A DNA stretch of 64,000 bases from Erysipelotrichaceae bacterium (lineage in GTDB: Bacteria; Bacillota_I; Bacilli_A; Erysipelotrichales; Erysipelotrichaceae). The stretch's first letter is position 1. Each line of letters opens with the position of its first letter. The DNA lies in assembly GCA_017445225.1 (NCBI GenBank), contig JAFSUN010000014.1:1-64000 (forward strand). Direction: 5' to 3'. This document shows positions 1-64,000 of the stretch, piece after piece. The position numbers and the translations under genes were made by a program. Below the pieces are notes generated by a model that was not told the origin of the DNA, made no database searches, and saw only the letters and a program-made list of their open reading frames with translations.

Positions 1-373
<373 letters not shown>

Positions 374-381
374 TTACCTCC

Positions 382-906
382 TTATTCACTGACCTTTACC
401 AGGGCAGCTCTCAATAAACGATCTTTCAGCATGTATCCCTTCTGCAGAACTTCGATGACCATTCCGGCTTCAACGCCTTCAACCTTTTCGGTCATGATGG
501 CGTGGCAGTATCTGGCATCGAATGGTTTGCCCTCACATTCCACCGGGGATACACCTTCATGGCTAAGGGCATTTATGATCTGATCGTAGGTCAGCTTGAC
601 GCCCTTGACAAACGGATCAGACAGATCCTTGCCGTCCAGCGCTCTTTCCAGAGCATCAATGGACGGAAGAATGCTTTGTGCAAAACTCTGTATGCGGTAT
701 TTACTGGCGGTTTCCGCTTCATTCTGATATCTCTTCTTGAGGTTTTCAGCATCCGCATAGGCCCGGTAATAGGAATTCTTACTGGCTTCCAGCTCCTTTT
801 TCATTTCTTCGATCTGAGCCTTCAGCTTATCAGTCTCATTCTCTACGGTTTCTTCCGGGGTTTCCGTGGATTCACTTTCCGTGATTTCAACTTCTTTTTC
901 TTCCAT
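382..906 (-). CDS. grpE: Nucleotide exchange factor GrpE
   Basis: A 174-residue cytoplasmic protein that releases ADP from DnaK. Residues about 1-30 are acidic and low in complexity, about 25-75 form the long coiled-coil dimerisation helix, and the C-terminal half carries the GrpE signature around GKPFDARYCHAIM followed by the beta domain ending in AALVKVSE. Length is normal for Firmicutes GrpE. A strong AGGAGG site precedes the ATG. It lies 10 bases after hrcA and 14 before dnaK, the classical Gram-positive order, so it should be heat-inducible through HrcA. Confidence 0.97.
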   Translation of the reverse strand: MEEKEVEITESESTETPEETVENETDKLKAQIEEMKKELEASKNSYYRAYADAENLKKRYQNEAETASKYRIQSFAQSILPSIDALERALDGKDLSDPFVKGVKLTYDQIINALSHEGVSPVECEGKPFDARYCHAIMTEKVEGVEAGMVIEVLQKGYMLKDRLLRAALVKVSE

Positions 907-916
907 TGGCAGCCTC

Positions 917-1933
917 CTATTTCAGTTTTTTATTAAATTGTTCCTCAATGAAGGCAGTAGTAAAGTCCAGCATTGTAACAATTCGGTTATAATCCATGCG
1001 GCTCGGCCCGACGACCATCAGCTGTCCCTCTTCCTCTCCCATGCGGAAGGTACTTGAGACGACTGCCACGTCATCCAGCCAGACCAGTTCATTGGATCCC
1101 TTGCTGCCGGTTAAGCGCAGCCGGTTTTCGTTATTACCGAGGGAGCGCCAGAGTTTGGAGTCTTCCAGCATTCTCAGCAGCCCCTTCATCTTCTCAATGT
1201 CAGCGAATTCCGGCTGATACAGCATGTTGCTGGCGCCTGAGAAATACATGTTGTCGCTGGCAAACTTGATGAAGGCCTGCATGAAGGCATTGAACAGTGC
1301 TTCATGGCGTCTGACGGAATGGGCCAGGATCGGCTTGATCTCATTCAGCTTTTCCACGACTTCGTTGATTGGCGTACCAACCAGACGGTCGTTGAGGATC
1401 TCCGTACAGTTGCTGATGTCTTCCATAGTAATGTCATCTTCATAACGGAAGGTCTTGTTTTCAGTATGACCCTGGTCGGTAATGAAGACGGCCACACAGC
1501 TGTTGGAGTCCAGTGGGAACAGTTTTATATGAGCCAGACGCTGCTTATTGGCATCCGGACCCAGGACAACAGAGGTCAGATTGGTCATGTTGCTCAGAAT
1601 GTCACAGCTTCTCTGAATTACATCATCCATCGGAACATTGTTATGAGCGAACACACTCTGGATCTCATATTTCTCCTGACTGTTGGTTTCCTGACTCATC
1701 AGGTTCTCTACATAATAACGATATCCTTTGGTACTGGGAATCCTGCCGCTCGAGGTATGGGTCTTTTCCAGAAGTCCGACGGTTTCCAGATAATTCATTT
1801 CGTTTCTGATAGTAGCTGATGAATAAGGCATGTCGTACTTCTCTACAAGGGTCTTGGAACCAACCGGTTCAGCTGTCTTGATGAACTCTTCAACGATAGC
1901 CTTGAATATCTGTTTCCTTCTTTCTGTAAGCAT
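917..1933 (-). CDS. hrcA: Heat-inducible transcription repressor HrcA
   Basis: HrcA represses class I heat-shock genes by binding CIRCE and is kept active by GroEL. The open frame extends upstream to 1987, but I choose the ATG at 1933 (338 residues, start MLTERRKQIFKAIVEEF). It has a GGTGAAAGG ribosome site, and the longer frame would begin before the promoter elements. The N-terminal winged helix contains VGSKTLVEKY and the SSATIRNEMNYLE recognition region, followed by the HrcA GAF-like and dimerisation parts (LLGMLEDSK-like segment near the C-terminus). It is the first gene of hrcA-grpE-dnaK and probably autoregulated by the CIRCE sites just upstream. Confidence 0.97.
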   Translation of the reverse strand: MLTERRKQIFKAIVEEFIKTAEPVGSKTLVEKYDMPYSSATIRNEMNYLETVGLLEKTHTSSGRIPSTKGYRYYVENLMSQETNSQEKYEIQSVFAHNNVPMDDVIQRSCDILSNMTNLTSVVLGPDANKQRLAHIKLFPLDSNSCVAVFITDQGHTENKTFRYEDDITMEDISNCTEILNDRLVGTPINEVVEKLNEIKPILAHSVRRHEALFNAFMQAFIKFASDNMYFSGASNMLYQPEFADIEKMKGLLRMLEDSKLWRSLGNNENRLRLTGSKGSNELVWLDDVAVVSSTFRMGEEEGQLMVVGPSRMDYNRIVTMLDFTTAFIEEQFNKKLK

Positions 1934-1947
1934 CCTTTCACCTTCTT

Positions 1948-1974
1948 TTAGCACTCTTCCCGAGTATCCGCTAA
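1948..1974. promoter_or_regulatory. Second, degenerate CIRCE-like operator
   Basis: A perfect left arm TTAGCACTC (1948-1956) is followed by exactly nine bases and a half-conserved right arm ending GCTAA (1970-1974), where the consensus is GAGTGCTAA. It overlaps the expected transcription start and leader of hrcA, 44 bases centre to centre from the better CIRCE. A second HrcA site is an inference from the spacing and sequence. Confidence 0.55.
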
Positions 1975-1975
1975 T

Positions 1976-2004
1976 AATATACCCCAAACATTTAGCACTG
2001 TCAA
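1976..2004 (-). promoter_or_regulatory. Sigma-A promoter of hrcA-grpE-dnaK
   Basis: On the minus strand TTGACA (1999-2004) and TATATT (1976-1981) are separated by 17 bases, close to the vegetative consensus. The -35 box lies inside the main CIRCE, so HrcA bound there would block RNA polymerase. Confidence 0.85.
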
Positions 2005-2018
2005 CGATTAAGTGCTAA
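1992..2018. promoter_or_regulatory. CIRCE operator (HrcA binding site)
   Basis: TTAGCACTG, nine bases, then AAGTGCTAA. This equals the CIRCE inverted repeat TTAGCACTC-N9-GAGTGCTAA except for the innermost base of each arm. It overlaps the -35 box of the hrcA promoter. Confidence 0.92.
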
Positions 2019-2030
2019 ATTATTTTGGAA

Positions 2031-2054
2031 GAAAAAGAAACTCCGAAGAGTTTC
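2031..2054 (-). terminator. Rho-independent terminator of the pilus operon
   Basis: On the minus strand GAAACTC-TTCG-GAGTTTC forms a 7-bp stem closed by a stable UUCG tetraloop and is followed by TTTTTCTT. It lies directly after the stop codon of the giant adhesin gene. Confidence 0.9.
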
Positions 2055-2057
2055 CTT

Positions 2058-5000
2058 TCAATCCAGCATCCGACGCATGATCATCATCAGAATAACAGTG
2101 ATCACCGGCACTCCCAACAGTGTCAATCCGTTAAATCCGATATCAGCGCCGGTCGGAATCGCCGCATTACGCTCATTAATGAATATCAACTTTTGATCAT
2201 CAGTCAGTCTTCCTGAATGACGGTTGCCGTTAACCTCCATAGTCTTCTTCAGGCTTTCTACTCGAACGGATGGCCGATAATCTTCACAGTTCTCCTCAAT
2301 TGAGAACTCACAGTCTTTCTTTAGCGACAGTTGTATACAGTCGCCATGTTTCATTCGAAAACTGTAACCCCTGTTGTTGGAGTCATAAGAAAGCGTAATA
2401 GGCTCTCCATTTTTATGACCGGTAATAACAGACTGCAGATCATCCTCATCATTTAGACGGATGATGAACTGGAAATCGTGCATACGGTCAGCGATGTTAC
2501 CGGCAACCTGTTTTTCAATTACCAGGTTCCTGTCACATCTTTCATTGACAAATGTTACGAATACATTCTGATCTTCTCTGACCGTCTGCCACTGAGTCGT
2601 CAGTTCACTGTTCTGCCTTCCCGACGCTTCCTGCAGCAGACGACCGTTATCATCGGTTATCTGATAACTTCCCCGATAAGCTGATGCTTCCTCCATCAGG
2701 CGGTAGAGTGTCCCGACCGGCAGATCGCTGATCGTCAGTTGCTCCCCATCTTCCAGTGAAAATCTGAAGACCGCCCTTCCTTCATCATCGGCATTGATCA
2801 GACCAAAGTCAGTTACATATCCGACCGAAGGTTCCAGATTACGGAATTCAGCAGTAAACCGGAAATTATCTCCTTCCACTGGATCGATGACCTGCTTTCT
2901 GACAGAGATCTTTTGCCTTCTGATAACTTCATTAGTAAAGATGACTCTGACGGCCTCGTTGGGGTCAGCAGTTTCTGATCTGGTCATCAGCGACTGATAT
3001 TCACCGTCATTATGTCCGCAGGAACCGGTAATTCTGCCCACACCGTTATCATCAATTATCTGATAAGAAGCGTTCCAGTTACCAGCCGGTTCATAGAAGA
3101 AATACGTACAGCCAACCGGCAGATCATGAAACACGACCTTCCTTCCGTCATTCATGTTAAGATCCATCCAGGCGTTTCCTTCCTCATCACTGCGCAGAGA
3201 CGGAAGTTCACTGTCATCTGCTGATACCTGATAAGCCTTCCCGGCTGTCAGGCCTGAGAAACCGGCCGACAGTACATAAGTACCTGAAGAATCAAAGCGT
3301 CCGGAAACCTTCTTTTCCAGCGTTACATCGACACCGGGGATATCTGCCTTCCGGTTGTTTTCAACTACAGCCTCAATAACCGTATCAGCACTGATGATGC
3401 CCTGGCAGTTAAGGTATTGGGCTTCATACCGATCATGATCCGTTTCCTTTATTTCATAGGCCGTACCGAGCGGAAGATTATGCAACCAGACCGGTTCTTC
3501 AGGTGTGATGTAGACACTGGCAACCCCGTTTTCAAATATGACTCCGGAGAATATCTGGGCCCCATGGATGCCGCTGCCGCTCAGACTGACCGTCAGCAGA
3601 AAGCGTTCATTGTCTTCACACTGCTTGACGATCTTAAGGCTTCCGGTGTTCTGTTCACTGACATTGACGATTTCAAACGTCTTGTCCTCTGAAGGGTCAA
3701 ACATTGCGGATCCCTCTCCCATGATCTCACACTCATATCCATCGATCGTTTCTTCATTGATCCAGTATGGGCACTGATCATCTTCGACGGCAAAATGATA
3801 GATCCACTGATCATTCTCCTTTATCCAGCCTTCATCATCGGAAACATATTCAACGGCATCTGTTCTGACACTGAGCAAGCCAATATCACTGCTATTTAAT
3901 GTTTCTTTACGAGCCATCATTTTATCGCCGGAAAAACTGCTGACAGTTCTCTGGCGTTCCCTGTAGGTAAGGTAACCGCCGCTACCGTAATGAGCGTTGG
4001 TTACATCAACAACTGAAGAATCAAAATTCGGAAGATTAAGACAGCCCCTGAACATGTCTGCACTGGAAGTGACATTGGACGTACTCCAGCCATCGGAAAC
4101 ATAGATAGTTTCCAGCGCCGGATCTGCCTGAAACATTCTGCTCATATTATTGACATTTCCCGTGTCAAACGATGACAGATCCAGTGACTTCATTTTTTTA
4201 TTGCCGGTAAACATGTAACTCATTACCGTAACATTTGAAGTATCAAATGATGATAGATCAAGCTGCTGCAGGTTTTCACAGTAGTAAAACATCTGATTCA
4301 TGTTGGTTACAGCTGAAGTGTTGAAATTGCGAAGATCCAGAGCCGTCAGCCCCTTACAGCTAACGAACATGAACCCCATGCTCTTTACCTTATCGGTGAC
4401 AAAATGACTGACATCGATATCCGTCAACAGCTCACAGCCGTAAAACATTCCATACAGACTTGTAGCACTGGAAGTATCTACGGTACTGATGTTAAGCTCC
4501 GTCAGTTTACGGCAGTTGAACAGCAGCGCTCTCAGATCTTCGGCGTGTGAAGTATCAAGATGGGAGAAGTCGGCTTTTTCCAACTGATAGCAGCCATACA
4601 GAAACTTGTAATAACTGGTGACGTTGCTGCTGAGGAAGCCGTTTAGATCAACGCTTCTCATCACTCCGAATCCTTCAAACATGGAAGAACAGTCATCCGG
4701 CAGCCAGACACGCGGACAATCGGATGCCCAATAAGCGCACTTCTCTCCCTGTTCATTTTCTTCGATCCAGAAACGGACTTCAGACTCGCTGCTGCCGTCA
4801 TCAATTCTCACACTTCCCGGCTTCTCCACAATCTGCGGCCAGGAAAGATCCGTACGGTGTTCAAAGCTGACAACAGAGCTTTTATTGTCGGCTGTCAGTA
4901 CATTAGTGTTCCACTTGGCTTTGTCGATCCTGACGCTCTTCAACTGAGCTGTGATCTCACCAGCTGCTGAAACAATGTTTCCGGTTTCATCGGTAACAAT

Positions 5001-8000
5001 GCTTACCAGGGTTCTTTCGTTGGCTGTGGCTGAGAATGAATAACCGGTAACTTCTTCTCTGATATTCAGATAATAATTCTGAGTATTTCTTATCAGACTG
5101 CTGAAATGGTAGTTCCATTCATTACCGCTCTTTAACCAGCGGCCGGCAGCCGACTCCTCAATTACCGTCCCGTCCTCAGCGGTCAGTATTGCCGTAACAT
5201 TTTCCGGTCTTGAATCAGTGAATCCTTCATCATTCCAGACGATCTTTACATCACAGCCACTGTAGAAAGTCGGCCTGATGGTAGATAGATGTATCCTGGG
5301 AATCGGACGTTCGTCGTTGCTGCGGTTACCGTCCTGCCATTTCTTGATGATGGTTATGGTCTTATCTCTCAATGGTTCGTTTTCAAATGAAAGGGCTCCA
5401 ACCTGACTGTCAAAGGTCAGTCCGTCACTGCTGACATTGCCCTTTTCATCTATTCTGACGATAAATGCTCTGGTATCAGTCAGGTAGTTAAAACGTCCGT
5501 TCTCACTGTAGTGACCGTTTTCATCCAGGGACTGGGGAGCCTTGATCTCCTTTAACAGGTAGGTGCCCTTTTCCAAATCATTGAAAATTGCTATTCCGTT
5601 AGTTCCCGACAACGCTGTCCGATCATATTCTTTTCCGCTGTCAGACAGACCCCATAATCGGAATTGCGCTGTTTCCAGAGGCTTGCCGGTTCCTTTTTCC
5701 CTTTTGATGACTGACAGATCATGCCAGCGGTTTTCATCATATACGTTATAAAAACCGTCTTCCAGTACAACATTTCCCAGCCGTTCATTATCATCTCCGA
5801 TCACTTCAGCATGGCCGCTGTCATTAATTATCACGGTCCAGACGGTGCGGTTCACTAAGACGCGTTCAGGGCAGCTGATTTCCGTCAGCTGGTAGGTTCC
5901 CTTCTCCACATTAGAGAACACACAGCGGCCGGCATCATCAGTTCGTTCGATCATGTTCACGGAATTGCGGTAATCAGATGTCCCGCTCAGTTTAAATACG
6001 GTCTCGGATACCGGTAATGATTCATGGTGATCAGTACGTTCATTTACCTTCCGAAGCTTCAGATCACCGTGGATCCGCGGATAGTTGTCAATGACGATCG
6101 GTTGCTCAGAATAGTCTTCACCGTTGATCATCACCTTTCCCGTATCATCGATGAAAACACGGTATTCACTGCTGTCTAACTGCCAGCTGTCAGGAGCCTC
6201 ATATTCCTGCAGAACATATCCCCCGCCCTTACTGACCGTCGACTTTTCAATGCCTCGGAAGTTCAGGTAACCAGTCCAGTCGCTGGTGGCATACATGTCC
6301 ACCTCGGTACCGTAATCGCTGGTTCCCGTCAGGCGGAAGACAACGTTTCTGATACCCTCATCAGGTTTTGTTCCATTAATCTTTCTAATCCTAAGGTCCG
6401 CAGTAACGCTAAGAGTTACTTCCGTATTATCCTGATGGATCAGGTTGGTGATCAGGGAACCGTCTACTGAACTGATGAGGGAGTTCAGAATGTAGACATT
6501 GTTATAAGCCCGGGGATAACCATCGACTGCTGCTGCCTGTTTTGGTGCCTTCATATGAATAATTGCACTTAAGGATTCGCCGGCCTGAAGAATGAAGTCT
6601 TCCCCATTATCCTGCAATCGCATGTCAATGGCGATGGCCCGGCATTCAGACAGCTGTTCTTCACTTTCCAGCCGTTTCCAGATGCTTCGATCCGCAAGAT
6701 CATGGTGTTCTTCAATGTCCAGATCCTGAACGGTTGAGAAGTAGATGATCGGTTTGGCTCCTCTATCAGTGATCTGACTGACATCGATCGACTGTACCGT
6801 TCCCCGGAAGTCGCTGCTTCTACCGTCGCTGATGAAGCTTTCCAGACTGTCAAACAGGATCAGACCGCAGCTGCTGGAAGCCTGGGAATTCTGATATCGC
6901 AACCGATAGGAATAGGTTTCATTCGGAGAAGTACGGCATTCATCAGCGTAATATCCGCTGTCATCACTGACCTTCTTGGTCAGCCCGCTACTGGCAGCCG
7001 TGATGGCATAGATGTCATAACTGGTATCAGCATAGACGAAGCGGTCAGAATTACAGGAAGGATCCAGCCCTGCCAGCAATTCCGGCTGTCTGAGTCCCTG
7101 ACCGTCATCAGGATGTCCCTGCACCAGATCGTGATTTCCGGTCTCATAGGCTGCCGCGTTGTACACTGAACGGCCGTAATCCTTCAGACTTTCCCAGGAA
7201 AATCCGGTTTCGTAAATAACCTGACAGTACATGAACGGTACGGTAACGTTAATCTTCAGAAGATCCTGGCCGCTGCCCCGGAAATCGGAAATTCGGGTGA
7301 TTTCATATTCACTGCGGTCCAAATCACCTTTTTCAGAGATGACCTCGACTGCTTCATCCTTCAGGGCAGCTCCCTTGGGAAGAAGGTCATAGAAGATACC
7401 ACTGCGCTGTTCGAGGTAGTTTTCGGCATTCTGCGAACTATTGATCTTCTCTCGCATATCCAGCTTCCACTTGATAAAATAGGATGCTGCATTGACATCG
7501 TTGTAGGTAGACACCAGTTTCTTGCTGAAGTAACTGGTTCGCTGGCTGACGGTGACAAAATCACTGTCTGCCTCACTGTCAGTCCCGATCAGCTGATCAT
7601 CCTGATCATAGATGGCGGCTCTTTCCGTATTATGGATGCCTAGAGCCTGGGTGCCCTTCTGATGCAGAAAGCTCATGATCCTTTCGCTGCTGTTTAGACT
7701 CATCGATATTACGGCATTGACTGTGACGGAGAAATGGGTGTTCTCCGTAACGATCTGCCAGCCGATGCATCCCGGTTTGAGAATCAGTTCTCCATTCGAG
7801 AAGGATTCAACGTAATGGCTCTCCTTACTCAGATTCCCGGTTTTCAGGTCATGCGATGCCATCAGCTGCCATTGACCATCATTGTCAAATTTGCCATAAA
7901 ACAGCAGTTTTTCGTTATCCTTATAAGTCGGCTGAATACGCTGATACTGAAGATCATCCTGCAGGACGGCATCGTTCATGTACCAGCTGTAACTGATCTT

Positions 8001-9434
8001 GTCAAAGCAGTAGTCTCCGCTTTCCAGCAGCAGAGCCGTCTGCGAATCATAACCGTCTTTTTCATCAAAGATCCGGACCTCATCATCAGTTATCACATAC
8101 TTAACCTTACGGCGGCCGAAATTATCGGGATCACTGCTGTTTTCCGGATCGATTCCGGTATGCTCATACATGTCGGCGGTCAGCCAGACCGCATAATCCA
8201 GCTGTGAAAGTTTGTTGTTGGTCCCATCAAGAAAACGGTCAAGATCATAACGGGAATATAGGCCGGCTTCCATGCCCAGATCACTGAGATATTCCCGGGG
8301 ATACCTGTTCTTTTCGTACTGACTGCGGTAGAAGCCATCAGCCCGCTTATGGCTTTTGAAGATGCCGGACGGTACTCTGAATACCGGCTTGTTCCAGCTG
8401 TACCGGGCCTCATCATTAAGGGTCACAGGGCTGTCGATGCCGTCCAGAGGTGATACGGTTACGCTTACTTCATTCAGAGTGTTCCAATGCGTTTCGCCCG
8501 TCACCAGGTCCTTTCTGATCCTGGTAAGAACATAGTCAAAGCGTTTTCCGGTTATTCTCTGATCATCAACATGATCGGCTGAGGAATAACTGCTCTGCCC
8601 ATAGAAACGGTAACCGACAACCTCCAGCTTCTGATCCTTTGGCCGGTCTGTGATCTGCAGGCGGTAAGGCTGGGTAGTATCAGACGATATTACCGTCCTT
8701 AACGGCCAGATCAGATAGAAGTAATCATCACTGTCAGCCGGTCTTTCACCCCAGTCATCATTCCAGACATTGATGAGCTTTTCGGGGATCATCTTGGTAA
8801 GGGAGTCAACAGCGACCTGCGAATCAAAATAGACATTTATTTCTTCCGACCGGGCAGAAACAGGATCAGCGGTCAGGATGTCAATCGTACTCAGGAAGGT
8901 CCTGAAGTGACTGGTATCAATGGAGCCCGGATGGCTGTCACGGTATTCAAACGAAGAGTCCTTCTGAACATATGACACCTCAAAGAAACCGTTATAACCG
9001 GCCGGCAGCTTGCGGAAGTTGTAGATGACCAGCTGATCATTTTCCTTATACCAGGCAAAGTCGATGTCCTTAAGTATTTCTTCTCCTTCTCCCTCGGCCT
9101 GTTCCCTCATCGGCAATGACATTTCGACATAGTCACCGCTGCTGCCGTCGCGTTCGATCATGATCCCATCAGGTATTCTGATCGTGACGGCTTCTCTGGC
9201 AATCTCACCGCCGCCGCTGAACGCAAAGCTCACCCGATAACTGAGACGGTGTCCGCTCTGGGAAATCTGCGGCTGCCAGACATAATAACTGCCCCTGTTT
9301 TCAGCGCCATCAAAGCATTCAGCCTCAAAGCTCTCCAGGATCACCTCACCGGTTTTTCCTCTAACCGTTTCGGCCGGATACAGATGTGCTGAGATAACCA
9401 GAAAACACATGATCATTAAAATCAGTTTTTTCAA
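2058..9434 (-). CDS. Giant pilus-associated surface adhesin with sortase signal
   Basis: A 2458-residue cell-wall protein, last gene of the pilus operon. Order of parts: signal peptide (1 to about 25); a large N-terminal region of about 950 residues I do not recognise; three SpaA/Cna_B-like beta domains starting near 1015, 1123 and 1238 (repeating FRLTGTSDYG / FKLSGTSDY / FRLWGLSDSG themes); a further Cna_B-type segment near 1356; a BspA-type DUF285 repeat block at about 1560-1815 (repeating DLSSFDTSNVTVMSYMF-type units); then about four Spy0128/DUF7601-like domains (about 1930-2420) opening with LEKKVSG-like and closing with FTNE/FVNER motifs typical of isopeptide-forming domains. The C-terminus has AIPTG, a hydrophobic helix and RR. 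The start is TTG, overlapping the previous stop codon as TTGA, with AAGGAG 8 bases upstream. Position and signal suggest a Cpa-like tip adhesin; ligand unknown. Confidence 0.85.
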   Translation of the reverse strand: MKKLILMIMCFLVISAHLYPAETVRGKTGEVILESFEAECFDGAENRGSYYVWQPQISQSGHRLSYRVSFAFSGGGEIAREAVTIRIPDGIMIERDGSSGDYVEMSLPMREQAEGEGEEILKDIDFAWYKENDQLVIYNFRKLPAGYNGFFEVSYVQKDSSFEYRDSHPGSIDTSHFRTFLSTIDILTADPVSARSEEINVYFDSQVAVDSLTKMIPEKLINVWNDDWGERPADSDDYFYLIWPLRTVISSDTTQPYRLQITDRPKDQKLEVVGYRFYGQSSYSSADHVDDQRITGKRFDYVLTRIRKDLVTGETHWNTLNEVSVTVSPLDGIDSPVTLNDEARYSWNKPVFRVPSGIFKSHKRADGFYRSQYEKNRYPREYLSDLGMEAGLYSRYDLDRFLDGTNNKLSQLDYAVWLTADMYEHTGIDPENSSDPDNFGRRKVKYVITDDEVRIFDEKDGYDSQTALLLESGDYCFDKISYSWYMNDAVLQDDLQYQRIQPTYKDNEKLLFYGKFDNDGQWQLMASHDLKTGNLSKESHYVESFSNGELILKPGCIGWQIVTENTHFSVTVNAVISMSLNSSERIMSFLHQKGTQALGIHNTERAAIYDQDDQLIGTDSEADSDFVTVSQRTSYFSKKLVSTYNDVNAASYFIKWKLDMREKINSSQNAENYLEQRSGIFYDLLPKGAALKDEAVEVISEKGDLDRSEYEITRISDFRGSGQDLLKINVTVPFMYCQVIYETGFSWESLKDYGRSVYNAAAYETGNHDLVQGHPDDGQGLRQPELLAGLDPSCNSDRFVYADTSYDIYAITAASSGLTKKVSDDSGYYADECRTSPNETYSYRLRYQNSQASSSCGLILFDSLESFISDGRSSDFRGTVQSIDVSQITDRGAKPIIYFSTVQDLDIEEHHDLADRSIWKRLESEEQLSECRAIAIDMRLQDNGEDFILQAGESLSAIIHMKAPKQAAAVDGYPRAYNNVYILNSLISSVDGSLITNLIHQDNTEVTLSVTADLRIRKINGTKPDEGIRNVVFRLTGTSDYGTEVDMYATSDWTGYLNFRGIEKSTVSKGGGYVLQEYEAPDSWQLDSSEYRVFIDDTGKVMINGEDYSEQPIVIDNYPRIHGDLKLRKVNERTDHHESLPVSETVFKLSGTSDYRNSVNMIERTDDAGRCVFSNVEKGTYQLTEISCPERVLVNRTVWTVIINDSGHAEVIGDDNERLGNVVLEDGFYNVYDENRWHDLSVIKREKGTGKPLETAQFRLWGLSDSGKEYDRTALSGTNGIAIFNDLEKGTYLLKEIKAPQSLDENGHYSENGRFNYLTDTRAFIVRIDEKGNVSSDGLTFDSQVGALSFENEPLRDKTITIIKKWQDGNRSNDERPIPRIHLSTIRPTFYSGCDVKIVWNDEGFTDSRPENVTAILTAEDGTVIEESAAGRWLKSGNEWNYHFSSLIRNTQNYYLNIREEVTGYSFSATANERTLVSIVTDETGNIVSAAGEITAQLKSVRIDKAKWNTNVLTADNKSSVVSFEHRTDLSWPQIVEKPGSVRIDDGSSESEVRFWIEENEQGEKCAYWASDCPRVWLPDDCSSMFEGFGVMRSVDLNGFLSSNVTSYYKFLYGCYQLEKADFSHLDTSHAEDLRALLFNCRKLTELNISTVDTSSATSLYGMFYGCELLTDIDVSHFVTDKVKSMGFMFVSCKGLTALDLRNFNTSAVTNMNQMFYYCENLQQLDLSSFDTSNVTVMSYMFTGNKKMKSLDLSSFDTGNVNNMSRMFQADPALETIYVSDGWSTSNVTSSADMFRGCLNLPNFDSSVVDVTNAHYGSGGYLTYRERQRTVSSFSGDKMMARKETLNSSDIGLLSVRTDAVEYVSDDEGWIKENDQWIYHFAVEDDQCPYWINEETIDGYECEIMGEGSAMFDPSEDKTFEIVNVSEQNTGSLKIVKQCEDNERFLLTVSLSGSGIHGAQIFSGVIFENGVASVYITPEEPVWLHNLPLGTAYEIKETDHDRYEAQYLNCQGIISADTVIEAVVENNRKADIPGVDVTLEKKVSGRFDSSGTYVLSAGFSGLTAGKAYQVSADDSELPSLRSDEEGNAWMDLNMNDGRKVVFHDLPVGCTYFFYEPAGNWNASYQIIDDNGVGRITGSCGHNDGEYQSLMTRSETADPNEAVRVIFTNEVIRRQKISVRKQVIDPVEGDNFRFTAEFRNLEPSVGYVTDFGLINADDEGRAVFRFSLEDGEQLTISDLPVGTLYRLMEEASAYRGSYQITDDNGRLLQEASGRQNSELTTQWQTVREDQNVFVTFVNERCDRNLVIEKQVAGNIADRMHDFQFIIRLNDEDDLQSVITGHKNGEPITLSYDSNNRGYSFRMKHGDCIQLSLKKDCEFSIEENCEDYRPSVRVESLKKTMEVNGNRHSGRLTDDQKLIFINERNAAIPTGADIGFNGLTLLGVPVITVILMMIMRRMLD

Positions 9435-9937
9435 TCCCGCATCTCCTTTCTTCTCGTTATGATCATCACCGCCAGCAGGCTGACAGTCAGGTTCATGACC
9501 TTACCTGATAATTCTCCCCGGTCAGCCGTATCGACGATCTCGATCGGTTCTTCCAGAAAAACGATCTTTTCCTCCTTCAGATCCGATCCTTCTCTGGTCA
9601 AAACGGAATAGCTGTGCAGAGTGCTGTCACTTCTGGCTTCAACGAAGACGGTAAGATGATAGACACTGTCTGCTTCCCGGGGGTTATTCCGGTAGATGGT
9701 ATAGGTATAGGTACCCGGCTGGAGAAAGCGGATCCGGTATTTTTCTTCGCCGGTCTCATATCCGCACTGCACGGCAACCGGATTAGTCATGTCATCAGGA
9801 CTGAAGACGACCGCGGAAGGATCGTCAGTTCTGATCATCATTTCCAGACAGTCCTCATCCGTATTCGCTCTTACACTAGCGCTCGACAGAATGATCGTCA
9901 GAATGACGGCTGTCACTTTAAGCATTTTCATTTTCAT
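9431..9937 (-). CDS. Small secreted FctB-like pilus protein
   Basis: A 168-residue protein with an N-terminal signal peptide (about 1-25, ending SVRAN). One compact beta domain contains RIRFLQPGTYTYTIYR and VYHLTVFVE, the theme seen in Spy0128/FctA-family pilins. The C-terminus has a hydrophobic helix and the basic tail RRKEMRD, but no LPXTG- or IPTG-like motif; the corresponding place reads IVDTADRGEL. It overlaps the sortase gene by 20 bases and its TGA overlaps the TTG of the adhesin gene, so all three are translationally coupled. By locus order it resembles FctB, the basal subunit of streptococcal FCT pili; the role is inferred from position and fold only. Confidence 0.7.
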   Translation of the reverse strand: MKMKMLKVTAVILTIILSSASVRANTDEDCLEMMIRTDDPSAVVFSPDDMTNPVAVQCGYETGEEKYRIRFLQPGTYTYTIYRNNPREADSVYHLTVFVEARSDSTLHSYSVLTREGSDLKEEKIVFLEEPIEIVDTADRGELSGKVMNLTVSLLAVMIITRRKEMRD

Positions 9938-10634
9938 TTATCTCCTTAAGGCTTGCCAGAAGTACCGTTCTCTTCAGAGTACCCTGATCGCGGCAGGTGG
10001 ACATTCCGATAACCCTGCCCTCTTCCGGCTCCAGGAATATCAGCGCCTTCTTTCTGGCAAATTCGATCAATTTACCTTTGCTTCCCGGATCAAAGATCAG
10101 GGAATTATTAGCATCGCAGCTGATCAGAGCAAAAACCATGAGTTCATACTTCCGGTCACCTGCGTAGAGGATTCCCTGCCGGTGAAGGCGGAAATAATCC
10201 TCATCATAGTAATGATCAAGAGCCCCGAACATGGCATCATTGGCCATGTGATGTCCGTACAGAAGCGAATACTGATCGGAAAAATCACGACTGTTGCGGC
10301 AATCGAGAAAGATGGAACCGGCAAGAGAAAACCGGCCATAGGGATCCGTATTCAGATAGTCGGTATTGTTTTCTCCCTGCATGACCGGATAGCTTATTCC
10401 GGTATCATCCAGAATAAGCCATCCTACGGCATCCCGGCTCAGGACGGTCATCTCATCAGCTATCTCCTGTTCATCTTTGAGATAGCGTCCTACGGAACTG
10501 AAGGTTGAATTACGGAAGACATGAACGCTGTCGCAGGTGAAATAACACCCCAGGGCAAACAGTATCATCATGGCTGTAATTAAAACCGTGTCCAGCAGGC
10601 CTTCAGTAATTCGGAGCCTGAGCCGCGGATTCAT
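9918..10634 (-). CDS. Class B sortase (pilus polymerase type)
   Basis: A 238-residue membrane-anchored transpeptidase. A transmembrane segment lies at about 14-34. Catalytic residues are visible: His128 in YGHHM, Cys214 in GMSTC and Arg222 in LKRTV. The YGHxMxxDxMFG and LSTC-x7-R patterns are those of class B sortases such as Spy0129 of Streptococcus pyogenes, which polymerises pili at a VPTG-type signal. Here the adjacent pilin ends in VIPTG and the adhesin in AIPTG, fitting substrates. The gene begins 3 bases after the pilin gene and overlaps the next gene by 20 bases. Confidence 0.9.
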   Translation of the reverse strand: MNPRLRLRITEGLLDTVLITAMMILFALGCYFTCDSVHVFRNSTFSSVGRYLKDEQEIADEMTVLSRDAVGWLILDDTGISYPVMQGENNTDYLNTDPYGRFSLAGSIFLDCRNSRDFSDQYSLLYGHHMANDAMFGALDHYYDEDYFRLHRQGILYAGDRKYELMVFALISCDANNSLIFDPGSKGKLIEFARKKALIFLEPEEGRVIGMSTCRDQGTLKRTVLLASLKEINENENA

Positions 10635-10637
10635 CGC

Positions 10638-11849
10638 CTATTCTTCGCTTTCCTTTCTTTTTCGACTTACTAAAAGGAGGATGCTGCTGATGGCCCCGGT
10701 CATCATCATGATTCCCGGAGTAGCTGACATGATGATACCGGTGGGAATCACCCCATTACGGGTATTGGTATAACCGGTATAAACATCGGTATTGCCGATG
10801 GTGCCCTGAACCGGATCATCATGTAGCTTTTCCGGCTGATCTTCGCTGGCGGGTCTTACTACCCGGTCGGTACCTTCCCGCCTGAGATAGTCTTCATTTG
10901 CTTCCTTCAGATCGTAGGCCGTATTCTCCGTCAGCCCCTTGACGGTGATGTACTGACCGTCCTTCAGATAGAAATCCATTACGGCGCTTCCGTTGTCATC
11001 GGTGGTTATCTGGGTGGGGTTAGTTAAGGATTCATAGATGGTTGCGCTGTTGGCCGTGCCGCTGGCTTCCGCTTCGGAAATATCCAGATAGTAAGCTGTA
11101 TTCTTCAGGGCATTATCCAAGGTCAGGGTGAACTTGAAATACTTGTCCTTTGATCCCTGATTTCCCTCAACTTCATTACCGAATTTAAGATCAGCACTGA
11201 TCAGCTGATTGACAAAACCGTCACTCTTATCGCTCAGCCTCTCAGCATCAGCGCCGCTGAAGGCGGAACCGGCCTGCTGACCGGCAGCGATTTCCGTTAC
11301 GTTTTCGTGGAGTACATATCCGGAAATCTGAAGAGTTCCATTGTCATCTGTAACATAGACATCCAGACAGCGTACCTTACTGCCTATAACGGCAGCCTGT
11401 ACGTCATAGCGGATCCCCTGCTGACCGGTGGAAGTCATCGTTAAGAGATAACGGTAGATGCCCGGTTCATCAAAACTGACCTGGGAAAAGTCAATGTTGA
11501 CGGTTTTGACCCCATATCCCTGATCTGCTGTCAGAGTCAGATCGCTGCCGGAAGCCGGTGTCGTACTGATGGCATCCGTCTGGCTGAAGACACTGTCGCT
11601 CACGGAAACCTTATCAGCGCTGACGCCGGCCAGAATTGCCATCTTTCCTTCGCCATAGTTTTGGGGACTGCCGGCCGTTATTTCATAATTGAAGGTCACA
11701 TCCGGCAATCGGGCTTCCCGGTCAAGAATCAGGTACTGGTTAAATTGCGTTACGGTTCCCTTAACCGGTGCATAACCGGCGGCCTTAACGCTGATGGCGG
11801 ATGCGAAAAACAGTCCGGTCATCATGATGTAAAGCAGTTTTCTTTTCAT
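10638..11849 (-). CDS. Major pilin, Spy0128/FctA-like
   Basis: A 403-residue cell-wall protein with a signal peptide (1 to about 23, ending VKAAG). There are two Spy0128-like beta domains: about 30-155 (LPDVTFNYEIT through YRYLLTMTSTG) and about 215-365 (KFGNEVEGNQGSKDKYFKF through YTGYTNTRNG). The sorting region is VIPTG, a hydrophobic helix and SRKRKESEE. Family members are backbone pilins with intramolecular Lys-Asn isopeptide bonds. The closing Asn is present in YTNTRNG, but I cannot assign the bonding lysines with certainty; the first strand reads FNQYLIL where related proteins often carry Lys. It follows the SipA-like gene by 26 bases and precedes the sortase gene by 3. Confidence 0.88.
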   Translation of the reverse strand: MKRKLLYIMMTGLFFASAISVKAAGYAPVKGTVTQFNQYLILDREARLPDVTFNYEITAGSPQNYGEGKMAILAGVSADKVSVSDSVFSQTDAISTTPASGSDLTLTADQGYGVKTVNIDFSQVSFDEPGIYRYLLTMTSTGQQGIRYDVQAAVIGSKVRCLDVYVTDDNGTLQISGYVLHENVTEIAAGQQAGSAFSGADAERLSDKSDGFVNQLISADLKFGNEVEGNQGSKDKYFKFTLTLDNALKNTAYYLDISEAEASGTANSATIYESLTNPTQITTDDNGSAVMDFYLKDGQYITVKGLTENTAYDLKEANEDYLRREGTDRVVRPASEDQPEKLHDDPVQGTIGNTDVYTGYTNTRNGVIPTGIIMSATPGIMMMTGAISSILLLVSRKRKESEE

Positions 11850-11875
11850 TAAAATCTCCTTTTTTCTGGCTGAAT

Positions 11876-12358
11876 TCAGAAACCCCGGTGTCTTACGATC
11901 AGGAAGACACTGCCTTTTATTGCTTCCGAACTTATGGGGCCTTGACTGCGGGAATCACCGAACTGTTCACGGTAGTCGTTAACAACGAAGTATTCCCCCC
12001 TGCCAAGCTGCAGAGGATAGATCAGGCCGGAGTCCGGATCAGGATCGCTGCGGTAGTAAATGGTTTCGTACGGAACACTGTCATTGACGGTCAGATTTCC
12101 CGTGTTAGTGATGTTCACCGTATCACCGGGGCCGGCTTCGATTCTGCCCAGCTGCAAGGTTCCTTCACTCTGGTAAATGACGATCTCCTGAGACTTGTAA
12201 CCTCCTTTTTTCCAGGCAATGCAGAGATCGCCATCCCTGACAGAGGGAAACATTGAGCGGTCATGGTAGATTAGAATGCCGGCCTTAAGGTAAAGCAGGA
12301 AGGCTGCTGCCAGTAATACTGCTGCCTTTATGGCGATCCTGATCCTGGTTTTTCTCAT
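11876..12358 (-). CDS. SipA-like signal peptidase homologue, catalytic lysine missing
   Basis: A type I signal-peptidase-fold membrane protein of 160 residues. The open frame extends to 12388, but the ATG at 12358 has GGAGG 8 bases upstream and is preferred. One transmembrane helix lies at about 10-30. Box B is RSMFPSVRDGD, so the serine position is kept (Ser35 from this start). The box D equivalent reads LGRIEAGPGD, with Gly71 where active enzymes have the catalytic Lys before Arg. Box E-like NDYREQFGDSRSQGPI is present. In streptococcal FCT loci the equivalent protein, SipA/LepA, also lacks a functional dyad and is required for pilus polymerisation. As first gene of the pilus operon it probably acts as an assembly factor rather than a protease. 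Confidence 0.85.
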   Translation of the reverse strand: MRKTRIRIAIKAAVLLAAAFLLYLKAGILIYHDRSMFPSVRDGDLCIAWKKGGYKSQEIVIYQSEGTLQLGRIEAGPGDTVNITNTGNLTVNDSVPYETIYYRSDPDPDSGLIYPLQLGRGEYFVVNDYREQFGDSRSQGPISSEAIKGSVFLIVRHRGF

Positions 12359-12505
12359 CCTGTCTGCCTCCGGAATGACTGAATTCATTCATAAACTAAA
12401 TAGCCGTTTGCGGAAGGAAAACCTTGACCATCATGAAAAGCTTTTCGGCAATTCTGATGATGTTGTACTTACTCATCATTAATGAAAACGAAAAGGGTTT
12501 TTATG

Positions 12506-12514
12506 TGTTATAAT
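12506..12514 (+). promoter_or_regulatory. Extended -10 promoter of proS
   Basis: TGTTATAAT (12506-12514) is a perfect TGnTATAAT extended -10 element, 30 bases before the proS ATG. No good -35 box is seen at 16-18 bases, as is usual for extended -10 promoters. Confidence 0.6.
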
Positions 12515-12544
12515 CATTGTTGTTATACCAGGAGGACTCATCAC

Positions 12545-14227
12545 ATGAGACTTAACAATAGTTACTTCTATACCTTAAGGGAAAATCCCAAAGACGAAGA
12601 AAGCACCAGCGGAACCCTCTTGAACCGGGCCGGCTACATCCGTAAGAGCTCATCAGGCATTTACATGTATCTGCCCCTGGGATACAAGGTTCTTACCAAT
12701 ATCGAAAAGATCATCCGGGAGGAAATGGACAAGACCGGCTCCCAGGAACTTCTGATGCCCTGTCTGATCACTGAAGATTACTACATCTCCAGCGGCCGCA
12801 GAGCCAATTTCGGTAGCAGCATGTTCTCTCTGCAGGACCGTTTCAACAAGACCATGGTTCTGGGACCAACTCATGAGGAACTCTTTGCGGTAGCTGCCGG
12901 CATGAAGATCCGTTCCTACAAGGACCTGCCATTCTCCCTCTATCAGCTGCAGACCAAGTTCAGAGATGAACCGCGGCCCCGCTTCGGTCTGATCAGAGTC
13001 AGAGAATTCATCATGAAGGATGCCTATACCTTTGACAAGGATCTGGAAGGACTCGACATTCAGTACGGCAAGGTCTTCCAGGCCTACAAGAACATTTTTG
13101 ACCGTCTCGGCATCAACTACAAGATCGTCAAGGCGGATACCGGCGTCATGGGCGGCCTGTTAAGCGAGGAATTCCAGGCCCTCAGCGACATTGGTGAGGA
13201 TACCATCGTGACCTGTGACAGCTGTGACTTCTCCAGCAACGTGGAAGTCGCGGCCTGTGTCAAAGATACCACTGTCAACAATGATCCGCTTCTGGAAAAG
13301 GAACTCGTCTATACCCCGAATGCCGGAACCATTGAAGAGGTCAGCAGCTATCTGGGTAAAAAGCCGGAAGACTTCGTCAAGACCCTGATCTACAAGGTCG
13401 ATGACCATTTCGTTGCCTGCCTGGTCAAGGGCATTCACGAAGTCAATGAAGTCAAGCTGCAGAAGGCCTGCGGAGCCAATGAAGTCGCCCTGGCCGAACC
13501 GGAAGACGTCGTTAAGATCACCAATGCCAAGGTCGGCTTTGCCGGTCCGATCGGCCTGGACATCCCCATCTACATGGATCAGGACATCGAAGGCATGAGA
13601 AACTTCATCGTCGGCGCCAACAAGTCTGACTACCATTACAAGAATGTCAACCTGTCTGATTTCAAGGTTACCCAGGTACTGGACCTTAGACTCATTCAGC
13701 ACGGTGATACCTGCCCGGTATGCGGCGGCAAGATCCACTTCCGCAAGGGGATCGAAATCGGCAATACCTTCAAGCTGGGTGACAAGTATTCCAAGGCCAT
13801 GAACCTGTATTTCCAGGATTCCGACCATCAGCTCAAGCCCGTCATCATGGGTTCCTACGGCATCGGCTTAGGCCGTACCATGGCCGCTCTTGCCGAACAG
13901 AGTCATGATGAAAATGGACTGATCTGGCCGGTAGAGATTGCTCCATACAAGGTAGCCATCGTAACGGTAAACAGTGCCAATGAAGATCAGGTTAAGATAA
14001 CCGAACAGCTGGAAAAGGCCTTCATGGCAGCCGGCATAGAGCCTCTCATCGATGACCGTAATGAAAGAGCCGGTGTCAAGTTCAAGGACATGGATCTAAT
14101 CGGCATTCCCTACATCCTCACTGTCGGCAAGCTGGCCGGTGAAAGAAAAGTCGAGTTCAAGGAGAGAAAGACCGGTTTAAGAGAAACTCTAACCATTGAG
14201 GAAGCCATCCAAAAGATCATCGATTAA
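12545..14227 (+). CDS. proS: Prolyl-tRNA synthetase, bacterial type
   Basis: Charges tRNA-Pro in the cytoplasm. I choose the ATG at 12545 (560 residues, MRLNNSYFYTLREN), which has AGGAGG nine bases upstream, instead of the in-frame ATG at 12482 that lies upstream of the promoter's -10 box. Class II motifs are visible: motif 1 around SGIYMYLPLGYKV, motif 2 around TKFRDEPRPRFGLIRVREF and motif 3 GSYGIGLGR near the end of the core. The central insertion (about 200-385) is the bacterial editing domain, and the C-terminal domain binds the anticodon. Length is normal for the long bacterial type. It is a single gene between convergent neighbours. Confidence 0.97.
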   Translation: MRLNNSYFYTLRENPKDEESTSGTLLNRAGYIRKSSSGIYMYLPLGYKVLTNIEKIIREEMDKTGSQELLMPCLITEDYYISSGRRANFGSSMFSLQDRFNKTMVLGPTHEELFAVAAGMKIRSYKDLPFSLYQLQTKFRDEPRPRFGLIRVREFIMKDAYTFDKDLEGLDIQYGKVFQAYKNIFDRLGINYKIVKADTGVMGGLLSEEFQALSDIGEDTIVTCDSCDFSSNVEVAACVKDTTVNNDPLLEKELVYTPNAGTIEEVSSYLGKKPEDFVKTLIYKVDDHFVACLVKGIHEVNEVKLQKACGANEVALAEPEDVVKITNAKVGFAGPIGLDIPIYMDQDIEGMRNFIVGANKSDYHYKNVNLSDFKVTQVLDLRLIQHGDTCPVCGGKIHFRKGIEIGNTFKLGDKYSKAMNLYFQDSDHQLKPVIMGSYGIGLGRTMAALAEQSHDENGLIWPVEIAPYKVAIVTVNSANEDQVKITEQLEKAFMAAGIEPLIDDRNERAGVKFKDMDLIGIPYILTVGKLAGERKVEFKERKTGLRETLTIEEAIQKIID

Positions 14228-14230
14228 ACA

Positions 14231-14258
14231 AAACGGAGGCTATTCAGCCTCTGTTTTT
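14231..14258. terminator. Terminator after proS, likely bidirectional
   Basis: The stem GAGGCT-ATTC-AGCCTC is extended outward by A-rich/T-rich pairing, giving a T-run on both strands. It lies 8 bases after the proS stop codon. Confidence 0.85.
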
Positions 14259-14271
14259 CTGCTCATAATAC

Positions 14272-14319
14272 AAAAGACCGTATCTCTGCAGATCTTCTTC
14301 TGCCTGGCACGGTCTTTTT
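14272..14319. terminator. Second convergent terminator hairpin
   Basis: AAAAGACCGT (14272-14281) pairs with ACGGTCTTTT (14309-14318) around a 27-base loop, flanked by A- and T-runs. It can serve the minus-strand transglutaminase-like gene ending at 14322 and back up proS. Confidence 0.65.
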
Positions 14320-14321
14320 GC

Positions 14322-17300
14322 TTATTTAAATGCAGCCTTAATGCTCTTTACAGATGAATAAGCTGAATAGTACTTCATTCCCGTAACATCCGTATAGAAA
14401 CTTCTTACCTTCAGATAGTATGTCTTATTGGTTGACGGTACCTGAAAAATCCTGTTACATCCAGTTGTTTCTCCCAGGGATTTGAACTTCTTGTTCTTAT
14501 ATAGACTCCACTGGACCTCATAGCCCTGGGCCTGGGAATTCTCATCCCAGTTGATCATGATGGCTCTGTTTTCATGATCCAGGCTCAGGATCAGATTTGC
14601 CGGTTTGCTCAAGGCAGAAACCTTTACGCTCTTTATGCCACTGTAACCGGAAGTAACGGTGGTGGGGCCGATTTCCTTGAAAGCCCTCACCCTGTAATAG
14701 TATGTCTGTCCCGGTTTAACGTGATCAACATATTCAGCCGTACTGCAGATGCCAACCTGCTTGAAACCGCCGGACCTTCTGGTGCTGCGGTAGATCTGAT
14801 AGCCGGTTGCGGCTGGTACTTCCCCAAATGACAGTGTTACCTTGTTGATCTCGTCAGGATCATCCGCCCTCACAGTACTCAGAACCGGATTGGCAAGCGT
14901 TAATTTACCGATGAGGATATTGCTGTAGGAAGAATAATACTTCTTGCCGTTAAGTTCATAGACGGCTCTTACTTTAAAGTAGTAATTCTTGCCGTTTACG
15001 GTCTTAAGGAAGTCGCCGGTACTTTCATCATAGGTTCCAACAAGTTTATACCCCTTTTTCTTTCTGGTTGACTGATAAAGCTGATAGCGGGACGCAAAGC
15101 GGTTATCACTCCAATCCGCTGTCAGTTTCCATTCATCCAGATCTGCCATCACTTCAATAAGTTTAGGGGTTTCAATGGTGATCTTGACGGATTTATAGCT
15201 GCTATAGGCACTGAACACTTCGTTCTTGTAATTACTGCCTACGGCTCTTACCCGATAATAGTTCTTTTTACCCGGTATTACCGAGGCATCATCAAAGGTG
15301 ATTTCACTCGTTTCCCCGATGGTCTTATAGCCTTTCTTGGCTGAAGCGCTCCTCTGGATCTGATACCTCTGGGCTCCTTCAACAGGGACAATGCTGACAG
15401 TTGTCTGGTTGTTACCGCTCTGAGTGACCGTGATTTCCGGTTTCGTCAGCGTCGTCTGACCGGCAACCGAGGCTGATTCCGAATGATACGTCGACCCCTG
15501 ATCATTGTATTTTGCACTGACCTGGTAATAGTACTTTAGTCCCGGCTCAGCATTATTGTTAATGAAAGTTGTTTCCGGCGTGATCCCGATTATACTGTAA
15601 CTAGCCATGTCGGAACTTCCTGCCCTTCTGAACTCATAGCTGACATCATCTCTGGCAGGGTTGGTAACCGTGATCTGCATCCTGGTGGCACTAAGCGGGG
15701 TCACCTTTATTTTTGGAGTGGGAACGATAATGAAGGGGTGATAATTGGACTCCATGGTAATGATTCCCTCATATACCGTCTTCACAACATAACGATAGAG
15801 CACACCGGGCTGAACGTTCTTATGTACGTAGTAGTTCTGATCAGCCGGTATTTCACCCAGTTTCTGATAGGCATTCCCTTCTCTGCTGACCCAGATCTCA
15901 TATCTGTCGGCATTATCAACCGTTCTGATGGTCAGGGTAACGTTATTGTCATCAGTTCGCCTGGCCCATTGAATGAAAGCTTCATTGAATTCTTCGGCCA
16001 GCAGCCACCAGCCGTCAATGGCCTTTACGCTTTCCGAATCGTCTGGATCATATTCAGCAGCCAGAGCCAGATGATTTCTGACTTCGCCGGTCATCAGATT
16101 TTCCCATTTGCCGGCTCTTACAACCGGTATCTCCCGTAATCCGGTTCCAAAATTGACAGCCTTTAATTTCGGGCAGTCCTTAAAGGTATCCTTCATGCTT
16201 CCGGTAACCTTAAAGCCGCTTAAGTCAGCGTATTTCAGGTTGTACTGGCCTTCAAACCAATGATCCATGTCATCAACCGTGACAGTTTGGTGATCAATTA
16301 CTTCAACGCTGTTTATGTTACCGTACAGTCTTTCATTTACAGAAGTATCATATTTTTTGAAGATGAGTCCCACATATCTGTTTCCATAGATGTCCTGGAA
16401 TTCTCCATGGGTGTCATGTTCGTATTCATCCATGCATCTGGTAAAGTAAAGACCGCCGTCACTGGAATTACGGATGACACAGGGAATGCTCTCCTTAATA
16501 GTCAGCGAAGCTGGTTCGCTTTCGATCTGATTGCCGAATTCATCCGTGATCAGACACTTGAACTGATAGCCTGCCAGATAATCGCCGTCGATCAGAAGAT
16601 TAAGATAGTTCCTTCCGGCGCCATAGATCTCATTCCACTGTTCGCCATCATCATACAACCATTGGTATCTCAGTCTCTTTCCCTCAGCTTTCACTTCATA
16701 AGTAGCCGTACCATAAATATCGTTGACGACCGGTTGCGGCTGGCTGGTGATCACCGGCGGGTAATAGAAAGTGCGGAACAGACAGTAGTTTCCGTAATTG
16801 TTTACGGTAACATTGTTTTTCCATTCTTCTTCACTCCCATCGAAATAACAGTACTCTACCTTATCGCAGTCAAGAAAACTGCACCTGCCCATGTAGGTAA
16901 CATCCCCGTCAATGAACACTGACAGGATGTAATCCCTGATCCCGTACCAGGGAGCCTGGCCGTTGTCATAATCGTACATCGCCCCTTCACCTTCAATGGT
17001 AAGGCGGCCCAGAGCACTGTCGTAACAGGCCATCAGCGCATCACCGCAGCTGACTTCAAGATTGCTGATTTCATCATTTGGCACAACATTGATCCTGATC
17101 GTTTCCTGGAAACCGCAGTTGCTGATCTGAATCACTCTTTCTCCAGGTGATACGAAAACCAGATCAAAGGTGCCATCGGACTTATAGGTCAGGCTTTTCC
17201 ACTTCTCGCCATAAATAAGGCGGAATTCACTCCATTTTATCTCTTCCGGTTTCGGCGGGGTCTCCAGAACGATGTTGCAAGGCTGCCAGGCCTCTACCGT

Positions 17301-18380
17301 CTCATCATACTGGACAACGCGGAAACTGTTGATGATCCTTTCCGCTCCGCTGAGCGAATAACCGTAGTTTCCGGTAGAGGTAGGATAAACCTCGTCAAAT
17401 TCAACCGTGTCGTAACAGTTGACCAGGAAGTTTTCCCGATAATGGTATGGGAAGTCATCTGACCCCTTCAGGAAATACTCATACTGGCTGTGCTGGACAC
17501 CGGCATCCCAGGTAGCATCCAGATTATAGTACAGTTTATCCATCTTAACGATGTTCCAGGCATGCGGACCATTTGCTTCACCGGCAATGCAGCGGGCCGC
17601 CAGAGCGGTTTCCCGGCACAGGCGGTACACCAGAGCTGCATATCCCTGACAGACGGCTGAATGGTTCATTAAGGCCGCATAGGCGGTATACTTAAGCGTA
17701 TAGTCTTCATCTTCCAGATGGTCAAAGTCATACTTGACCGTGGAAGTAACATAATCATAGATTCTGAGTATCCGGTAATTGTTCTTTAAGCCATCCAGTT
17801 TCAGTTCCTGCACAAGCGCATCAACGGCTCTGTTGACTTCCTGCTCCTGCTGATAGGTGGTGTGATAGATGACATCATAGTTTATATAGAGAATGTCCTC
17901 ATCCTTCTCATAGGTATACGAATAGCCATAGCAGTTAAACAGGAGGTAATCCCCTTCATCCGGATTTTCCGTTTCCCGGAAGGCCTCAACCAGGACCGCC
18001 GTCAGAATATCGGTTTCCGAGGTGCCGTTTCCATAGACGGAAGTATCGATGCCGATGCTGATGGCCTCGTTGGCTCTTCTTACCATCATCGCCCGGACAT
18101 AGTCACCGGCTGATCTCAGATCGCTGAACACCGGTGTGCTCTCATTAGCGTTGATGCTGTAGGTTGCTCTCTTGCGGTCGATCAGTACACTTAACTGATC
18201 TTCCGTTATGCAGTCAGCATAGACCGGATTGACAACGACACGGCGCTCATCTTTCAGCTGATCTTCATTCCGAGGACGCAGATTCCCCCGGGTTTCCGGG
18301 CTTTCGGCACGAACAGAAAAAGGCATCATTAAACTAATGACTACACTTAATGTTAATAATATGCCAAATAATCTTTTCAT
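14322..18380 (-). CDS. Secreted transglutaminase-like protein with fibronectin-type repeats
   Basis: A 1352-residue exported protein with a signal peptide (1-25, ending SVRAE). Residues about 190-295 form a transglutaminase/protease core with a recognisable triad: Cys244 in AVCQGYA, His273 in PHAWNIV and Asp288 in LDATWD. An Ig-like domain follows (about 543-633, SQPQPVV opening, YQWLYDD), then a short BspA/DUF285-like segment (about 700-750, MDHWFEGQYNLKYADLSGF). About six fibronectin type III-like modules run from about 800 to the end, each closing with YYRVRA/YYLKVR-like strands. There is no LPXTG signal or C-terminal membrane helix, so it is secreted or held non-covalently. AAAGGGG precedes the ATG. 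Such proteins may hydrolyse or crosslink peptides; substrate unknown. It stands alone between two terminators. Confidence 0.82.
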   Translation of the reverse strand: MKRLFGILLTLSVVISLMMPFSVRAESPETRGNLRPRNEDQLKDERRVVVNPVYADCITEDQLSVLIDRKRATYSINANESTPVFSDLRSAGDYVRAMMVRRANEAISIGIDTSVYGNGTSETDILTAVLVEAFRETENPDEGDYLLFNCYGYSYTYEKDEDILYINYDVIYHTTYQQEQEVNRAVDALVQELKLDGLKNNYRILRIYDYVTSTVKYDFDHLEDEDYTLKYTAYAALMNHSAVCQGYAALVYRLCRETALAARCIAGEANGPHAWNIVKMDKLYYNLDATWDAGVQHSQYEYFLKGSDDFPYHYRENFLVNCYDTVEFDEVYPTSTGNYGYSLSGAERIINSFRVVQYDETVEAWQPCNIVLETPPKPEEIKWSEFRLIYGEKWKSLTYKSDGTFDLVFVSPGERVIQISNCGFQETIRINVVPNDEISNLEVSCGDALMACYDSALGRLTIEGEGAMYDYDNGQAPWYGIRDYILSVFIDGDVTYMGRCSFLDCDKVEYCYFDGSEEEWKNNVTVNNYGNYCLFRTFYYPPVITSQPQPVVNDIYGTATYEVKAEGKRLRYQWLYDDGEQWNEIYGAGRNYLNLLIDGDYLAGYQFKCLITDEFGNQIESEPASLTIKESIPCVIRNSSDGGLYFTRCMDEYEHDTHGEFQDIYGNRYVGLIFKKYDTSVNERLYGNINSVEVIDHQTVTVDDMDHWFEGQYNLKYADLSGFKVTGSMKDTFKDCPKLKAVNFGTGLREIPVVRAGKWENLMTGEVRNHLALAAEYDPDDSESVKAIDGWWLLAEEFNEAFIQWARRTDDNNVTLTIRTVDNADRYEIWVSREGNAYQKLGEIPADQNYYVHKNVQPGVLYRYVVKTVYEGIITMESNYHPFIIVPTPKIKVTPLSATRMQITVTNPARDDVSYEFRRAGSSDMASYSIIGITPETTFINNNAEPGLKYYYQVSAKYNDQGSTYHSESASVAGQTTLTKPEITVTQSGNNQTTVSIVPVEGAQRYQIQRSASAKKGYKTIGETSEITFDDASVIPGKKNYYRVRAVGSNYKNEVFSAYSSYKSVKITIETPKLIEVMADLDEWKLTADWSDNRFASRYQLYQSTRKKKGYKLVGTYDESTGDFLKTVNGKNYYFKVRAVYELNGKKYYSSYSNILIGKLTLANPVLSTVRADDPDEINKVTLSFGEVPAATGYQIYRSTRRSGGFKQVGICSTAEYVDHVKPGQTYYYRVRAFKEIGPTTVTSGYSGIKSVKVSALSKPANLILSLDHENRAIMINWDENSQAQGYEVQWSLYKNKKFKSLGETTGCNRIFQVPSTNKTYYLKVRSFYTDVTGMKYYSAYSSVKSIKAAFK

Positions 18381-18455
18381 TATTTACCCCTTTCAAGTTG
18401 TATCCTGATCATCATCATTCTAGCACATCTGCCAGATGAAGGAGCGCTTTTACGC

Positions 18456-18497
18456 AAAAAGATCACAAATATCTGATTATTTCAGTATCTGTGATCT
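18456..18497 (-). terminator. Terminator after the M24 aminopeptidase gene
   Basis: On the minus strand AGATCACA (18490-18497) pairs with TGTGATCT (18460-18467), with further partial pairing inside, followed by TTTTTGCG. It lies just after the gene ending at 18514. Confidence 0.85.
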
Positions 18498-18513
18498 ATT
18501 AAATTCGTTTTAA

Positions 18514-19599
18514 TCAGCTGCGGTCATTGTCGATGATCCGACAGTGTTTGTCGACCTGATTCAAGACTTCACAGCCTTCTTCCGTTACCAGAACGAGATC
18601 TTCAATGCGGACGCCGAATTCTCCAGGCAGATAAATACCCGGTTCAATGGAGAAGATCATGCCCGGTTTTGCCTCAGCGGTATTGGTACTGCTGACATCA
18701 CCCTGCTCATGCTCCTTCTGACCGATGAAGTGGCCCAATCGATGAGTAAAGTATTTTCCGTATCCGGCTTCGGAGATGACATTACGGGCAGCAGCATCGA
18801 TATCGCAGAGTCTGACTCCGGGCTTAATAATGCTTTCGGCAGTCTCATTGGCCTTTCTCACCAGATCATGGATCATCTTCTGTTTATCCGTAACCTTACC
18901 ATAGAAATATGTTCTGGTCATGTCCGAGCAGTAATCATCCTTCAAACAGCCGATGTCAAACAGCACGGCATCCCCCCTCTTGAGGATGGTATCATCAGGT
19001 TCATGGTGGGGATCGGCACCATTGGCGCCGAAGGAGACGATCGGGGCAAAGCTGACTCCCTGACAGCCGTATTTAAGGTATTCGTTTCTGATGAAGCCGG
19101 CGACTTCCTTCTCGCTCATTCCTTCCCGGACATGGCGGCTGGCGGTCTCCATTACGATGTCATTGATCCGGCTGGCTTCTCTCATCCGGCGGATCTCATC
19201 ATGATCCTTAATGGCCCGGCAGTCATCAACACAGTCGCTGCCGAGAACTGTTACCGTGTTCTTGAGCCTTTCCTGCAGAGGGATCAGGAATCTGGCCGGC
19301 CACAGCTTGTCAATGCCCAGGCGGCCCGGAATGATTCTTTCAGCGATCTTCCCTACCGAATCTTCACTGTCGGAATACCAGACCGTTTCCAGCTCATTTT
19401 CCGGCAGTACAAACAGGTTATTGGCAAATAGGCACGCTTTCCCGTCCTTAGACAGTAACAGCGCCCAGAGCCTTTCAAATGGCTCTACGTAGATCTGCGT
19501 GAGATAACGGATGCTTAAGGGATCGGAAATGATGAGCTGATCCAGCTCTCTCCTTTTCATCTCCCCAATGACTCTCTGTAGTCTTTCCTGATTTATCAT
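18514..19599 (-). CDS. Xaa-Pro aminopeptidase/dipeptidase, M24B family
   Basis: A 361-residue cytoplasmic metallopeptidase that removes residues next to proline from peptides. The N-terminal creatinase-like domain (about 1-125) precedes the pita-bread catalytic domain. All five metal ligands are recognisable: the two Asp in FDIGCLKDDYCSDMTR, His in HRLGHFIG, and Glu in SIEPGIYLPG and VRIEDLV. Length fits PepQ/PepP-like proteins of Firmicutes; the exact substrate (dipeptide or longer) cannot be told. It begins 5 bases after coaD and ends the rodA-rsmD-coaD run, followed by a terminator. Confidence 0.92.
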   Translation of the reverse strand: MINQERLQRVIGEMKRRELDQLIISDPLSIRYLTQIYVEPFERLWALLLSKDGKACLFANNLFVLPENELETVWYSDSEDSVGKIAERIIPGRLGIDKLWPARFLIPLQERLKNTVTVLGSDCVDDCRAIKDHDEIRRMREASRINDIVMETASRHVREGMSEKEVAGFIRNEYLKYGCQGVSFAPIVSFGANGADPHHEPDDTILKRGDAVLFDIGCLKDDYCSDMTRTYFYGKVTDKQKMIHDLVRKANETAESIIKPGVRLCDIDAAARNVISEAGYGKYFTHRLGHFIGQKEHEQGDVSSTNTAEAKPGMIFSIEPGIYLPGEFGVRIEDLVLVTEEGCEVLNQVDKHCRIIDNDRS

Positions 19600-19604
19600 G
19601 ATCC

Positions 19605-20081
19605 TTACCTGAAAAGATCTTCCAGGATCTTCTTAACGTTTTCCGGAACGAACATTGAAATGTCACCGTGGTTCTTGGCGATCGTCTTGACGGTGGAACT
19701 GGAAAGGAATGACAGATAAGGCTTGGAAACCAGGAATACGGTCTCGATCTCCGGCTCCAGCGTCATGTTGGCAGTGGCCAGCTGCAGTTCATATTCGTAG
19801 TCCGTGACGGCCCGGATGCCTCTTAACAGGATACGGCAGTCCAGACTCTTGGCGACTTCAACAGTCAGTCCATCGCCGATCTCCACTCTGACATTCTTAA
19901 GATGATGGGTGGAGTCTTCGATCATCTTCTTTCTTTCTTCCATGGAAAACAGGCTGTTCTTCTCCTCGTTGACCATCAGCAGAATGATGAGCTCGTCAAA
20001 GAGGACGCTGCCTCTTTCAATGATGTCCAGATGTCCCAGGGTGATGGGATCAAAGGATCCCGCATAAATGGCTCGCTGCAT
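19605..20081 (-). CDS. coaD: Phosphopantetheine adenylyltransferase
   Basis: Converts 4'-phosphopantetheine and ATP to dephospho-CoA, the fourth step of coenzyme A synthesis, in the cytoplasm. The 158-residue protein begins with the nucleotidyltransferase signature AIYAGSFDPITLGHLDII and carries the conserved RGIRAVTDYEYELQLA segment and the SSSTVK motif (ISSTxVR-like). AAAGGAG precedes the ATG, and only 2 bases separate it from rsmD, a common pairing in bacteria. The last CoA enzyme, CoaE, is found at 57236-58630 as part of a fusion protein. Confidence 0.97.
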   Translation of the reverse strand: MQRAIYAGSFDPITLGHLDIIERGSVLFDELIILLMVNEEKNSLFSMEERKKMIEDSTHHLKNVRVEIGDGLTVEVAKSLDCRILLRGIRAVTDYEYELQLATANMTLEPEIETVFLVSKPYLSFLSSSTVKTIAKNHGDISMFVPENVKKILEDLFR

Positions 20082-20083
20082 AA

Positions 20084-20632
20084 TTAACTCCTTTTTACGT
20101 ATGTTATTCTGGAAATGCCGTAGACGGCTGACTTGCTGATACGCAGGCCTTCAGGCTCCCGGATCTCCTCTTCTTTCCGGGTCTCCACGATGATGGTTCC
20201 CTCCGGTTTCAGAAGCTGGCGGTCGCGCAGTTCTTCCAGCAGTTCACTGCCCAGCTGAAAGCGGTATGGCGGATCAATGAAAATATAATCAAACGACCTT
20301 CCTTCAGCCCCTAAACGGGCCAGGGCGGTCTTATAGGAACACTTGAGGATCTCGGTTTCCGATGCCAGATCCAGATCTCTGACATTGGCGTTTATGACGG
20401 CGATGGCCTGAGCACTGTTGTCTACCAGTACGGCCCTTTCCATGCCGCGGGAGATGGCCTCCAGAGCCATGGCGCCGCTGCCGGCAAAAAGGTCAAGAAA
20501 AAGCCCGCCATCAAAAAAGGTACCGAGATGCGAGAAGACCGCTTCTCTGACCTTTTCCGTGGTCGGACGGGTATTGTCACCGGACAGGGTTCTGATCTGG
20601 CGGTTGCGCAGGTATCCAGCCGTTATTCTCAT
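20084..20632 (-). CDS. rsmD: 16S rRNA guanine-966 N2-methyltransferase RsmD
   Basis: A 182-residue SAM-dependent methyltransferase acting on 16S rRNA in 30S assembly. It begins MRITAGYLRNRQIRTL and contains RPTTEKVREAVFSHL, the SAM-binding loop LDLFAGSGAMALEAISRG and the catalytic FIDPPY motif, all diagnostic for RsmD. Its ATG overlaps the rodA-like stop by 4 bases and coaD follows directly. Confidence 0.95.
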   Translation of the reverse strand: MRITAGYLRNRQIRTLSGDNTRPTTEKVREAVFSHLGTFFDGGLFLDLFAGSGAMALEAISRGMERAVLVDNSAQAIAVINANVRDLDLASETEILKCSYKTALARLGAEGRSFDYIFIDPPYRFQLGSELLEELRDRQLLKPEGTIIVETRKEEEIREPEGLRISKSAVYGISRITYVKRS

Positions 20633-21870
20633 CTGGCCTTTTCCTTGTACTTGCAGAGAATGTTCTGGCAGCAGCCTAAAAGGAACATTACCGTTAACAG
20701 TGAGGCACCGCCTCTGGACAGCAGGATCAGCGGTACGCCGGTCAGCGGGATCAGGGCACTGATGCCGCCGATGTTCAGGAACATGTGAATGAAGACATAG
20801 GAGAAGGTACCGATCAGCAGGACCTTTTCCCTTTCCAGCTTGGCGACCAGAGCAGTCCTCAAAAGCTTGAACATGATGATGAAATAAGGGATGAAGACGA
20901 AGGCAATACCGATCAGGCCCAGTTCCTCGACGATGACCGCGAAGATGTAGTCCGCATCAGCTGAGGCCAGATAGCCGTATTTCTGAATCGAGTTGCCCAG
21001 CCCGACACCGAAGATGTTGCCTCTGGCAATGCCAAGCAAACTGTTCAGTAATTCCTGCGAATAGCCGAAACGGTCCCACAGCGGATCACCGGCTGAGATG
21101 AAACGGTACATCTGATAGCCGAACTTGGACCAGATCTTGTTGATCAGGGAATGATTCTGCAGAAACAGCGCAAAGGCTTCGGAGTTAAGATAGTTCTTGA
21201 CGCCCGGTCTCATCAGGATGATGGTAGAAACGAAGATCACAGCGACGATCACCACGATGCCGATCTGCCAGCGCTTATAGAGCTTGTTGTCGGGGATCAA
21301 AAGACAGATGCTGGCGATGCCAATCAGGGCAAAGCCGGAGCCGAAGTCATGCTGAAGGAGAATGATGATGCCGACATAGACCAGCGTGGTGACCACTGGG
21401 ATCCTGACCAGATCCCAGGCCTTTACGGCCTTCTTGGTCCTGATGTCACAGGTAAAGACCGCCACCGTCATGATGATGGCCGCCTTGCAGAATTCACTGG
21501 GCTGAATGGTGATGTTGATGACCGGAATACGGATCCAGGCATAGGCGCCGCCTACCGGGTTAAACAGTCGACAGCTCAACAGTGCCAGCAACAGCGCTCC
21601 CAGGACCATGGTTATGTACTTGGTAACTTTTTTAAAGTCAAAGTGATAGATCATGTAGTAATAGAGCACGATGCCGGCAATGACGTAAACAAACTGCTTG
21701 CCGGCCGTCAGAATGACGTCCTTGACGATCGAATCATGACTGCTCATGGATGCACTGGAGATCATTACCAGTGAAAAGGCCAGAAGGAATAGAACACTTG
21801 CCGTCAGCAGCCGGTCGGGGTTCTTTCTCTTCGGGGTCCGTGGTTTATTCTTAACAACTGTCTGTGTCAT
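20629..21870 (-). CDS. SEDS-family cell-wall glycosyltransferase (RodA/FtsW)
   Basis: A 413-residue polytopic membrane protein with about ten hydrophobic helices after a short basic cytoplasmic N-terminus (KNKPRTPKRKN). SEDS proteins polymerise lipid II into glycan strands, partnered by class B PBPs. Family landmarks include INITIQPSEFCKAAIIM, the extracellular loop with GIARGNIFGVGLGNSIQKYGY and ASADADYIFAVIVEELG, and PLTGVPLILLSRGGAS near the C-terminus. This last set is shared by FtsW and RodA; the neighbourhood does not decide which, though FtsW-like sequence is somewhat favoured by the SRGGAS ending. GAGGATAACAG precedes the ATG. It heads a four-gene run with rsmD, coaD and the M24 peptidase. 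Confidence 0.92.
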   Translation of the reverse strand: MTQTVVKNKPRTPKRKNPDRLLTASVLFLLAFSLVMISSASMSSHDSIVKDVILTAGKQFVYVIAGIVLYYYMIYHFDFKKVTKYITMVLGALLLALLSCRLFNPVGGAYAWIRIPVINITIQPSEFCKAAIIMTVAVFTCDIRTKKAVKAWDLVRIPVVTTLVYVGIIILLQHDFGSGFALIGIASICLLIPDNKLYKRWQIGIVVIVAVIFVSTIILMRPGVKNYLNSEAFALFLQNHSLINKIWSKFGYQMYRFISAGDPLWDRFGYSQELLNSLLGIARGNIFGVGLGNSIQKYGYLASADADYIFAVIVEELGLIGIAFVFIPYFIIMFKLLRTALVAKLEREKVLLIGTFSYVFIHMFLNIGGISALIPLTGVPLILLSRGGASLLTVMFLLGCCQNILCKYKEKAR

Positions 21871-22155
21871 CTGTTATCCTCGCGTAAATATACATAATAA
21901 TTATATACAAAAACAGCCGGGAAAGAACCAGAAATTATATTAATCAGTTTTCATATCTGCCTTTAGCAGGTAAAACGCTTTCATTTCATTTCAAGGGAAA
22001 ACCGCACTATCTGACCGCCTATTTCGGCAGGTTTTAAGCGTATTTTCCTTGTGAAATGTTGGTATTTATGTAAGAATATATATGTTAAACATCGTATTAA
22101 TAATGAACTTCATATTTGAACGGAATTAATTAATGTTTAATTAAGGAGGTTTTAA

Positions 22156-22707
22156 ATGCGAATAGATTCAAGTAATATTATTCTTGATCCCAATCCTGTA
22201 TTGAGAGAAAAAGCCCGGGAAGTTCCCCTTCCCCTGAGTGATGAAGACCGTCAGACTTTGACGGACATGCTGGAATACGTCAGAAACTCCCATGATGAGG
22301 AGTTCTGTAAGGAATATAATGTGAGAGCTTCCGTCGGCATTGCTGCGCCGCAGATCGGACTCTCCAGGAAAATGCTGGCAATATCGATCGCTGACGAGGA
22401 CAGCAGCGTGGAATTTGCTCTGGTCAATCCGCGGATCATCGCCAACTCTACCAAGAAAAGCTATCTGGAAAACGGAGAAGCCTGTTTAAGCGTCGTCCCT
22501 GATGTTGAGGGAATCGTTCCCCGTTATGCCAGAATTACCGTCAGAGCCTATAATCTGCTTGATGACCAGGTAGAAGACATCAGACTTTCCGGTTACCCGG
22601 CCATCGTTATGCAGCATGAGATCGATCATCTGTATGGCAAGCTTTATTATGACCACATCAACAAGAACAATCCCTGGATGGAACCGCTTAATGCCATCCC
22701 GATCTGA
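22156..22707 (+). CDS. def: Peptide deformylase
   Basis: Removes the formyl group from the N-terminal methionine of new proteins, using a bound Fe(II)/Zn ion. All three signature motifs are present in the 183-residue protein: motif 1 GIAAPQIGL, motif 2 NGEACLSV (Cys ligand) and motif 3 QHEIDHLYG (two His ligands and catalytic Glu). The ECxxV/HExDH combination and the length fit the Gram-positive type II enzyme. An AAGGAGG site precedes the ATG. The divergent 285-base gap to the rodA-like gene is A+T-rich and holds the promoters; I cannot fix them. rnj follows at once. Confidence 0.97.
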   Translation: MRIDSSNIILDPNPVLREKAREVPLPLSDEDRQTLTDMLEYVRNSHDEEFCKEYNVRASVGIAAPQIGLSRKMLAISIADEDSSVEFALVNPRIIANSTKKSYLENGEACLSVVPDVEGIVPRYARITVRAYNLLDDQVEDIRLSGYPAIVMQHEIDHLYGKLYYDHINKNNPWMEPLNAIPI

Positions 22708-22724
22708 TGCTGACAGGAGGAAAA

Positions 22725-24467
22725 ATGCCTAATACCAGAAAATACAACAGCAGGACTCTGAACAGTTATCTGCCTACCGACACCCTGATATTCGCATTGG
22801 GCGGTTTGTGTGAGATCGGAAAGAACACCTATTGCATCCAGTGCCAGGATGAGATCATCATCGTCGATGCCGGACTGATCTTCCCCGATGAAGATCTTTT
22901 GGGCGTTGACTATGTCATTCCGGACTATACCTATCTCATCCGCAATCAGGACAAGATCAAGGCTCTGTTTCTGACCCACGGTCATGAAGACCATATCGGC
23001 GGTATCCCCTATCTGCTCAAGGTCTGCAACATTCCGGCCATCTATGCCTCCAAGTTCACCGCCGGCCTGATTGAGAAGAAACTGGAAGAGCACCGCATGT
23101 CGGGACGCTATACCATCAACATCATTGATCATAACTCCCGCTTCGACTCCAAGCATTTCCACGTGGCCTTCTTTGACATCATCCACTCGATACCTGACTC
23201 TCTTGGCATTGCCATCAGAACGCCCAACGGCTGGATCATGACTACCGGCGACTTCAAGTTTGACCTGACGCCGATCGGCAGCAACTCCGACTATCAGGTC
23301 ATCTCCTTCATGGGCCAGTTCGGTATCGATCTGCTGCTGTCAGACTCCACCAACTCGGCTGTTCAGGGCTTCTCGATCTCTGAGAAGCAGGTTGCCAAGT
23401 CGATCATGGACATCATGGAAAAGACCCGGGGCCGACTGATCATCGCCACCTTCTCCAGCAACGTCCACCGCATTCAGCAGATCGTCTCTGCTACGATTTC
23501 CTGCGGACGCAAGATCTGCGTCATCGGCCGTTCCATGGAAACGGTCGTCCAGATCGGCCGCGATCTCGGCCACATCCGGGCGGATGATTCTGATTTCATC
23601 TCCTATACTGAACTTGATAACTATCCGGCCAACAAGCTGGTGATCCTGTGTACCGGCAGCCAGGGTGAGCCGATGGCCGCTCTGAGCCGCATGGCCAACG
23701 CTTCCCACCGCTTCGTTACCATCATCCCCGGCGATACCATCGTCTTCTCCAGCAATCCGATTCCGGGCAATGCCAGCAGCATCAACGGCATCGTCAATAA
23801 CCTGACCAGACTGGGAGCCAACGTCCTGACCAACTCGCTGCTGAATAACCTGCATACGACCGGCCACGCCTCTCAGGATGAACAGAAACTGATGCTGCAG
23901 CTGGTCAAGCCGAAATTCTTCATGCCGATGCACGGCGAATACCGGATGTTAAGAATGCATGCCGATACGGCTGTTGAAGTCGGCATTCCGGAAGAGAACA
24001 TCTTCATCTGTTCCAACGGCGACGTTGTCGTTCTCAGGGACCATGAGTGCTATCTGCTGGATAACTACCGCATTCAGACCGATGACATCTATATCGACGG
24101 AACCGATTCCTCCGGTGTCGCTACGGCCGTTCTGAAGGACCGTCAGGTGCTGGCCGACAGCGGACTGGTCAGCGTCATCGTGACCATCGACTCCCGTACC
24201 AACAGCATCCTGTGCCGTCCGAACATCGTCTCCCGCGGCTTCATCTTCATCAAGGAAGGTCAGACGCTGTTAAAGGAAGCGGAAATGATCGTCTATGAAG
24301 CCTTAAGAAAGAAGATGGCACAGAAGACCACCTTCGGTGAACTGAAGAACTGCATCCGTGAATCTCTGGAACCCTACTTCTTCAGCAAGACCCACCGTAA
24401 TCCGATCATCATCCCGGTCATTCTCAATCATAAGGATGCCATTGCGATGCTGCGCAACCGTACTTAG
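22725..24467 (+). CDS. rnj: Ribonuclease J
   Basis: A 580-residue metallo-beta-lactamase/beta-CASP ribonuclease (5'-3' exo- and endonuclease) of mRNA decay and rRNA maturation in Firmicutes. The zinc-binding motif is LTHGHEDHIGG, followed by GDFKFDLTP and LLLSDSTNS. The beta-CASP part contains GRSME and TGSQGEP, and the third His region is HTTGHASQDE and MPMHGEYRM. The C-terminal domain is present. I take the ATG at 22725 with AGGAGG 4 bases upstream; an earlier in-frame ATG at 22707 overlaps the def stop but has no ribosome site. It cannot be told from sequence alone whether this is J1 or J2. A terminator follows. Confidence 0.95.
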   Translation: MPNTRKYNSRTLNSYLPTDTLIFALGGLCEIGKNTYCIQCQDEIIIVDAGLIFPDEDLLGVDYVIPDYTYLIRNQDKIKALFLTHGHEDHIGGIPYLLKVCNIPAIYASKFTAGLIEKKLEEHRMSGRYTINIIDHNSRFDSKHFHVAFFDIIHSIPDSLGIAIRTPNGWIMTTGDFKFDLTPIGSNSDYQVISFMGQFGIDLLLSDSTNSAVQGFSISEKQVAKSIMDIMEKTRGRLIIATFSSNVHRIQQIVSATISCGRKICVIGRSMETVVQIGRDLGHIRADDSDFISYTELDNYPANKLVILCTGSQGEPMAALSRMANASHRFVTIIPGDTIVFSSNPIPGNASSINGIVNNLTRLGANVLTNSLLNNLHTTGHASQDEQKLMLQLVKPKFFMPMHGEYRMLRMHADTAVEVGIPEENIFICSNGDVVVLRDHECYLLDNYRIQTDDIYIDGTDSSGVATAVLKDRQVLADSGLVSVIVTIDSRTNSILCRPNIVSRGFIFIKEGQTLLKEAEMIVYEALRKKMAQKTTFGELKNCIRESLEPYFFSKTHRNPIIIPVILNHKDAIAMLRNRT

Positions 24468-24472
24468 TATCT

Positions 24473-24501
24473 AACCCGTTTCCCCCTGAAACGGGTTTTT
24501 T
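24473..24501 (+). terminator. Terminator after rnj
   Basis: AACCCGTTTC-CCCCT-GAAACGGGTT followed by TTTT: a perfect 10-bp stem ending in a T-run, 5 bases after the stop codon. Confidence 0.95.
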
Positions 24502-24524
24502 CATGAGCCAAACGGGAATGAATA

Positions 24525-24533
24525 TGCTAAAAT
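24525..24533 (+). promoter_or_regulatory. Possible extended -10 for a leaderless metallophosphoesterase mRNA
   Basis: TGCTAAAAT resembles TGnTATAAT. A start about 7 bases downstream would fall on the A of the ATG at 24540, and no Shine-Dalgarno sequence lies between. Leaderless transcription is inferred. Confidence 0.4.
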
Positions 24534-24539
24534 GATTTC

Positions 24540-25391
24540 ATGAAAAAGAAATTGATTATTATATTGTCCTGCATAGTATTACTGGGGACCATTACAGTCA
24601 TATCCTACAGCAAGGCGGCGATCTTCAACCTGACGGATTTCCGGGTCAAGTACCTCGACATCAGCTCGTCAGAGCTTCCCGCCAGTTTCAACAATGCGAG
24701 CGTAATGTTCTTCTCCGATCTGGAATATGGGACTTACTTCCGGGAAAAACGGCTGGACAAGTTCATCAGGGAAGTTGAGAATCTGAATGCTGATGTCGTC
24801 ATCTTCGGCGGCGATCTGTTCGACAAGGTCTTCTCTCCCTATAATGAAGATGTCGAAAAACTGACGGAAAGTCTTTCTAAGATCAAGGCGCCTTTTGGCA
24901 AGTTCGCCATTCTCGGAGACTTTGATCAGGTCACCGATCAGCGCAAGGCTCTGGCTACCAAGATCCTCAATGATGCGGGATTCGAACTGCTTGACAATAA
25001 TCCGATCGCCCTTCATCATGATACCAATGAGTTCATCAATCTGATCGGAATCAACTACTTTGAAGGAGACATCGACATGTCCGAGCACTTCCTCAGTGCC
25101 CAGCCTACCCAGTATAACCTGACCGTCATCCATGGCGCTGCCGTCTTCGATATTCTGCCGATCGGCATGAGCGATTATACCCTGAGCGGTCACAGCCACC
25201 ACATGCAGGTCAATCTTCCGCTGATGGTAAACCGGGAAGATTACCAGCAGACCGCCAAGTACACCACCGGCAAGGTCACTCAGAGCAATGCCACGATGTA
25301 CATCACCAAAGGTGTCGGTACGACCGATAAGGATTACCGCTTCTTCTCGGATCCCGAAATCGTATTTCTCAGATTCAAGGCGACCCGATAA
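24540..25391 (+). CDS. Divergent membrane-anchored metallophosphoesterase
   Basis: A 283-residue protein with an N-terminal membrane anchor (about 4-24) and a calcineurin-like phosphoesterase fold resembling the YaeI/YkuE type. Seen motifs are FSDLEYG (60-62: Asp-Leu-Glu where the family has Asp-x-His), GGDLFD (90-95, intact), GDFD (126-129, where GNH[DE] is normal), VIHGAAVFD and an intact SGHSHHMQ. Two usual metal or catalytic histidines are therefore replaced, so metal use or activity may differ. The substrate is unknown. It follows the rnj terminator and precedes a small zinc-ribbon gene. Confidence 0.8.
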   Translation: MKKKLIIILSCIVLLGTITVISYSKAAIFNLTDFRVKYLDISSSELPASFNNASVMFFSDLEYGTYFREKRLDKFIREVENLNADVVIFGGDLFDKVFSPYNEDVEKLTESLSKIKAPFGKFAILGDFDQVTDQRKALATKILNDAGFELLDNNPIALHHDTNEFINLIGINYFEGDIDMSEHFLSAQPTQYNLTVIHGAAVFDILPIGMSDYTLSGHSHHMQVNLPLMVNREDYQQTAKYTTGKVTQSNATMYITKGVGTTDKDYRFFSDPEIVFLRFKATR

Positions 25392-25443
25392 CCACTCAAG
25401 GGCTTCTGCGGAAGCCTTTATGTTTCCCCTGGAGGTAATCAGC

Positions 25444-25719
25444 ATGAAATGTCCCTATTGCGGCCGGGAAATGACACCGGGATACATTCAGTCAGCCAGA
25501 CGTGTTTACTTTACGGAAACACCTCACGAGCTTTTCTTCTGGCCCTTGAAGAAAGATAAGACGATAACCCGGGAGAACATCTGGTCACCAACCAGCCCGG
25601 CCTATCACTGTGCAAACTGTAAGAAGGTCATGTCGATTACAGCGGTGAAAAAGCAGAATTCAGATAACATGAAAAAACCGTCAGATCAGTTTCTGACGGT
25701 TTTTTTGAACTTTAATTAA
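25444..25719 (+). CDS. Small zinc-ribbon protein, DUF6487-like
   Basis: I choose the ATG at 25444, which has GGAGG upstream and gives 91 residues. The protein starts MKCPYCGREMTPGYIQS and has a second pair in YHCANCKK, so Cys-x2-Cys ... Cys-x2-Cys forms a probable zinc ribbon. The aromatic-rich middle (HELFFWPL) is typical of the small DUF6487-like proteins common in Firmicutes; their function is unknown. The last 20 or so codons run through a rho-independent terminator hairpin before the first stop, so the native C-terminal tail is odd and may be a by-product of losing an earlier stop. Confidence 0.75.
   Translation: MKCPYCGREMTPGYIQSARRVYFTETPHELFFWPLKKDKTITRENIWSPTSPAYHCANCKKVMSITAVKKQNSDNMKKPSDQFLTVFLNFN
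25672..25706. terminator. Bidirectional terminator between zinc-ribbon gene and uracil permease
   Basis: AAACCGTCAGA (25675-25685) pairs with TCTGACGGTTT (25692-25702) and is flanked by an A-run and a T-run, so it can work on both strands. It lies inside the last codons of the zinc-ribbon frame and just after the uracil permease stop. Confidence 0.92.
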
Positions 25720-25722
25720 TTA

Positions 25723-27105
25723 TTATTGATTCTTCTTGTCGCCGATTGATAACAGAGCGTTAAGCAGAATACCGAAGATGGAAGCACCGGCGATATCAGG
25801 AATGTTGATTCCGAAGAACGGGATGTTTCCGCCGAACTGGAAGTGTCCGCCTAAGCCGATGATCATGATGCAGGCGATGACGGCGATGTTCTTACTGGAG
25901 AACATGTCAACCTTCTTTTCGATCATGATGGCGATACCCTGAGCAGCGATGGCACCGAACAGATAGACTTCCAGACCGCCGATGACCGGCTTCGGGATGG
26001 CGTAGATGCCCTTGATCAGAGGTGTAAAGCAGGATACGATCATGGCGATGATGGCAGCACACTGAATGACCGGTACGGAGAATACTCTGGTAATGGCCAT
26101 GGTGGAGATGTTTTCACCGTAGTTGGTGCCAGCCGGGCCGCCGACGAATCCGGCGACCATGTCACACAGACCGTCACCGATCAGGTTCTTGTCGAGCATG
26201 TCGATCAGGCTGTAATCCATCTTCTTGCCCTTCTTCTTGGCAACGTCCTGAACATAGATGTCCAGCTGATACATGTGAGCGGTTGATTCCGGAATGGTGG
26301 CGATGGCGATCGGCATGATGCCTACCAATGCAGCCATGGAAACCTTAGGCAGCGTGAAGGCCGGAATGGCGAACGGGCCGAAGGAAGCCAGGGAATTAAG
26401 AGCCTCGTCGGAAATGGTTCTGAAGACGTTGACACCGCCTAAGGCGAAGGCACCGGCAGTCAGACAGCCGCAGGCAGCGCCCAGCAGCAGCGGAAGCTGT
26501 CCCAGGAAGCCCTTGAGATATATTGAGAACAGAATCGTTGATAATAACGTTACCAGAGAAACGATCAGCCAGACAGTATCAGCGCCCTGAACTTCGCAGG
26601 CAACGGCATCTCCCAGAGCATTGCCAGCCAGGGACAGACCGATGATCATGGCAACCGGACCGGTGATGGTCGCCGGCAGGATCTTTTCAACGGTTTCCTT
26701 ACCGAATCTTCTTACCAGTAAGCCGGCAGCGATGGATACGAAGCCGCTCATGATGATGCCGAACTGAGCCTTGGAAATGATCTCAGCCGGTAAGATGCCG
26801 GTAGCGTTGGCCTGAGCAAGCTGTTCAGGGGTGCATTCGGCAGCCGCCATGGACATGACAGCGGCCAAATAGGCAAAGCTGGAGCCGTAATACAGCGGGA
26901 TCTTTCCTCCGGTAATGAAGGTAAAGCACAGAGTTGCCAGACCGGATGCGAAGATGGTAGTTGATACCTGGAATTTGGTGATGAGGGCTACCGTAATGGT
27001 GGCCGGGAACATGACGATCACCTGCTGTAAGGCATACAGCAGCAGTTTACCGGTTTCCGGTCTTTCGGTTGGCAGGTAGCCGTAGACATCGTTTTTCTTA
27101 GTCAT
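25723..27105 (-). CDS. uraA: Uracil permease (NCS2 family)
   Basis: A 460-residue polytopic membrane protein importing uracil, probably with protons. NCS2 landmarks include the QQVIVMFPATITVALIT segment near the N-terminus, PATITGPVAMIIGLSLAG, the signature GIMPIAIATIPESTAHMYQ with the transport Glu, and the NYGENISTMAITRV motif. The start at 27105 has GAGGAG upstream. An alternative ATG at 27123 overlaps the pyrR stop (ATGA) and cannot be excluded. Lying directly after pyrR, it should be repressed by pyrimidines through the pyr leader. Confidence 0.95.
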   Translation of the reverse strand: MTKKNDVYGYLPTERPETGKLLLYALQQVIVMFPATITVALITKFQVSTTIFASGLATLCFTFITGGKIPLYYGSSFAYLAAVMSMAAAECTPEQLAQANATGILPAEIISKAQFGIIMSGFVSIAAGLLVRRFGKETVEKILPATITGPVAMIIGLSLAGNALGDAVACEVQGADTVWLIVSLVTLLSTILFSIYLKGFLGQLPLLLGAACGCLTAGAFALGGVNVFRTISDEALNSLASFGPFAIPAFTLPKVSMAALVGIMPIAIATIPESTAHMYQLDIYVQDVAKKKGKKMDYSLIDMLDKNLIGDGLCDMVAGFVGGPAGTNYGENISTMAITRVFSVPVIQCAAIIAMIVSCFTPLIKGIYAIPKPVIGGLEVYLFGAIAAQGIAIMIEKKVDMFSSKNIAVIACIMIIGLGGHFQFGGNIPFFGINIPDIAGASIFGILLNALLSIGDKKNQ

Positions 27106-27119
27106 AAAATTAACTCCTC

Positions 27120-27656
27120 TCATTTTTCCTTTATAACAACATTCTCGACCCCATCGGTCACCATGAGGTTGACACAGACGACCTCATTATGGGATGTGGG
27201 AATGTTCTTACCGACGAAGGTTGCTCTGATCGGCAGTTCGGCGTGACCGCGGTCGATCAGAACGCACAGCTGGATCCGTCTGGCCAGGCCGATGCTCTTT
27301 AAGGCATCCATGGCCGCACGGGCGGTCCGGCAGGTATAAATAACGTCATCAACCAGAACAACCGTTTTTCCTTCAATGGAAAACGGAACATTGGTCTGAT
27401 TAATGACGGGATCGATGTTGATGGTAGATAAGTCATCACGGTAGAGAGTGATGTCAAGTTCTCCGACATTAACTGCACAGCCGGTAATGCTGCGGATGTT
27501 TTCGGCGATTCTCCTGGCCAGCGGTACGCCTCTGGTCTTGATGCCGATGAGACAGACATCCTCAATGGAAGAATTCTTCTCGATGATCTGATGAGATAAT
27601 CTGACCAGAGTTCTTCTGATATCATCGCTGCTCATGATCTGTGCCTTGATACGCAT
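27120..27656 (-). CDS. pyrR: Pyrimidine regulator / uracil phosphoribosyltransferase PyrR
   Basis: A 178-residue RNA-binding attenuation protein of pyr genes that also has UPRT activity (uracil + PRPP to UMP). It begins MRIKAQIMSSDDIRRTLVRL and carries the conserved GIKTRGVPLARRI and ELDITLYRDDL segments and the PRPP loop VVLVDDVIYTCRTARAA. In that loop residue 109 is Cys where the family normally has Gly (YTGRT), which could weaken PRPP binding. AGGAGG lies 7 bases before the ATG. The next gene encodes uracil permease. Other pyr genes are not in the window. Confidence 0.95.
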   Translation of the reverse strand: MRIKAQIMSSDDIRRTLVRLSHQIIEKNSSIEDVCLIGIKTRGVPLARRIAENIRSITGCAVNVGELDITLYRDDLSTINIDPVINQTNVPFSIEGKTVVLVDDVIYTCRTARAAMDALKSIGLARRIQLCVLIDRGHAELPIRATFVGKNIPTSHNEVVCVNLMVTDGVENVVIKEK

Positions 27657-27673
27657 TCTCTATCCTCCTGTAA

Positions 27674-27740
27674 CAAAAGAGCAGACCGTTGCCGACCTGC
27701 TCAGATTACACAAAAAGTACATGTATCAGAACTTGTCGGC
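27674..27740 (-). promoter_or_regulatory. Candidate PyrR-type attenuator in the pyrR leader
   Basis: On the minus strand the leader contains GCCGAC (27735-27740), then GAGCAG...CTGCTC (27697-27702 with 27679-27684) followed by TTTTG just upstream of the pyrR ribosome site. The terminator loop holds GTCGGC (27691-27696), complementary to the upstream GCCGAC, so an alternative pairing exists. AATCTGAGCAGGTC at the 5' arm partly matches the PyrR-binding loop consensus. Control by PyrR is an inference. Confidence 0.5.
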
Positions 27741-27768
27741 ATCACAGTACCGTCTTGAAGTTACTGCA

Positions 27769-27774
27769 ATTATA
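27769..27774 (-). promoter_or_regulatory. -10 box of the pyrR-uraA promoter
   Basis: TATAAT on the minus strand, inside TTATATAATTG, about 110 bases before the pyrR ATG. The best -35 candidate, TTGCAA, is 20 bases upstream of it, so the -35 is uncertain. Confidence 0.45.
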
Positions 27775-27898
27775 TAACCACAAATTTCCGATAGTTGCAA
27801 GGAAAACTATTCCTTTTTTCGAAAGATTTTTGCGTAAACGCTTACACTTAAGTGTTCAAATAATCATTAGAGTTTCTCTAACGTAAAGATATTCCCTC

Positions 27899-28720
27899 TT
27901 ACATCAGTTCAAAGTGGGCAAAGGCATTCCAGATGCCGTCATCATCGACCTCAGTGGTGATGTAATGGGCGGTCTGCTTCATCCTCTCCGAGGCATTGCC
28001 CATCGCAATTCCGGTACCGCAGGCCTGTAACATCGGGATGTCGGGATCCAGATCGCCAAAACCATAGGAGTTTTCACTTTCAACCCCCAGATAGTCCAGA
28101 ACCATTCTTACCGCATCACCCTTGTTGACCTTGGAGACGCCGATCTCCCCGAAGATGTCCTGGCCCCACAGGCTGTTATTGAACTGCGGAAAGGCCTTTT
28201 CACATTCTTCATGAAGGTGTTCGTCATTTACCAGGTAGGAAACCTTGTTGACATCATCGCGATGGAGATCTTCCGCAAAGCGGACCGAGGGGAACAAATC
28301 GGTAAAGCTTCTTTCATCGGCATGGGGATTGCCGACCGCTCTTAAGAAGCGCTGGGCAGCGATGTTGCCGTGTTCCTTGATCTCCTCACGTGCTACCAGA
28401 CAGTCTTCGCATTCAACGAAATACTTGACGTTTCTTTCATCCAGAAACCGGAAGATGTTCTCCAGGTCTTCCTTTTCAAATACCTTGTTGTAGATGATCT
28501 TGCCATCAGCTTCAATATAGCAGCCGTTGCCGCAGATGTAGCCGTTAAAGCCCAGCTGCAGCAGAAACGGATTGACCTCACCCTTGGCCCGTCCGGTGCA
28601 GATGAAAACCTCATTGCCCTTGGCCATGGCTCTCTTTATTGCCAGTTCGGTGGACGGCAGCATGACGTTGCTGCCATTGACGATGGTACCGTCAATGTCC
28701 AGGAATATAACTTTCTTCAT
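27899..28720 (-). CDS. Cof-type HAD phosphatase
   Basis: A 273-residue cytoplasmic hydrolase of the HAD IIB (Cof) group, which dephosphorylates sugar phosphates or flavin/pyridoxal cofactors. Motif I is FLDIDGTIV with the nucleophile Asp, motif II is CTGRAKGE, and the motif III/IV region is NKGDAVRMVLDYLG with GFGDLDPDIPML and GIAMGNASERMK. GCGAGG precedes the ATG. The substrate cannot be predicted. It has its own transcription unit, with the terminator of the CNNM gene just upstream. A similar enzyme is cut by the right window edge. Confidence 0.92.
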   Translation of the reverse strand: MKKVIFLDIDGTIVNGSNVMLPSTELAIKRAMAKGNEVFICTGRAKGEVNPFLLQLGFNGYICGNGCYIEADGKIIYNKVFEKEDLENIFRFLDERNVKYFVECEDCLVAREEIKEHGNIAAQRFLRAVGNPHADERSFTDLFPSVRFAEDLHRDDVNKVSYLVNDEHLHEECEKAFPQFNNSLWGQDIFGEIGVSKVNKGDAVRMVLDYLGVESENSYGFGDLDPDIPMLQACGTGIAMGNASERMKQTAHYITTEVDDDGIWNAFAHFELM

Positions 28721-28745
28721 TCTTGTTACCTCGCTGTCATCTTAC

Positions 28746-28781
28746 CAAAAAAATCAGAACAACTCAATTTGTTCTGATTTT
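28746..28781 (-). terminator. Terminator after the CNNM/CBS gene
   Basis: On the minus strand AATCAGAACAA and TTGTTCTGATT form an 11-bp stem followed by seven Ts. It starts directly after the stop at 28785. Confidence 0.92.
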
Positions 28782-28784
28782 CCG

Positions 28785-30200
28785 TTATTCGCTTTCTTCC
28801 TCCAGCGGTTTCTTGCTGGGATCGACGATGATCTCGATCTTGTCGATAGAACGTTCATCCATCTTGACGATCGTAAAGGTGGCATTGCCGATCACGACGC
28901 TGGGATGCTCATCCTCATCAGGAACATAGCCCAGCTTGTCCATCAGCAGACCGCCGATGGTATCATTCTCACTGTCATCCAGCTTCTGGTCAATGATCTC
29001 GGAAATGTCATCAATCAGAGTGGCACCGTCCACGATGAAGTGGTCTTCCGTGACTTCCTGGATCTCCTTCTCTTCGTTGTCGAATTCATCCTGAATGTCT
29101 CCGACGATGGATTCCAGCAGGTCTTCCATGGTAACGACACCATAGGTTCCGCCGTATTCGTCCAGGACGATGGCGATCTGAACCTTGGTCTTCTGGAATT
29201 CCTCAAACAGATCATCGCATTTGAGATTTTCATAGACGAACATCGGTTCCCTCATGTAATCAGCGATCTTGATGTCTTCATTGTCCTTGTCTTCGACGAT
29301 GATCCTCATCAGATCCTTGAAATAGAGAACGCCGACGATGTCATCAATGGTCTTCTCATAAACCGGGATCCGGGAGTGGCCGGAATCGGAGAACAGTTTC
29401 AGCGCTTCCTTTAAGGGAGTATTGATTTCCAGGGAGTCCATGTCGGTCCGGTGGACCATGATCTCACCGACCGTGCGGTCGTTGAATTCAAAGACGTTGT
29501 TGATCATTTCCTTCTGATCGTTTTCAATGAAGCCCTTCTCATTGCCGGCATCGACCATGATGCGGATCTCCTCTTCGGTGTATTCCTGCTGGCCGTCAGT
29601 TTCCTTGATGCCCATGGAACGGGCAATCGCATTGACGGACTTGGATACCAGGAATACCAGCGGCTTCAGGATCGTATAGAAGAAATTCAAGGATCCGGCA
29701 ACACCATAAGCCACCTTTTCGGGATCTTTCATGGCGATCCGCTTGGGCAGCAGTTCACCAAACACCAAAGTAACATACGATAACAGTATGGTGATTAAGA
29801 AAATGGAAATGATTCTGACTAAAGATGTATCCAGGGATGTATTCCTTAACCAGTAGACGATGTAGTCCGCAAAGGTATCGGCCGCAATGGCACTGGACAG
29901 GAATCCCGATAAAGTCACGCCGATCTGAATGGTTGACAAAAAGGTTGTCGGTTTCTGTGTCATCTGATAAAGCAGTCTGGCCTTGCGCTTTCCGCTTTCA
30001 GCTTCCTTTTCCAGCTTGGCATCGTTGAGAGAAACGATGGCCAGTTCACTGGCGGCGAAATAAGCGTTAAGGGCTATCAGTACTATCAGCAGAATGATAT
30101 AGCCGGTAAGACTTTTCTCCGGCTTTACAACGGTATCATTTACCATGGTTGTACCTAAAGTTAATATCGAATAACACAAGTGTGGGTCCATATGAAACAA
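28785..30200 (-). CDS. CNNM/HlyC-type membrane protein with CBS and CorC domains
   Basis: A 471-residue membrane protein, often annotated as hemolysin; members are now linked to magnesium or cobalt efflux. A DUF21 membrane region covers about 30-215 (ALNAYFAASELAIVSLNDAKLE), then a CBS pair (about 235-355, VGEIMVHRTDMDSLEI and IVLDEYGGTYGVVTMEDLLE), then a C-terminal CorC/HlyC domain (EDHFIVDGATLIDDI). The frame opens with TTG at 30200, with AGGAG 5 bases upstream and a promoter ending near 30228, so I keep it. The in-frame ATGs at 30191 and 30146 have no good ribosome site. A terminator follows. Confidence 0.9.
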   Translation of the reverse strand: MFHMDPHLCYSILTLGTTMVNDTVVKPEKSLTGYIILLIVLIALNAYFAASELAIVSLNDAKLEKEAESGKRKARLLYQMTQKPTTFLSTIQIGVTLSGFLSSAIAADTFADYIVYWLRNTSLDTSLVRIISIFLITILLSYVTLVFGELLPKRIAMKDPEKVAYGVAGSLNFFYTILKPLVFLVSKSVNAIARSMGIKETDGQQEYTEEEIRIMVDAGNEKGFIENDQKEMINNVFEFNDRTVGEIMVHRTDMDSLEINTPLKEALKLFSDSGHSRIPVYEKTIDDIVGVLYFKDLMRIIVEDKDNEDIKIADYMREPMFVYENLKCDDLFEEFQKTKVQIAIVLDEYGGTYGVVTMEDLLESIVGDIQDEFDNEEKEIQEVTEDHFIVDGATLIDDISEIIDQKLDDSENDTIGGLLMDKLGYVPDEDEHPSVVIGNATFTIVKMDERSIDKIEIIVDPSKKPLEEESE

Positions 30201-30227
30201 ATCAACTCCTATTAATATACAGCAAAA

Positions 30228-30256
30228 ATGTTACGACTATTTGCCCCTTCTGTCAA
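30228..30256 (-). promoter_or_regulatory. Promoter of the CNNM/CBS gene
   Basis: TTGACA (30251-30256) and TAACAT (30228-30233) are separated by 17 bases on the minus strand. The expected transcript begins about 20 bases before the TTG start, which supports that start. Confidence 0.65.
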
Positions 30257-30264
30257 GCGGAAGC

Positions 30265-31116
30265 TTACAGACCCCTTACCATGGCAACATAGTCAAAGAC
30301 GATGAGACCGACATAGATGATCATGAAGAGAATGAAGGAAATCGAAGAGACCGACAGACGGAAAAAGGTCTTCATCTGTGCTGGAAGCCTGCTGAGATTA
30401 CGACGCTCGGCAAACAGCAGCATGATGATGGCAACTGCCATCAGGACCAGATAGAACACAAACAGCGGTTCTTCATTAAAAGTCAGAAATGACAGGGAAT
30501 TGTTGATGACATGCAGAATGATCCCCGGAACCAGGCTTTCATAGCGGATGGCCAGGATGGCCAGTACGATGCCGATGAAGAAGGCCGGGATGCTCTGGGT
30601 CACCGTTCCGTGCATCATGCCGAAGGCGATCGCCGTGAAGAATACGGCAACCGCGGTACCGTATCTTCTTAACACCTTCAGAAACCATCCTCTGAAGACG
30701 ATCTCTTCCGCCAGCGGTGCCAGGATGGCAACATATAATATCATGAAGATGGACAGTTCCCCTTCTTCATCTGCCAGCGCCTGCCAATATGGGGTCCGGG
30801 CCAGCAAGCGGTAATAAAGCAGCCAGGAGAAGCGGATGACGGCAAAGGCCAGAACGCAGGCCAGCAGGCATTGCCAGCGCCGGTCCTTTCTTACCGGGGA
30901 ACCCGGGAACAGAGCGATGTGATATTTCTTGATGAAGATCCGGTAGATCAGGTAATAACTGTACAGCGTCACCAGCACCGTAACCAGGTCGGAAGCGTTG
31001 CTGAAGAGGATGGCCAGCGGTGAGGAAGCCAGGGTAAAGAGCGCGGTGATCACACCGATCGCCAGCATGGCACCGCCGAAGCATCTGAAGGGCTTAAGGT
31101 ATTCTCTCTTATCCAT
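30265..31116 (-). CDS. CPBP-family intramembrane metalloprotease
   Basis: A 283-residue protein with about eight hydrophobic segments. It has the family signature EEIVFRGWF (paired Glu and Arg), a helix with FFTAIAFGMMHGT (His) and ILHVINNSLSF (His and Asn). CPBP (CAAX/Abi) proteins are glutamate-type membrane proteases; bacterial members process peptides or give immunity to bacteriocins. It begins 4 bases after the ABC-type membrane protein and is the last gene of a three-gene unit with the ABC pair, so it may act in the same export or self-protection process. No bacteriocin gene was seen nearby. Confidence 0.88.
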   Translation of the reverse strand: MDKREYLKPFRCFGGAMLAIGVITALFTLASSPLAILFSNASDLVTVLVTLYSYYLIYRIFIKKYHIALFPGSPVRKDRRWQCLLACVLAFAVIRFSWLLYYRLLARTPYWQALADEEGELSIFMILYVAILAPLAEEIVFRGWFLKVLRRYGTAVAVFFTAIAFGMMHGTVTQSIPAFFIGIVLAILAIRYESLVPGIILHVINNSLSFLTFNEEPLFVFYLVLMAVAIIMLLFAERRNLSRLPAQMKTFFRLSVSSISFILFMIIYVGLIVFDYVAMVRGL

Positions 31117-31120
31117 GTCA

Positions 31121-32698
31121 CTACCTCACGCGGAAATGCTTGGGAGCATAATTCACAACAATTACATACAGAATTACTGACAGAACAGCCAGTATGGCGG
31201 CAATGACTGCCGTAACGTTCAGAGTGAGTTCAATATCGATGTCAATGCACAGGTAGCTGAACAGATAGACGAGATAGTCAACGACGGCATAGACCTTGTT
31301 TACCACTACTCCATTGCGGTCATAGGGGTGGAACAGATAATAGGCGGAAATGTGAAATACGGAGAAGAAAGTTCCCAGAATCAGCGGCAGCACCATGATG
31401 ACGGCCACTTCCCTGATCTTATAAGTCGGCAGATTGAAAAGATAGATAAGTACCAGTCCACCGGTCAGGATCAGGGTCGGAACCATGGTGATCCTGAAAG
31501 CCTCCTTCAGCCTCAGCAGATAGTTCTTCTTAACAGCCTGGACGTTACGGAAGAAGTTATAGTTTACCAGTTTACTGTCAATCTGCAGGAAACAGGACAT
31601 GACAAACTTCTTGGATGTTGATGAGAAGAAATAGATAGGATAGGAAACGATCAAAAGACGGTGAATGAGCATTCTTCCAATGCCGTCACTGGCTTCTTTA
31701 GAGAATAACTTCAGACTGCAGCCGATGACAGTCACGATCACGGTGATGCCGATCTGAATGATCCAGTCCTTGCGGAAATTCTTGCGGTAGCGCTGCTTGA
31801 AAGCATCGAAGATGAAATCGTATCCCCTTCTGGTGCTTCTGATCTCATTATTGGTGAGACTGTCATTCATCTCACCGATATCGATGGCGGTGCGGCCGTC
31901 GGAGACGATCATCTGCGTATTTCTGATGTTTTCAATTGAAAGGTTATAGCGGAAGATGCGGCCATAATTGGGCCTGTTGAAGAGATATGAGCCGCTGACA
32001 ACGCCTAGGATGGTTCCTGCCAATATCAACAGGTATTCAGCTAAAGGCGGTAAGATCGGCTTAAAATAAGCCACAGCGGCAACCAGGGCCAGCGGCAGTA
32101 GCAGGCAGATGATCATCAGAACGCTTTTGACCTTACCGTTCTTGTTTATTACATAGCCGTTCTTCTCAATGCTCTGCATTTCGGCCATTTCGCCAAACAG
32201 ATGGATGCCGAGATAAGCCGGTATTAACAGCAGGCAACGCCAGAAGCTGAGGTTGATGATGTTGGCGGCAACCGCAAACCCCAGAAGGAAAAGCACCCCT
32301 TCCCTGAGCAGATATTCCCACAGCAGCAGATGACCATAATCCGTGGTATTTACCCTTAACAGGATCACGTTGTTATAATCCGTTTCATCGAACCTGATGA
32401 TGTCCTTGACTGCCGTTCCGGCAATCGTCAATAACAGAAAGGCGATTCCAAAGGCTGCCTGATCATGACCCAGCAGTTCAGAGATGACGGATATGTAGAT
32501 CACCTTCTTGGTAATACCGTAAAGGAAATTCAGCGACATGATGGTCAGGGCAAGGCCCTCCTTGCTGTCATACTCGCTTACCAGATCATCATGAAAGAAA
32601 CGCTTCAGAATGAAGGCATGGGATAGAAAGTATATGAATGAATTGGCCTTTTGAGAAAACTCAATTTTCTTCAGCTGCCAGATCTTTGCGGTTTTCAT
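31121..32698 (-). CDS. Large membrane protein, probable ABC exporter permease
   Basis: A 525-residue protein with about ten hydrophobic segments in two groups separated by a soluble stretch (about 255-320) containing YDFIFDAFKQRYRKNFRK. I do not recognise the family from sequence. Its ATG lies 38 bases inside the end of the ATP-binding gene, with GGAG ten bases upstream, a tight coupling that strongly suggests it is the membrane half of that ABC system. Length and the two hydrophobic blocks resemble divergent ABC-2-type permeases. The cargo is unknown; the CPBP protease gene downstream would suit peptide export or resistance, as inference. Confidence 0.65.
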   Translation of the reverse strand: MKTAKIWQLKKIEFSQKANSFIYFLSHAFILKRFFHDDLVSEYDSKEGLALTIMSLNFLYGITKKVIYISVISELLGHDQAAFGIAFLLLTIAGTAVKDIIRFDETDYNNVILLRVNTTDYGHLLLWEYLLREGVLFLLGFAVAANIINLSFWRCLLLIPAYLGIHLFGEMAEMQSIEKNGYVINKNGKVKSVLMIICLLLPLALVAAVAYFKPILPPLAEYLLILAGTILGVVSGSYLFNRPNYGRIFRYNLSIENIRNTQMIVSDGRTAIDIGEMNDSLTNNEIRSTRRGYDFIFDAFKQRYRKNFRKDWIIQIGITVIVTVIGCSLKLFSKEASDGIGRMLIHRLLIVSYPIYFFSSTSKKFVMSCFLQIDSKLVNYNFFRNVQAVKKNYLLRLKEAFRITMVPTLILTGGLVLIYLFNLPTYKIREVAVIMVLPLILGTFFSVFHISAYYLFHPYDRNGVVVNKVYAVVDYLVYLFSYLCIDIDIELTLNVTAVIAAILAVLSVILYVIVVNYAPKHFRVR

Positions 32699-33383
32699 TT
32701 TTCAGGATCTCCACGACGGTTTCCTCAAAGTCTTCGGAATGGATCTTCTCACTGTCCAGCAGGATCAGTTTCCTGTTGTTGATGACGACGATCTCGTCGC
32801 ACAGGCTCTGGACCAGTTCCAGGATGTGGCTGGAGAAGACGATGATCCTTCCCTGTTTCTGTTCCTTCAGGATCTCCTTGATCTCAGCCGCCACAATGAC
32901 GTCAAAACTGGTCAGCGGTTCATCCAGAAGCAGAACCTTGGGTTTGGAGATCAGATACATCAGAATCTGGATCTTATTCTTCATGCCCATCGAATAGTCC
33001 TTGATCAGCTTGTGCTGATCTTCCTTGCTTAAGGAGATCATCCGGAAGTAGTCATCGATCTTATCCTTTTCATCGATGTCCATGATCTCCATGAATGATC
33101 TGATGAACTCATAGCCGGTCAGAAAATCCGGTATCTGACATTCAGTCAGTACCAGCCCGGTATTGGCATCGCTCAGGGGCTCTTCCCGGCCGTTTTCCAG
33201 CAGATAGGCCCGGCCGGAATCATAGGGGATCAACTCATCCAGGCAGTTAAAAAGCGTGGTCTTGCCGGATCCGTTGCGGCCCAGCAGGCCATAGATCTTC
33301 CCTTCTTCGAAGCGGAAGTCGATATCATCAAGCACCAGGTTATCACCGTAGCTTTTTCTTAGTTTTTCTATTACCAGCTCCAT
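32661..33383 (-). CDS. ABC transporter ATP-binding protein (exporter type)
   Basis: A 240-residue cytoplasmic ATPase. Walker A is LLGRNGSGKTTL, the signature region is YSMGMKNK (a variant of LSGGQ common in ABC-2/CcmA-like ATPases), Walker B is VLLLDEPLTSFDV, and the switch His is in VFSSHILELV. GGAGG precedes the ATG. The gene overlaps the following membrane protein gene by 38 bases. It begins just after the GNAT terminator, and TATAAT at 33403-33408 on the minus strand is its likely -10 box. Confidence 0.93.
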   Translation of the reverse strand: MELVIEKLRKSYGDNLVLDDIDFRFEEGKIYGLLGRNGSGKTTLFNCLDELIPYDSGRAYLLENGREEPLSDANTGLVLTECQIPDFLTGYEFIRSFMEIMDIDEKDKIDDYFRMISLSKEDQHKLIKDYSMGMKNKIQILMYLISKPKVLLLDEPLTSFDVIVAAEIKEILKEQKQGRIIVFSSHILELVQSLCDEIVVINNRKLILLDSEKIHSEDFEETVVEILKNENRKDLAAEEN

Positions 33384-33402
33384 GTAAGTGCCTCCAAGAA
33401 CT

Positions 33403-33408
33403 ATTATA
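33403..33408 (-). promoter_or_regulatory. -10 box of the ABC-CPBP operon
   Basis: TATAAT on the minus strand directly after the GNAT terminator T-run and 20 bases before the ATPase ATG. No convincing -35 was found. Confidence 0.45.
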
Positions 33409-33410
33409 CG

Positions 33411-33434
33411 AAAAAAAAGTCCCTTTCAGGACTA
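33411..33434 (-). terminator. Terminator after the GNAT gene
   Basis: On the minus strand AGTCC (33429-33433) and GGACT (33419-33423) form a short stem followed by eight Ts. The 5' arm overlaps the GNAT stop codon. Confidence 0.8.
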
Positions 33435-33929
33435 AATGTTGCGGAAATAAATGATCTGTTTGAGACCGGTCTGCGGATTGATGCGGTTCACGACGCCATC
33501 CGGCAGAAAGCCCATTTCCTTATAGAAGGCAGCAGCGTCGCTGTTTGCCGGTTCGACCCAGGAGATCGCCTGGTTGTATTCCTGTCTTCTTAGGAAGCGA
33601 ACGGCTTCATGGATGAGTCTTCTTCCTTCCCCGTGGTTCTGATGTTCCTTCAGGACGTAGATCTTGGTGATCTCACCGGTATCCTTCAGTGCGCCAGGAT
33701 CCTTGCAGCCGCAGTATTCACAGAAACCGATCATCTGATTGTCCAGCCAGCCGATGATGACATCAATGCACCTGCTCCTGCGGAACTCTTCAATACAGCT
33801 TTCCACGCTGAAAGCTTTCAGAGATCTTTCCTCTCCCAGGATCCCTGCATAGGTTTCCAGAAGACATTTATAGTAGAGTTTACCCAGTTTAACAGCATCC
33901 TGAGACTTGGCTCTTGTCATAGTAATCAT
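33432..33929 (-). CDS. GNAT-family N-acetyltransferase
   Basis: A 165-residue acetyl-CoA-dependent acetyltransferase. The fold order is visible: an N-terminal helix pair (AVKLGKLYYKCLLETYAGILG), a central strand (IGFCEYCG), motif A with the CoA loop EHQNHGEGRRLIHEAV (a Q/RxxGxG/A variant), and motif B SWVEPANSDAAAFYKEMGF. The substrate cannot be named. It is monocistronic, between terminators on both sides. Confidence 0.88.
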   Translation of the reverse strand: MITMTRAKSQDAVKLGKLYYKCLLETYAGILGEERSLKAFSVESCIEEFRRSRCIDVIIGWLDNQMIGFCEYCGCKDPGALKDTGEITKIYVLKEHQNHGEGRRLIHEAVRFLRRQEYNQAISWVEPANSDAAAFYKEMGFLPDGVVNRINPQTGLKQIIYFRNI

Positions 33930-33950
33930 GCGGCATAAATCCTTTCACTT

Positions 33951-33990
33951 TTTCGAAAAAATAAACGGAGACCAAACTGCTTTCTCCGTT
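33951..33990 (-). terminator. Terminator downstream of the nucleoside transport operon
   Basis: On the minus strand AACGGAGA (33983-33990) pairs with TCTCCGTT (33964-33971), followed by TATTTTTTCG. It lies between the last permease gene and the GNAT gene. Confidence 0.75.
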
Positions 33991-34082
33991 AATTATCTGT
34001 AACTAAATTATACTATCTATATTAAAAAATGCCAATAAAATATGCTAAAAAAATAAATCGTTTTCCTGTTATCCCATAAGAA

Positions 34083-34104
34083 TAGCCCGGTTTTTTCCGG
34101 GCTA
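34083..34104 (-). terminator. Hairpin after the last nucleoside permease gene
   Basis: TAGCCCGG, six bases, CCGGGCTA: a strong 8-bp stem 30 bases after the stop at 34135. The following tract TTCTTAT is poor in Ts, so it probably acts with the stronger terminator further on. Confidence 0.55.
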
Positions 34105-34134
34105 TAAGCATCGATAATGATTCTGACTGAATGA

Positions 34135-35061
34135 TCAGTTATCCTGGTTCTTTTCAATCTTACGTCTTCTATTGATGGCGTAGATGCTGGTAAAGATAAT
34201 GGCCAGAATGGTTGCCAGGTAAGGAATCATTTCCAGGAACTCCGTCGGGAAGCTCGACTGTGACTTCATGGTCGTCGCAAACGAAGAGGTTGCGCCGAAC
34301 AGCAGTGAAACGATCGATGATCCAAACGGTGAGCCATTGGCCATGTTTTGAGCTGACAAGCCGATGTAACCTCGTCCGTTAGCCATGTTCTTGGTAAAGA
34401 ATGTTACCCAGGACATTGACAGGAAGGATCCGGAGAGTCCGGCAAAGATACCGGAAAGCAGGAAGGCAATGTAACCGATCTTGGTTACGGAGATGCCTAC
34501 TGACTGAGCAGCCATCGGGTTCTCACCAACGGAACGAAGCCGTAAGCCGATCCTGGTCTTATACAGGATGAACCAGACGATGAATACGCATAAGAATGCC
34601 AGATAAGTCAGAATGCTGTGACCGGACAGTACCCTGCCGAGGAATGGAATATCCTTGAGCAGCGGGATGTCGATGTTCGGCAGCTGGTAGGAGACGAAGG
34701 CACCTGAGGTTGATGACTTGTTGCCGGTCATCAGATACATAACGAAGACCGTACCGCCCGTTGCCATCAGGTTGAAGGCAATACAGGTCAGATAGAGGTC
34801 GGTTTTTCCGGTCAGGTGGCTGAAGGCGATGAACAGACCCGTAAGGACACCGGTCAGGATACCGCACAGTAAGCCCAGCCAGACATTGCCCAGGAAGTGG
34901 GCACCGGTGGCAGCGCCGAGAGCGGAGCACAGAATCATACCTTCAATACCCATGTTGAACATGCCGGCATGGCGGTTTAACAGAGCGGCCAGAGCGGCAA
35001 AGATCAGAGGGGTAGCCATTTTTATCGTATCGGCTAAAAATGCAGCAAGATCTATAGTCAT
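34135..35061 (-). CDS. Nucleoside ABC transporter permease (second subunit)
   Basis: A 308-residue membrane protein with about eight helices, of the BPD_transp_2 family, like YufQ/NupQ of nucleoside importers. The family motif GMFNMGIEGMILCSALGAA lies near the N-terminus, and LRSVGENPMAAQSVGISVTKIGYIAFLLSGIFAGLSGSFLS marks the cytoplasmic coupling loop (part of this is seen around 175-210). It starts directly at the end of the previous permease gene and is the last member of the BMP-lipoprotein/ATPase/two-permease set. Confidence 0.92.
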   Translation of the reverse strand: MTIDLAAFLADTIKMATPLIFAALAALLNRHAGMFNMGIEGMILCSALGAATGAHFLGNVWLGLLCGILTGVLTGLFIAFSHLTGKTDLYLTCIAFNLMATGGTVFVMYLMTGNKSSTSGAFVSYQLPNIDIPLLKDIPFLGRVLSGHSILTYLAFLCVFIVWFILYKTRIGLRLRSVGENPMAAQSVGISVTKIGYIAFLLSGIFAGLSGSFLSMSWVTFFTKNMANGRGYIGLSAQNMANGSPFGSSIVSLLFGATSSFATTMKSQSSFPTEFLEMIPYLATILAIIFTSIYAINRRRKIEKNQDN

Positions 35062-36264
35062 TTATTTAACCTCCTCCTCGGGTGTATCAACTACCCCATC
35101 CGGAGCCTTGTACTCCTCGGTAACAGTTTCGGTTTCCTTCTGCGGTTCTTCAACCTTTTCGGCAGCGGCGAGAGCTCTCTTCTCGGCTTCTTCCTTCTCA
35201 ACGGACTTGTAGATGAGTTTCTTCTTTGTTCCGGAGAGGAAGGACTCAGCAGCTACCAGCAGAATGATGATACCCTGAATGACGGTGATGAATTCACTGG
35301 GGATGTCGCCGGAGGTACTGACAACGTCAGCACCGATTCTGATGTAGGCAAGGAACAGAGCGCCAATCGGAACCAGGATCGGATTCTTACGGGCCAGAAC
35401 GGCGACGACCATGCCGTCAAAACCGTGTCCGGTCGTGGCGATCCACTGGAAACGCTTGTAGCTGTTCATGATTTCCACAGCACCGCCGACACCGGCAATG
35501 GCACCGGATAACAGCTGAGCGGCGAAGGAAATGCCCAGAGTGGACAGACCGACAGCCCTGGAGAAGCGCGGGTTGGAGCCAACCAGTCTGATCTTCCAGC
35601 CAAAGGAGGTCTTGAAGAACAGGATGGATACAATGATTACGATGACCAGAGCGATCAGAATACCGGCGTTAACTTTCAGACCGCCTAACATTGACGGCAG
35701 CTGCATGTTTTCCGGAATGACCGGCGAACCGAGATAAGACAGCTTGGTATCCCTCATGTGATATCTTAAGAACCAGACGGTCAGCTGAGCGATGACGGAG
35801 TTGAGCATCAGGGAGACGACAACAACGTTGGCGTTCAGCTTCCGGTCCATGATGGCCGGAATATAGGCCAGGATGATACCGACAATGGCGCCTACCAGCA
35901 TCAGCAGCGGAATCATGATGACCATCGGCAGAGAATTGCCGATCTGCAGACCGACGAAGGTGGCCGCGCAGGCGGAGATCATGAAAATGGACTCACCGAT
36001 GAGGTTGAACTTGTTGACCGCATACATGAAACACATGGCAATGCCGCAGATGATCAGAGGAGTTGCCAGGTTGAAAATCGAACCAATTCTTCTTAATGAA
36101 GTGAACGGGCCAAGAATAAACTGTTTGACAATGAATATCGGATCATCGGAAATCAAAATCAGAATGAGTAGCGCAACCGCATAGGCAATGGCCATGCCGG
36201 CAACGATACGTACGACTTCCATTATGGATTCGATAAATTCCGTTTTACGCTGTCCTTTCTTCAT
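35062..36264 (-). CDS. Nucleoside ABC transporter permease (first subunit)
   Basis: A 400-residue membrane protein with about nine helices, like YufP/NupP. The coupling-loop motif is IRLVGSNPRFSRAVGLSTLGISF. After the last helix comes a charged cytoplasmic tail of about 60 residues (rich in E, K and A, including EKEEAEKRALAAAEKVEEP), longer than I would expect for this family. The ATG overlaps the ATPase stop by 4 bases. Confidence 0.92.
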   Translation of the reverse strand: MKKGQRKTEFIESIMEVVRIVAGMAIAYAVALLILILISDDPIFIVKQFILGPFTSLRRIGSIFNLATPLIICGIAMCFMYAVNKFNLIGESIFMISACAATFVGLQIGNSLPMVIMIPLLMLVGAIVGIILAYIPAIMDRKLNANVVVVSLMLNSVIAQLTVWFLRYHMRDTKLSYLGSPVIPENMQLPSMLGGLKVNAGILIALVIVIIVSILFFKTSFGWKIRLVGSNPRFSRAVGLSTLGISFAAQLLSGAIAGVGGAVEIMNSYKRFQWIATTGHGFDGMVVAVLARKNPILVPIGALFLAYIRIGADVVSTSGDIPSEFITVIQGIIILLVAAESFLSGTKKKLIYKSVEKEEAEKRALAAAEKVEEPQKETETVTEEYKAPDGVVDTPEEEVK

Positions 36265-37811
36265 AATAAGCCCTCCATCTGTTCAGCACTCATTTCCTTT
36301 AAGCCCAGCATGTACTGTCCGAGTTCTTCTTCGGAAACCTGATTGGCTTTCGGGAAAGCGGCAACTACCCTGCCCTTCCTCATGACCAACAGGCGATCTG
36401 AACATTCCAAGACCTCATTCAGGTCGGCAGAGATCAGCAAGGTACAGGTCTTTTCCTCACGGGATTTCCTGATGATGGTCTTACGGATCATCTCAGCAGT
36501 ACCGACGTCAATGCCACGGGTTGGCTGATTAGCCAGGATGAAGTTGGCGCCGGAAGTAAACTCACGGGCGACGACGACCTTCTGAACGTTACCTCCGGAA
36601 AGCATTCTAACCGGCTGATCCGGTCCGTCGCACATGATTTCAAATTCCTTGATGTAATCTTCAACTTCCTTTCTGATCTTCCGGGAATTGATGAAGAATC
36701 CGTTCTTGTAATCCTTATCAAAGAAGCGGTCGGCCATAATGTTCATCTCGATCGACATGTCAGAGGCCACACCTTCGACCATGCGGTCTTCAGCGATGTA
36801 GGCCAGGCCGTTATCACGGATCTGCTTGACGTTCATGCCGATGATCGATTTTCCGTTGAGAATGACATCACCGGAGGCAAAATCCGTCAGGCCGGAAATG
36901 ACCTGAGACAGCTCGGTCTGCCCGTTGCCTTCAACGCCGGCAATGCCGACGACTTCTCCGGCCTTGATGCTGAAGGTAACACCGTCCAGAACATGCTTGC
37001 CGAAGGCGTTGATCTTAACGAGATTTCTGATGTCAAGAATGTTGTCGCCCAGTTGGGCTTCAGCCTTATTGAACTTGAGAACGACGTCACGTCCGACCAT
37101 CAGGCGGGAAATCTTGGCCTCATCAAGACCTTCGATGTCATAAGTACCCATGCAGACACCGCGTCTGAGAACCGTTACCTTGCTGCAGATGCGCATGACT
37201 TCTTCCAGCTTATGGGAAATGAAGATGATGGAAACACCGGAGTCACGCAGAGCAAACAGCTGTTCGAACAGTTCCTCGGTTTCCTGCGGAGTCAGAACAG
37301 CGGTCGGTTCGTCCAGAATCAGGATCTTGGCGCCCTTGATCAGCGCCTTGAGGATCTCAACTTTCTGCATCTGTCCTACTGACAGATCCTTTACCTTGGA
37401 AGTTGCATCAACCTTAAAGTTATATTTATCAGCGATAGCTTGGGTCTCCTTAACCGCGGTTTCATAGTCATACAGACCATTCTTCATCGGTTCAACACCC
37501 AGAGTAACGTTTTCAGCTACAGTTAATGACGGTAACAGCATGAAGTGCTGGTGCACCATGCCGACACCCTTGGCGATGGCATCAAGCGGATTGGCGATCT
37601 TGACCTCCTTGCCATCAATGTAAACACTACCCTGCTGGCAGTCTTCCATGCCAAAAAGGATCTTCATCAATGTCGTCTTGCCGGCGCCGTTTTCGCCAAC
37701 CAGAGCGTGAATCTCATTCTTGCCGACACTGAAGCTGATATCCTTGTTGGCCATGAAGCCATTGGGGTAGATCTTTGTAATGCCCTGTAAGCGCAATACT
37801 TCTTCTGCCAC
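36261..37811 (-). CDS. Nucleoside ABC transporter ATP-binding protein (two ATPase domains)
   Basis: A 516-residue protein with two fused ATPase domains, as in YufO/NupO and sugar importers. Domain 1 has Walker A ALVGENGAGKTTLMKIL, signature LSVGQMQKVEI and Walker B ILILDEPTAVLT. Domain 2 (from about 255) has IAGVEGNGQTEL in place of a full Walker A, the signature MLSGGNVQKVVVAREF and the Walker B-like region FILANQPTRGIDVG. The degenerate second site is usual for this family. AGGGAGG precedes the ATG. A terminator hairpin separates it from the lipoprotein gene upstream. Confidence 0.95.
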   Translation of the reverse strand: MAEEVLRLQGITKIYPNGFMANKDISFSVGKNEIHALVGENGAGKTTLMKILFGMEDCQQGSVYIDGKEVKIANPLDAIAKGVGMVHQHFMLLPSLTVAENVTLGVEPMKNGLYDYETAVKETQAIADKYNFKVDATSKVKDLSVGQMQKVEILKALIKGAKILILDEPTAVLTPQETEELFEQLFALRDSGVSIIFISHKLEEVMRICSKVTVLRRGVCMGTYDIEGLDEAKISRLMVGRDVVLKFNKAEAQLGDNILDIRNLVKINAFGKHVLDGVTFSIKAGEVVGIAGVEGNGQTELSQVISGLTDFASGDVILNGKSIIGMNVKQIRDNGLAYIAEDRMVEGVASDMSIEMNIMADRFFDKDYKNGFFINSRKIRKEVEDYIKEFEIMCDGPDQPVRMLSGGNVQKVVVAREFTSGANFILANQPTRGIDVGTAEMIRKTIIRKSREEKTCTLLISADLNEVLECSDRLLVMRKGRVVAAFPKANQVSEEELGQYMLGLKEMSAEQMEGLL

Positions 37812-37836
37812 TTAGATTACCTCCCTTAAGACTTTA

Positions 37837-37873
37837 AATAAAAGGGGAGGCAGGTTAAAACCTGCATCTCCCC
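37837..37873 (-). terminator. Intra-operon terminator between lipoprotein and ATPase genes
   Basis: On the minus strand GGGGAG-(AT)-GCAGGTT pairs with AACCTGC-CTCCCC, a 13-bp stem with a 2-base bulge, followed by TTTTATTT. It would let only part of the transcripts continue into the ATPase/permease genes. Confidence 0.85.
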
Positions 37874-37895
37874 GTCAGAATACATTTAGAAAGAC

Positions 37896-38996
37896 TTATC
37901 TAGCAGACTCTAAGTATGCTTCGTATTCCTTGTCAGAAGCGAAGTCAAAGTATGACTTAACCTTCAGCTTGCCAGCCTTGGCATCATCGAATGCCTTAGC
38001 CATTTCATTTCTGAGTGCCTCAGGAACATTCTGCTTGAAGAAATCGTTGTCTACATAACCAACGCCGTCTTCAACGAGACCGAAGGTTGTGGTCTTCTTC
38101 CAGACGTCCTCACCCTTTTCATAACGCTTGACGAAACCGTATAAGGTATTGCCAACCTGCTTTAACATGGAGGTTAAGATGACATTGGCCTTGGCCGGGT
38201 TAGCTGAATCAACATATTCCTGATGCTGGTCGGAGTCAACACCGATTGCCCAGGTATTGGTTTCAGCGCAAGCTTCGAATAAGCCGTCGCCTGAACCACC
38301 AGCAACCTGATAGAAGACGTCAGCGTTCAGGTTTCTGTGCTGGTCTAAGCAGAGCTGTTTCATGGTAGCCGGATCGCCCCAGCTGTCGCAGGCAGCGGTA
38401 ACGACCTTGACGTTAGTGCCATGAGCAGCGTTGTAATCCAGAACACCATTTACATAGCCGGTAACGAAGTCATTGATTACAGGGTTGATCTTACCAACGT
38501 TAACAGCTACCTGACCGGTCTTTGACATACCGGCAGCCATTAAGCCAACCAGGTATGAGCCTTCAGACTGAGCGTAGAAGATAACAGCCATGTTATCGGT
38601 TAATTCATCAGGGCTTCTGCTGTCATCGAATTCGACGAACTTGACATCCTTGTATTCAGCAGCGAGTTCCTTGAACTGATCAAAATATGAAGATGATCCG
38701 AAAATCAGATTGTAACCCTGGTCGATCATGTCGTTGATCTTGTCCTTGAAGGTTGCGGTATCTTCACCGATTTCGAAGGTCTTCTGATCATAGCCCTCAT
38801 CTCTGAGCTTCTTCATGCCAGCTTCGCCGCTGTCAGCGAATGACTTGTCGCCTAAGCCACTTACGACGTAAGCGATCTTCAGCTTCTTTTCGTCAGGCTT
38901 TACATTATTGTTGTTGCCGCCATTGTTGTTATTGTTGCAGCCGAATAAGGTTACAACCATCAGAAGGGCAACAAGAATAGTAAGAATTTTTTTCAT
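37896..38996 (-). CDS. BMP-family nucleoside-binding lipoprotein
   Basis: A 366-residue surface lipoprotein, the substrate-binding part of the nucleoside ABC importer. A signal peptide ends in the lipobox LFGC, so Cys20 is lipidated, followed by an Asn-rich linker (NNNNNGGNNNN). The Bmp/PnrA domain contains AYVVSGLGDKSFADSGEAGM, NLIFGSSSYFDQ, VKFVEFDDSRSP, SYLVGLMAAGMSKTG and AIGVDSDQHQEY. AGAGGAGG lies before the ATG. It sits after the MATE gene and before the ATPase gene. Members bind purine or pyrimidine nucleosides; which ones here is unknown. Confidence 0.94.
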   Translation of the reverse strand: MKKILTILVALLMVVTLFGCNNNNNGGNNNNVKPDEKKLKIAYVVSGLGDKSFADSGEAGMKKLRDEGYDQKTFEIGEDTATFKDKINDMIDQGYNLIFGSSSYFDQFKELAAEYKDVKFVEFDDSRSPDELTDNMAVIFYAQSEGSYLVGLMAAGMSKTGQVAVNVGKINPVINDFVTGYVNGVLDYNAAHGTNVKVVTAACDSWGDPATMKQLCLDQHRNLNADVFYQVAGGSGDGLFEACAETNTWAIGVDSDQHQEYVDSANPAKANVILTSMLKQVGNTLYGFVKRYEKGEDVWKKTTTFGLVEDGVGYVDNDFFKQNVPEALRNEMAKAFDDAKAGKLKVKSYFDFASDKEYEAYLESAR

Positions 38997-39057
38997 ATTT
39001 CCTCCTCTTTCCTGAACTTATCTTAACTTCCTGTTACGGAAGAAAGTTCCTTATTTT

Positions 39058-40407
39058 TCAGGCGGCGGTCAGATTCCGCAGCCACTTGTATCTGTACACA
39101 TTTATTATACCAATTATTGATTCGAAAACAATTATCATTTTGATGGACAGAACAATAATCCAGGGCTCCGCCTGAACCTTGAAAGCCAGGTATGACGCAA
39201 ACGGTATGCAGATCATGAACATCACGACGATATCCGTATAGAATCCGACCTTACCCTGGCCGCCCGATCTCAGAATGGCGATCATGCCGATCATTTCCAG
39301 CATAGAGAACGGCCATATGAAGGCAATGACGGTCATGAACTGGCGGGCATAATGTGCCGATTGCTCATTGAGGGCATAGAAGCCCAGAAACAGATCCCTG
39401 ACCAGGAAAGTGATGGTGCCCAGAACGATGCCGCTGAGCAGTCCCAGCAGGATCATGGTGTTGGCTTCCCTCTTCGCTCTTTCCAGTTCTCCCCTTCCCA
39501 GCGTCATGCCCAGCACTACTGAACTGGCATTCAGCAGGCCGTTGCCATAGCTGGCGCCCAGATCATAGAGTACGGTCGTGACATTGTAGCCGCCGACCAC
39601 CTCCCGGCCCAGCTGACCGGTGATCATCGCACCGCTGGAAGTTCCCAGAGACCAGACCACCTCGTGACAGACGATCGGAGCGGTAACGCTGAACAGGCTT
39701 CTTCTGATCTGCGGATCTACAACCTTAAGATGCCTTAGTTCAAAAGGTATGTCTGAGGCCTTTAAGAAGAACAGCGTACAGATGAAGAACTCGGCATAGC
39801 GGGCTGCCAGCGTTCCATAGGAAACCCCGACTGCCCCCATTACCGGGAATCCCAGCCTGCCGAAGATCAGCAGATAGTCCAGCAGGATGTTGATGCTGTA
39901 GGAAATGATGTTGGTAAACAGAATGATCTTCATCTTGGCCATACCCCGACTGGCTCCGAAAATGACAACCGACAGTCCGCAGACCATGTACATCAGGGAC
40001 ACCTTTCTGAGATGTCCGGCCCCGACAGCGATGATTTCCGGATCAGATGAATAGATCCGCATGAAGACCTCCGGAAAGAAATGGACCGCACAGCCGTAGA
40101 CTAATCCGAGCACGGCAGCCATCCGCAAGCCATGGGCGATGATGGCTGGAATGTGGTCAACATCCTTCTTGCCCCAGTACTGAGATACCAGAACGCTGAC
40201 ACCGACTGAAAGACCGCAGCAGATCGTATAGTACACGAAGAAGACCTGATTGGCTTGGGAGATGCCAGACATCTGAACCTGGTCAATGCTGCCAAGCATC
40301 AGCGAGTTAACGGTATCAACGGAGATCCTTAACAGCTGCTGCAGATAGATCGGCAGTACCAGGGCGAAAAGTTCCCGGTAGAAGCTCTTTTCTCTGATTA
40401 TTTGCAT
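39058..40407 (-). CDS. MATE-family efflux transporter
   Basis: A 449-residue protein with twelve hydrophobic helices in two similar halves, typical of MATE drug/sodium antiporters. Recognisable segments are LPIYLQQLLRISVDTVNSLMLG in helix 1 and VSVLVSQYWGKKD; in the second half, GLLNASSVVLGMTLG. The ATG lies 10 bases inside the end of the nucleoside hydrolase gene, so it belongs to the nucleoside operon. It may export bases or analogues formed by the hydrolases, which is inference from location only. Confidence 0.9.
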   Translation of the reverse strand: MQIIREKSFYRELFALVLPIYLQQLLRISVDTVNSLMLGSIDQVQMSGISQANQVFFVYYTICCGLSVGVSVLVSQYWGKKDVDHIPAIIAHGLRMAAVLGLVYGCAVHFFPEVFMRIYSSDPEIIAVGAGHLRKVSLMYMVCGLSVVIFGASRGMAKMKIILFTNIISYSINILLDYLLIFGRLGFPVMGAVGVSYGTLAARYAEFFICTLFFLKASDIPFELRHLKVVDPQIRRSLFSVTAPIVCHEVVWSLGTSSGAMITGQLGREVVGGYNVTTVLYDLGASYGNGLLNASSVVLGMTLGRGELERAKREANTMILLGLLSGIVLGTITFLVRDLFLGFYALNEQSAHYARQFMTVIAFIWPFSMLEMIGMIAILRSGGQGKVGFYTDIVVMFMICIPFASYLAFKVQAEPWIIVLSIKMIIVFESIIGIINVYRYKWLRNLTAA

Positions 40408-41324
40408 AGGCAGATCTTGTCAACCAGCCAGCGGCGGAATGCCGGTACATCGATTTCAGTGGCAACCCGGACATTGGGCTGGCGATTAAGCTTGTTGCGG
40501 ACATCCGCATAGGTATGACCTCTGGTGTAATCACCTCTGGTCTCCACGTCCATCCAGTAATCGCGATATTGCAGGCATTCGGGGTAGACGGCAGCGGCCA
40601 GGGCCAGGGCATCGTGCATGATGATGTCTTCTCCACCCCGGGCAAATCTTTTCTCCATGAATTCCAGCAGATCAGCCGTCAGTACGGCGGCCTTAGACCC
40701 ATTGGCTCTTAATTCTTCAATATCTTCCCTGGTCATGATGGCCTTGAGAGTTACATCCAAGCCCACCATGGTCAGCGGAATGCCGCTGGAAAAGACCGTA
40801 AGGGCAGCTTCCGGATCGACCCAGATGTTGAATTCGGCTGTTGGCAAGACGTTTCCGCCATAAACGGCGCCGCCCATGAACCACAGGTGTTTTATCAGTT
40901 TCGCAAAATCCGGGTACTGAATGATGGCTGCGGCGATGTTGGTCATCGGACCGGTCACCAGCAGTTCCAGTTCGCCCTGACATTCAACGGCCTTCTCATA
41001 CAGGAAGCGGGAAGAGATCCGCCTGTCAAAGGTATGGCTGACCGCCTCGGGAATGACAACGGATCCCAGGCCGGTCTTGCCATGGGTCTGATCGGAGGAA
41101 TTGCGGAATCCCATGGTAAACGGATACGCCGCTCCCCGGCAGACCGGTACCTCCCAGCCCAGATATTCGCACATGTTCAGATTGTTACGGGAAACATTAT
41201 CCTCATTAACATTTCCGTTAACCGAAGTAATGCCCAGTATTTCTATCTCCTCGCAGCCGAAGGCCGCCATCAAGGCAATGGCGTCATCGGTGCCGGTATC
41301 GCAGTCTATAACAAATTTTCTCAT
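40398..41324 (-). CDS. Nucleoside hydrolase (IU-NH family), paralogue 2
   Basis: A 308-residue enzyme that cleaves the N-glycosidic bond of nucleosides to base and ribose. The calcium-binding motif DCDTGTDDAIAL is at residues 7-18; further family motifs are LLVTGPMTNIAAAI, LWFMGGAVYGGN and AEFNIWVDPEAA. The C-terminal catalytic region has HDALALAAAVYPE, the His-Asp pair. It is a tandem paralogue of the next gene upstream, from which 10 bases separate it. Purine or pyrimidine preference cannot be told by eye. Confidence 0.93.
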   Translation of the reverse strand: MRKFVIDCDTGTDDAIALMAAFGCEEIEILGITSVNGNVNEDNVSRNNLNMCEYLGWEVPVCRGAAYPFTMGFRNSSDQTHGKTGLGSVVIPEAVSHTFDRRISSRFLYEKAVECQGELELLVTGPMTNIAAAIIQYPDFAKLIKHLWFMGGAVYGGNVLPTAEFNIWVDPEAALTVFSSGIPLTMVGLDVTLKAIMTREDIEELRANGSKAAVLTADLLEFMEKRFARGGEDIIMHDALALAAAVYPECLQYRDYWMDVETRGDYTRGHTYADVRNKLNRQPNVRVATEIDVPAFRRWLVDKICLCK

Positions 41325-41334
41325 GACTTCTCCC

Positions 41335-42276
41335 TCACTCTCCTGCTCTTCTTATTCTTTCACAGAGCCATTCTCTGAACTTTTCAACATCAATGCCGAC
41401 GGCGACTGAACAGTTCGGCTGCCGTCCGCTGCGATTACGCAGATCGACATAGGTATGACCTCTGGTATAGTCTCCACGGCATTCCGCATCAACGAAGCAT
41501 TCCCGGAAGCTCAGGCACTCCGGATACAGTGCTGCGGCCAGAGTCAGGGGATCGTGCATCCTTGAAAAGCCGATTCCGATGCCGAAGCGGTTCATCTGAT
41601 AGTGGATGATATCAGCTGCCAGCCGGCCTTCCCGGCTGCCGTAACCCCGCAGTCTTTCAATTTCCCCGTTGCCCATGGTGGCCTGATTGGAGACATTGAG
41701 TCCGACCATGACGGTTGGAATGCCGCTGGCCAGTACCGTATGACAGGCTTCCGGATCGACCCAGATGTTGAACTCGGCGCTGGGCGTCACATTGCCGCCT
41801 TCGGTGGCACCGCCCATGAAGTAGATCTTTCTGATCAGCGCTTTGATGTCATCATGCTCGATGATGGCCAGGGCAACATTGGTCAGCGGTCCGGTGGCGA
41901 TGATCTCCAGCTGACCGGGATAACGGAGAGCCATGCGGTAGATGAATTCCGCCGCCCTTTCCCCTTCCATTTTCCTTCTTTCGGCCCGGGGCAGTTCCAC
42001 ATCCCCTAAACCGGTCTTACCGTGAACATTGTCACCGGCACCGGTATCCCGGCTGGCCTTCAAAGGCAGCCAGGCTCCGTGAAACACCGGGATGTCCCGG
42101 TCCAGATATTCCATCATGTCCAGATTGTTCTGGGAAGTATAATTCTCACTGACATTGCCGTTGACCGATGTCAGCCCCAGGATGCTGATCTCTTCACAGC
42201 CCAGGGCGGCAATGATGGCGATGGCATCATCGGTCCCGGTATCGCAGTCGATGATTATGGGTCTTTTTACTGACAT
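41335..42276 (-). CDS. Nucleoside hydrolase (IU-NH family), paralogue 1
   Basis: A 313-residue homologue of the neighbouring hydrolase. The DCDTGTDDAIAI motif lies near the N-terminus; other landmarks are IIATGPLTNVALAI, IYFMGGATEGGN, AEFNIWVDPEAC and MHDPLTLAAALYPE. The two paralogues share the same layout but differ in the substrate-facing stretch (RFGIGIGFSRMHDP here, RFARGGEDIIMHDA there), which suggests different nucleoside preference. The ATG overlaps the end of add by 10 bases. Confidence 0.93.
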   Translation of the reverse strand: MSVKRPIIIDCDTGTDDAIAIIAALGCEEISILGLTSVNGNVSENYTSQNNLDMMEYLDRDIPVFHGAWLPLKASRDTGAGDNVHGKTGLGDVELPRAERRKMEGERAAEFIYRMALRYPGQLEIIATGPLTNVALAIIEHDDIKALIRKIYFMGGATEGGNVTPSAEFNIWVDPEACHTVLASGIPTVMVGLNVSNQATMGNGEIERLRGYGSREGRLAADIIHYQMNRFGIGIGFSRMHDPLTLAAALYPECLSFRECFVDAECRGDYTRGHTYVDLRNRSGRQPNCSVAVGIDVEKFREWLCERIRRAGE

Positions 42277-43268
42277 AAGAGTTCCTCCAACCTCTTACGG
42301 AGGTATGCCTTGGTCTCTGCATCACAGAAGGCGGCATCGATGGAATTGTACGTACACTGCATCAGCTGTTCTTCGCTGACGCCCAGCATCCTTAACTGGT
42401 TATGTTCATTCAGACAGTCAGTCCGCGAGAAGATCATGTTATCGCTGTTTAACGTAACCTTAATTCCCCTCTCCATCATCTTTCTGACCGGATGGCCGGC
42501 ATAGTTGCGGTCGACCTTTACATTGGATGATACACAGACCTCACAGGTCAGACCGGCATCCAGCAGCGCCTGAATGTATCTTTCATCCTGAACGCAGTTA
42601 ACACCGTGGCCAATGCGGTGCGCTCCCATGGCTATGGCATCGAGGATATGGCTGCCAATGCCCATCTCTCCTGCATGCATCGTATAAGGTATTCCATATT
42701 CCCGGGCCTTTTCAAACAGCGGTGCATACTCAAGATAGTCACAGTTATTTTCAAAACCGGCCAGATCAAGACCGACAACGGTCTTTCCTCTTAACTGTCT
42801 GGTCACCTCTATGGTTTCCAGGTTTTCCTTCATGTTGAACTGAGCAGAGTCACCTTTGTGCATCAGACAGTTGATGATGCCGATCCGGATCGGAAGATCC
42901 TGCATGGCCTTCTCGGCCCCGTCTCTTACCGCCTGCAGGGCCTCAAGCTGACTCAGACCCTTCTTGTTATGTTGCTGGGAGGCACAGCGGATCTCCGCAT
43001 AGATAAGTCCCCGGTCATTCAGCCGGCGGGCCAGATCATAGGTGGCATCATAAAGGTCTTCATAATACTGCAGCAGATCACAGACCAGATCAAACTTCTT
43101 AATGCTCTGGGCCGAATGATAGCCATTATTGGAAAACAGAAGACCGTAAAAATCCTCAAAGGTGGAATCAGGAGCGATGACGCCTCTCTGTAAGGCCTTT
43201 TTATAAGCCCACATGATGTTCAGGGACCCGTCAAGATGTAAATGTAATTCTGTTCTCGCTGTCTGCAT
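42267..43268 (-). CDS. add: Adenosine deaminase
   Basis: Converts adenosine or deoxyadenosine to inosine or deoxyinosine. I choose the ATG at 43268 (333 residues, MQTARTELHLHLDGSL) with AGAGG seven bases upstream; the open frame extends to a TTG at 43283 without a ribosome site. Zinc ligands and catalytic residues are visible: HLHLDG (two His), MHAGEMG (His and catalytic Glu), IGHGVN (His) and LNSDN (Asp; the bacterial form with Asn next to it). First gene of the nucleoside operon: it would feed inosine to the hydrolases encoded next. Confidence 0.95.
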   Translation of the reverse strand: MQTARTELHLHLDGSLNIMWAYKKALQRGVIAPDSTFEDFYGLLFSNNGYHSAQSIKKFDLVCDLLQYYEDLYDATYDLARRLNDRGLIYAEIRCASQQHNKKGLSQLEALQAVRDGAEKAMQDLPIRIGIINCLMHKGDSAQFNMKENLETIEVTRQLRGKTVVGLDLAGFENNCDYLEYAPLFEKAREYGIPYTMHAGEMGIGSHILDAIAMGAHRIGHGVNCVQDERYIQALLDAGLTCEVCVSSNVKVDRNYAGHPVRKMMERGIKVTLNSDNMIFSRTDCLNEHNQLRMLGVSEEQLMQCTYNSIDAAFCDAETKAYLRKRLEELLCQ

Positions 43269-43303
43269 GCTGAATCCTCTCAATCTTTATCACTTATAAA
43301 ATC

Positions 43304-43309
43304 ATTATA
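43304..43309 (-). promoter_or_regulatory. -10 box of the nucleoside operon promoter
   Basis: TATAAT on the minus strand in GATAGTATAATGATT, about 36 bases before the add ATG. The hexamer 17 bases upstream is CTGCAG, a poor -35, so an activator or other spacing is possible. Confidence 0.5.
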
Positions 43310-43466
43310 CTATCAAAAATGCCGCTCTGCAGTTTTTTACCATAAAGAAACGGATTTTCCATCTTCAGAAAAAGGTCCGGGAATGTTTTCAAAAACTTCA
43401 CATTGGCAACAATTGAAAAACAGATTCGTTTTCTATCATATAACCGTGAACCGGAGGTGATCACAG

Positions 43467-44231
43467 ATGGAAAACCAGTACATATTTGAAAGAACGGAGA
43501 TGAAATACGTGATCAGCGTGGAACAGAAGAAGGAACTTCTGGCCCGGTTAAGAGAACAGCTGATCCCCGACTTCTATCCTCACAGCGACATCACCAGCAT
43601 CTATCTGGACAGTGATGACTTCCGCCTGATCAGAAATGCCAACGGCAGCAGAAATTACAAGGAAAAGATGCGGATCCGCTGCTATGGCGAAGTCAGCGAT
43701 GACTCTCCGGTCTTCATGGAACTGAAGAAGAAATACAAGGGTACGACCTATAAGCGCCGGATCGATCTGACTTACCGGCAGATGCGCGATTACCTGCTGT
43801 TTGACCGTAAGCCTGACAACAGCCAGATCACCAATGAGATCGATTATCTGCTGACCAGCTGCGATCTCAAGCCCAAGGTCCTGATCAGATATCAGCGCGA
43901 CAGTTTTCAATCAAAAGATGATGCCAGTCTGCGAATCACCTTTGACTATCAGCTGAGGTACAGTACCACCGACATGACTCTCACCAACCGGCAGCCGGAA
44001 GACATCCTGCTGTCCGACGATAAATGCATCATGGAGATCAAGTCACTGGCAGCGATGCCGTTATGGTTAACAGCTGCCCTGAAGGAAATGAAAATCTATC
44101 CCGGAAGCTTTTCCAAGTACGGGACCGTATATGCCACTAAACTGGCGCAAGGAGGTAAATTCACATGTCACAGTTATTCACGTCAGTATATTCCGAATTT
44201 AACATCACCGCATACTTACTATGCACATTAG
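43467..44231 (+). CDS. VTC-domain protein (polyphosphate polymerase-like)
   Basis: A 254-residue cytoplasmic protein of the VTC/CYTH-like tunnel fold; in yeast VTC4 this domain makes polyphosphate from ATP. Visible features are ERTEMKYVIS at the N-terminus, the basic strands KMRIRCYG and FMELKKKYKGTTYKRRIDL, LIRYQRDSF, and the C-terminal acidic-basic motif CIMEIKS followed by SFSKYGTVYAT. GGAGGTGATCACAG precedes the ATG. The frame overlaps the next gene by 67 bases. In many Firmicutes such proteins are paired with a DUF4956 membrane protein, as here. Real polyphosphate synthesis by the bacterial pair is inferred. Confidence 0.88.
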   Translation: MENQYIFERTEMKYVISVEQKKELLARLREQLIPDFYPHSDITSIYLDSDDFRLIRNANGSRNYKEKMRIRCYGEVSDDSPVFMELKKKYKGTTYKRRIDLTYRQMRDYLLFDRKPDNSQITNEIDYLLTSCDLKPKVLIRYQRDSFQSKDDASLRITFDYQLRYSTTDMTLTNRQPEDILLSDDKCIMEIKSLAAMPLWLTAALKEMKIYPGSFSKYGTVYATKLAQGGKFTCHSYSRQYIPNLTSPHTYYAH

Positions 44232-44833
44232 CTTCAATCTTCCTGGCGGTCATGCTGGCCATTGTCCATCGTCAGTATAACCGGACCAGTAACGGTTTCT
44301 TCATGACCCTGGTCCTGATTCCCGTCATCGTCCAGACGGTCCTGATGCTGGTCAACGGCAACAGCGGTACCGGAATTGCCGTAGCCGGGGCCTTCTCCCT
44401 GGTGAAATTCCGCAGCCGCCAGCTGAAGGAGGAAGAGATCGCCGTGATCTTTACCGCCGTCGCCATCGGCCTGGCCACTTCGAGCGGTTATCTGGCCATC
44501 GCTGCCCTTTTTACCCTCATTGCCGCTCTGCTGCTGTTTTTACTGCACCGCTTTGCCGGCAGTGCCCTTAATTCCAATCATCTGCTGCTGAAGGTGTCCG
44601 TACCTGAAGGCCTCAACTATCTGGAAGTCTTCAGGGATGTCTTCACCGATTATGCCTCTCAGTATGAACTCATCAATGTCAAGACTACCAACATGGGCTC
44701 CCTCTTCTCCCTCACCTATGACGTGGTACTGCTTGATCCCGAGAAGAAGCAGCAGTTCATCGATGATCTGCGGATCAGAAACGGGAATCTGGAGATCTCC
44801 CTTGGTCTGTTCCCGGAAGCATATAACCAATAA
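44165..44833 (+). CDS. DUF4956 membrane protein, partner of the VTC protein
   Basis: A 222-residue protein with about four hydrophobic helices in the first 140 residues, including the conserved GTGIAVAGAFSLVKFRSRQLKEEEIAVIF region (residues about 60-90) that marks DUF4956. A soluble C-terminal domain follows (about 140-222, VSVPEGLNYLEVFRDVF). AGGAGG lies nine bases upstream of the ATG, inside the VTC gene, so the 67-base overlap is real and implies coupled translation. It probably anchors the VTC enzyme at the membrane or forms a channel for its product, as inferred from the pairing. Confidence 0.88.
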   Translation: MSQLFTSVYSEFNITAYLLCTLASIFLAVMLAIVHRQYNRTSNGFFMTLVLIPVIVQTVLMLVNGNSGTGIAVAGAFSLVKFRSRQLKEEEIAVIFTAVAIGLATSSGYLAIAALFTLIAALLLFLLHRFAGSALNSNHLLLKVSVPEGLNYLEVFRDVFTDYASQYELINVKTTNMGSLFSLTYDVVLLDPEKKQQFIDDLRIRNGNLEISLGLFPEAYNQ

Positions 44834-44850
44834 GAAATTTCATGCAAAGG

Positions 44851-44872
44851 AAAAACGGCCGCGGCCGATTTT
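44851..44872. terminator. GC-palindrome hairpin between converging genes
   Basis: AAAA-CGGC-CGCG-GCCG-A-TTTT (NotI-containing palindrome) with A- and T-runs on the two sides, placed between the DUF4956 gene and the converging coiled-coil gene. The stem is short, so efficiency is uncertain. Confidence 0.6.
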
Positions 44873-44888
44873 CTTCATGAATTAATCA

Positions 44889-45515
44889 CTATCTTTTCTT
44901 AAAGAAACCCTTGATGGTATCGGCCAGATCGCCGGCAGCCTCCGAGATGTTCTCACCGATGCGGACAACATCCTTCTTATCAAACTTGCCGTCATCACCG
45001 AGAATAGCCTTGCCCAGGCCGCTTTCCTTAAACTTCTCAGCGCCTTCCTGGGCTTTCTCCCGAACCTTCTCTGAGCCTTCAGCCACGGCCTTCTTAACGT
45101 TATCGGCGGCTTCGGAAGCCTTCTCCATCACGACGGCCCGCTTTTCACTGATGTCGGATTCAATGCCCATGCGGGTCTGATCAAGTTTCCTGATCTCCTT
45201 GTCCATGTCCTGACGGACCTTCTGATAGTTCTTGTTGGGTTCCAGCGTCAGTTCAATCTTCTCCTCTTCCTTCTTACGTCCGGCCCCGTATTTCTTATCA
45301 AAATCAGCACGGGCCTTGTCAGCGAGTTCCATGTTCTCGAACTTCAGCTGGGTAACGCTTTCGCGGTTCAGCTCATTGACCTCCTGTTCAAAGGATTCGG
45401 CAGTCTTCTGCAGATCCTCCAGTTCATCGGTCAGCTTCTGAACCGTGTCACTCAGTTTCTCTGACTGCTCATTGAGCAGCTTTTCGGTTTCTTTCGCAAT
45501 GTCCTTATTATCCAT
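44889..45515 (-). CDS. Coiled-coil protein of unknown function
   Basis: A 208-residue soluble, highly charged protein (rich in E, K, D and A), without signal peptide or membrane helix. Residues 5-75 are predicted by eye to form a long coiled coil (heptad-like LLNEQSEKLSDTVQKLTDEL). A second helical part runs from about 100 to 175, with amphipathic 11-residue-type repeats (EKASEAADNVKKAVAEGSEK) like those of LEA/apolipoprotein-like or stress proteins. The C-terminus ends with AAGDLADTIKGFFKKR. I recognise no family. A good ribosome site is not obvious (AGAGGTAAGAAA before the ATG). It may be a structural or stress-related protein; no function can be given. Confidence 0.7.
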   Translation of the reverse strand: MDNKDIAKETEKLLNEQSEKLSDTVQKLTDELEDLQKTAESFEQEVNELNRESVTQLKFENMELADKARADFDKKYGAGRKKEEEKIELTLEPNKNYQKVRQDMDKEIRKLDQTRMGIESDISEKRAVVMEKASEAADNVKKAVAEGSEKVREKAQEGAEKFKESGLGKAILGDDGKFDKKDVVRIGENISEAAGDLADTIKGFFKKR

Positions 45516-45545
45516 TTTCTTACCTCTTTACTAAATTATATATCG

Positions 45546-45570
45546 AAAAAAAGTGGCTTAGCCACTTTTT
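45546..45570 (-). terminator. Terminator after the M18 aminopeptidase gene
   Basis: On the minus strand AAAAGTGGC-TAA-GCCACTTTT followed by TTTCG. It starts directly after the stop codon at 45572. Confidence 0.92.
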
Positions 45571-45571
45571 A

Positions 45572-46945
45572 TTACATTTCCTTGCAGAATACCACGTAGG
45601 CATTCTTGGCTTCGAAGACGTCAACCTTGCTGGTGACTTCCCACGGTGCGTGCATGTTCTGAACACCGACACCGCTGTCGATCACCTGCATGTTGTACTT
45701 GGCCATGATGTAGGCGATGGTTCCGCCGCCGCCTTCGTTGACACGGCCGATCTCGGCAGTCTGCCAGGAGATCTTGTTGTCGTCCCAGATCTTTCTGATC
45801 CTGGCGATGTATTCCGGGTTGGCATCGTTGCTGCCGCCCTTGCCGCGGGAACCGACATACTTGTTGATGGTGATGCCGTGACCGAAGAAGCAGGTATTCT
45901 TCATTTCGTTGACCTGCGGATAGTTCGGGTCATAGGCTGCGGAGACATCGCTTGACAGCATGCAGCTGTTGGCCAGACATCTTCTCATCTTCAGATCGCT
46001 GTAGCCGCCGGTCAGTTCAATGAGTTCAGCGACGACGTTTTCATAGAAATAGGACTGCATTCCCGTGGCACCGATGGAGCCGACTTCTTCCTTGTCGACC
46101 AGCATGCAGGAAACGGTCTTTTCCGGGTTTTCAATTTCCATCATTGCCATTAAGGAAGTATAGGCACAGACGCGGTCATCCTGGCCGTAGCCCATGACCA
46201 TGCTGGCATCCAGACCGTAGTCCCTGGCTTCGCCGGCCGGAACAACTTCGATCTCGGCGGACAGGAAATCAGCTTCCTCAATGTCATACTTCTTCTTCAA
46301 GAGCTTCAGGATGTTGGCCTTGACGGCATCCTTCTCCTCGCCTTCCAGCGGGATGGAGCCGACGGTGACGTTGAGATCCTCACCTTCGATGACCTCATAG
46401 GCCTTCTTCTGCATCTGCTTGCCGGCCAGATGGATCAGCAGGTCGGAAATGCCGACGACCGGATCCTTCGGATTTTCACCGATGACTACGTTGACAACGG
46501 AACCGTCCTTCTTGCAGACAACGCCGTGCAGAGCCAGCGGAATGGTTACCCACTGATAGGACTTGATGCCGCCGTAGTAATGGGTATCCAGCAGGGCAAT
46601 GTCATGATCCTCATAGAAAGGATTCTGCTTGATGTCGATACGCGGTGAGTCGATGTGGGCACCGAGGATGTTCATGCCCTTTTCCATCGGCTGCTTGCCG
46701 ATGATGAACAGAGCCAGGTCCTTGCCCATGTTATTGAGATATACCTTATCTCCCGGATTCAGCTTCCGGCCGCTGTCGATGTAGTCATTGACGTTCTTGA
46801 AACCGTGGGCTTCGGCAATTTCGATTCCTCTTCTGACGCATTCCCTTTCGGTCTTGCAGTCGGAAATGAACTTACGGTATCCTTCCGTAAAGTTGAAGAG
46901 ATCCTTTCTCTCCTTCTTGTTGTACTTCTTCCAGGCGTTTTCCAT
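45572..46945 (-). CDS. Aminopeptidase, M18 family
   Basis: A 457-residue cytoplasmic zinc aminopeptidase (aspartyl/aminopeptidase I type, forming large tetrahedral oligomers). Metal and catalytic motifs are visible: GAHIDSPRID (His and Asp), LVDKEEVGSIGATG (the Glu pair and bridging residue), and FFGHGITINKY near SRGKGGSNDANPEY (C-terminal His region). Length matches the family. AGAGGAG precedes the ATG. It begins 4 bases after thrS and ends before a strong terminator, so it shares the thrS T-box transcript. Confidence 0.93.
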   Translation of the reverse strand: MENAWKKYNKKERKDLFNFTEGYRKFISDCKTERECVRRGIEIAEAHGFKNVNDYIDSGRKLNPGDKVYLNNMGKDLALFIIGKQPMEKGMNILGAHIDSPRIDIKQNPFYEDHDIALLDTHYYGGIKSYQWVTIPLALHGVVCKKDGSVVNVVIGENPKDPVVGISDLLIHLAGKQMQKKAYEVIEGEDLNVTVGSIPLEGEEKDAVKANILKLLKKKYDIEEADFLSAEIEVVPAGEARDYGLDASMVMGYGQDDRVCAYTSLMAMMEIENPEKTVSCMLVDKEEVGSIGATGMQSYFYENVVAELIELTGGYSDLKMRRCLANSCMLSSDVSAAYDPNYPQVNEMKNTCFFGHGITINKYVGSRGKGGSNDANPEYIARIRKIWDDNKISWQTAEIGRVNEGGGGTIAYIMAKYNMQVIDSGVGVQNMHAPWEVTSKVDVFEAKNAYVVFCKEM

Positions 46946-46949
46946 AGTG

Positions 46950-48806
46950 TTACTCCTCTCCCTCTGGGTTCAGCAGCTTTTCAGCGACTTCCCGGTGCAT
47001 GGCAGCCAGGAAATCGCTGACAGACATGGTGAGCTGCTGTTTCTGACCATGCCGACGGATGGTGACCAGGTCATTCTGGACTTCATTATCGCCGATGACG
47101 ACCTGAATGGTGACCTTCTTGACCTGCGCTTCTCTTACACGATAGCCAAGTTTTTCGTTTCTGTCATCTACTTTGACTCGGAATCCTTCAGCGGCCATTC
47201 TCCTGCACAGATCATAGGCAAAATCGGAATGGACATTGGGATTGACCGGAATGATGGTGAACTGTTCAGGTGCCAGCCATAACGGCAGGTTGCCCATGGT
47301 CTCTTCCAGCAAGAAGGCAATGAAGCGGTCCAGAGAACCCAGAATGGCTCGATGGATGACGACCGGGGTCTGCTTGTTGTTGTTTTCATCGATGTAGGTA
47401 AGTTCGAATCTTCTCGGTAACAGGAAGTCCAGCTGAATGGTGCTCAGTGCTACTTCGTTGCCGACGGCCGGCTGTACGAGAACGTCCAGTTTCGGTCCGT
47501 AGAAGGCCGCTTCACCGATGGCCTCGAAGTAATTGATGCCCAGATCGTCCAGAACGTTACGCAGGGAAGCCTCGGCGGAGTTCCACATTTCATCATCCGG
47601 GAAGTACTTTTCGGTATCAGCCGGATCTCTCAGAGACAGCCGGAAGGTATAATCCTTGAAACCGAAGTCGCGGTAGGTATCGAGGATCAGGTCAACGACA
47701 CCCTTGAATTCACTTTCGATCTGAGCCGGGGTACAGAAGATGTGGGAGTCATTCTGAGTAAAGCTCCTGGCTCTTTCAATGCCCTTGACGGCGCCCTGCG
47801 CCTCAAAGCGGAAGTCATTGGCGATCTCAGCGATCCTTAACGGCAGATCACGGTAGGAATGCATCCTTGATCCGTAGATGACCATGTGATGCGGGCAGTT
47901 CATCGGTCTTAAGACGTAGACATCGTCTTCCAGCTTGGAATCATCGATGTCCTTGAGGATGGCACCGAGAGTACGGTCACGGTTGCCTTCATTGATCTTG
48001 ACCATCGGAGCGAACATGTCAGCCTTATAGTGATCCCAGTGTCCGGAAGTCTTGTACAGATCGACGCTTCCCAGATCCGGGGTATGAACGTGCTTGTAGC
48101 CGCGGGCGATCTCCTTGTCGGTGATGTAATTGTTCAGGATCCGCCAGACGGTATAGCCGTTGGGCAGCCACATCGGCAGGCCCTTGCCGACCAGATCGCT
48201 GAGCATGAAGATGTCCATCTCCTTGCCGATCTTGCGGTGGTCTCTCTGCTTGGCTTCTTCCATGTATTTCAGATAGCCGTTGAGGTCTTCTTCGTTCTCA
48301 AAGCAGACACCGTAAACTCTCTGCAGCATCTTATTCTTGGCATCAGCCTTCCAGTAGGCTCCGGAAACCTTGGTGAGCTTGAAGTGCTTCAGAAACTTGG
48401 TATTTTCAACGTGCGGTCCCCGGCACAGGTCGGTGAAATCACCCTGACGGTAGCAGGAAATGACGACTTCATTCTCATCCATGTTGCTGATGAGGTCGAT
48501 CTTGTAGGGATCGTCCTTGAACATCTCCAGAGCGTCAGCCTTGCTGATTTCCTCTCTGACGATCTTCTTGGCGTCCTTGGCGCACTTCTTCATCTCCTTC
48601 TCGATCTTCGGCAGATCGGCTTCCTGAATGGCATCATCACCCAGATCGATGTCATAGTAGAAACCGTCGCTGATGACCGGTCCGACCCAGAACTTGGCAT
48701 GCGGATAGAGATGCTTGACAGCCTGAGCCAGCTGATGAGCACAGGAATGGTTCAGAACATTGAGTTGCGGATTTTCTTTCAGATTCATTTTACGGTAATT
48801 GATCAT
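46950..48806 (-). CDS. thrS: Threonyl-tRNA synthetase without the N-terminal TGS domain
   Basis: Charges tRNA-Thr. The 618-residue protein starts almost directly at the editing domain (NVLNHSCAHQLAQAV, HxxxH zinc motif at about residue 20), so the usual TGS domain of about 60 residues is missing. The editing domain continues with CRGPHVENT. The catalytic core has motif 2 in NDFRFEAQG, the zinc region MNCPHHMVIYGSR and motif 3 near AILGSLDRFIAFLLEE; the anticodon-binding domain is at the end. AAGGAG lies 7 bases before the ATG, and no in-frame upstream start exists between it and the T-box terminator. Regulation by the T-box leader is clear. Confidence 0.96.
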   Translation of the reverse strand: MINYRKMNLKENPQLNVLNHSCAHQLAQAVKHLYPHAKFWVGPVISDGFYYDIDLGDDAIQEADLPKIEKEMKKCAKDAKKIVREEISKADALEMFKDDPYKIDLISNMDENEVVISCYRQGDFTDLCRGPHVENTKFLKHFKLTKVSGAYWKADAKNKMLQRVYGVCFENEEDLNGYLKYMEEAKQRDHRKIGKEMDIFMLSDLVGKGLPMWLPNGYTVWRILNNYITDKEIARGYKHVHTPDLGSVDLYKTSGHWDHYKADMFAPMVKINEGNRDRTLGAILKDIDDSKLEDDVYVLRPMNCPHHMVIYGSRMHSYRDLPLRIAEIANDFRFEAQGAVKGIERARSFTQNDSHIFCTPAQIESEFKGVVDLILDTYRDFGFKDYTFRLSLRDPADTEKYFPDDEMWNSAEASLRNVLDDLGINYFEAIGEAAFYGPKLDVLVQPAVGNEVALSTIQLDFLLPRRFELTYIDENNNKQTPVVIHRAILGSLDRFIAFLLEETMGNLPLWLAPEQFTIIPVNPNVHSDFAYDLCRRMAAEGFRVKVDDRNEKLGYRVREAQVKKVTIQVVIGDNEVQNDLVTIRRHGQKQQLTMSVSDFLAAMHREVAEKLLNPEGEE

Positions 48807-48823
48807 AACGACTCTCCTTTGCT

Positions 48824-49036
48824 AAAAAATAAAGACGCCCCAGCATAAGGACGTCATAAACGCGGTACCACCTTAATTCATATTCAATGAATATGCACTC
48901 GAGACTGTAACGTCGTCACCGGGATCCTTTCCTAGGATCCTACTCGCAAGCGGTAAGGCAGTCATTCCGCAAATTCTTTTCACCGGCCAGAATTCTCTCT
49001 GATTAGTCTGAAAGCCTGTTGTCTTGGTCTTCGTAT
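48824..49036 (-). ncRNA. T-box riboswitch leader of thrS
   Basis: This fills the 309-base gap between thrS and the PPi-phosphofructokinase gene. On the minus strand the conserved T-box AAGGTGGTACCGCG (48861-48874) is followed by the terminator stem GACGTCC/GGGGCGTC (48834-48855) and TTTATTTTTT. Upstream lies a Stem I region whose base can form from CAAG/CTTG and AGGC/GCCT pairing. Two threonine codons lie on its 3' side, ACT in GAATGACTGCC and ACC in TTACCGC, and either may be the specifier. Uncharged tRNA-Thr would stabilise the antiterminator and switch thrS on. The start near 49036 is inferred from the promoter. Confidence 0.93.
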
Positions 49037-49042
49037 AGAATT

Positions 49043-49071
49043 ATTAAAAGCCTTTATCTGCCAAAAGTCAA
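49043..49071 (-). promoter_or_regulatory. Promoter of the T-box-thrS transcript
   Basis: TTGACT (49066-49071) and TTTAAT (49043-49048) with a 17-base spacer on the minus strand. It begins directly after the terminator of the preceding gene. Confidence 0.8.
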
Positions 49072-49073
49072 CC

Positions 49074-49104
49074 CAAAAAAAGCACTGCAGCGTTACTGCA
49101 GTGC
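49074..49104 (-). terminator. Terminator after the PPi-phosphofructokinase gene
   Basis: On the minus strand GCACTGCAG-TAACG-CTGCAGTGC, a perfect 9-bp stem, followed by seven Ts. Confidence 0.95.
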
Positions 49105-49115
49105 GGATCGGATAA

Positions 49116-50774
49116 CTATTCCTTTTCCAGAGAAAGCGTGATGGTCGGAATGTCACAGACTTCCGCCGGTCCGTAGTACTGGATGGCACCTGGATAGGTG
49201 TAGCAGGTTTCCACCGCCCACTGTTCCCGGTTGGCGCAGAAGTAGGCAAACGGCTTGCCGTCCAGTTCAACAAGAGCCTTTCTGATGACCGGCTTGTCCT
49301 CGCCGTTTCTTCTTTCGATGTTCATCATCTTGGTGATCGGCATGCCGCCGGCTACCCACTGTTCGGCCGGCTTGGCCAGGTTGGAAACCTTGGAGAGGTA
49401 TCCGGTATAGCCGTACTGGATCAGCATGCAGGCATTGTAGCCCAGTGAATAGCAGTAGTCAGCGTCGAAATTGCTCGGGAAGGCGCATCTGCCTTCATAA
49501 CCGAAGAAGTGATGCTGAGCGGAGAACTTGCCCTTGTAGGTTCCGGCCTTCTTTCTTCTGGCCAGCTCCTCCTTGACCATGGCTGAGAACAGTTTCTCGG
49601 ATTCGATCAGGGATACCTGAACGTTACCATGCGGGTCTCTTTCCAGGAATAACTGCTGCTGGATGCCGACAGGCAGCTGAGCAAAGACCTTCATTGATTC
49701 GGCACTGATGCCCTTTCTGATGAATTCATACTTTTCATCCCAGCTTCCCAGGGCGTTGAATTCCTCGGTCCTCTTGCCGGCGAGCAGTTCGTTGATCTCT
49801 CTGATCAGAACGGAGAATTCCGGGATGAATTCCACGATGCCTTCCGGAATGATGGCAACGCCGAAGTTATTGCCGTTATTGGCTCTGGCATTGACCGAAT
49901 CGGCGATGTAATTGGTGATGTCGGAAAGTGACATCTTTCTGGCTGCTACTTCCTCACCGACCAGACAGATGTTGGGCTGGGTCTTCAAGGCGCACTCCAG
50001 AGCGACATGGGAAGCGGAACGGCCCATGACCTTGATGAAATGCCAGTACTTCTTGGCACTGTTGGCATCTCTCTCAATGTTGCCGATCAGTTCACTGTAG
50101 GTCTTGGTGGCGGTATCGAAACCGAATGAACATTCAATGTCTTCGTTCTTCAGGTCACCGTCGATGGTCTTCGGACAGCCGATTACCTGGATGCCGGTAT
50201 TGTGCGCGGCAAAGTATTCAGCCAGAACGGCAGCGTTGGTATTGGAGTCATCACCGCCGATGATGACGATGGCATTGATGCCGTGCTTCTTGCAGACATC
50301 ATAGGCTACCTGGAACTGTTCAGGAGTTTCCAGCTTGGTACGGCCGGAACCGATGATGTCAAAGCCGCCGGTATTGCGGTACTGATCGATGAATTCATCA
50401 TCGAAGACGACATATTTGTCTTCCAGGATGCCGCTGGGGCCGCCCTTGAAGCCATACAGGACATTATCCTTATTGGTGGCTTTTAAGGCATCGTACAGGC
50501 CGCAGACAACGTTGTGTCCGCCCGGAGCCTGTCCGCCGGAAAGGATAACACCGACTACCTGCCTGCGGGCCGGGGCGGTATTGGTTCCCTTTTCAAAGGT
50601 GATCTCCGGCTTGCCGTAGGTGTTGGGGAATAATTCACGGATCTTTTCCTGGTCAGCAACGGAAGCCGTTGCCTCACCGGTCTTTACACTGATTTCCTGG
50701 ATGCCGTTTCTCAGCATGCCCGGAAGTTTAGGTTCATACTTGTATCTGGCGATCTGCAGCGGTGATAGTTTCAT
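49116..50774 (-). CDS. pfp: Pyrophosphate-dependent phosphofructokinase (long form)
   Basis: Interconverts fructose 6-phosphate and fructose 1,6-bisphosphate using pyrophosphate, reversibly, in the cytoplasm. I choose the ATG at 50774 ([15 protein letters not shown], 552 residues) because AAGGAG is 8 bases upstream; the ATG at 50780 is too close to it. Motifs: [19 protein letters not shown] at the start of the fold, GGDDSNTNA (Asp where ATP enzymes have Gly) and PKTIDGDL (Lys in place of Gly), both marks of pyrophosphate use. [31 protein letters not shown] and [13 protein letters not shown] follow. Size fits the plant-beta/spirochaete-like long group. Possible -10 TATATT at 50802-50807. Confidence 0.94.
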
Positions 50775-50821
50775 TTTCATTTCTCCTTATTACTCACTAT
50801 TAATATACTACTACATTTCCC

Positions 50822-50855
50822 AAAAAACGGAAAGCAAGCTTTAGCTTCCCTTCCG
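50822..50855 (-). terminator. Terminator after the pentapeptide-repeat gene
   Basis: On the minus strand CGGAAgggAAGC pairs with GCTTgcTTTCCG around TAAA, followed by TTTTTT. It closes the pfkA-pyk-M29-pentapeptide run. Confidence 0.85.
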
Positions 50856-50865
50856 CATTCTTTCA

Positions 50866-51495
50866 TTAATCCTTAACCTCGATACCGAACAGGCTGACCA
50901 GTTCACTCGCCTGCCAGCGGGAGACCTTCAGACCACGGACGCTTTCCGCATCGGTGATCAGTCCGCTGATGTCACTGCTGGAGAGATCAGTCCCCTTCAG
51001 GCTGCAGCGGCACATCTCGGCCCTTTCCAGGTCGCAGCGTTCAAACTGCAGATGCTGCGTTTCCGCATTATTCAGATAGATCTGCCGACAGTCGCTGTCC
51101 TTAAACAGGAGCCGGTCAATGTGGCTCTGCGACAGGTTGGCCAGCTGACATTTGGAATTGATGATCTGCACGTCTTTCAGGCTGGCTTCGATGAAGGAAA
51201 TGCCGACCAGCCGGCAATCACGGAAGATCACCCGGCGGCATTGGCAGCCGTCAAAGGTCCGGTTGGAGAGGTCGCAGTTGCGGAACTCACAGTCGATCAG
51301 CGAAACACCGGTCATCCCGATCCGGCTGAAGTCGATGTGATCAAACAGACAGCTGTCAAAGGTAATGTCCCGCAGATTAAGGGCCTGTGCCGGATTTTCA
51401 CTGAACTCCCCATTGAGATAGTAGAACCGTTCATCAGTTTCGATGAACGGTTTTCTTTCTTCAATGTAGAGTTTGGGCTGAGCGATCCTTACCAT
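50866..51495 (-). CDS. Pentapeptide-repeat protein
   Basis: A 209-residue protein in which residues about 35-190 show the five-residue A(D/N)LXX-like periodicity (CLFDHIDFSRIGMTGVSLI, CDLSNRTFDGCQC, LERAEMCRCSLKGTDLSSSD). It should fold as a right-handed quadrilateral helix. It is rich in Cys (about twelve). No signal peptide is seen. Some relatives protect DNA gyrase from quinolones or toxins, but most have no known role. The ATG overlaps the M29 aminopeptidase stop (TGATG), so translation is coupled; it is the last gene of the glycolysis/peptidase run. Confidence 0.85.
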   Translation of the reverse strand: MVRIAQPKLYIEERKPFIETDERFYYLNGEFSENPAQALNLRDITFDSCLFDHIDFSRIGMTGVSLIDCEFRNCDLSNRTFDGCQCRRVIFRDCRLVGISFIEASLKDVQIINSKCQLANLSQSHIDRLLFKDSDCRQIYLNNAETQHLQFERCDLERAEMCRCSLKGTDLSSSDISGLITDAESVRGLKVSRWQASELVSLFGIEVKD

Positions 51496-52727
51496 CAGAC
51501 GACAAAGTTACCGTGGTCAAAGACCGTTACTTCGCTGCCGTCATGCCTGATGCCGGTAACGTGCATGTCTCTGGTTCCGAACATGAAGTCCACGTGATTG
51601 AGTGAACTGTTGCCGCCGACCTGAGCCAGTTCGCTTTCGTTCATCTCAATGCCGCCCTTGACATTCTCCGGATAACATCTGCCTAGGGCCAGATGGCAGG
51701 AGGCATTCTCATCAAACAGGGTGTTATAGAAGAGGATGTTGCTGCGGGAGATCGGTGAATCATAGGAGATCAGGGCTACTTCACCCAGATGTCTGGATCC
51801 CTCATCGGTCTCCAGCATGTCCTTCAGGGTATCGTACTCCTTCTCAGCTCCGTAATTGACGACGACGCCGTCCTTGAATTCAAACCAGAACCCTTCAATG
51901 ACCTTGCCGTTATGGCTTAATGGCTTGGAGGCAACGACCTTGCCATTGACGCCCAGCCGGTGCGGCATGCAGAAGCATTCCTCAGTCGGCATGTTCGGAT
52001 TGAAGAACACACCGTCAGGAGTCGTACAGCCGCCGCCTACCCAGATGTGATCCTTTACCAGATCGACATACAGATCGGTTCCCAGTTCGCTGACGAAATG
52101 CAGAGTTTTGAAATTGAATTCATTGAGAATGTCGCAATGCTCCATCAGTTCACGGTCATGGTTCTTCCATTCTTCAACCGGATCGTTATCATCGGTGATC
52201 CGAACGCTCATCAGAATGGCTTTTGTCAGTGCTTCAATGGCTTCCTCTTCTTCCAGATCCGGGAATACCAGTTTTGCCCAGCCGGCTGATGGCAGAGCGG
52301 CTACGCACCACTGTCCTTCGTTATTCATCGTATAGGACATGTAGGGAGCCATCTTCTTCATGTAAGCCATGCGGGACTGCTTCATCTTGGCGGGATCGAT
52401 GTCCTTTAACAGGCCGGGAGTACCGCTGTGAACGGAAAGATAGCAGGCCTTCTTCTCATGTTCCCGCCTGGTCCTTTCGGGAACCCAGTCCGGAACATCG
52501 GCCAGTACTTCCGCAGTCTCGTTTTCGTAGACCAGTTTGTTTACGATCTCATCGCTCCACTTTACTTCTACTTCTCCAGCCCCGGCTTCAAAGGCTTCCC
52601 TGACGCACATTCTGATGAACTCATAGTCCTTGACGGCCGCGTTGATCACCAGCAGCTGTCCCTTCTGAACATTGACTCCGGAACGGACGATCAGTCTGGC
52701 GTACTTCTCCATCAGTTCTTTTTTCAT
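51495..52727 (-). CDS. Aminopeptidase, M29 family
   Basis: A 410-residue cytoplasmic metallo-aminopeptidase of the AmpS/PepS/thermophilic T group, active on N-terminal residues of peptides. Features: LIVRSGVNVQKGQLLVINA at the N-terminus, then the metal-site segments NMPTEECFCMPHRLGVNGK (Glu ligand), GFWFEFKDGVVV, HLGEVALISYDSPI (His/Glu) and, near the C-terminus, SLNHVDFMFGTRDMHVTG (His, Asp). GAGG lies before the ATG, which overlaps the pyk stop by one base (TAATG). Confidence 0.93.
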   Translation of the reverse strand: MKKELMEKYARLIVRSGVNVQKGQLLVINAAVKDYEFIRMCVREAFEAGAGEVEVKWSDEIVNKLVYENETAEVLADVPDWVPERTRREHEKKACYLSVHSGTPGLLKDIDPAKMKQSRMAYMKKMAPYMSYTMNNEGQWCVAALPSAGWAKLVFPDLEEEEAIEALTKAILMSVRITDDNDPVEEWKNHDRELMEHCDILNEFNFKTLHFVSELGTDLYVDLVKDHIWVGGGCTTPDGVFFNPNMPTEECFCMPHRLGVNGKVVASKPLSHNGKVIEGFWFEFKDGVVVNYGAEKEYDTLKDMLETDEGSRHLGEVALISYDSPISRSNILFYNTLFDENASCHLALGRCYPENVKGGIEMNESELAQVGGNSSLNHVDFMFGTRDMHVTGIRHDGSEVTVFDHGNFVV

Positions 52728-54148
52728 TATTTCTCTACCTCGGCATATCTCATGGTATTGGTATTGCCGTGACCGGCATGCCAGCCGGCGCAGATGATGT
52801 AGGTGCTGCCCAACGGAAGCTTCATGGCCTTGGTGATCCGGTGAGCGGTGGTATCGTAGAGGTCAACATCGGTGATGTCCTGATCATAGACCGGATAGAC
52901 ATCGGAATACAGAGACATCCGGCGGCAGGTCGCCAGTGAGTTGGTAGCCGCAATGATCGGTGCATGAGGCTTGTACTTGGTAAGTCTCTTCGGAGTACCG
53001 CCGGTCTCGGTAAAGGCTAAGATGGCGGAAACGTTCTGCATCGACAGGCAGGATTCGGCAACAGAGATGCCGATGGCGTCAGACATGCTTCTGGTGGAGT
53101 AGTCGATGGCGTTGGCCAGGTATTTGTCATAAGGATATACCCTTTCGACTTCCTCGGCGATCATGGCCATGGTCTTGACGGCTTCGATCGGATATTCACC
53201 GCTGGCGGTCTCGGCTGACAGCATTACGCAGTCGGTTCCGTCAAAGACGGCGTTGGCAACGTCAGCAGCTTCCGCTCTGGTCGGACGCGGGTTGGCCGTC
53301 ATGCTGTCGAGCATGTGGGTAGCGGTAATGACCGACTTGCCCATCTTATTGGCGACAGCGATGATGTGCTTCTGATACAGCGGAACCAGCTGGACGGATA
53401 CTTCAACACCCAGGTCACCTCTGGCAACCATGACGGCATCAGCGACGTTCAGGATGGCTTCCAGGTTATCATAGCCTTCCTGGTTTTCGATCTTGGCGAT
53501 GATCTCGATCTCCGGATGGCCTTCTTCCTTCAGGATCCTTCTGATGGCCTTGACATCGGAAGCTCTTCTGACGAAGGAAGCCGCGATGAAGTCGACGTTA
53601 TTGCGGCAGCCGAAACGGATGTCAGCATCGTCCTTCGGAGAGATGAACGGCATAGACAGGGTAACGCCCGGGGCATTGACGCCCTTGCGGGTGCCGATCG
53701 GTCCGCTGTTGTATACTTCACAGATGAGTTCCTGCTTTTCGGTAATCTCCTTGATGTTGAGGGTCAGCTTGCCGTCATTGATCAGCAGGCGGTTGCCGAC
53801 GACAACGTCACCATAGAGTTCCGGGCAGTCGATGTGGAAACGTTCATGGTTGCCGACGACGACATCCGGGGTAACGGTTACGATGTCACCCTTCTTGAAT
53901 TCGACGGCACCGTTTTCCATGGTGCCGACGCGGATCTCCGGTCCCTTGGTATCGAGCATGACACCGATGTGCCAGCCGTTTTCCTCGTTAAGCTTGTGGA
54001 TCTTCTGGATCTTGGCCAGATGATCCTCATGAGTGCCGTGAGAGAAGTTAAGTCTTGCCATGTTCATGCCGGCTTCATAGAGCTTTACCAGCATCTCTTC
54101 GCTTTCGCTGGCCGGACCTATCGTACAAATGATCTTAGTTCTGCGCAT
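52727..54148 (-). CDS. pyk: Pyruvate kinase
   Basis: Last step of glycolysis: phosphoenolpyruvate + ADP to pyruvate + ATP. The 473-residue protein begins MRRTKIICTIGPASES and has MARLNFSHGTHEDH, the active-site signature IIAKIENQEGYDNLEAIL, MVARGDLGVEV, KMGKSVITATHMLDSM and RAEAADVANAVFDGTDCVMLSAETASG. It has no C-terminal PEP-utiliser extension, unlike the longer Bacillus enzyme, so it is of the standard length. AAGGAG lies before the ATG. It follows pfkA by 11 bases, the classical pfkA-pyk pair. Confidence 0.97.
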   Translation of the reverse strand: MRRTKIICTIGPASESEEMLVKLYEAGMNMARLNFSHGTHEDHLAKIQKIHKLNEENGWHIGVMLDTKGPEIRVGTMENGAVEFKKGDIVTVTPDVVVGNHERFHIDCPELYGDVVVGNRLLINDGKLTLNIKEITEKQELICEVYNSGPIGTRKGVNAPGVTLSMPFISPKDDADIRFGCRNNVDFIAASFVRRASDVKAIRRILKEEGHPEIEIIAKIENQEGYDNLEAILNVADAVMVARGDLGVEVSVQLVPLYQKHIIAVANKMGKSVITATHMLDSMTANPRPTRAEAADVANAVFDGTDCVMLSAETASGEYPIEAVKTMAMIAEEVERVYPYDKYLANAIDYSTRSMSDAIGISVAESCLSMQNVSAILAFTETGGTPKRLTKYKPHAPIIAATNSLATCRRMSLYSDVYPVYDQDITDVDLYDTTAHRITKAMKLPLGSTYIICAGWHAGHGNTNTMRYAEVEK

Positions 54149-54159
54149 ATCAATTCTCC

Positions 54160-55122
54160 TTATGCTAATTTTTCAAACATGCTGTATATATCCAGATCAA
54201 ATCTCTTAGGCTGTACCAGAGCCTGAGCAATCGGCGTGGAGATCATGTCATCATGACGGACACCAACGCAGCGGTTGGTAGCGCCATTGGCCAGCAGTTC
54301 AACGGCATAGTTGCCCATTCTGGTAGCCAACAGACGGTCGAAAGGAACCGGTGAACCGCCTCTCTGAATGTGACCGAGAACCGTAGGACGGCCGGAGAAG
54401 GAAGTGTTGGCTGAGATCTTCTTCGCCAGCTTGTCAACATCGGTGATCTTCTCAGAGAGAATGACGATGGCATGTCTCTTCTTTCTGGTCTCATCAAAGT
54501 GCTTCAGTGTTGAGATGACCTCGTCTTCGTTAAAGCCGATCTCCGGGGTGATGACGATCTCAGCACCGCAGCAGATGGCTGAATACAGGGCCAGATCGCC
54601 GCAGTGATTGCCCATGACCTGAACAACGGAACAGCGGTGATGGCTGGCTGAAGTATCTCTCAGCTTGTCTATGCACTCAACGATGGTATTCAAAGCAGTA
54701 TGGAAACCGATGGTATAGTCCGTACCCGGACAGTCATTGTCAATGGTTCCCGGCAAGCCGATGCAGCTGATGCCCTTCTTGCAGAGATCGCCGGCGCCTC
54801 GGTAGGTACCGTCGCCGCCGATCACGATCAGGGAATCCATGCCGACCTTCTCCATCTGTTCGATGGCCTTGTTCTGCACGGCATCCTCAACGAATTCCGG
54901 CAGGCGGGCTGTACCCAGGATGGTGCCGCCTCTGAACAGAATGTCGGAAACACTCTCTCTTTCAAAGCGCTCAAATCGGCCGTTTACCAGTCCGTCATAG
55001 CCATCGTAGATACCGTATACTTCAAAGCCCTTCAGCAAGGCACTTCTGGTAACAGCTCTGATCGCTGCGTTCATGCCCGGCGAATCGCCGCCGCTGGTCA
55101 AAATTCCAATCGTACGTTTCAT
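54160..55122 (-). CDS. pfkA: ATP-dependent 6-phosphofructokinase
   Basis: Phosphorylates fructose 6-phosphate with ATP, the committed glycolytic step; the normal bacterial enzyme is a PEP-inhibited, ADP-activated tetramer. The 320 residues include ILTSGGDSPGMNAAIRAV, GGDGTYRGA (Gly of the ATP form), the catalytic loop PGTIDNDCPGTDYTIGF and VMGNHCGDLALY; this last segment reads MGNHCG where most enzymes have MGRHCG, a change at the substrate-binding Arg position. GAGG lies before the ATG. It is first of the pfkA-pyk-M29-pentapeptide run, and a PPi-dependent enzyme is encoded 4 kb away. Confidence 0.96.
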   Translation of the reverse strand: MKRTIGILTSGGDSPGMNAAIRAVTRSALLKGFEVYGIYDGYDGLVNGRFERFERESVSDILFRGGTILGTARLPEFVEDAVQNKAIEQMEKVGMDSLIVIGGDGTYRGAGDLCKKGISCIGLPGTIDNDCPGTDYTIGFHTALNTIVECIDKLRDTSASHHRCSVVQVMGNHCGDLALYSAICCGAEIVITPEIGFNEDEVISTLKHFDETRKKRHAIVILSEKITDVDKLAKKISANTSFSGRPTVLGHIQRGGSPVPFDRLLATRMGNYAVELLANGATNRCVGVRHDDMISTPIAQALVQPKRFDLDIYSMFEKLA

Positions 55123-55160
55123 ATAATTGCCTCTTTTCTATTTTTTCTCGTAAACGAGAA

Positions 55161-56069
55161 TTATCTCCTGCTGTTTCCGCTCATCGGCAGCTGATAGGTG
55201 ATCGCCCGGATCCTTTCAACGATGCGCTCAGCCTTCAGTTCATCGCTGCCGTTAGAGGTGTATGTATAATGCTTCTTAAGATCGTTAAGAGAGAGATTGC
55301 TGGTGAAGAAGGTCGTCAGATGATTCTCCATCCGGTAGTCCAGTACCGGCAGCAGCAGATCATCCCGGACCCATTCGGTGATGTTCTCGGCTCCGATGTC
55401 ATCCAGTACCAGGAATTCCGCTCTCTTCAGCTTTCTCAGACTGTCATCGACGAAATCCTCGTCGCTGCCGATGCTGTTGCGGGCATCGGAGAAGAAGGAT
55501 GGGACATGGACAAAGGCAGTTTTCTTTCCTTCCCTGGCCATGAGGTTACTGATGCAGGCGGCCAGATAGCTCTTGCCGACACCGATGCTGCCAAAGAGGT
55601 AGATGCCCTTCCAGGTTCCCGATTCCAGCCATTTTTCGATCGTATCGACGATCTCCAGATAACGCGGTGATTCCTCACGGCGGTCGATCTTATCAAGGGA
55701 ATAGAGCAGCTGCTTGCGGGAGAGATAGTTCATCAGGTAGTTTTTCTCATGCCGAACCGCTTCCCGGCTTTCCTTCAGATATCGGCAGACCGCCATCACT
55801 TCATTGGGAATGCCATTCACGAATTCCAGGGTCCGGTGATAGCCCTTCGGATCATAGCTGCAGTCAGCCAGTCCGCGGCATTCGCTGCATTTCTTCTCGC
55901 TCTTCAGCCAACCGGCCAGCATGAAGACATTCTCCCTGGCTTCCTCAATGCTCAGCTGACCGTCATTGATCAGCTTGGCGATGCGGTAATCGGCCAGGAC
56001 TTCGTCTTCCAGTTTATTCCGGTCAAATCTGAAGTCACTCTTCAGCTTAGTTTCCATTTTTCTCATCAT
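55161..56069 (-). CDS. dnaI: Primosomal protein DnaI (helicase loader)
   Basis: A 302-residue AAA+ ATPase that loads the replicative helicase in Firmicutes. The N-terminal domain has a Cys cluster (CSECRGLADCSYD) and the C-terminal domain has Walker A GSIGVGKSYLAACI (about residue 155), Walker B FLVLDDIGAE and sensor 1 TFFTSNLSLNDL. The start is uncertain by a few codons: ATG codons at 56069, 56066 and 56057 lie close behind AAGGAGG. It overlaps the dnaB gene by 23 bases, the conserved dnaB-dnaI order. Confidence 0.94.
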   Translation of the reverse strand: MMRKMETKLKSDFRFDRNKLEDEVLADYRIAKLINDGQLSIEEARENVFMLAGWLKSEKKCSECRGLADCSYDPKGYHRTLEFVNGIPNEVMAVCRYLKESREAVRHEKNYLMNYLSRKQLLYSLDKIDRREESPRYLEIVDTIEKWLESGTWKGIYLFGSIGVGKSYLAACISNLMAREGKKTAFVHVPSFFSDARNSIGSDEDFVDDSLRKLKRAEFLVLDDIGAENITEWVRDDLLLPVLDYRMENHLTTFFTSNLSLNDLKKHYTYTSNGSDELKAERIVERIRAITYQLPMSGNSRR

Positions 56070-57222
56070 TCCCCTCCTTGAACATCAGGGTTCGCAGATT
56101 GCTGATCTCATCCGTTGACAGTTCCTCAACTTCCGAAGCCGTAAACTGATATTTTCCCTGGCTGCTGCGATCCCCGGTTCTGACGCTGTTGAGCTCCTCC
56201 TTCGCCAGAGCATAGTTTTCAATTCCCTTGCGGGCCAGGGTTACAGCCAGTTTTTCCACGTAACGGCGGGAAAGCCGCTTGTTGTTATTGGCAAGTGTAT
56301 ACTCGATGACGGCATTGATGACCTCATCACTTAACTTAAGAGTATCTCTCAGGTAGTCGATCAGTTTCTTTTCAGAGGCTACGACCGGCAGATTGTTCTG
56401 CAGGCGGCTGAGGAAGGTGATCGGATCATCAGTGTAACTGGCCGGCTGGTCAGCAGTTGCGTTTTCCGCATACTCCAGACAGCGGTTCTTCAGTCCCTGC
56501 CAGTCGATCTCCTTTTTACGGGCATCAATGGATTTAAGCAGCAGACGCCGCATGTTCTCTTCATCAACGTGATAGGTGAGCGCCATCGAGGCAATGGTAT
56601 CCATGTTGTCAACGGTCCTCAAGACCGCCGGGAACATGAAATCCGACATGCCGGCCAGCAGGCTCTGGGTATCAAAGGCGGCGGTATCGGTTGCGGCCAG
56701 CGACTTTCTGATGTCCTGGTAAACAGCTTCATCACCCTGAGCCCAGTTCTTCAGCTTTCGCAGATCAACGCTGGTCTCCACTTCAATATCGTTGTCGTTC
56801 AGGGGATTATCCCTGGTATTACGGGCCACATAGAGTCTGAACTGTTCTTCACCCACCGTCTCCATGTACTTGCGGCCGAAGAAGGCATCAGAGAGGAAAC
56901 GGGAAGCGCTGAGCGGAGCATTCAGGAAGAACTTGCAGTTGTTTTCCAGAGCATTGTAATAGCGCTTCAGCAGTCCGAAGGTTTCCAGCGTCACGATGCA
57001 GCGGTCCAGATCGTAGATGTTCATGTTAAGGATGACCAGGATCCTCTCTACCCGGGTCTTCTCATTTTCAGCTTCCCCGGCCAGAAAACAATACACGCAG
57101 AAAGACTCCATACCTATCATCGGCAGGTACAGAGCGGTCAGATTTTTCCTGTCCATTTCCGTTAACGGCTCTGACAGGTATACCTGATAATTATCTCCTG
57201 CGAGCATTTCGTATTTCGTCAT
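56047..57222 (-). CDS. dnaB: Replication initiation/membrane attachment protein DnaB (Firmicutes type)
   Basis: A 391-residue DnaB/DnaD-domain protein of replication restart and initiation; it is not the hexameric helicase. The N-terminal part has LTEMDRKNLTALYLPMIGMESFCVYCFL and ILNMNIYDLDRCIVTLETFGLLKRY, a winged-helix layout. The C-terminal DnaD-like domain holds DYLRDTLKLSDEVINAVIEYTLANNNKRLSRRYVEKLA (residues about 275-315), including the family's YVEKIA-like motif. It is followed by dnaI with a 23-base overlap and preceded by the mutM-coaE fusion. Confidence 0.92.
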   Translation of the reverse strand: MTKYEMLAGDNYQVYLSEPLTEMDRKNLTALYLPMIGMESFCVYCFLAGEAENEKTRVERILVILNMNIYDLDRCIVTLETFGLLKRYYNALENNCKFFLNAPLSASRFLSDAFFGRKYMETVGEEQFRLYVARNTRDNPLNDNDIEVETSVDLRKLKNWAQGDEAVYQDIRKSLAATDTAAFDTQSLLAGMSDFMFPAVLRTVDNMDTIASMALTYHVDEENMRRLLLKSIDARKKEIDWQGLKNRCLEYAENATADQPASYTDDPITFLSRLQNNLPVVASEKKLIDYLRDTLKLSDEVINAVIEYTLANNNKRLSRRYVEKLAVTLARKGIENYALAKEELNSVRTGDRSSQGKYQFTASEVEELSTDEISNLRTLMFKEGNDEKNGN

Positions 57223-57235
57223 GGTCCAAATTTCC

Positions 57236-58630
57236 TCATATTAATTTTAATACAGTATTCAGCGTCTTTTCAACGTTATTGAACAGCTTGTCAAGATCAT
57301 TTTCATTCATGATCACGTAATCAGCCATCTGTTTTTTGGTATCCGAAGACATCTGGCTGGCCACAAATCTTTCAGCCTCCTGGCCACTCATTCCCCGGTT
57401 TTCCCTCAGGCGTCTGATTACGGTTTCGTCCCGGCTGTATACCAGCAGACAGCAGTCAAAGCGGCGGTACCAGTCGGTTTCAAACAGCAGCGGCACTTCC
57501 ACGAAAACGACTTTTTCATCTTCGTTTTCCTGCCGGAAGCGGCAGATGACCTGCCAGATCTTACCATGAAGATACTCTTCAACCTGCTTCTTAAGGCGGG
57601 CATCCCTGAAGATGGCTTCCTTGAGAACCGGCTTGCTGAAGGAAGCGGGATCACATCCTATCATGGCCGAAAGATCAGCGATCACCTTTTCATCTTTCAG
57701 CAGATCGGCATTTATGGCGTCACAGCTGATGGCCTTATAGCCAAGGCTTTCGATGTATTCTCTGACCGTCGACTTTCCGGAACCGATGGTTCCCGTAATG
57801 GCGGCAAACACGGCCCTTTTCTTCTGACAAACCGGGCAGTAATAGGTTCCCCGGCCGCCGACCCTGATCTTTCTGATCGGCGTTCCGCAGGTGTAACAGG
57901 CTTCCTTTTCCCGGCTCTGAACGTTCAGTTCCTGCTGAAACAGGCCGGTAACCCCCAGAGATGAGGTATAGGAACGGATGGTCGTTCCCCCGGCCTCGAT
58001 GGCCCGGGCCAGGATCTTCCGGGTCGCCCTGATGATCTCATCCCACTTGTTCAGGGAGATCAGTCCGCAGGGGTGTTCAGGATCCATGGAGACCTCAAAG
58101 CAGATCTCATTGGCATAGATGTTGCCGATGCCGGCGATCATCGACTGATCGAGCAGCTGGCTCTTTATCGGTTCCTTCTTGCCATGGCAATAACCCTTAA
58201 GGTATTCAGGCGTCAGTCTATCATCAAAGGGTTCGTATCTGAGGCCCTTGACAGCTTCGATTTCCTCATCATTATCATACAGCCAGAAACGGCCGAACTT
58301 ACGGACGTCGTTATAGTGCAATTCACCCTGATCCAGTTCAAAGACAATGTGGGTATGCTTGTCAGGCTGGGTCTTCTTAGGATAGACGAAGAACTTCCCT
58401 TCCATCCGTAAGTGGGCAACCAGCACCTTATCGGTTAACCGGAAGATCAGAAACTTTCCTCTTCGGTCAAAGCCGATGAACCGCTGACCGGTCAGATCGG
58501 CCGAAAAGCTCTCCGCATCCGGAGAGGAAACGATCCGAGGATAAATGACCCGGACATTTCGAATGATGCGGTTCTGAATCTTCTTTTCCAGGGTTCTGAC
58601 AACGGTCTCTACTTCCGGCAGTTCAGGCAT
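57236..58630 (-). CDS. Fused DNA-formamidopyrimidine glycosylase and dephospho-CoA kinase (MutM-CoaE)
   Basis: One open frame of 464 residues joins two enzymes that are separate neighbours in many Firmicutes. Residues 1-270 are MutM/Fpg, which removes 8-oxoguanine: N-terminal Pro2-Glu3 (PELPEVETV), DRRGKFLIFRL, SQLLDQSMIAGIGNIYANE (helix-two-turn-helix) and a complete zinc finger Cys245, 248, 265, 268. Residues 273-464 are CoaE, the last CoA step: P-loop GTIGSGKST (280-288), ISCDAINADLL, and FVEVPLLFETDWYRRFD. The junction CQKKRAVFAAITG has no stop, no linker and no internal ATG with a ribosome site. The ATG overlaps the polA stop (TAATG). Both halves look intact. Confidence 0.95.
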   Translation of the reverse strand: MPELPEVETVVRTLEKKIQNRIIRNVRVIYPRIVSSPDAESFSADLTGQRFIGFDRRGKFLIFRLTDKVLVAHLRMEGKFFVYPKKTQPDKHTHIVFELDQGELHYNDVRKFGRFWLYDNDEEIEAVKGLRYEPFDDRLTPEYLKGYCHGKKEPIKSQLLDQSMIAGIGNIYANEICFEVSMDPEHPCGLISLNKWDEIIRATRKILARAIEAGGTTIRSYTSSLGVTGLFQQELNVQSREKEACYTCGTPIRKIRVGGRGTYYCPVCQKKRAVFAAITGTIGSGKSTVREYIESLGYKAISCDAINADLLKDEKVIADLSAMIGCDPASFSKPVLKEAIFRDARLKKQVEEYLHGKIWQVICRFRQENEDEKVVFVEVPLLFETDWYRRFDCCLLVYSRDETVIRRLRENRGMSGQEAERFVASQMSSDTKKQMADYVIMNENDLDKLFNNVEKTLNTVLKLI

Positions 58631-61188
58631 TACTTTACCTCCAGCCAGTTATAACCGTATTCCGTCTGGGCTACCAGCGGAACCTTCAGTTTCATGGCAT
58701 TTTCCATTTCTTCTTCAACCAGGACCATCAGCCGGTCCTTTTCTTCCATCGGCACGTTCAGGATCAGTTCGTCATGGATCTGCAGGATCATGCGGGACTT
58801 CAGTCCTTCAGCCTTCAGACGGCGGTAGACATTCAGCATGGCTACCTTGATCAGGTCAGCCGCACTGCCCTGGATGGGAGCATTCATGGCCGCCCGCTTG
58901 CCGAATTCCTTCAGCGAACGGTTGGAACTGTTGATCTCCGGGATCTCGCGGCGGCGGTTGAGCATCGTTACGACATAGCCGGTCTTCTGGCAGTTTTCAA
59001 TCGTCTCATCCATGAACTTCCGGACATTGGGATACTTCTGGAAATACTGATTTATGAAATCGCGGGCCTGCCAGACCGGTATCTCCAGCCGGTCAGCCAG
59101 ACCGAAGTCGGTCATCCCGTAGTCAATGCCGAAGTTGATGGCCTTAGCCTGTCTTCTCATGATCGGAGTAACCTCTTCCTCGCTGACGCCGAAGACATCC
59201 ATGGCTGTCTTGGTATGAATGTCCATGCCGTTGCGGAAGGCTTCGATCAGCGCCTTTTCATCGGCCATGTCAGCCAGGATCCGCAATTCGACCTGGGAAT
59301 AGTCAGCGCCGACAAATACGCATCCCTCATCGGGAATGAAAGCCGAACGGATCTGGGCAGCTTCCTCATTGCGGACGCTGATGTTCTGCAGGTTCGGATT
59401 GGATGAGGACAGCCGGCCGGTCTCGGTAACGCACTGATTGAAATCGGTGTGGATCCGCTTTTCCGGAGTAATGAATTTCTTCAGGCCGATGGCATAGGTG
59501 CTGTTAAGTTTGCTGTACTTGCGGTATTCAAGGATCAGACCGATGATCGGATGGCGGTCTTCCATCTTCTTCAGGGTAGCGGCATCCGTCGATCTCTTGG
59601 TGCTCTTCATCAGGGCAAGGTCATCATAAAGGACTTCACCCAGCTGTTTCGGTGAATTGATGTTGAACTGCCGGCCGGCAGCTTCCCAGATCTCCTTTTC
59701 AAGTCTGTCGATCTTGAGACTGGTTTCGGCAGCAATGCGGTCCAGGACGCTTTCATCGACGCGGACCCCGCAGTCTTCCATGTCAGCCAGAACTTCCGCC
59801 AGCGGCAGTTCCAGTTTCCAGTAGAGGTCTTCCATGTCCCTTTCCTTCAGGCTGGCATAGACCCGGTCACAGACCTCCAGCAGCACGGCAGCCTTCTGAC
59901 AGGGCGTATTGGTGTCCCGTTCACTCACGGCAAACAGATCAAGCTGTTCCCCTTCCTGTTTCTTCTCATTCAGGGTAATTCCGTAATGCACCATCAGATC
60001 GTGCAGGCTCTTGATCTTACTGTCGACCAGGAAGGCCGCGATCATCAGATCATGGATCTTTCCGCTGATGGTCAGTCCGTTATCCAGCATCAGATGATGC
60101 CATCTCTTGACATCATGGACGATTTTTTCATTGTCGGTCTGCAGCCACTTAACAAAGACCGGATCGCTCAGGGCGTCCGCGGCCTTGATGTAGTAGTAGC
60201 CGTTTTCACTGGCCAGGGCGATACCCTGAAGACCCTCGTCATCCTCATCGAGGAAAGCGGCGGTCCGGTAAGCCAGCATGTCATTATTCAGTTTCTTTAT
60301 AATCTGTTCCCGGACTTCCCGCTCTTCCTTTTTGGGAGCGGTATCCTTCATCAGGGAACGCATTTCATATTTGAGCAGGAAGGCATTAGCCCTGGGGGAA
60401 TGGAGATCATAGCGGTGTCCTTCGGGATCGATGTTGATCTCGGCATCGGTCTTGATGGTCGCCAGCCACTTGCTCATGAAGGCCTGCTCCTTATCCAGTT
60501 CCAGGTTCTCACGCAGTTTTCCCTTCAGTTCATCCAGGTGTTCATAGACGCCTTCCACGGTTCCGTAGTCGTTGAGCAGCTTTATGGCGGTCTTGTCGCC
60601 GATCTTTCTTACGCCCGGGATGTTGTCGCTGGGGTCGCCGCTGAGGCCCTTGAGATCGATGATCTGCAGCGGCTGCAGCTGAAAGCGTTCAAAGACCTTT
60701 TCCGGGGTCATGCCTTCCATCTCGGTAATGCCCTTCTTCATCAGCCAGACGGTCGTATGATCGTCGACGATCTGCAGCAGGTCCTTATCGGAAGTAAGAA
60801 CATTGACATCGTGATCCGGATACTTCCTGGCCAGTGAACCGATGATGTCATCGGCTTCGATGCCGTGCTGCTCATACTGCAGCATGCCGATCGCGTCGAT
60901 GTATTCCCTGATGATCGGGAACTGAGCTACCAGGTTGTCAGGCGTCTTCTGCCTGGTACCCTTGTACTCGCTGTAGACCTCATGGCGGAAGTTGTCCTTG
61001 TCATGGTCAAAGGCTACCACCACGCTGTCAGGTTCAATGACTTCCAGAGCCTTGGTCAGCATCGTAATAAAACCAAAAACGGCATTTGTGGGAATGCCGC
61101 CTGTAGTACTCATAACCGGTCCGTATGCCGTGGCAAAATAGGCCCTGAACAGCATCGAATTGCCGTCAATCAACAGTAATTTCTTCAT
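58630..61188 (-). CDS. polA: DNA polymerase I
   Basis: Fills gaps and removes RNA primers. I choose the ATG at 61188 (MKKLLLIDGNSMLFRAYF, 852 residues) with AAGGGG upstream; the frame opens earlier. Domains: a 5'-3' flap exonuclease at about 1-290 (AFDHDKDNFRHEVYSEYKGTR, GIEADDIIGSLARK, GLSGDPSDNIPGVRKIGDKTA). An exonuclease-like middle region at about 300-460 lacks the DxE motif of proofreading enzymes (reads FLDEDDEGLQ). The polymerase domain follows with motif A DYSQVELRILADM, motif B RRQAKAINFGIDYGM and motif C IHDELILNVP. First gene of polA-mutM-coaE-dnaB-dnaI. Confidence 0.96.
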   Translation of the reverse strand: MKKLLLIDGNSMLFRAYFATAYGPVMSTTGGIPTNAVFGFITMLTKALEVIEPDSVVVAFDHDKDNFRHEVYSEYKGTRQKTPDNLVAQFPIIREYIDAIGMLQYEQHGIEADDIIGSLARKYPDHDVNVLTSDKDLLQIVDDHTTVWLMKKGITEMEGMTPEKVFERFQLQPLQIIDLKGLSGDPSDNIPGVRKIGDKTAIKLLNDYGTVEGVYEHLDELKGKLRENLELDKEQAFMSKWLATIKTDAEINIDPEGHRYDLHSPRANAFLLKYEMRSLMKDTAPKKEEREVREQIIKKLNNDMLAYRTAAFLDEDDEGLQGIALASENGYYYIKAADALSDPVFVKWLQTDNEKIVHDVKRWHHLMLDNGLTISGKIHDLMIAAFLVDSKIKSLHDLMVHYGITLNEKKQEGEQLDLFAVSERDTNTPCQKAAVLLEVCDRVYASLKERDMEDLYWKLELPLAEVLADMEDCGVRVDESVLDRIAAETSLKIDRLEKEIWEAAGRQFNINSPKQLGEVLYDDLALMKSTKRSTDAATLKKMEDRHPIIGLILEYRKYSKLNSTYAIGLKKFITPEKRIHTDFNQCVTETGRLSSSNPNLQNISVRNEEAAQIRSAFIPDEGCVFVGADYSQVELRILADMADEKALIEAFRNGMDIHTKTAMDVFGVSEEEVTPIMRRQAKAINFGIDYGMTDFGLADRLEIPVWQARDFINQYFQKYPNVRKFMDETIENCQKTGYVVTMLNRRREIPEINSSNRSLKEFGKRAAMNAPIQGSAADLIKVAMLNVYRRLKAEGLKSRMILQIHDELILNVPMEEKDRLMVLVEEEMENAMKLKVPLVAQTEYGYNWLEVK

Positions 61189-61223
61189 GTTGTCTTTCCC
61201 CTTCCCAGTCATCAAATGCCTTC

Positions 61224-62201
61224 TTATTCTTCAGTGTTCTGTTTGAAAACAGTCTCCAGCGCATTGAGATTCTCATACATTATGGTCATGTAATCCTTGT
61301 TCTTGGCCTTGTCATTATCGGAAAGCCGGGACAGACTGGAGATCCTGATCTTGGTAAGATTCAGGTCCTCAGCAACGGTTTCCGCCAGATCGAGGAATTC
61401 CTGCGGGAGCGTATCATCCCAGGCGATGTATTCAACGCCATTATTCAGCATCGTCTGCTTGATGATGGCCAGCTGCTTATCATCCGGGAGAGCGCCGTAC
61501 TTGGACAGTACGATCGGATAGACTTCAACGCCATAGGTCTTCTGCCAGTTGCCGAAGGTAGCGCCGATGGTAGCGATCCTGACATTATCAAGGCTGATCA
61601 GAGCCCGGAATTCGACATCCATTCTGACCAGGTCAGCCTGCAGAGCCTTGAAGCTGTTTTCATAGTAAAGGGTATCTTCGGGATACTTCTCGATCAGCCA
61701 GCTCTTGATGGTGGACGCAATGGAGCTCATGGCGATCGGGTCCAGCCAGATGAAAGGATCCTTGTTATAGACATCTACGAGGTCAAACTCGCTTTCCGGA
61801 TAGTATTCCGATTCGGTTACGACCCGCATGCCGGTCTCCGTCACCGAAGTGGTATATCTCTTGAACTTGTCAATGGCTGACAGCTGAGCCAGATTGATGA
61901 TGTCAAAGCTGTATCCCTGAATGTCAGTCTCATAGAGGTCCATGTAGGGTTCCAGCTCACCGATGTAGACAAACAGCGTCGTCTTTTCCAGGATCGACTT
62001 GTAGTTGTCAACCATCCCGGCCCGCTGGATGAAGACATCCTCGGTAATGTATTCCACATCGACCTTGTTGCCGGCCAGCTGTTCAATGATGTACTTTACG
62101 GGGTAGACAGTGGTACAGATGGTCGCCCTCTTGTTCTCACATCCGCTCAGATAGGTCAGCATCATTGCGATAATAATAAGCAGTTTAACTCTCTTTTTCA
62201 T
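61224..62201 (-). CDS. ZnuA/TroA-like lipoprotein without histidines
   Basis: A 325-residue extracytoplasmic protein with a signal peptide ending in the lipobox LSGC (Cys21). It follows the fold plan of cluster A-I metal-binding proteins: VDVEYITEDVFIQRAGMVDN, FVYIGELEPYMD, NKDPFIWLDPIAM, IATIGATFGNWQKTYGV and the C-terminal WDDTLPQEFLDLAETVAEDL. The family's metal-ligand histidines (for example in DPHxWLDP) are all replaced, and I find no His anywhere in the protein. No ABC permease or ATPase genes are adjacent. Metal binding is therefore doubtful; another ligand or a purely structural/adhesive role is possible. The ribosome site is weak (GGATAACGT). Confidence 0.8.
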   Translation of the reverse strand: MKKRVKLLIIIAMMLTYLSGCENKRATICTTVYPVKYIIEQLAGNKVDVEYITEDVFIQRAGMVDNYKSILEKTTLFVYIGELEPYMDLYETDIQGYSFDIINLAQLSAIDKFKRYTTSVTETGMRVVTESEYYPESEFDLVDVYNKDPFIWLDPIAMSSIASTIKSWLIEKYPEDTLYYENSFKALQADLVRMDVEFRALISLDNVRIATIGATFGNWQKTYGVEVYPIVLSKYGALPDDKQLAIIKQTMLNNGVEYIAWDDTLPQEFLDLAETVAEDLNLTKIRISSLSRLSDNDKAKNKDYMTIMYENLNALETVFKQNTEE

Positions 62202-62216
62202 ACGTTATCCATAATC

Positions 62217-62235
62217 AGCGATCTGTTTGCGATCT
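62217..62235. repeat. Short tandem repeat before the ZnuA-like gene
   Basis: GCGATCTG-TTT-GCGATCTG, two perfect 8-base copies 16 bases upstream of the gene's ATG, within its leader. It could be an operator for a regulator or a chance repeat. Confidence 0.4.
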
Positions 62236-62291
62236 GCCGTGATCCTTTCCCGTTAAAACAGCCATGATGAAAACTGTTTTCCTTATCAAAG

Positions 62292-62300
62292 ATTATATCA
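62292..62300 (-). promoter_or_regulatory. Extended -10 promoter of the ZnuA-like gene
   Basis: TGATATAAT on the minus strand is a perfect TGnTATAAT element, about 90 bases before the ATG. The 6 bases at -35 distance (TTCTAT) are not consensus. Confidence 0.55.
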
Positions 62301-62323
62301 CATCGGCAGGATCAATAGAACTT

Positions 62324-62971
62324 TCAGATCCGATTATTTTCCCGGAAACTGAAGTAATCATGCTGGGATACGATGATGTGATCGATGACCGGCAGGTTCA
62401 TCAGTTCGCCGGCTTTCTGAAGCTGATTGGTAACCGAAAGATCATCCAGCGATGGCTTGACCGACTGACTGGGATGGTTATGGGCAATGATAAGCTTGCT
62501 GGCGTGACAGTTCAGGGCTTCCCGGAACAGCAGACTGCTCTGAACGCTGACGGAATCACTTAATCCCCGGAACAGATTACGGTAACCGGTTATGCGGTTC
62601 TTGTTGTCGAGAAAGACGACGATGAAATACTCCTGTTCCTTCATCCCGATGAAGCTCTGCAGCCACCTTACCAGCCCCTGCGGACCAGCGATCACATCCT
62701 GTGACAGCGCCTCCTCATAATTGATTCTCCTGACCAGTTCCAGGGATGCCACCAGCAGACTGGCCCGGGCCAGTCCCACTCCCTTGAACTCCATGATCTC
62801 ATTCATCGAAAGCTTCATCAGGCCATTGATGCCGCCGACCTTCTGCAGGATCTCTTCGGCCAGCTGCAGACTGGAAACCCCTTTATAGCCGCTGGATAAC
62901 AGGATGGCCAGCAGTTCGCTGTCCGACAGTGATTCCACCCCCAGCATCTGGGCTTTCTCGCGCGGCCGCAT
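62324..62971 (-). CDS. radC: RadC-family JAB/MPN-domain protein
   Basis: A 215-residue protein of the RadC group; despite the DNA-repair name its function is not settled. An N-terminal helix-hairpin-helix region (SDSELLAILLSSG, MEFKGVGLARASLLVASLEL) is followed by the JAMM metal motif HNHPSQSVKPSLDDL and the upstream LFREALNCHASKLIIAHN. The start is uncertain: the ATG at 62971 (MRPREKAQMLG) has only a weak CCAGG site. The frame remains open for 17 codons upstream without ATG, GTG or TTG, but it contains an ATT (63004-63002) giving the usual RadC-like lead NRKPVKSWPARM. Confidence 0.9.
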   Translation of the reverse strand: MRPREKAQMLGVESLSDSELLAILLSSGYKGVSSLQLAEEILQKVGGINGLMKLSMNEIMEFKGVGLARASLLVASLELVRRINYEEALSQDVIAGPQGLVRWLQSFIGMKEQEYFIVVFLDNKNRITGYRNLFRGLSDSVSVQSSLLFREALNCHASKLIIAHNHPSQSVKPSLDDLSVTNQLQKAGELMNLPVIDHIIVSQHDYFSFRENNRI

Positions 62972-63002
62972 CCTGGCAGGCCAGCTTTTTACCGGCTTCC
63001 GG

Positions 63003-63173
63003 TTAATTGCCCCATTGGATGTTCAGTCCTCCCAGGGAAACCCTTCCGCGTTTACTGGTGAGGATCTTGAGGATACCGGCGGCCAGAGCGGCGATACTCA
63101 GATAGAGGATCAATGAGCTGGCAGTTACTCCCAACCCGTAAAGATGACGGCATTCTTCCTTGTTGATAAGCAT
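63003..63173 (-). CDS. Small hydrophobic protein of 56 residues
   Basis: A short gene with AGGAGG 7 bases before the ATG. It begins MLINKEECRHLYGLGVT, has one transmembrane helix (about 18-40, ASSLILYLSIAALAAGI) and ends in a basic turn and a small C-terminal tail (SKRGRVSLGGLNIQWGN). I do not recognise a named family; the tail KRGxVSLGGxxIxW looks like a conserved design rather than noise. The stop lies 32 bases before the radC ATG, so the two may be cotranscribed. The ribosome site lies in the 3' arm of the hairpin at 63181-63210 on the minus strand. Confidence 0.7.
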   Translation of the reverse strand: MLINKEECRHLYGLGVTASSLILYLSIAALAAGILKILTSKRGRVSLGGLNIQWGN

Positions 63174-63180
63174 AAAAACA

Positions 63181-63210
63181 CCTCCTGAGAACTAATAGCT
63201 CTTCAGGAGG
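63181..63210 (-). terminator. Terminator-like hairpin that contains a ribosome site
   Basis: On the minus strand CCTCCTGA (63203-63210) pairs with TCAGGAGG (63181-63188) around 14 bases, followed by TGTTTTT. It ends the HAD gene transcript, and its 3' arm carries the AGGAGG of the small membrane protein gene. It could be an attenuator or a translation-sequestering hairpin. Confidence 0.75.
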
Positions 63211-63218
63211 TTTTCTAC

Positions 63219-64000
63219 CTAGATTATGTTAAGGTCCTTCAGGGCCTTGGGTATTCCCTGGTGATATACATCAGCGGTCACATAATCAGCTACCCTTTTC
63301 GTTGATTCGTGAGCATTGCCCATGGCGATGCCGATACCGCACATCTGCAGCATTTCCTCATCATTGGGGCTGTCGCCGATGGCAGCGCATTCTTCCAGCT
63401 TGATGCCGATCGAATCCATCAGCCGCTTGATCGTCCTGCCCTTGTTGATCCGGATGCTGTAACACTCGCCGGCACCGCTGCCGACCCCGGCCGGTACGAA
63501 CTTCAGCGTTGGAAATTCCTGCTGAAGTGCCAGAACATCAAAGCCATTGGGGAAGAAGAAACAGCCGATCGGCATTTCATGTTCCAGATGATAGCGGCGG
63601 TTTTCCGTCTCATCACCGATCCACTCCTTCCTTATCGGGCCATAGCAGTAAAGCCGGGTAAAGTCTTCATAGCGGTTATAGGCCAGCATGCGGTCGGAAA
63701 ACTTGAACGCAAAGGGAGCATCGTATTTCAGGCCAACTTCGATCAGCCTTTCGACGTCTTCTGGATCCATCGGATAACTGAAGACGACGGTGCCGTCCTT
63801 CTGATTGATGCAGCCGCCGTTAACGGTTATGAAGTAGTCTACGGGCAGGCTCTGCTTGACGTCCAGAGCCATGATGTTATAACCACGGCCGGTGGCAATG
63901 ATGATCTTTATTCCCTTTTCATGGGCTTGCCAGATTGCCCTGACCGTCATTTCATCGATCTTTTCAACACCGCGCGGCAGCAAAGTTCCGTCGATGTCCA
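63219..64000 (-). CDS. Cof-type HAD phosphatase, start cut by window edge
   Basis: The 5' end lies beyond 64000; 260 codons are present. The first visible residues are DIDGTLLPRGVEK, the nucleophile motif I of HAD phosphatases. Motif II is ATGRGYNIM, and the C-terminal motifs are INKGRTIKRLMDSIG, AIGDSPNDEEMLQM and GIAMGNAHEST. It is a second HAD IIB (Cof-type) sugar-phosphate or cofactor phosphatase besides the one at 27899-28720. The substrate is unknown. Confidence 0.92.
   Translation of the reverse strand, partial: DIDGTLLPRGVEKIDEMTVRAIWQAHEKGIKIIIATGRGYNIMALDVKQSLPVDYFITVNGGCINQKDGTVVFSYPMDPEDVERLIEVGLKYDAPFAFKFSDRMLAYNRYEDFTRLYCYGPIRKEWIGDETENRRYHLEHEMPIGCFFFPNGFDVLALQQEFPTLKFVPAGVGSGAGECYSIRINKGRTIKRLMDSIGIKLEECAAIGDSPNDEEMLQMCGIGIAMGNAHESTKRVADYVTADVYHQGIPKALKDLNII

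What the first reader, a model, noticed from the sequence alone, without database searches (positions are those of the whole stretch)
2058..12358. Complete FCT-like class B sortase pilus locus outside streptococci
Five coupled genes encode a SipA-like protein, a Spy0128/FctA-like pilin ending VIPTG, a class B sortase, an FctB-like small protein and a giant adhesin ending AIPTG, in one operon closed by a UUCG terminator. Order and signals match the T3-type (FCT) pilus locus of Streptococcus pyogenes, but the tip-type protein is far larger and carries different modules. This suggests an undescribed pilus of a non-streptococcal Firmicute.
Basis: partly seen in the sequence, partly recalled or inferred. 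Interest (0 to 1): 0.75.

Follow-up and report, generated by a model that had tools for sequence, protein, structure and literature searches.

The report
Gut-bacterium covalent pilus gene cluster
This is an intact set of five genes for building a hair-like adhesive fibre (pilus) of the kind known from Streptococcus pyogenes and Clostridium perfringens; related sets are common in gut Firmicutes, and the odd point here is that the shaft protein seems to have lost the internal chemical cross-links that normally stiffen such fibres.

Summary
On the minus strand, 12358-2058, five intact, tightly coupled genes encode a degenerate signal peptidase (SipA-like), a two-domain Spy0128/FctA-type pilin ending VIPTG, a class B sortase, a small FctB-type protein and a 2458-aa surface protein ending AIPTG, closed by a UUCG hairpin. 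The order sipA-fctA-srt-fctB is that of the GAS FCT core; the tip-type gene lies downstream. The claim of an undescribed kind is too strong: C. perfringens has a demonstrated class B sortase pilus with the same parts list, and 24 of 55 testable gut-Firmicute loci show exactly this five-gene order. Unusual here: the shaft pilin lacks the Lys of both intramolecular isopeptide triads (55 of 67 pilins keep both triads), although the inter-subunit Lys is kept and the giant keeps seven triads; the base pilin has IVDTAD instead of a PxTGD-type signal. Within its genus the locus occurs only in this genome, at a variable hrcA-proS junction. Pilus formation itself is inferred.

The parts
11876..12358 (-). 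SipA-like degenerate type I signal peptidase; Ser kept (S45 of the 170-aa frame), general-base Lys replaced by Gly (G81)
   Evidence: PDB SipA 4n31 E 4.6e-20; TIGR02227 3e-18; Lys position not Lys in 75 of 77 relatives; intact dyad in a separate LepB elsewhere in the genome
10638..11849 (-). FctA/Spy0128-type shaft pilin, 403 aa, two CnaB-type domains, sorting signal VIPTG (10751-10737)
   Evidence: AlphaFold2 mean pLDDT 85.2; Foldseek 3gld 2.5e-17; VIA-align Z 17.6 over 260 residues with 3gle/3b2m
11226..11228 (-). Codon of K208, candidate inter-subunit (polymerising) Lys near the end of the N-domain
   Evidence: Lys in 63 of 67 distinct pilins; corresponds in place to Spy0128 K161 (PMC3019223)
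9918..10634 (-). Class B sortase, pilus-polymerase type; H128/H129, C214 and R222 conserved
   Evidence: tree
9431..9937 (-). FctB-type small basal pilin candidate; C-terminal IVDTAD in place of a PxTGD-type signal, no Pro-rich tail
   Evidence: family profile hits FctB 3klq 6.6e-14 and FctB3 8k6t 2.2e-13; alignment A2; tails
2058..9434 (-). Giant ancillary (tip-type) surface protein, 2458 aa, sorting signal AIPTG (2162-2148)
6408..9362 (-). Head of the giant (residues 25-1009): conserved in relatives, not matched by any Pfam model; residues ~632-1009 look like CnaA-type Ig domains of AgI/II and MSCRAMM adhesins
   Evidence: alignment A4; Pfam; model mean pLDDT 72.7; Z 11-12 with AgI/II C-domains
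5367..6401 (-). Three SpaA/CnaB-like domains of the giant, each with a Lys-Glu-Asn triad
   Evidence: Pfam PF17802 8.4e-29, 3 stretches; triads K1018/E1077/N1117, K1129/E1185/N1230, K1244/E1296/N1352
4005..4637 (-). DUF285 / PARCEL (BspA-like leucine-rich) repeat array of the giant
   Evidence: PF03382 2.6e-34; TIGR02167 9.5e-38, 5 repeats
2169..3641 (-). Four DUF7601-type domains of the giant, each with a Lys-Glu-Asn triad
   Evidence: PF24547 1.9e-30, 3 stretches; four triads listed
2032..2059 (-). Intrinsic terminator, UUCG tetraloop, starting at the giant's stop codon

Best explanation
The locus encodes one sortase-assembled covalent pilus of the S. pyogenes FCT-2/T1 type. Shown from sequence or models: five intact coupled genes; a pilus-type class B sortase; a Spy0128-type shaft pilin with a conserved candidate linking Lys (K208) and a VIPTG signal; a SipA-like partner without the catalytic Lys; an FctB-type small protein; a giant AIPTG protein. 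Inferred from the GAS system: the sortase cleaves after Thr of VIPTG and joins it to K208 of the next pilin, with the SipA-like protein as a required non-enzymatic helper; the giant, which shares the xIPTG signal, is joined first and rides at the tip as the adhesin; FctB is added last, stops growth, and is attached to the wall by another sortase. The only other sortase found in this 75%-complete genome is a class B housekeeping-type enzyme (G000:C10:103009), so that is the likely anchor enzyme. The shaft pilin lacks the Lys of both domain-internal isopeptide bonds, so its domains should not be cross-linked inside, while the giant should carry up to seven such bonds in its CnaB-type domains.
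For: Sortase: best solved relative Spy0129 (9.4e-36; profile 8.3e-68 against 5.4e-52 for the next); a tree of 62 class B sortases puts window and Spy0129 in one group (SH-aLRT 99) apart from 24 housekeeping-type rows, which include the window genome's second sortase. Pilin: model pLDDT 85, Spy0128 Z 17.6. SipA-like; Lys lost in 75 of 77, as in GAS SipA, where the mutant D61S still supports polymerisation (PMC4049620). FctB. Order: SIP-FctA-SRT-small-large in 24 of 55 loci with two genes on either side; SIP+FctA+SRT within 10 kb in 53 of 68. K208 position Lys in 63 of 67. Functional precedents: GAS T1 pilus (PMC3019223, PMC7900414) and C. perfringens NE pilus (PMC8088525).
Against: No filament, ladder or transcript has been seen. 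FctB lacks a recognisable sorting motif, so wall anchoring is uncertain. No class A sortase was found, though the genome is only 75% complete. Tip placement of the giant rests on analogy; it could be decorating or basal. Both isopeptide triads of the shaft pilin are broken, which could also mean decay. The sampled loci were chosen by sortase similarity, so 24/55 is not a prevalence. The sequence is from an incomplete assembled genome.
Confidence: 0.88

Rival explanations
1. A class B sortase cluster that anchors single surface proteins to the wall (as SrtB does for IsdC) and makes no polymer.
For: The family model hit is the general srtB model TIGR03064, below its cut-off (134.5 of 153.75 bits); no polymer has been shown.
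Against: The sortase groups with Spy0129 and not with housekeeping class B enzymes; the main substrate has the Spy0128 fold and the linking Lys; a SipA-like partner, needed for polymerisation in GAS, is in the operon; the operon holds no recognisable haem-uptake gene.
Confidence: 0.05
2. A pilus locus in decay: acquired, now drifting, with a shaft pilin and base pilin that no longer work fully.
For: Both shaft isopeptide triads and the FctB sorting motif have lost conserved residues; the locus is missing from the 8 other genomes of the genus searched and sits at a junction whose content varies.
Against: Five intact, closely spaced or overlapping frames including one of 2458 codons; sortase catalytic residues, K208, VIPTG, AIPTG and seven triads of the giant are kept; three other relatives also lack both Lys.
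Confidence: 0.1
3. The five genes do make a pilus, but the giant is not its tip subunit: it is a separate wall-anchored or shaft-decorating adhesin co-transcribed with the pilus genes. (A variant within the best explanation; its confidence is not exclusive of it.)
For: It is downstream, unlike Cpa; in some relatives large proteins lie on both sides of the core.
Against: Its AIPTG signal is of the same xIPTG type as the pilin's and unlike the xPxTGD signals of FctB relatives or the SPDTGD signal of another surface protein of the genome; its start overlaps the base pilin gene.
Confidence: 0.2

Closest known systems
Streptococcus pyogenes FCT-2/T1 pilus (Cpa, SipA/LepA, FctA Spy0128, SrtC1 Spy0129, FctB)
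   Same: Core order sipA-fctA-srtC1-fctB; class B polymerase of the same tree group; Spy0128 fold; degenerate SipA with Gly at the Lys site; FctB-type fold by profile; xPTG-type signals on shaft and tip proteins.
   Different: Tip-type gene is downstream and 2458 aa with LRR/PARCEL repeats and no Pfam thioester domain; shaft pilin lacks both isopeptide Lys; FctB has IVDTAD and no Pro-rich tail; genomic site hrcA-proS, not hsp33-spy0136; candidate anchor sortase is class B.
Clostridium perfringens NE pilus, locus VR-10B (CnaA, signal peptidase, FimA, FimB, class B sortase), PMC8088525
   Same: Same parts list in one operon outside streptococci, experimentally shown to make a pilus; a second class B sortase gene in the genome.
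   Different: No two-component system beside the window operon; adhesin is a giant with LRR repeats, not CnaA. VR-10B sequences were not compared here.
Sharpea azabuensis DSM 18934 and Sharpea porci loci (L034/L087, L036/L104)
   Same: FctA, SipA-like, pilus-type class B sortase, FctB-like and a large DUF285-type protein in one run.
   Different: Order FctA-SipA-Srt-FctB-large; shorter large protein (1022 and 1305 aa as predicted); the S. azabuensis pilin keeps both triads, that of S. porci lacks the N-domain one.
Pilus islet 2 (PitA/PitB) of streptococci
   Same: PitB is the next most similar solved shaft pilin by structure (Z 12.8).
   Different: Clearly further in structure than Spy0128 (Z 17.6).

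Membership tests
FCT-type class B sortase pilus (GAS T1 kind) | Dedicated class B sortase of the Spy0129 group | tested here: met
FCT-type class B sortase pilus (GAS T1 kind) | Two-domain FctA/Spy0128-fold shaft pilin with xPTG-type sorting signal | tested here: met
   VIPTG
FCT-type class B sortase pilus (GAS T1 kind) | Inter-subunit linking Lys near the end of the N-domain | tested here: met
   position is Lys (K208) in the window and in 63 of 67 pilins; its chemistry is not shown
FCT-type class B sortase pilus (GAS T1 kind) | SipA-like degenerate signal peptidase in the operon | tested here: met
FCT-type class B sortase pilus (GAS T1 kind) | FctB-type basal pilin (fold) | tested here: met
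   family profile 6.6e-14 to 3klq; the single sequence alone is weak
FctB basal pilin with LPxTG-like wall signal | Recognisable LPxTG-like motif and Pro-rich tail | tested here: not met
   IVDTAD, no Pro-rich tail
Isopeptide-stabilised Spy0128-type shaft pilin (common, not universal: 12 of 67 pilins lack a full triad in one or both domains) | Lys-Glu-Asn triads in both domains | tested here: not met
   Q38/M138/N214 and N225/E316/N362; sequence level only
FCT-2 to FCT-4 Cpa-type tip | Thioester-bearing Cpa homologue | tested here: inconclusive
   no thioester-domain Pfam match in the giant; residues 25-600 have a low-confidence model
FCT region of S. pyogenes | Location between hsp33 and spy0136 | tested here: not met
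   flanked by hrcA and proS
Sortase-assembled pilus | SDS-resistant polymer or filament on the cell | not testable with these tools
   needs the organism or purified proteins
C. perfringens NE pilus | Sequence relationship of its pilins and sortase to the window's | not tested
   VR-10B sequences were not fetched; only the text of PMC8088525 was used
Housekeeping/haem class B sortase locus | Sortase grouping with classical SrtB structures (B. anthracis 1rz2, Listeria 5jcv, 4lfd) | tested here: not met

The most novel reading that the evidence does not exclude
The shaft of this pilus is a covalent polymer with no intramolecular isopeptide bond in either pilin domain, so it should be extensible and less resistant to heat or proteases between its inter-subunit bonds, while carrying a very large, heavily cross-linked tip adhesin and a base pilin with a non-canonical wall signal handled by a class B housekeeping sortase.
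Probability: 0.4. Interest if true: 0.6.

Novelty: new variant of a known kind. Interest (0 to 1): 0.45.

Why it matters
Isopeptide bonds inside pilin domains are taken as the reason why these thin fibres survive shear and proteases. A natural relative that keeps the polymerising Lys but has lost both internal bonds allows a direct test of whether those bonds are needed for a working pilus. The loci collected here also show that the GAS-type class B pilus, usually treated as a streptococcal peculiarity, is widespread in gut Clostridia and Erysipelotrichales, often with a large surface protein beside it.

Tried and rejected
A first genome-wide scan with the window sortase alone found nothing; an alignment was needed. 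Anchor-domain searches in the own genome gave no Pfam match and only a sub-threshold SrtB-target match, in a surface protein ending SPDTGD. A thioester domain in the giant was looked for and not found by Pfam. Residues 25-600 of the giant gave no clear structural match; the model there is poor, so nothing is claimed. A promoter could not be named: consensus hits were fewer than in shuffles. No Rfam family was found. Base composition does not mark the locus as foreign (46-50% G+C, like its surroundings). Literature terms for Erysipelotrich/Ruminococcus/Lachnospiraceae FctA-type pili found no description of these gut loci, in a library that holds open-licence papers only.

Full report
OBSERVATION. 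The region reads as described. Five intact frames run on the minus strand from 12358 to 2058: a SipA-like protein, a 403-aa pilin, a sortase, a 168-aa small protein and a 2458-aa protein. The genes are 26 and 3 bp apart and then overlap by 20 and 4 bp, which fits one translationally coupled operon. A UUCG hairpin begins at the stop codon of the last gene (-19.6 kcal/mol, z -4.75).

SORTASE. It matches TIGR03064 (3.5e-39, below that model's cut-off) and, among solved structures, best Spy0129, the GAS pilus polymerase (9.4e-36). A profile of ten relatives scores Spy0129 at 8.3e-68, the next at 5.4e-52 and classical SrtB at about 1e-38. In a tree of 62 class B sortases the window enzyme, Spy0129 and all sortases from pilus-type loci form one group (SH-aLRT 99), together with the structure 4y4q; 21 housekeeping-type enzymes from relatives and three classical SrtBs lie outside. 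The window genome's second sortase (G000:C10:103009) is among the housekeeping type. Reference sequences were copied from the printed HMMER alignments, so they are the aligned parts only, and the tree search was a quick one without bootstrap.

PILIN. Sequence matches to T-antigens are modest (3.6e-9 at best). The AlphaFold2 model made with 36 relatives has mean pLDDT 85. Its best matches are Spy0128 and other T-antigens by Foldseek (2.5e-17) and by VIA-align (Z 17.6, 260 residues), well above PitB (12.8).

WHAT THE PILIN HAS LOST. Spy0128 carries K36-N168 and K179-N303 bonds (PMC7900414) and links subunits through K161 (PMC3019223). On an alignment of 67 distinct pilins, the N-domain triad is intact in 57 and the C-domain triad in 61; 55 have both. 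The window pilin has Q38/M138/N214 and N225/E316/N362. Three others (L064, L101, L110) also lack both Lys, so the loss is recurrent but rare. The linking position is Lys in 63 of 67, the window's K208 included. In the giant protein, seven CnaB-type domains keep a Lys, a Glu and an Asn at the triad places. The loss is thus specific to the shaft. This is a sequence argument; atomic distances were not measured.

SIPA-LIKE PROTEIN. It matches SipA (4.6e-20). Ser45 is kept but the general-base Lys is Gly81. Across 77 family members the Lys is absent in 75, and only one has both Ser and Lys. GAS SipA has Asp and Gly at the two sites, is essential for polymerisation and tolerates Asp-to-Ser (PMC4049620). 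The genome has another signal peptidase with an intact Ser-Lys pair.

FCTB-LIKE PROTEIN. Alone it is at the edge of detection, but the family profile finds FctB (6.6e-14) and FctB3. Relatives mostly end in xPxTGD-like signals; another large surface protein of this genome ends SPDTGD; the window FctB has IVDTAD. How it is anchored is open.

GIANT PROTEIN. From the N-terminus: a ~1000-aa head with no Pfam match, three SpaA domains, a CnaB domain, a DUF285/PARCEL repeat array and four DUF7601-type domains, then AIPTG. The head is conserved at 26-36% identity in proteins of pilus-type loci in other genomes. Its second half resembles CnaA-type Ig domains of AgI/II adhesins (Z 11-12); the first half is modelled too poorly for a statement. 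Tip placement is inferred from the GAS Cpa precedent and the shared xIPTG signal.

DISTRIBUTION. Of 60 relatives searched, those with strong sortase matches have pilus-type gene sets. A scan of genome contigs with the sortase alignment returned the 79 best loci, mostly from gut Clostridia and Erysipelotrichales. In 68 of these the sortase gene was recovered by the gene caller; 53 have SipA-like and FctA-like genes within 10 kb on the same strand. Of 55 loci with two genes on either side, 24 have exactly the window's order with a large last gene. Loci were chosen by sortase similarity, so these are not prevalences; three records are duplicates of genomes also seen under G handles (L034/L087, L035/L102, L036/L104). 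In the window's own genus none of the other 8 genomes has the pilin. In seven of the nine genomes (the window's included) hrcA and proS could be placed on one contig; they are still neighbours, but outside the window genome the interval ranges from about 0.15 to 9.8 kb with unrelated content, so the locus looks like an accessory insertion at a variable junction.

MECHANISM, SHOWN AND INFERRED. Shown: gene content, order, coupling, family and fold assignments, presence or loss of key residues. Inferred by homology to GAS: polymerisation through VIPTG and K208, SipA-like help without catalysis, FctB as stop and base, the giant at the tip. Inferred from what is missing: an uncross-linked shaft, and anchoring by a class B housekeeping sortase.

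KNOWN OR NEW. GAS T1 pili provide the mechanism (PMC3019223, PMC7900414). The C. perfringens NE pilus, with class B sortase, signal peptidase and three pilins in one operon, is an experimentally shown case outside streptococci (PMC8088525). The window locus is therefore a variant of a known kind. Its own features are the shaft without isopeptide Lys, the altered base-pilin signal and the giant downstream adhesin. Searches of the held papers did not find the gut loci described, but that library is partial.

Noticed in passing
window 1994-2020: TTAGCACTG-N9-AAGTGCTAA, a CIRCE-like operator overlapping a TTGACA-17-TATATT promoter in front of hrcA (917-1987, minus), just behind the pilus operon's terminator.
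   Followed up: no
window 14322-18380, minus: 1352-aa secreted protein with a transglutaminase-like core (PF01841, 3e-9) and no LPxTG-type tail, beyond proS; apparently not part of the pilus operon.
   Followed up: partly
L160 (G000:C15 near 12441): Large surface protein (open frame 1890 aa) ending SPDTGD plus membrane anchor; a likely substrate of the genome's housekeeping class B sortase.
   Followed up: partly
L154-L159 (hrcA-proS interval in the same genus): The interval between hrcA and proS varies in content: almost empty in G003, a small membrane protein in G005/G006, a pyrimidine biosynthesis operon in G001. It looks like an exchange site.
   Followed up: partly
L101 (8682-9917) and L108 (1497-2753) pilins: At the N-domain triad positions these have Glu-Lys-Asp instead of Lys-Glu-Asn, possibly a swapped isopeptide arrangement.
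   Followed up: no
L122 10637-17906: The giant gene is split into two overlapping frames in this relative, probably a frameshift or assembly error.
   Followed up: no
PDB 4y4q ('Sortase, SrtB family'): This solved class B sortase falls inside the pilus group of the tree, beside Erysipelotrichales pilus sortases, so it may be a pilus polymerase rather than a housekeeping SrtB.
   Followed up: no
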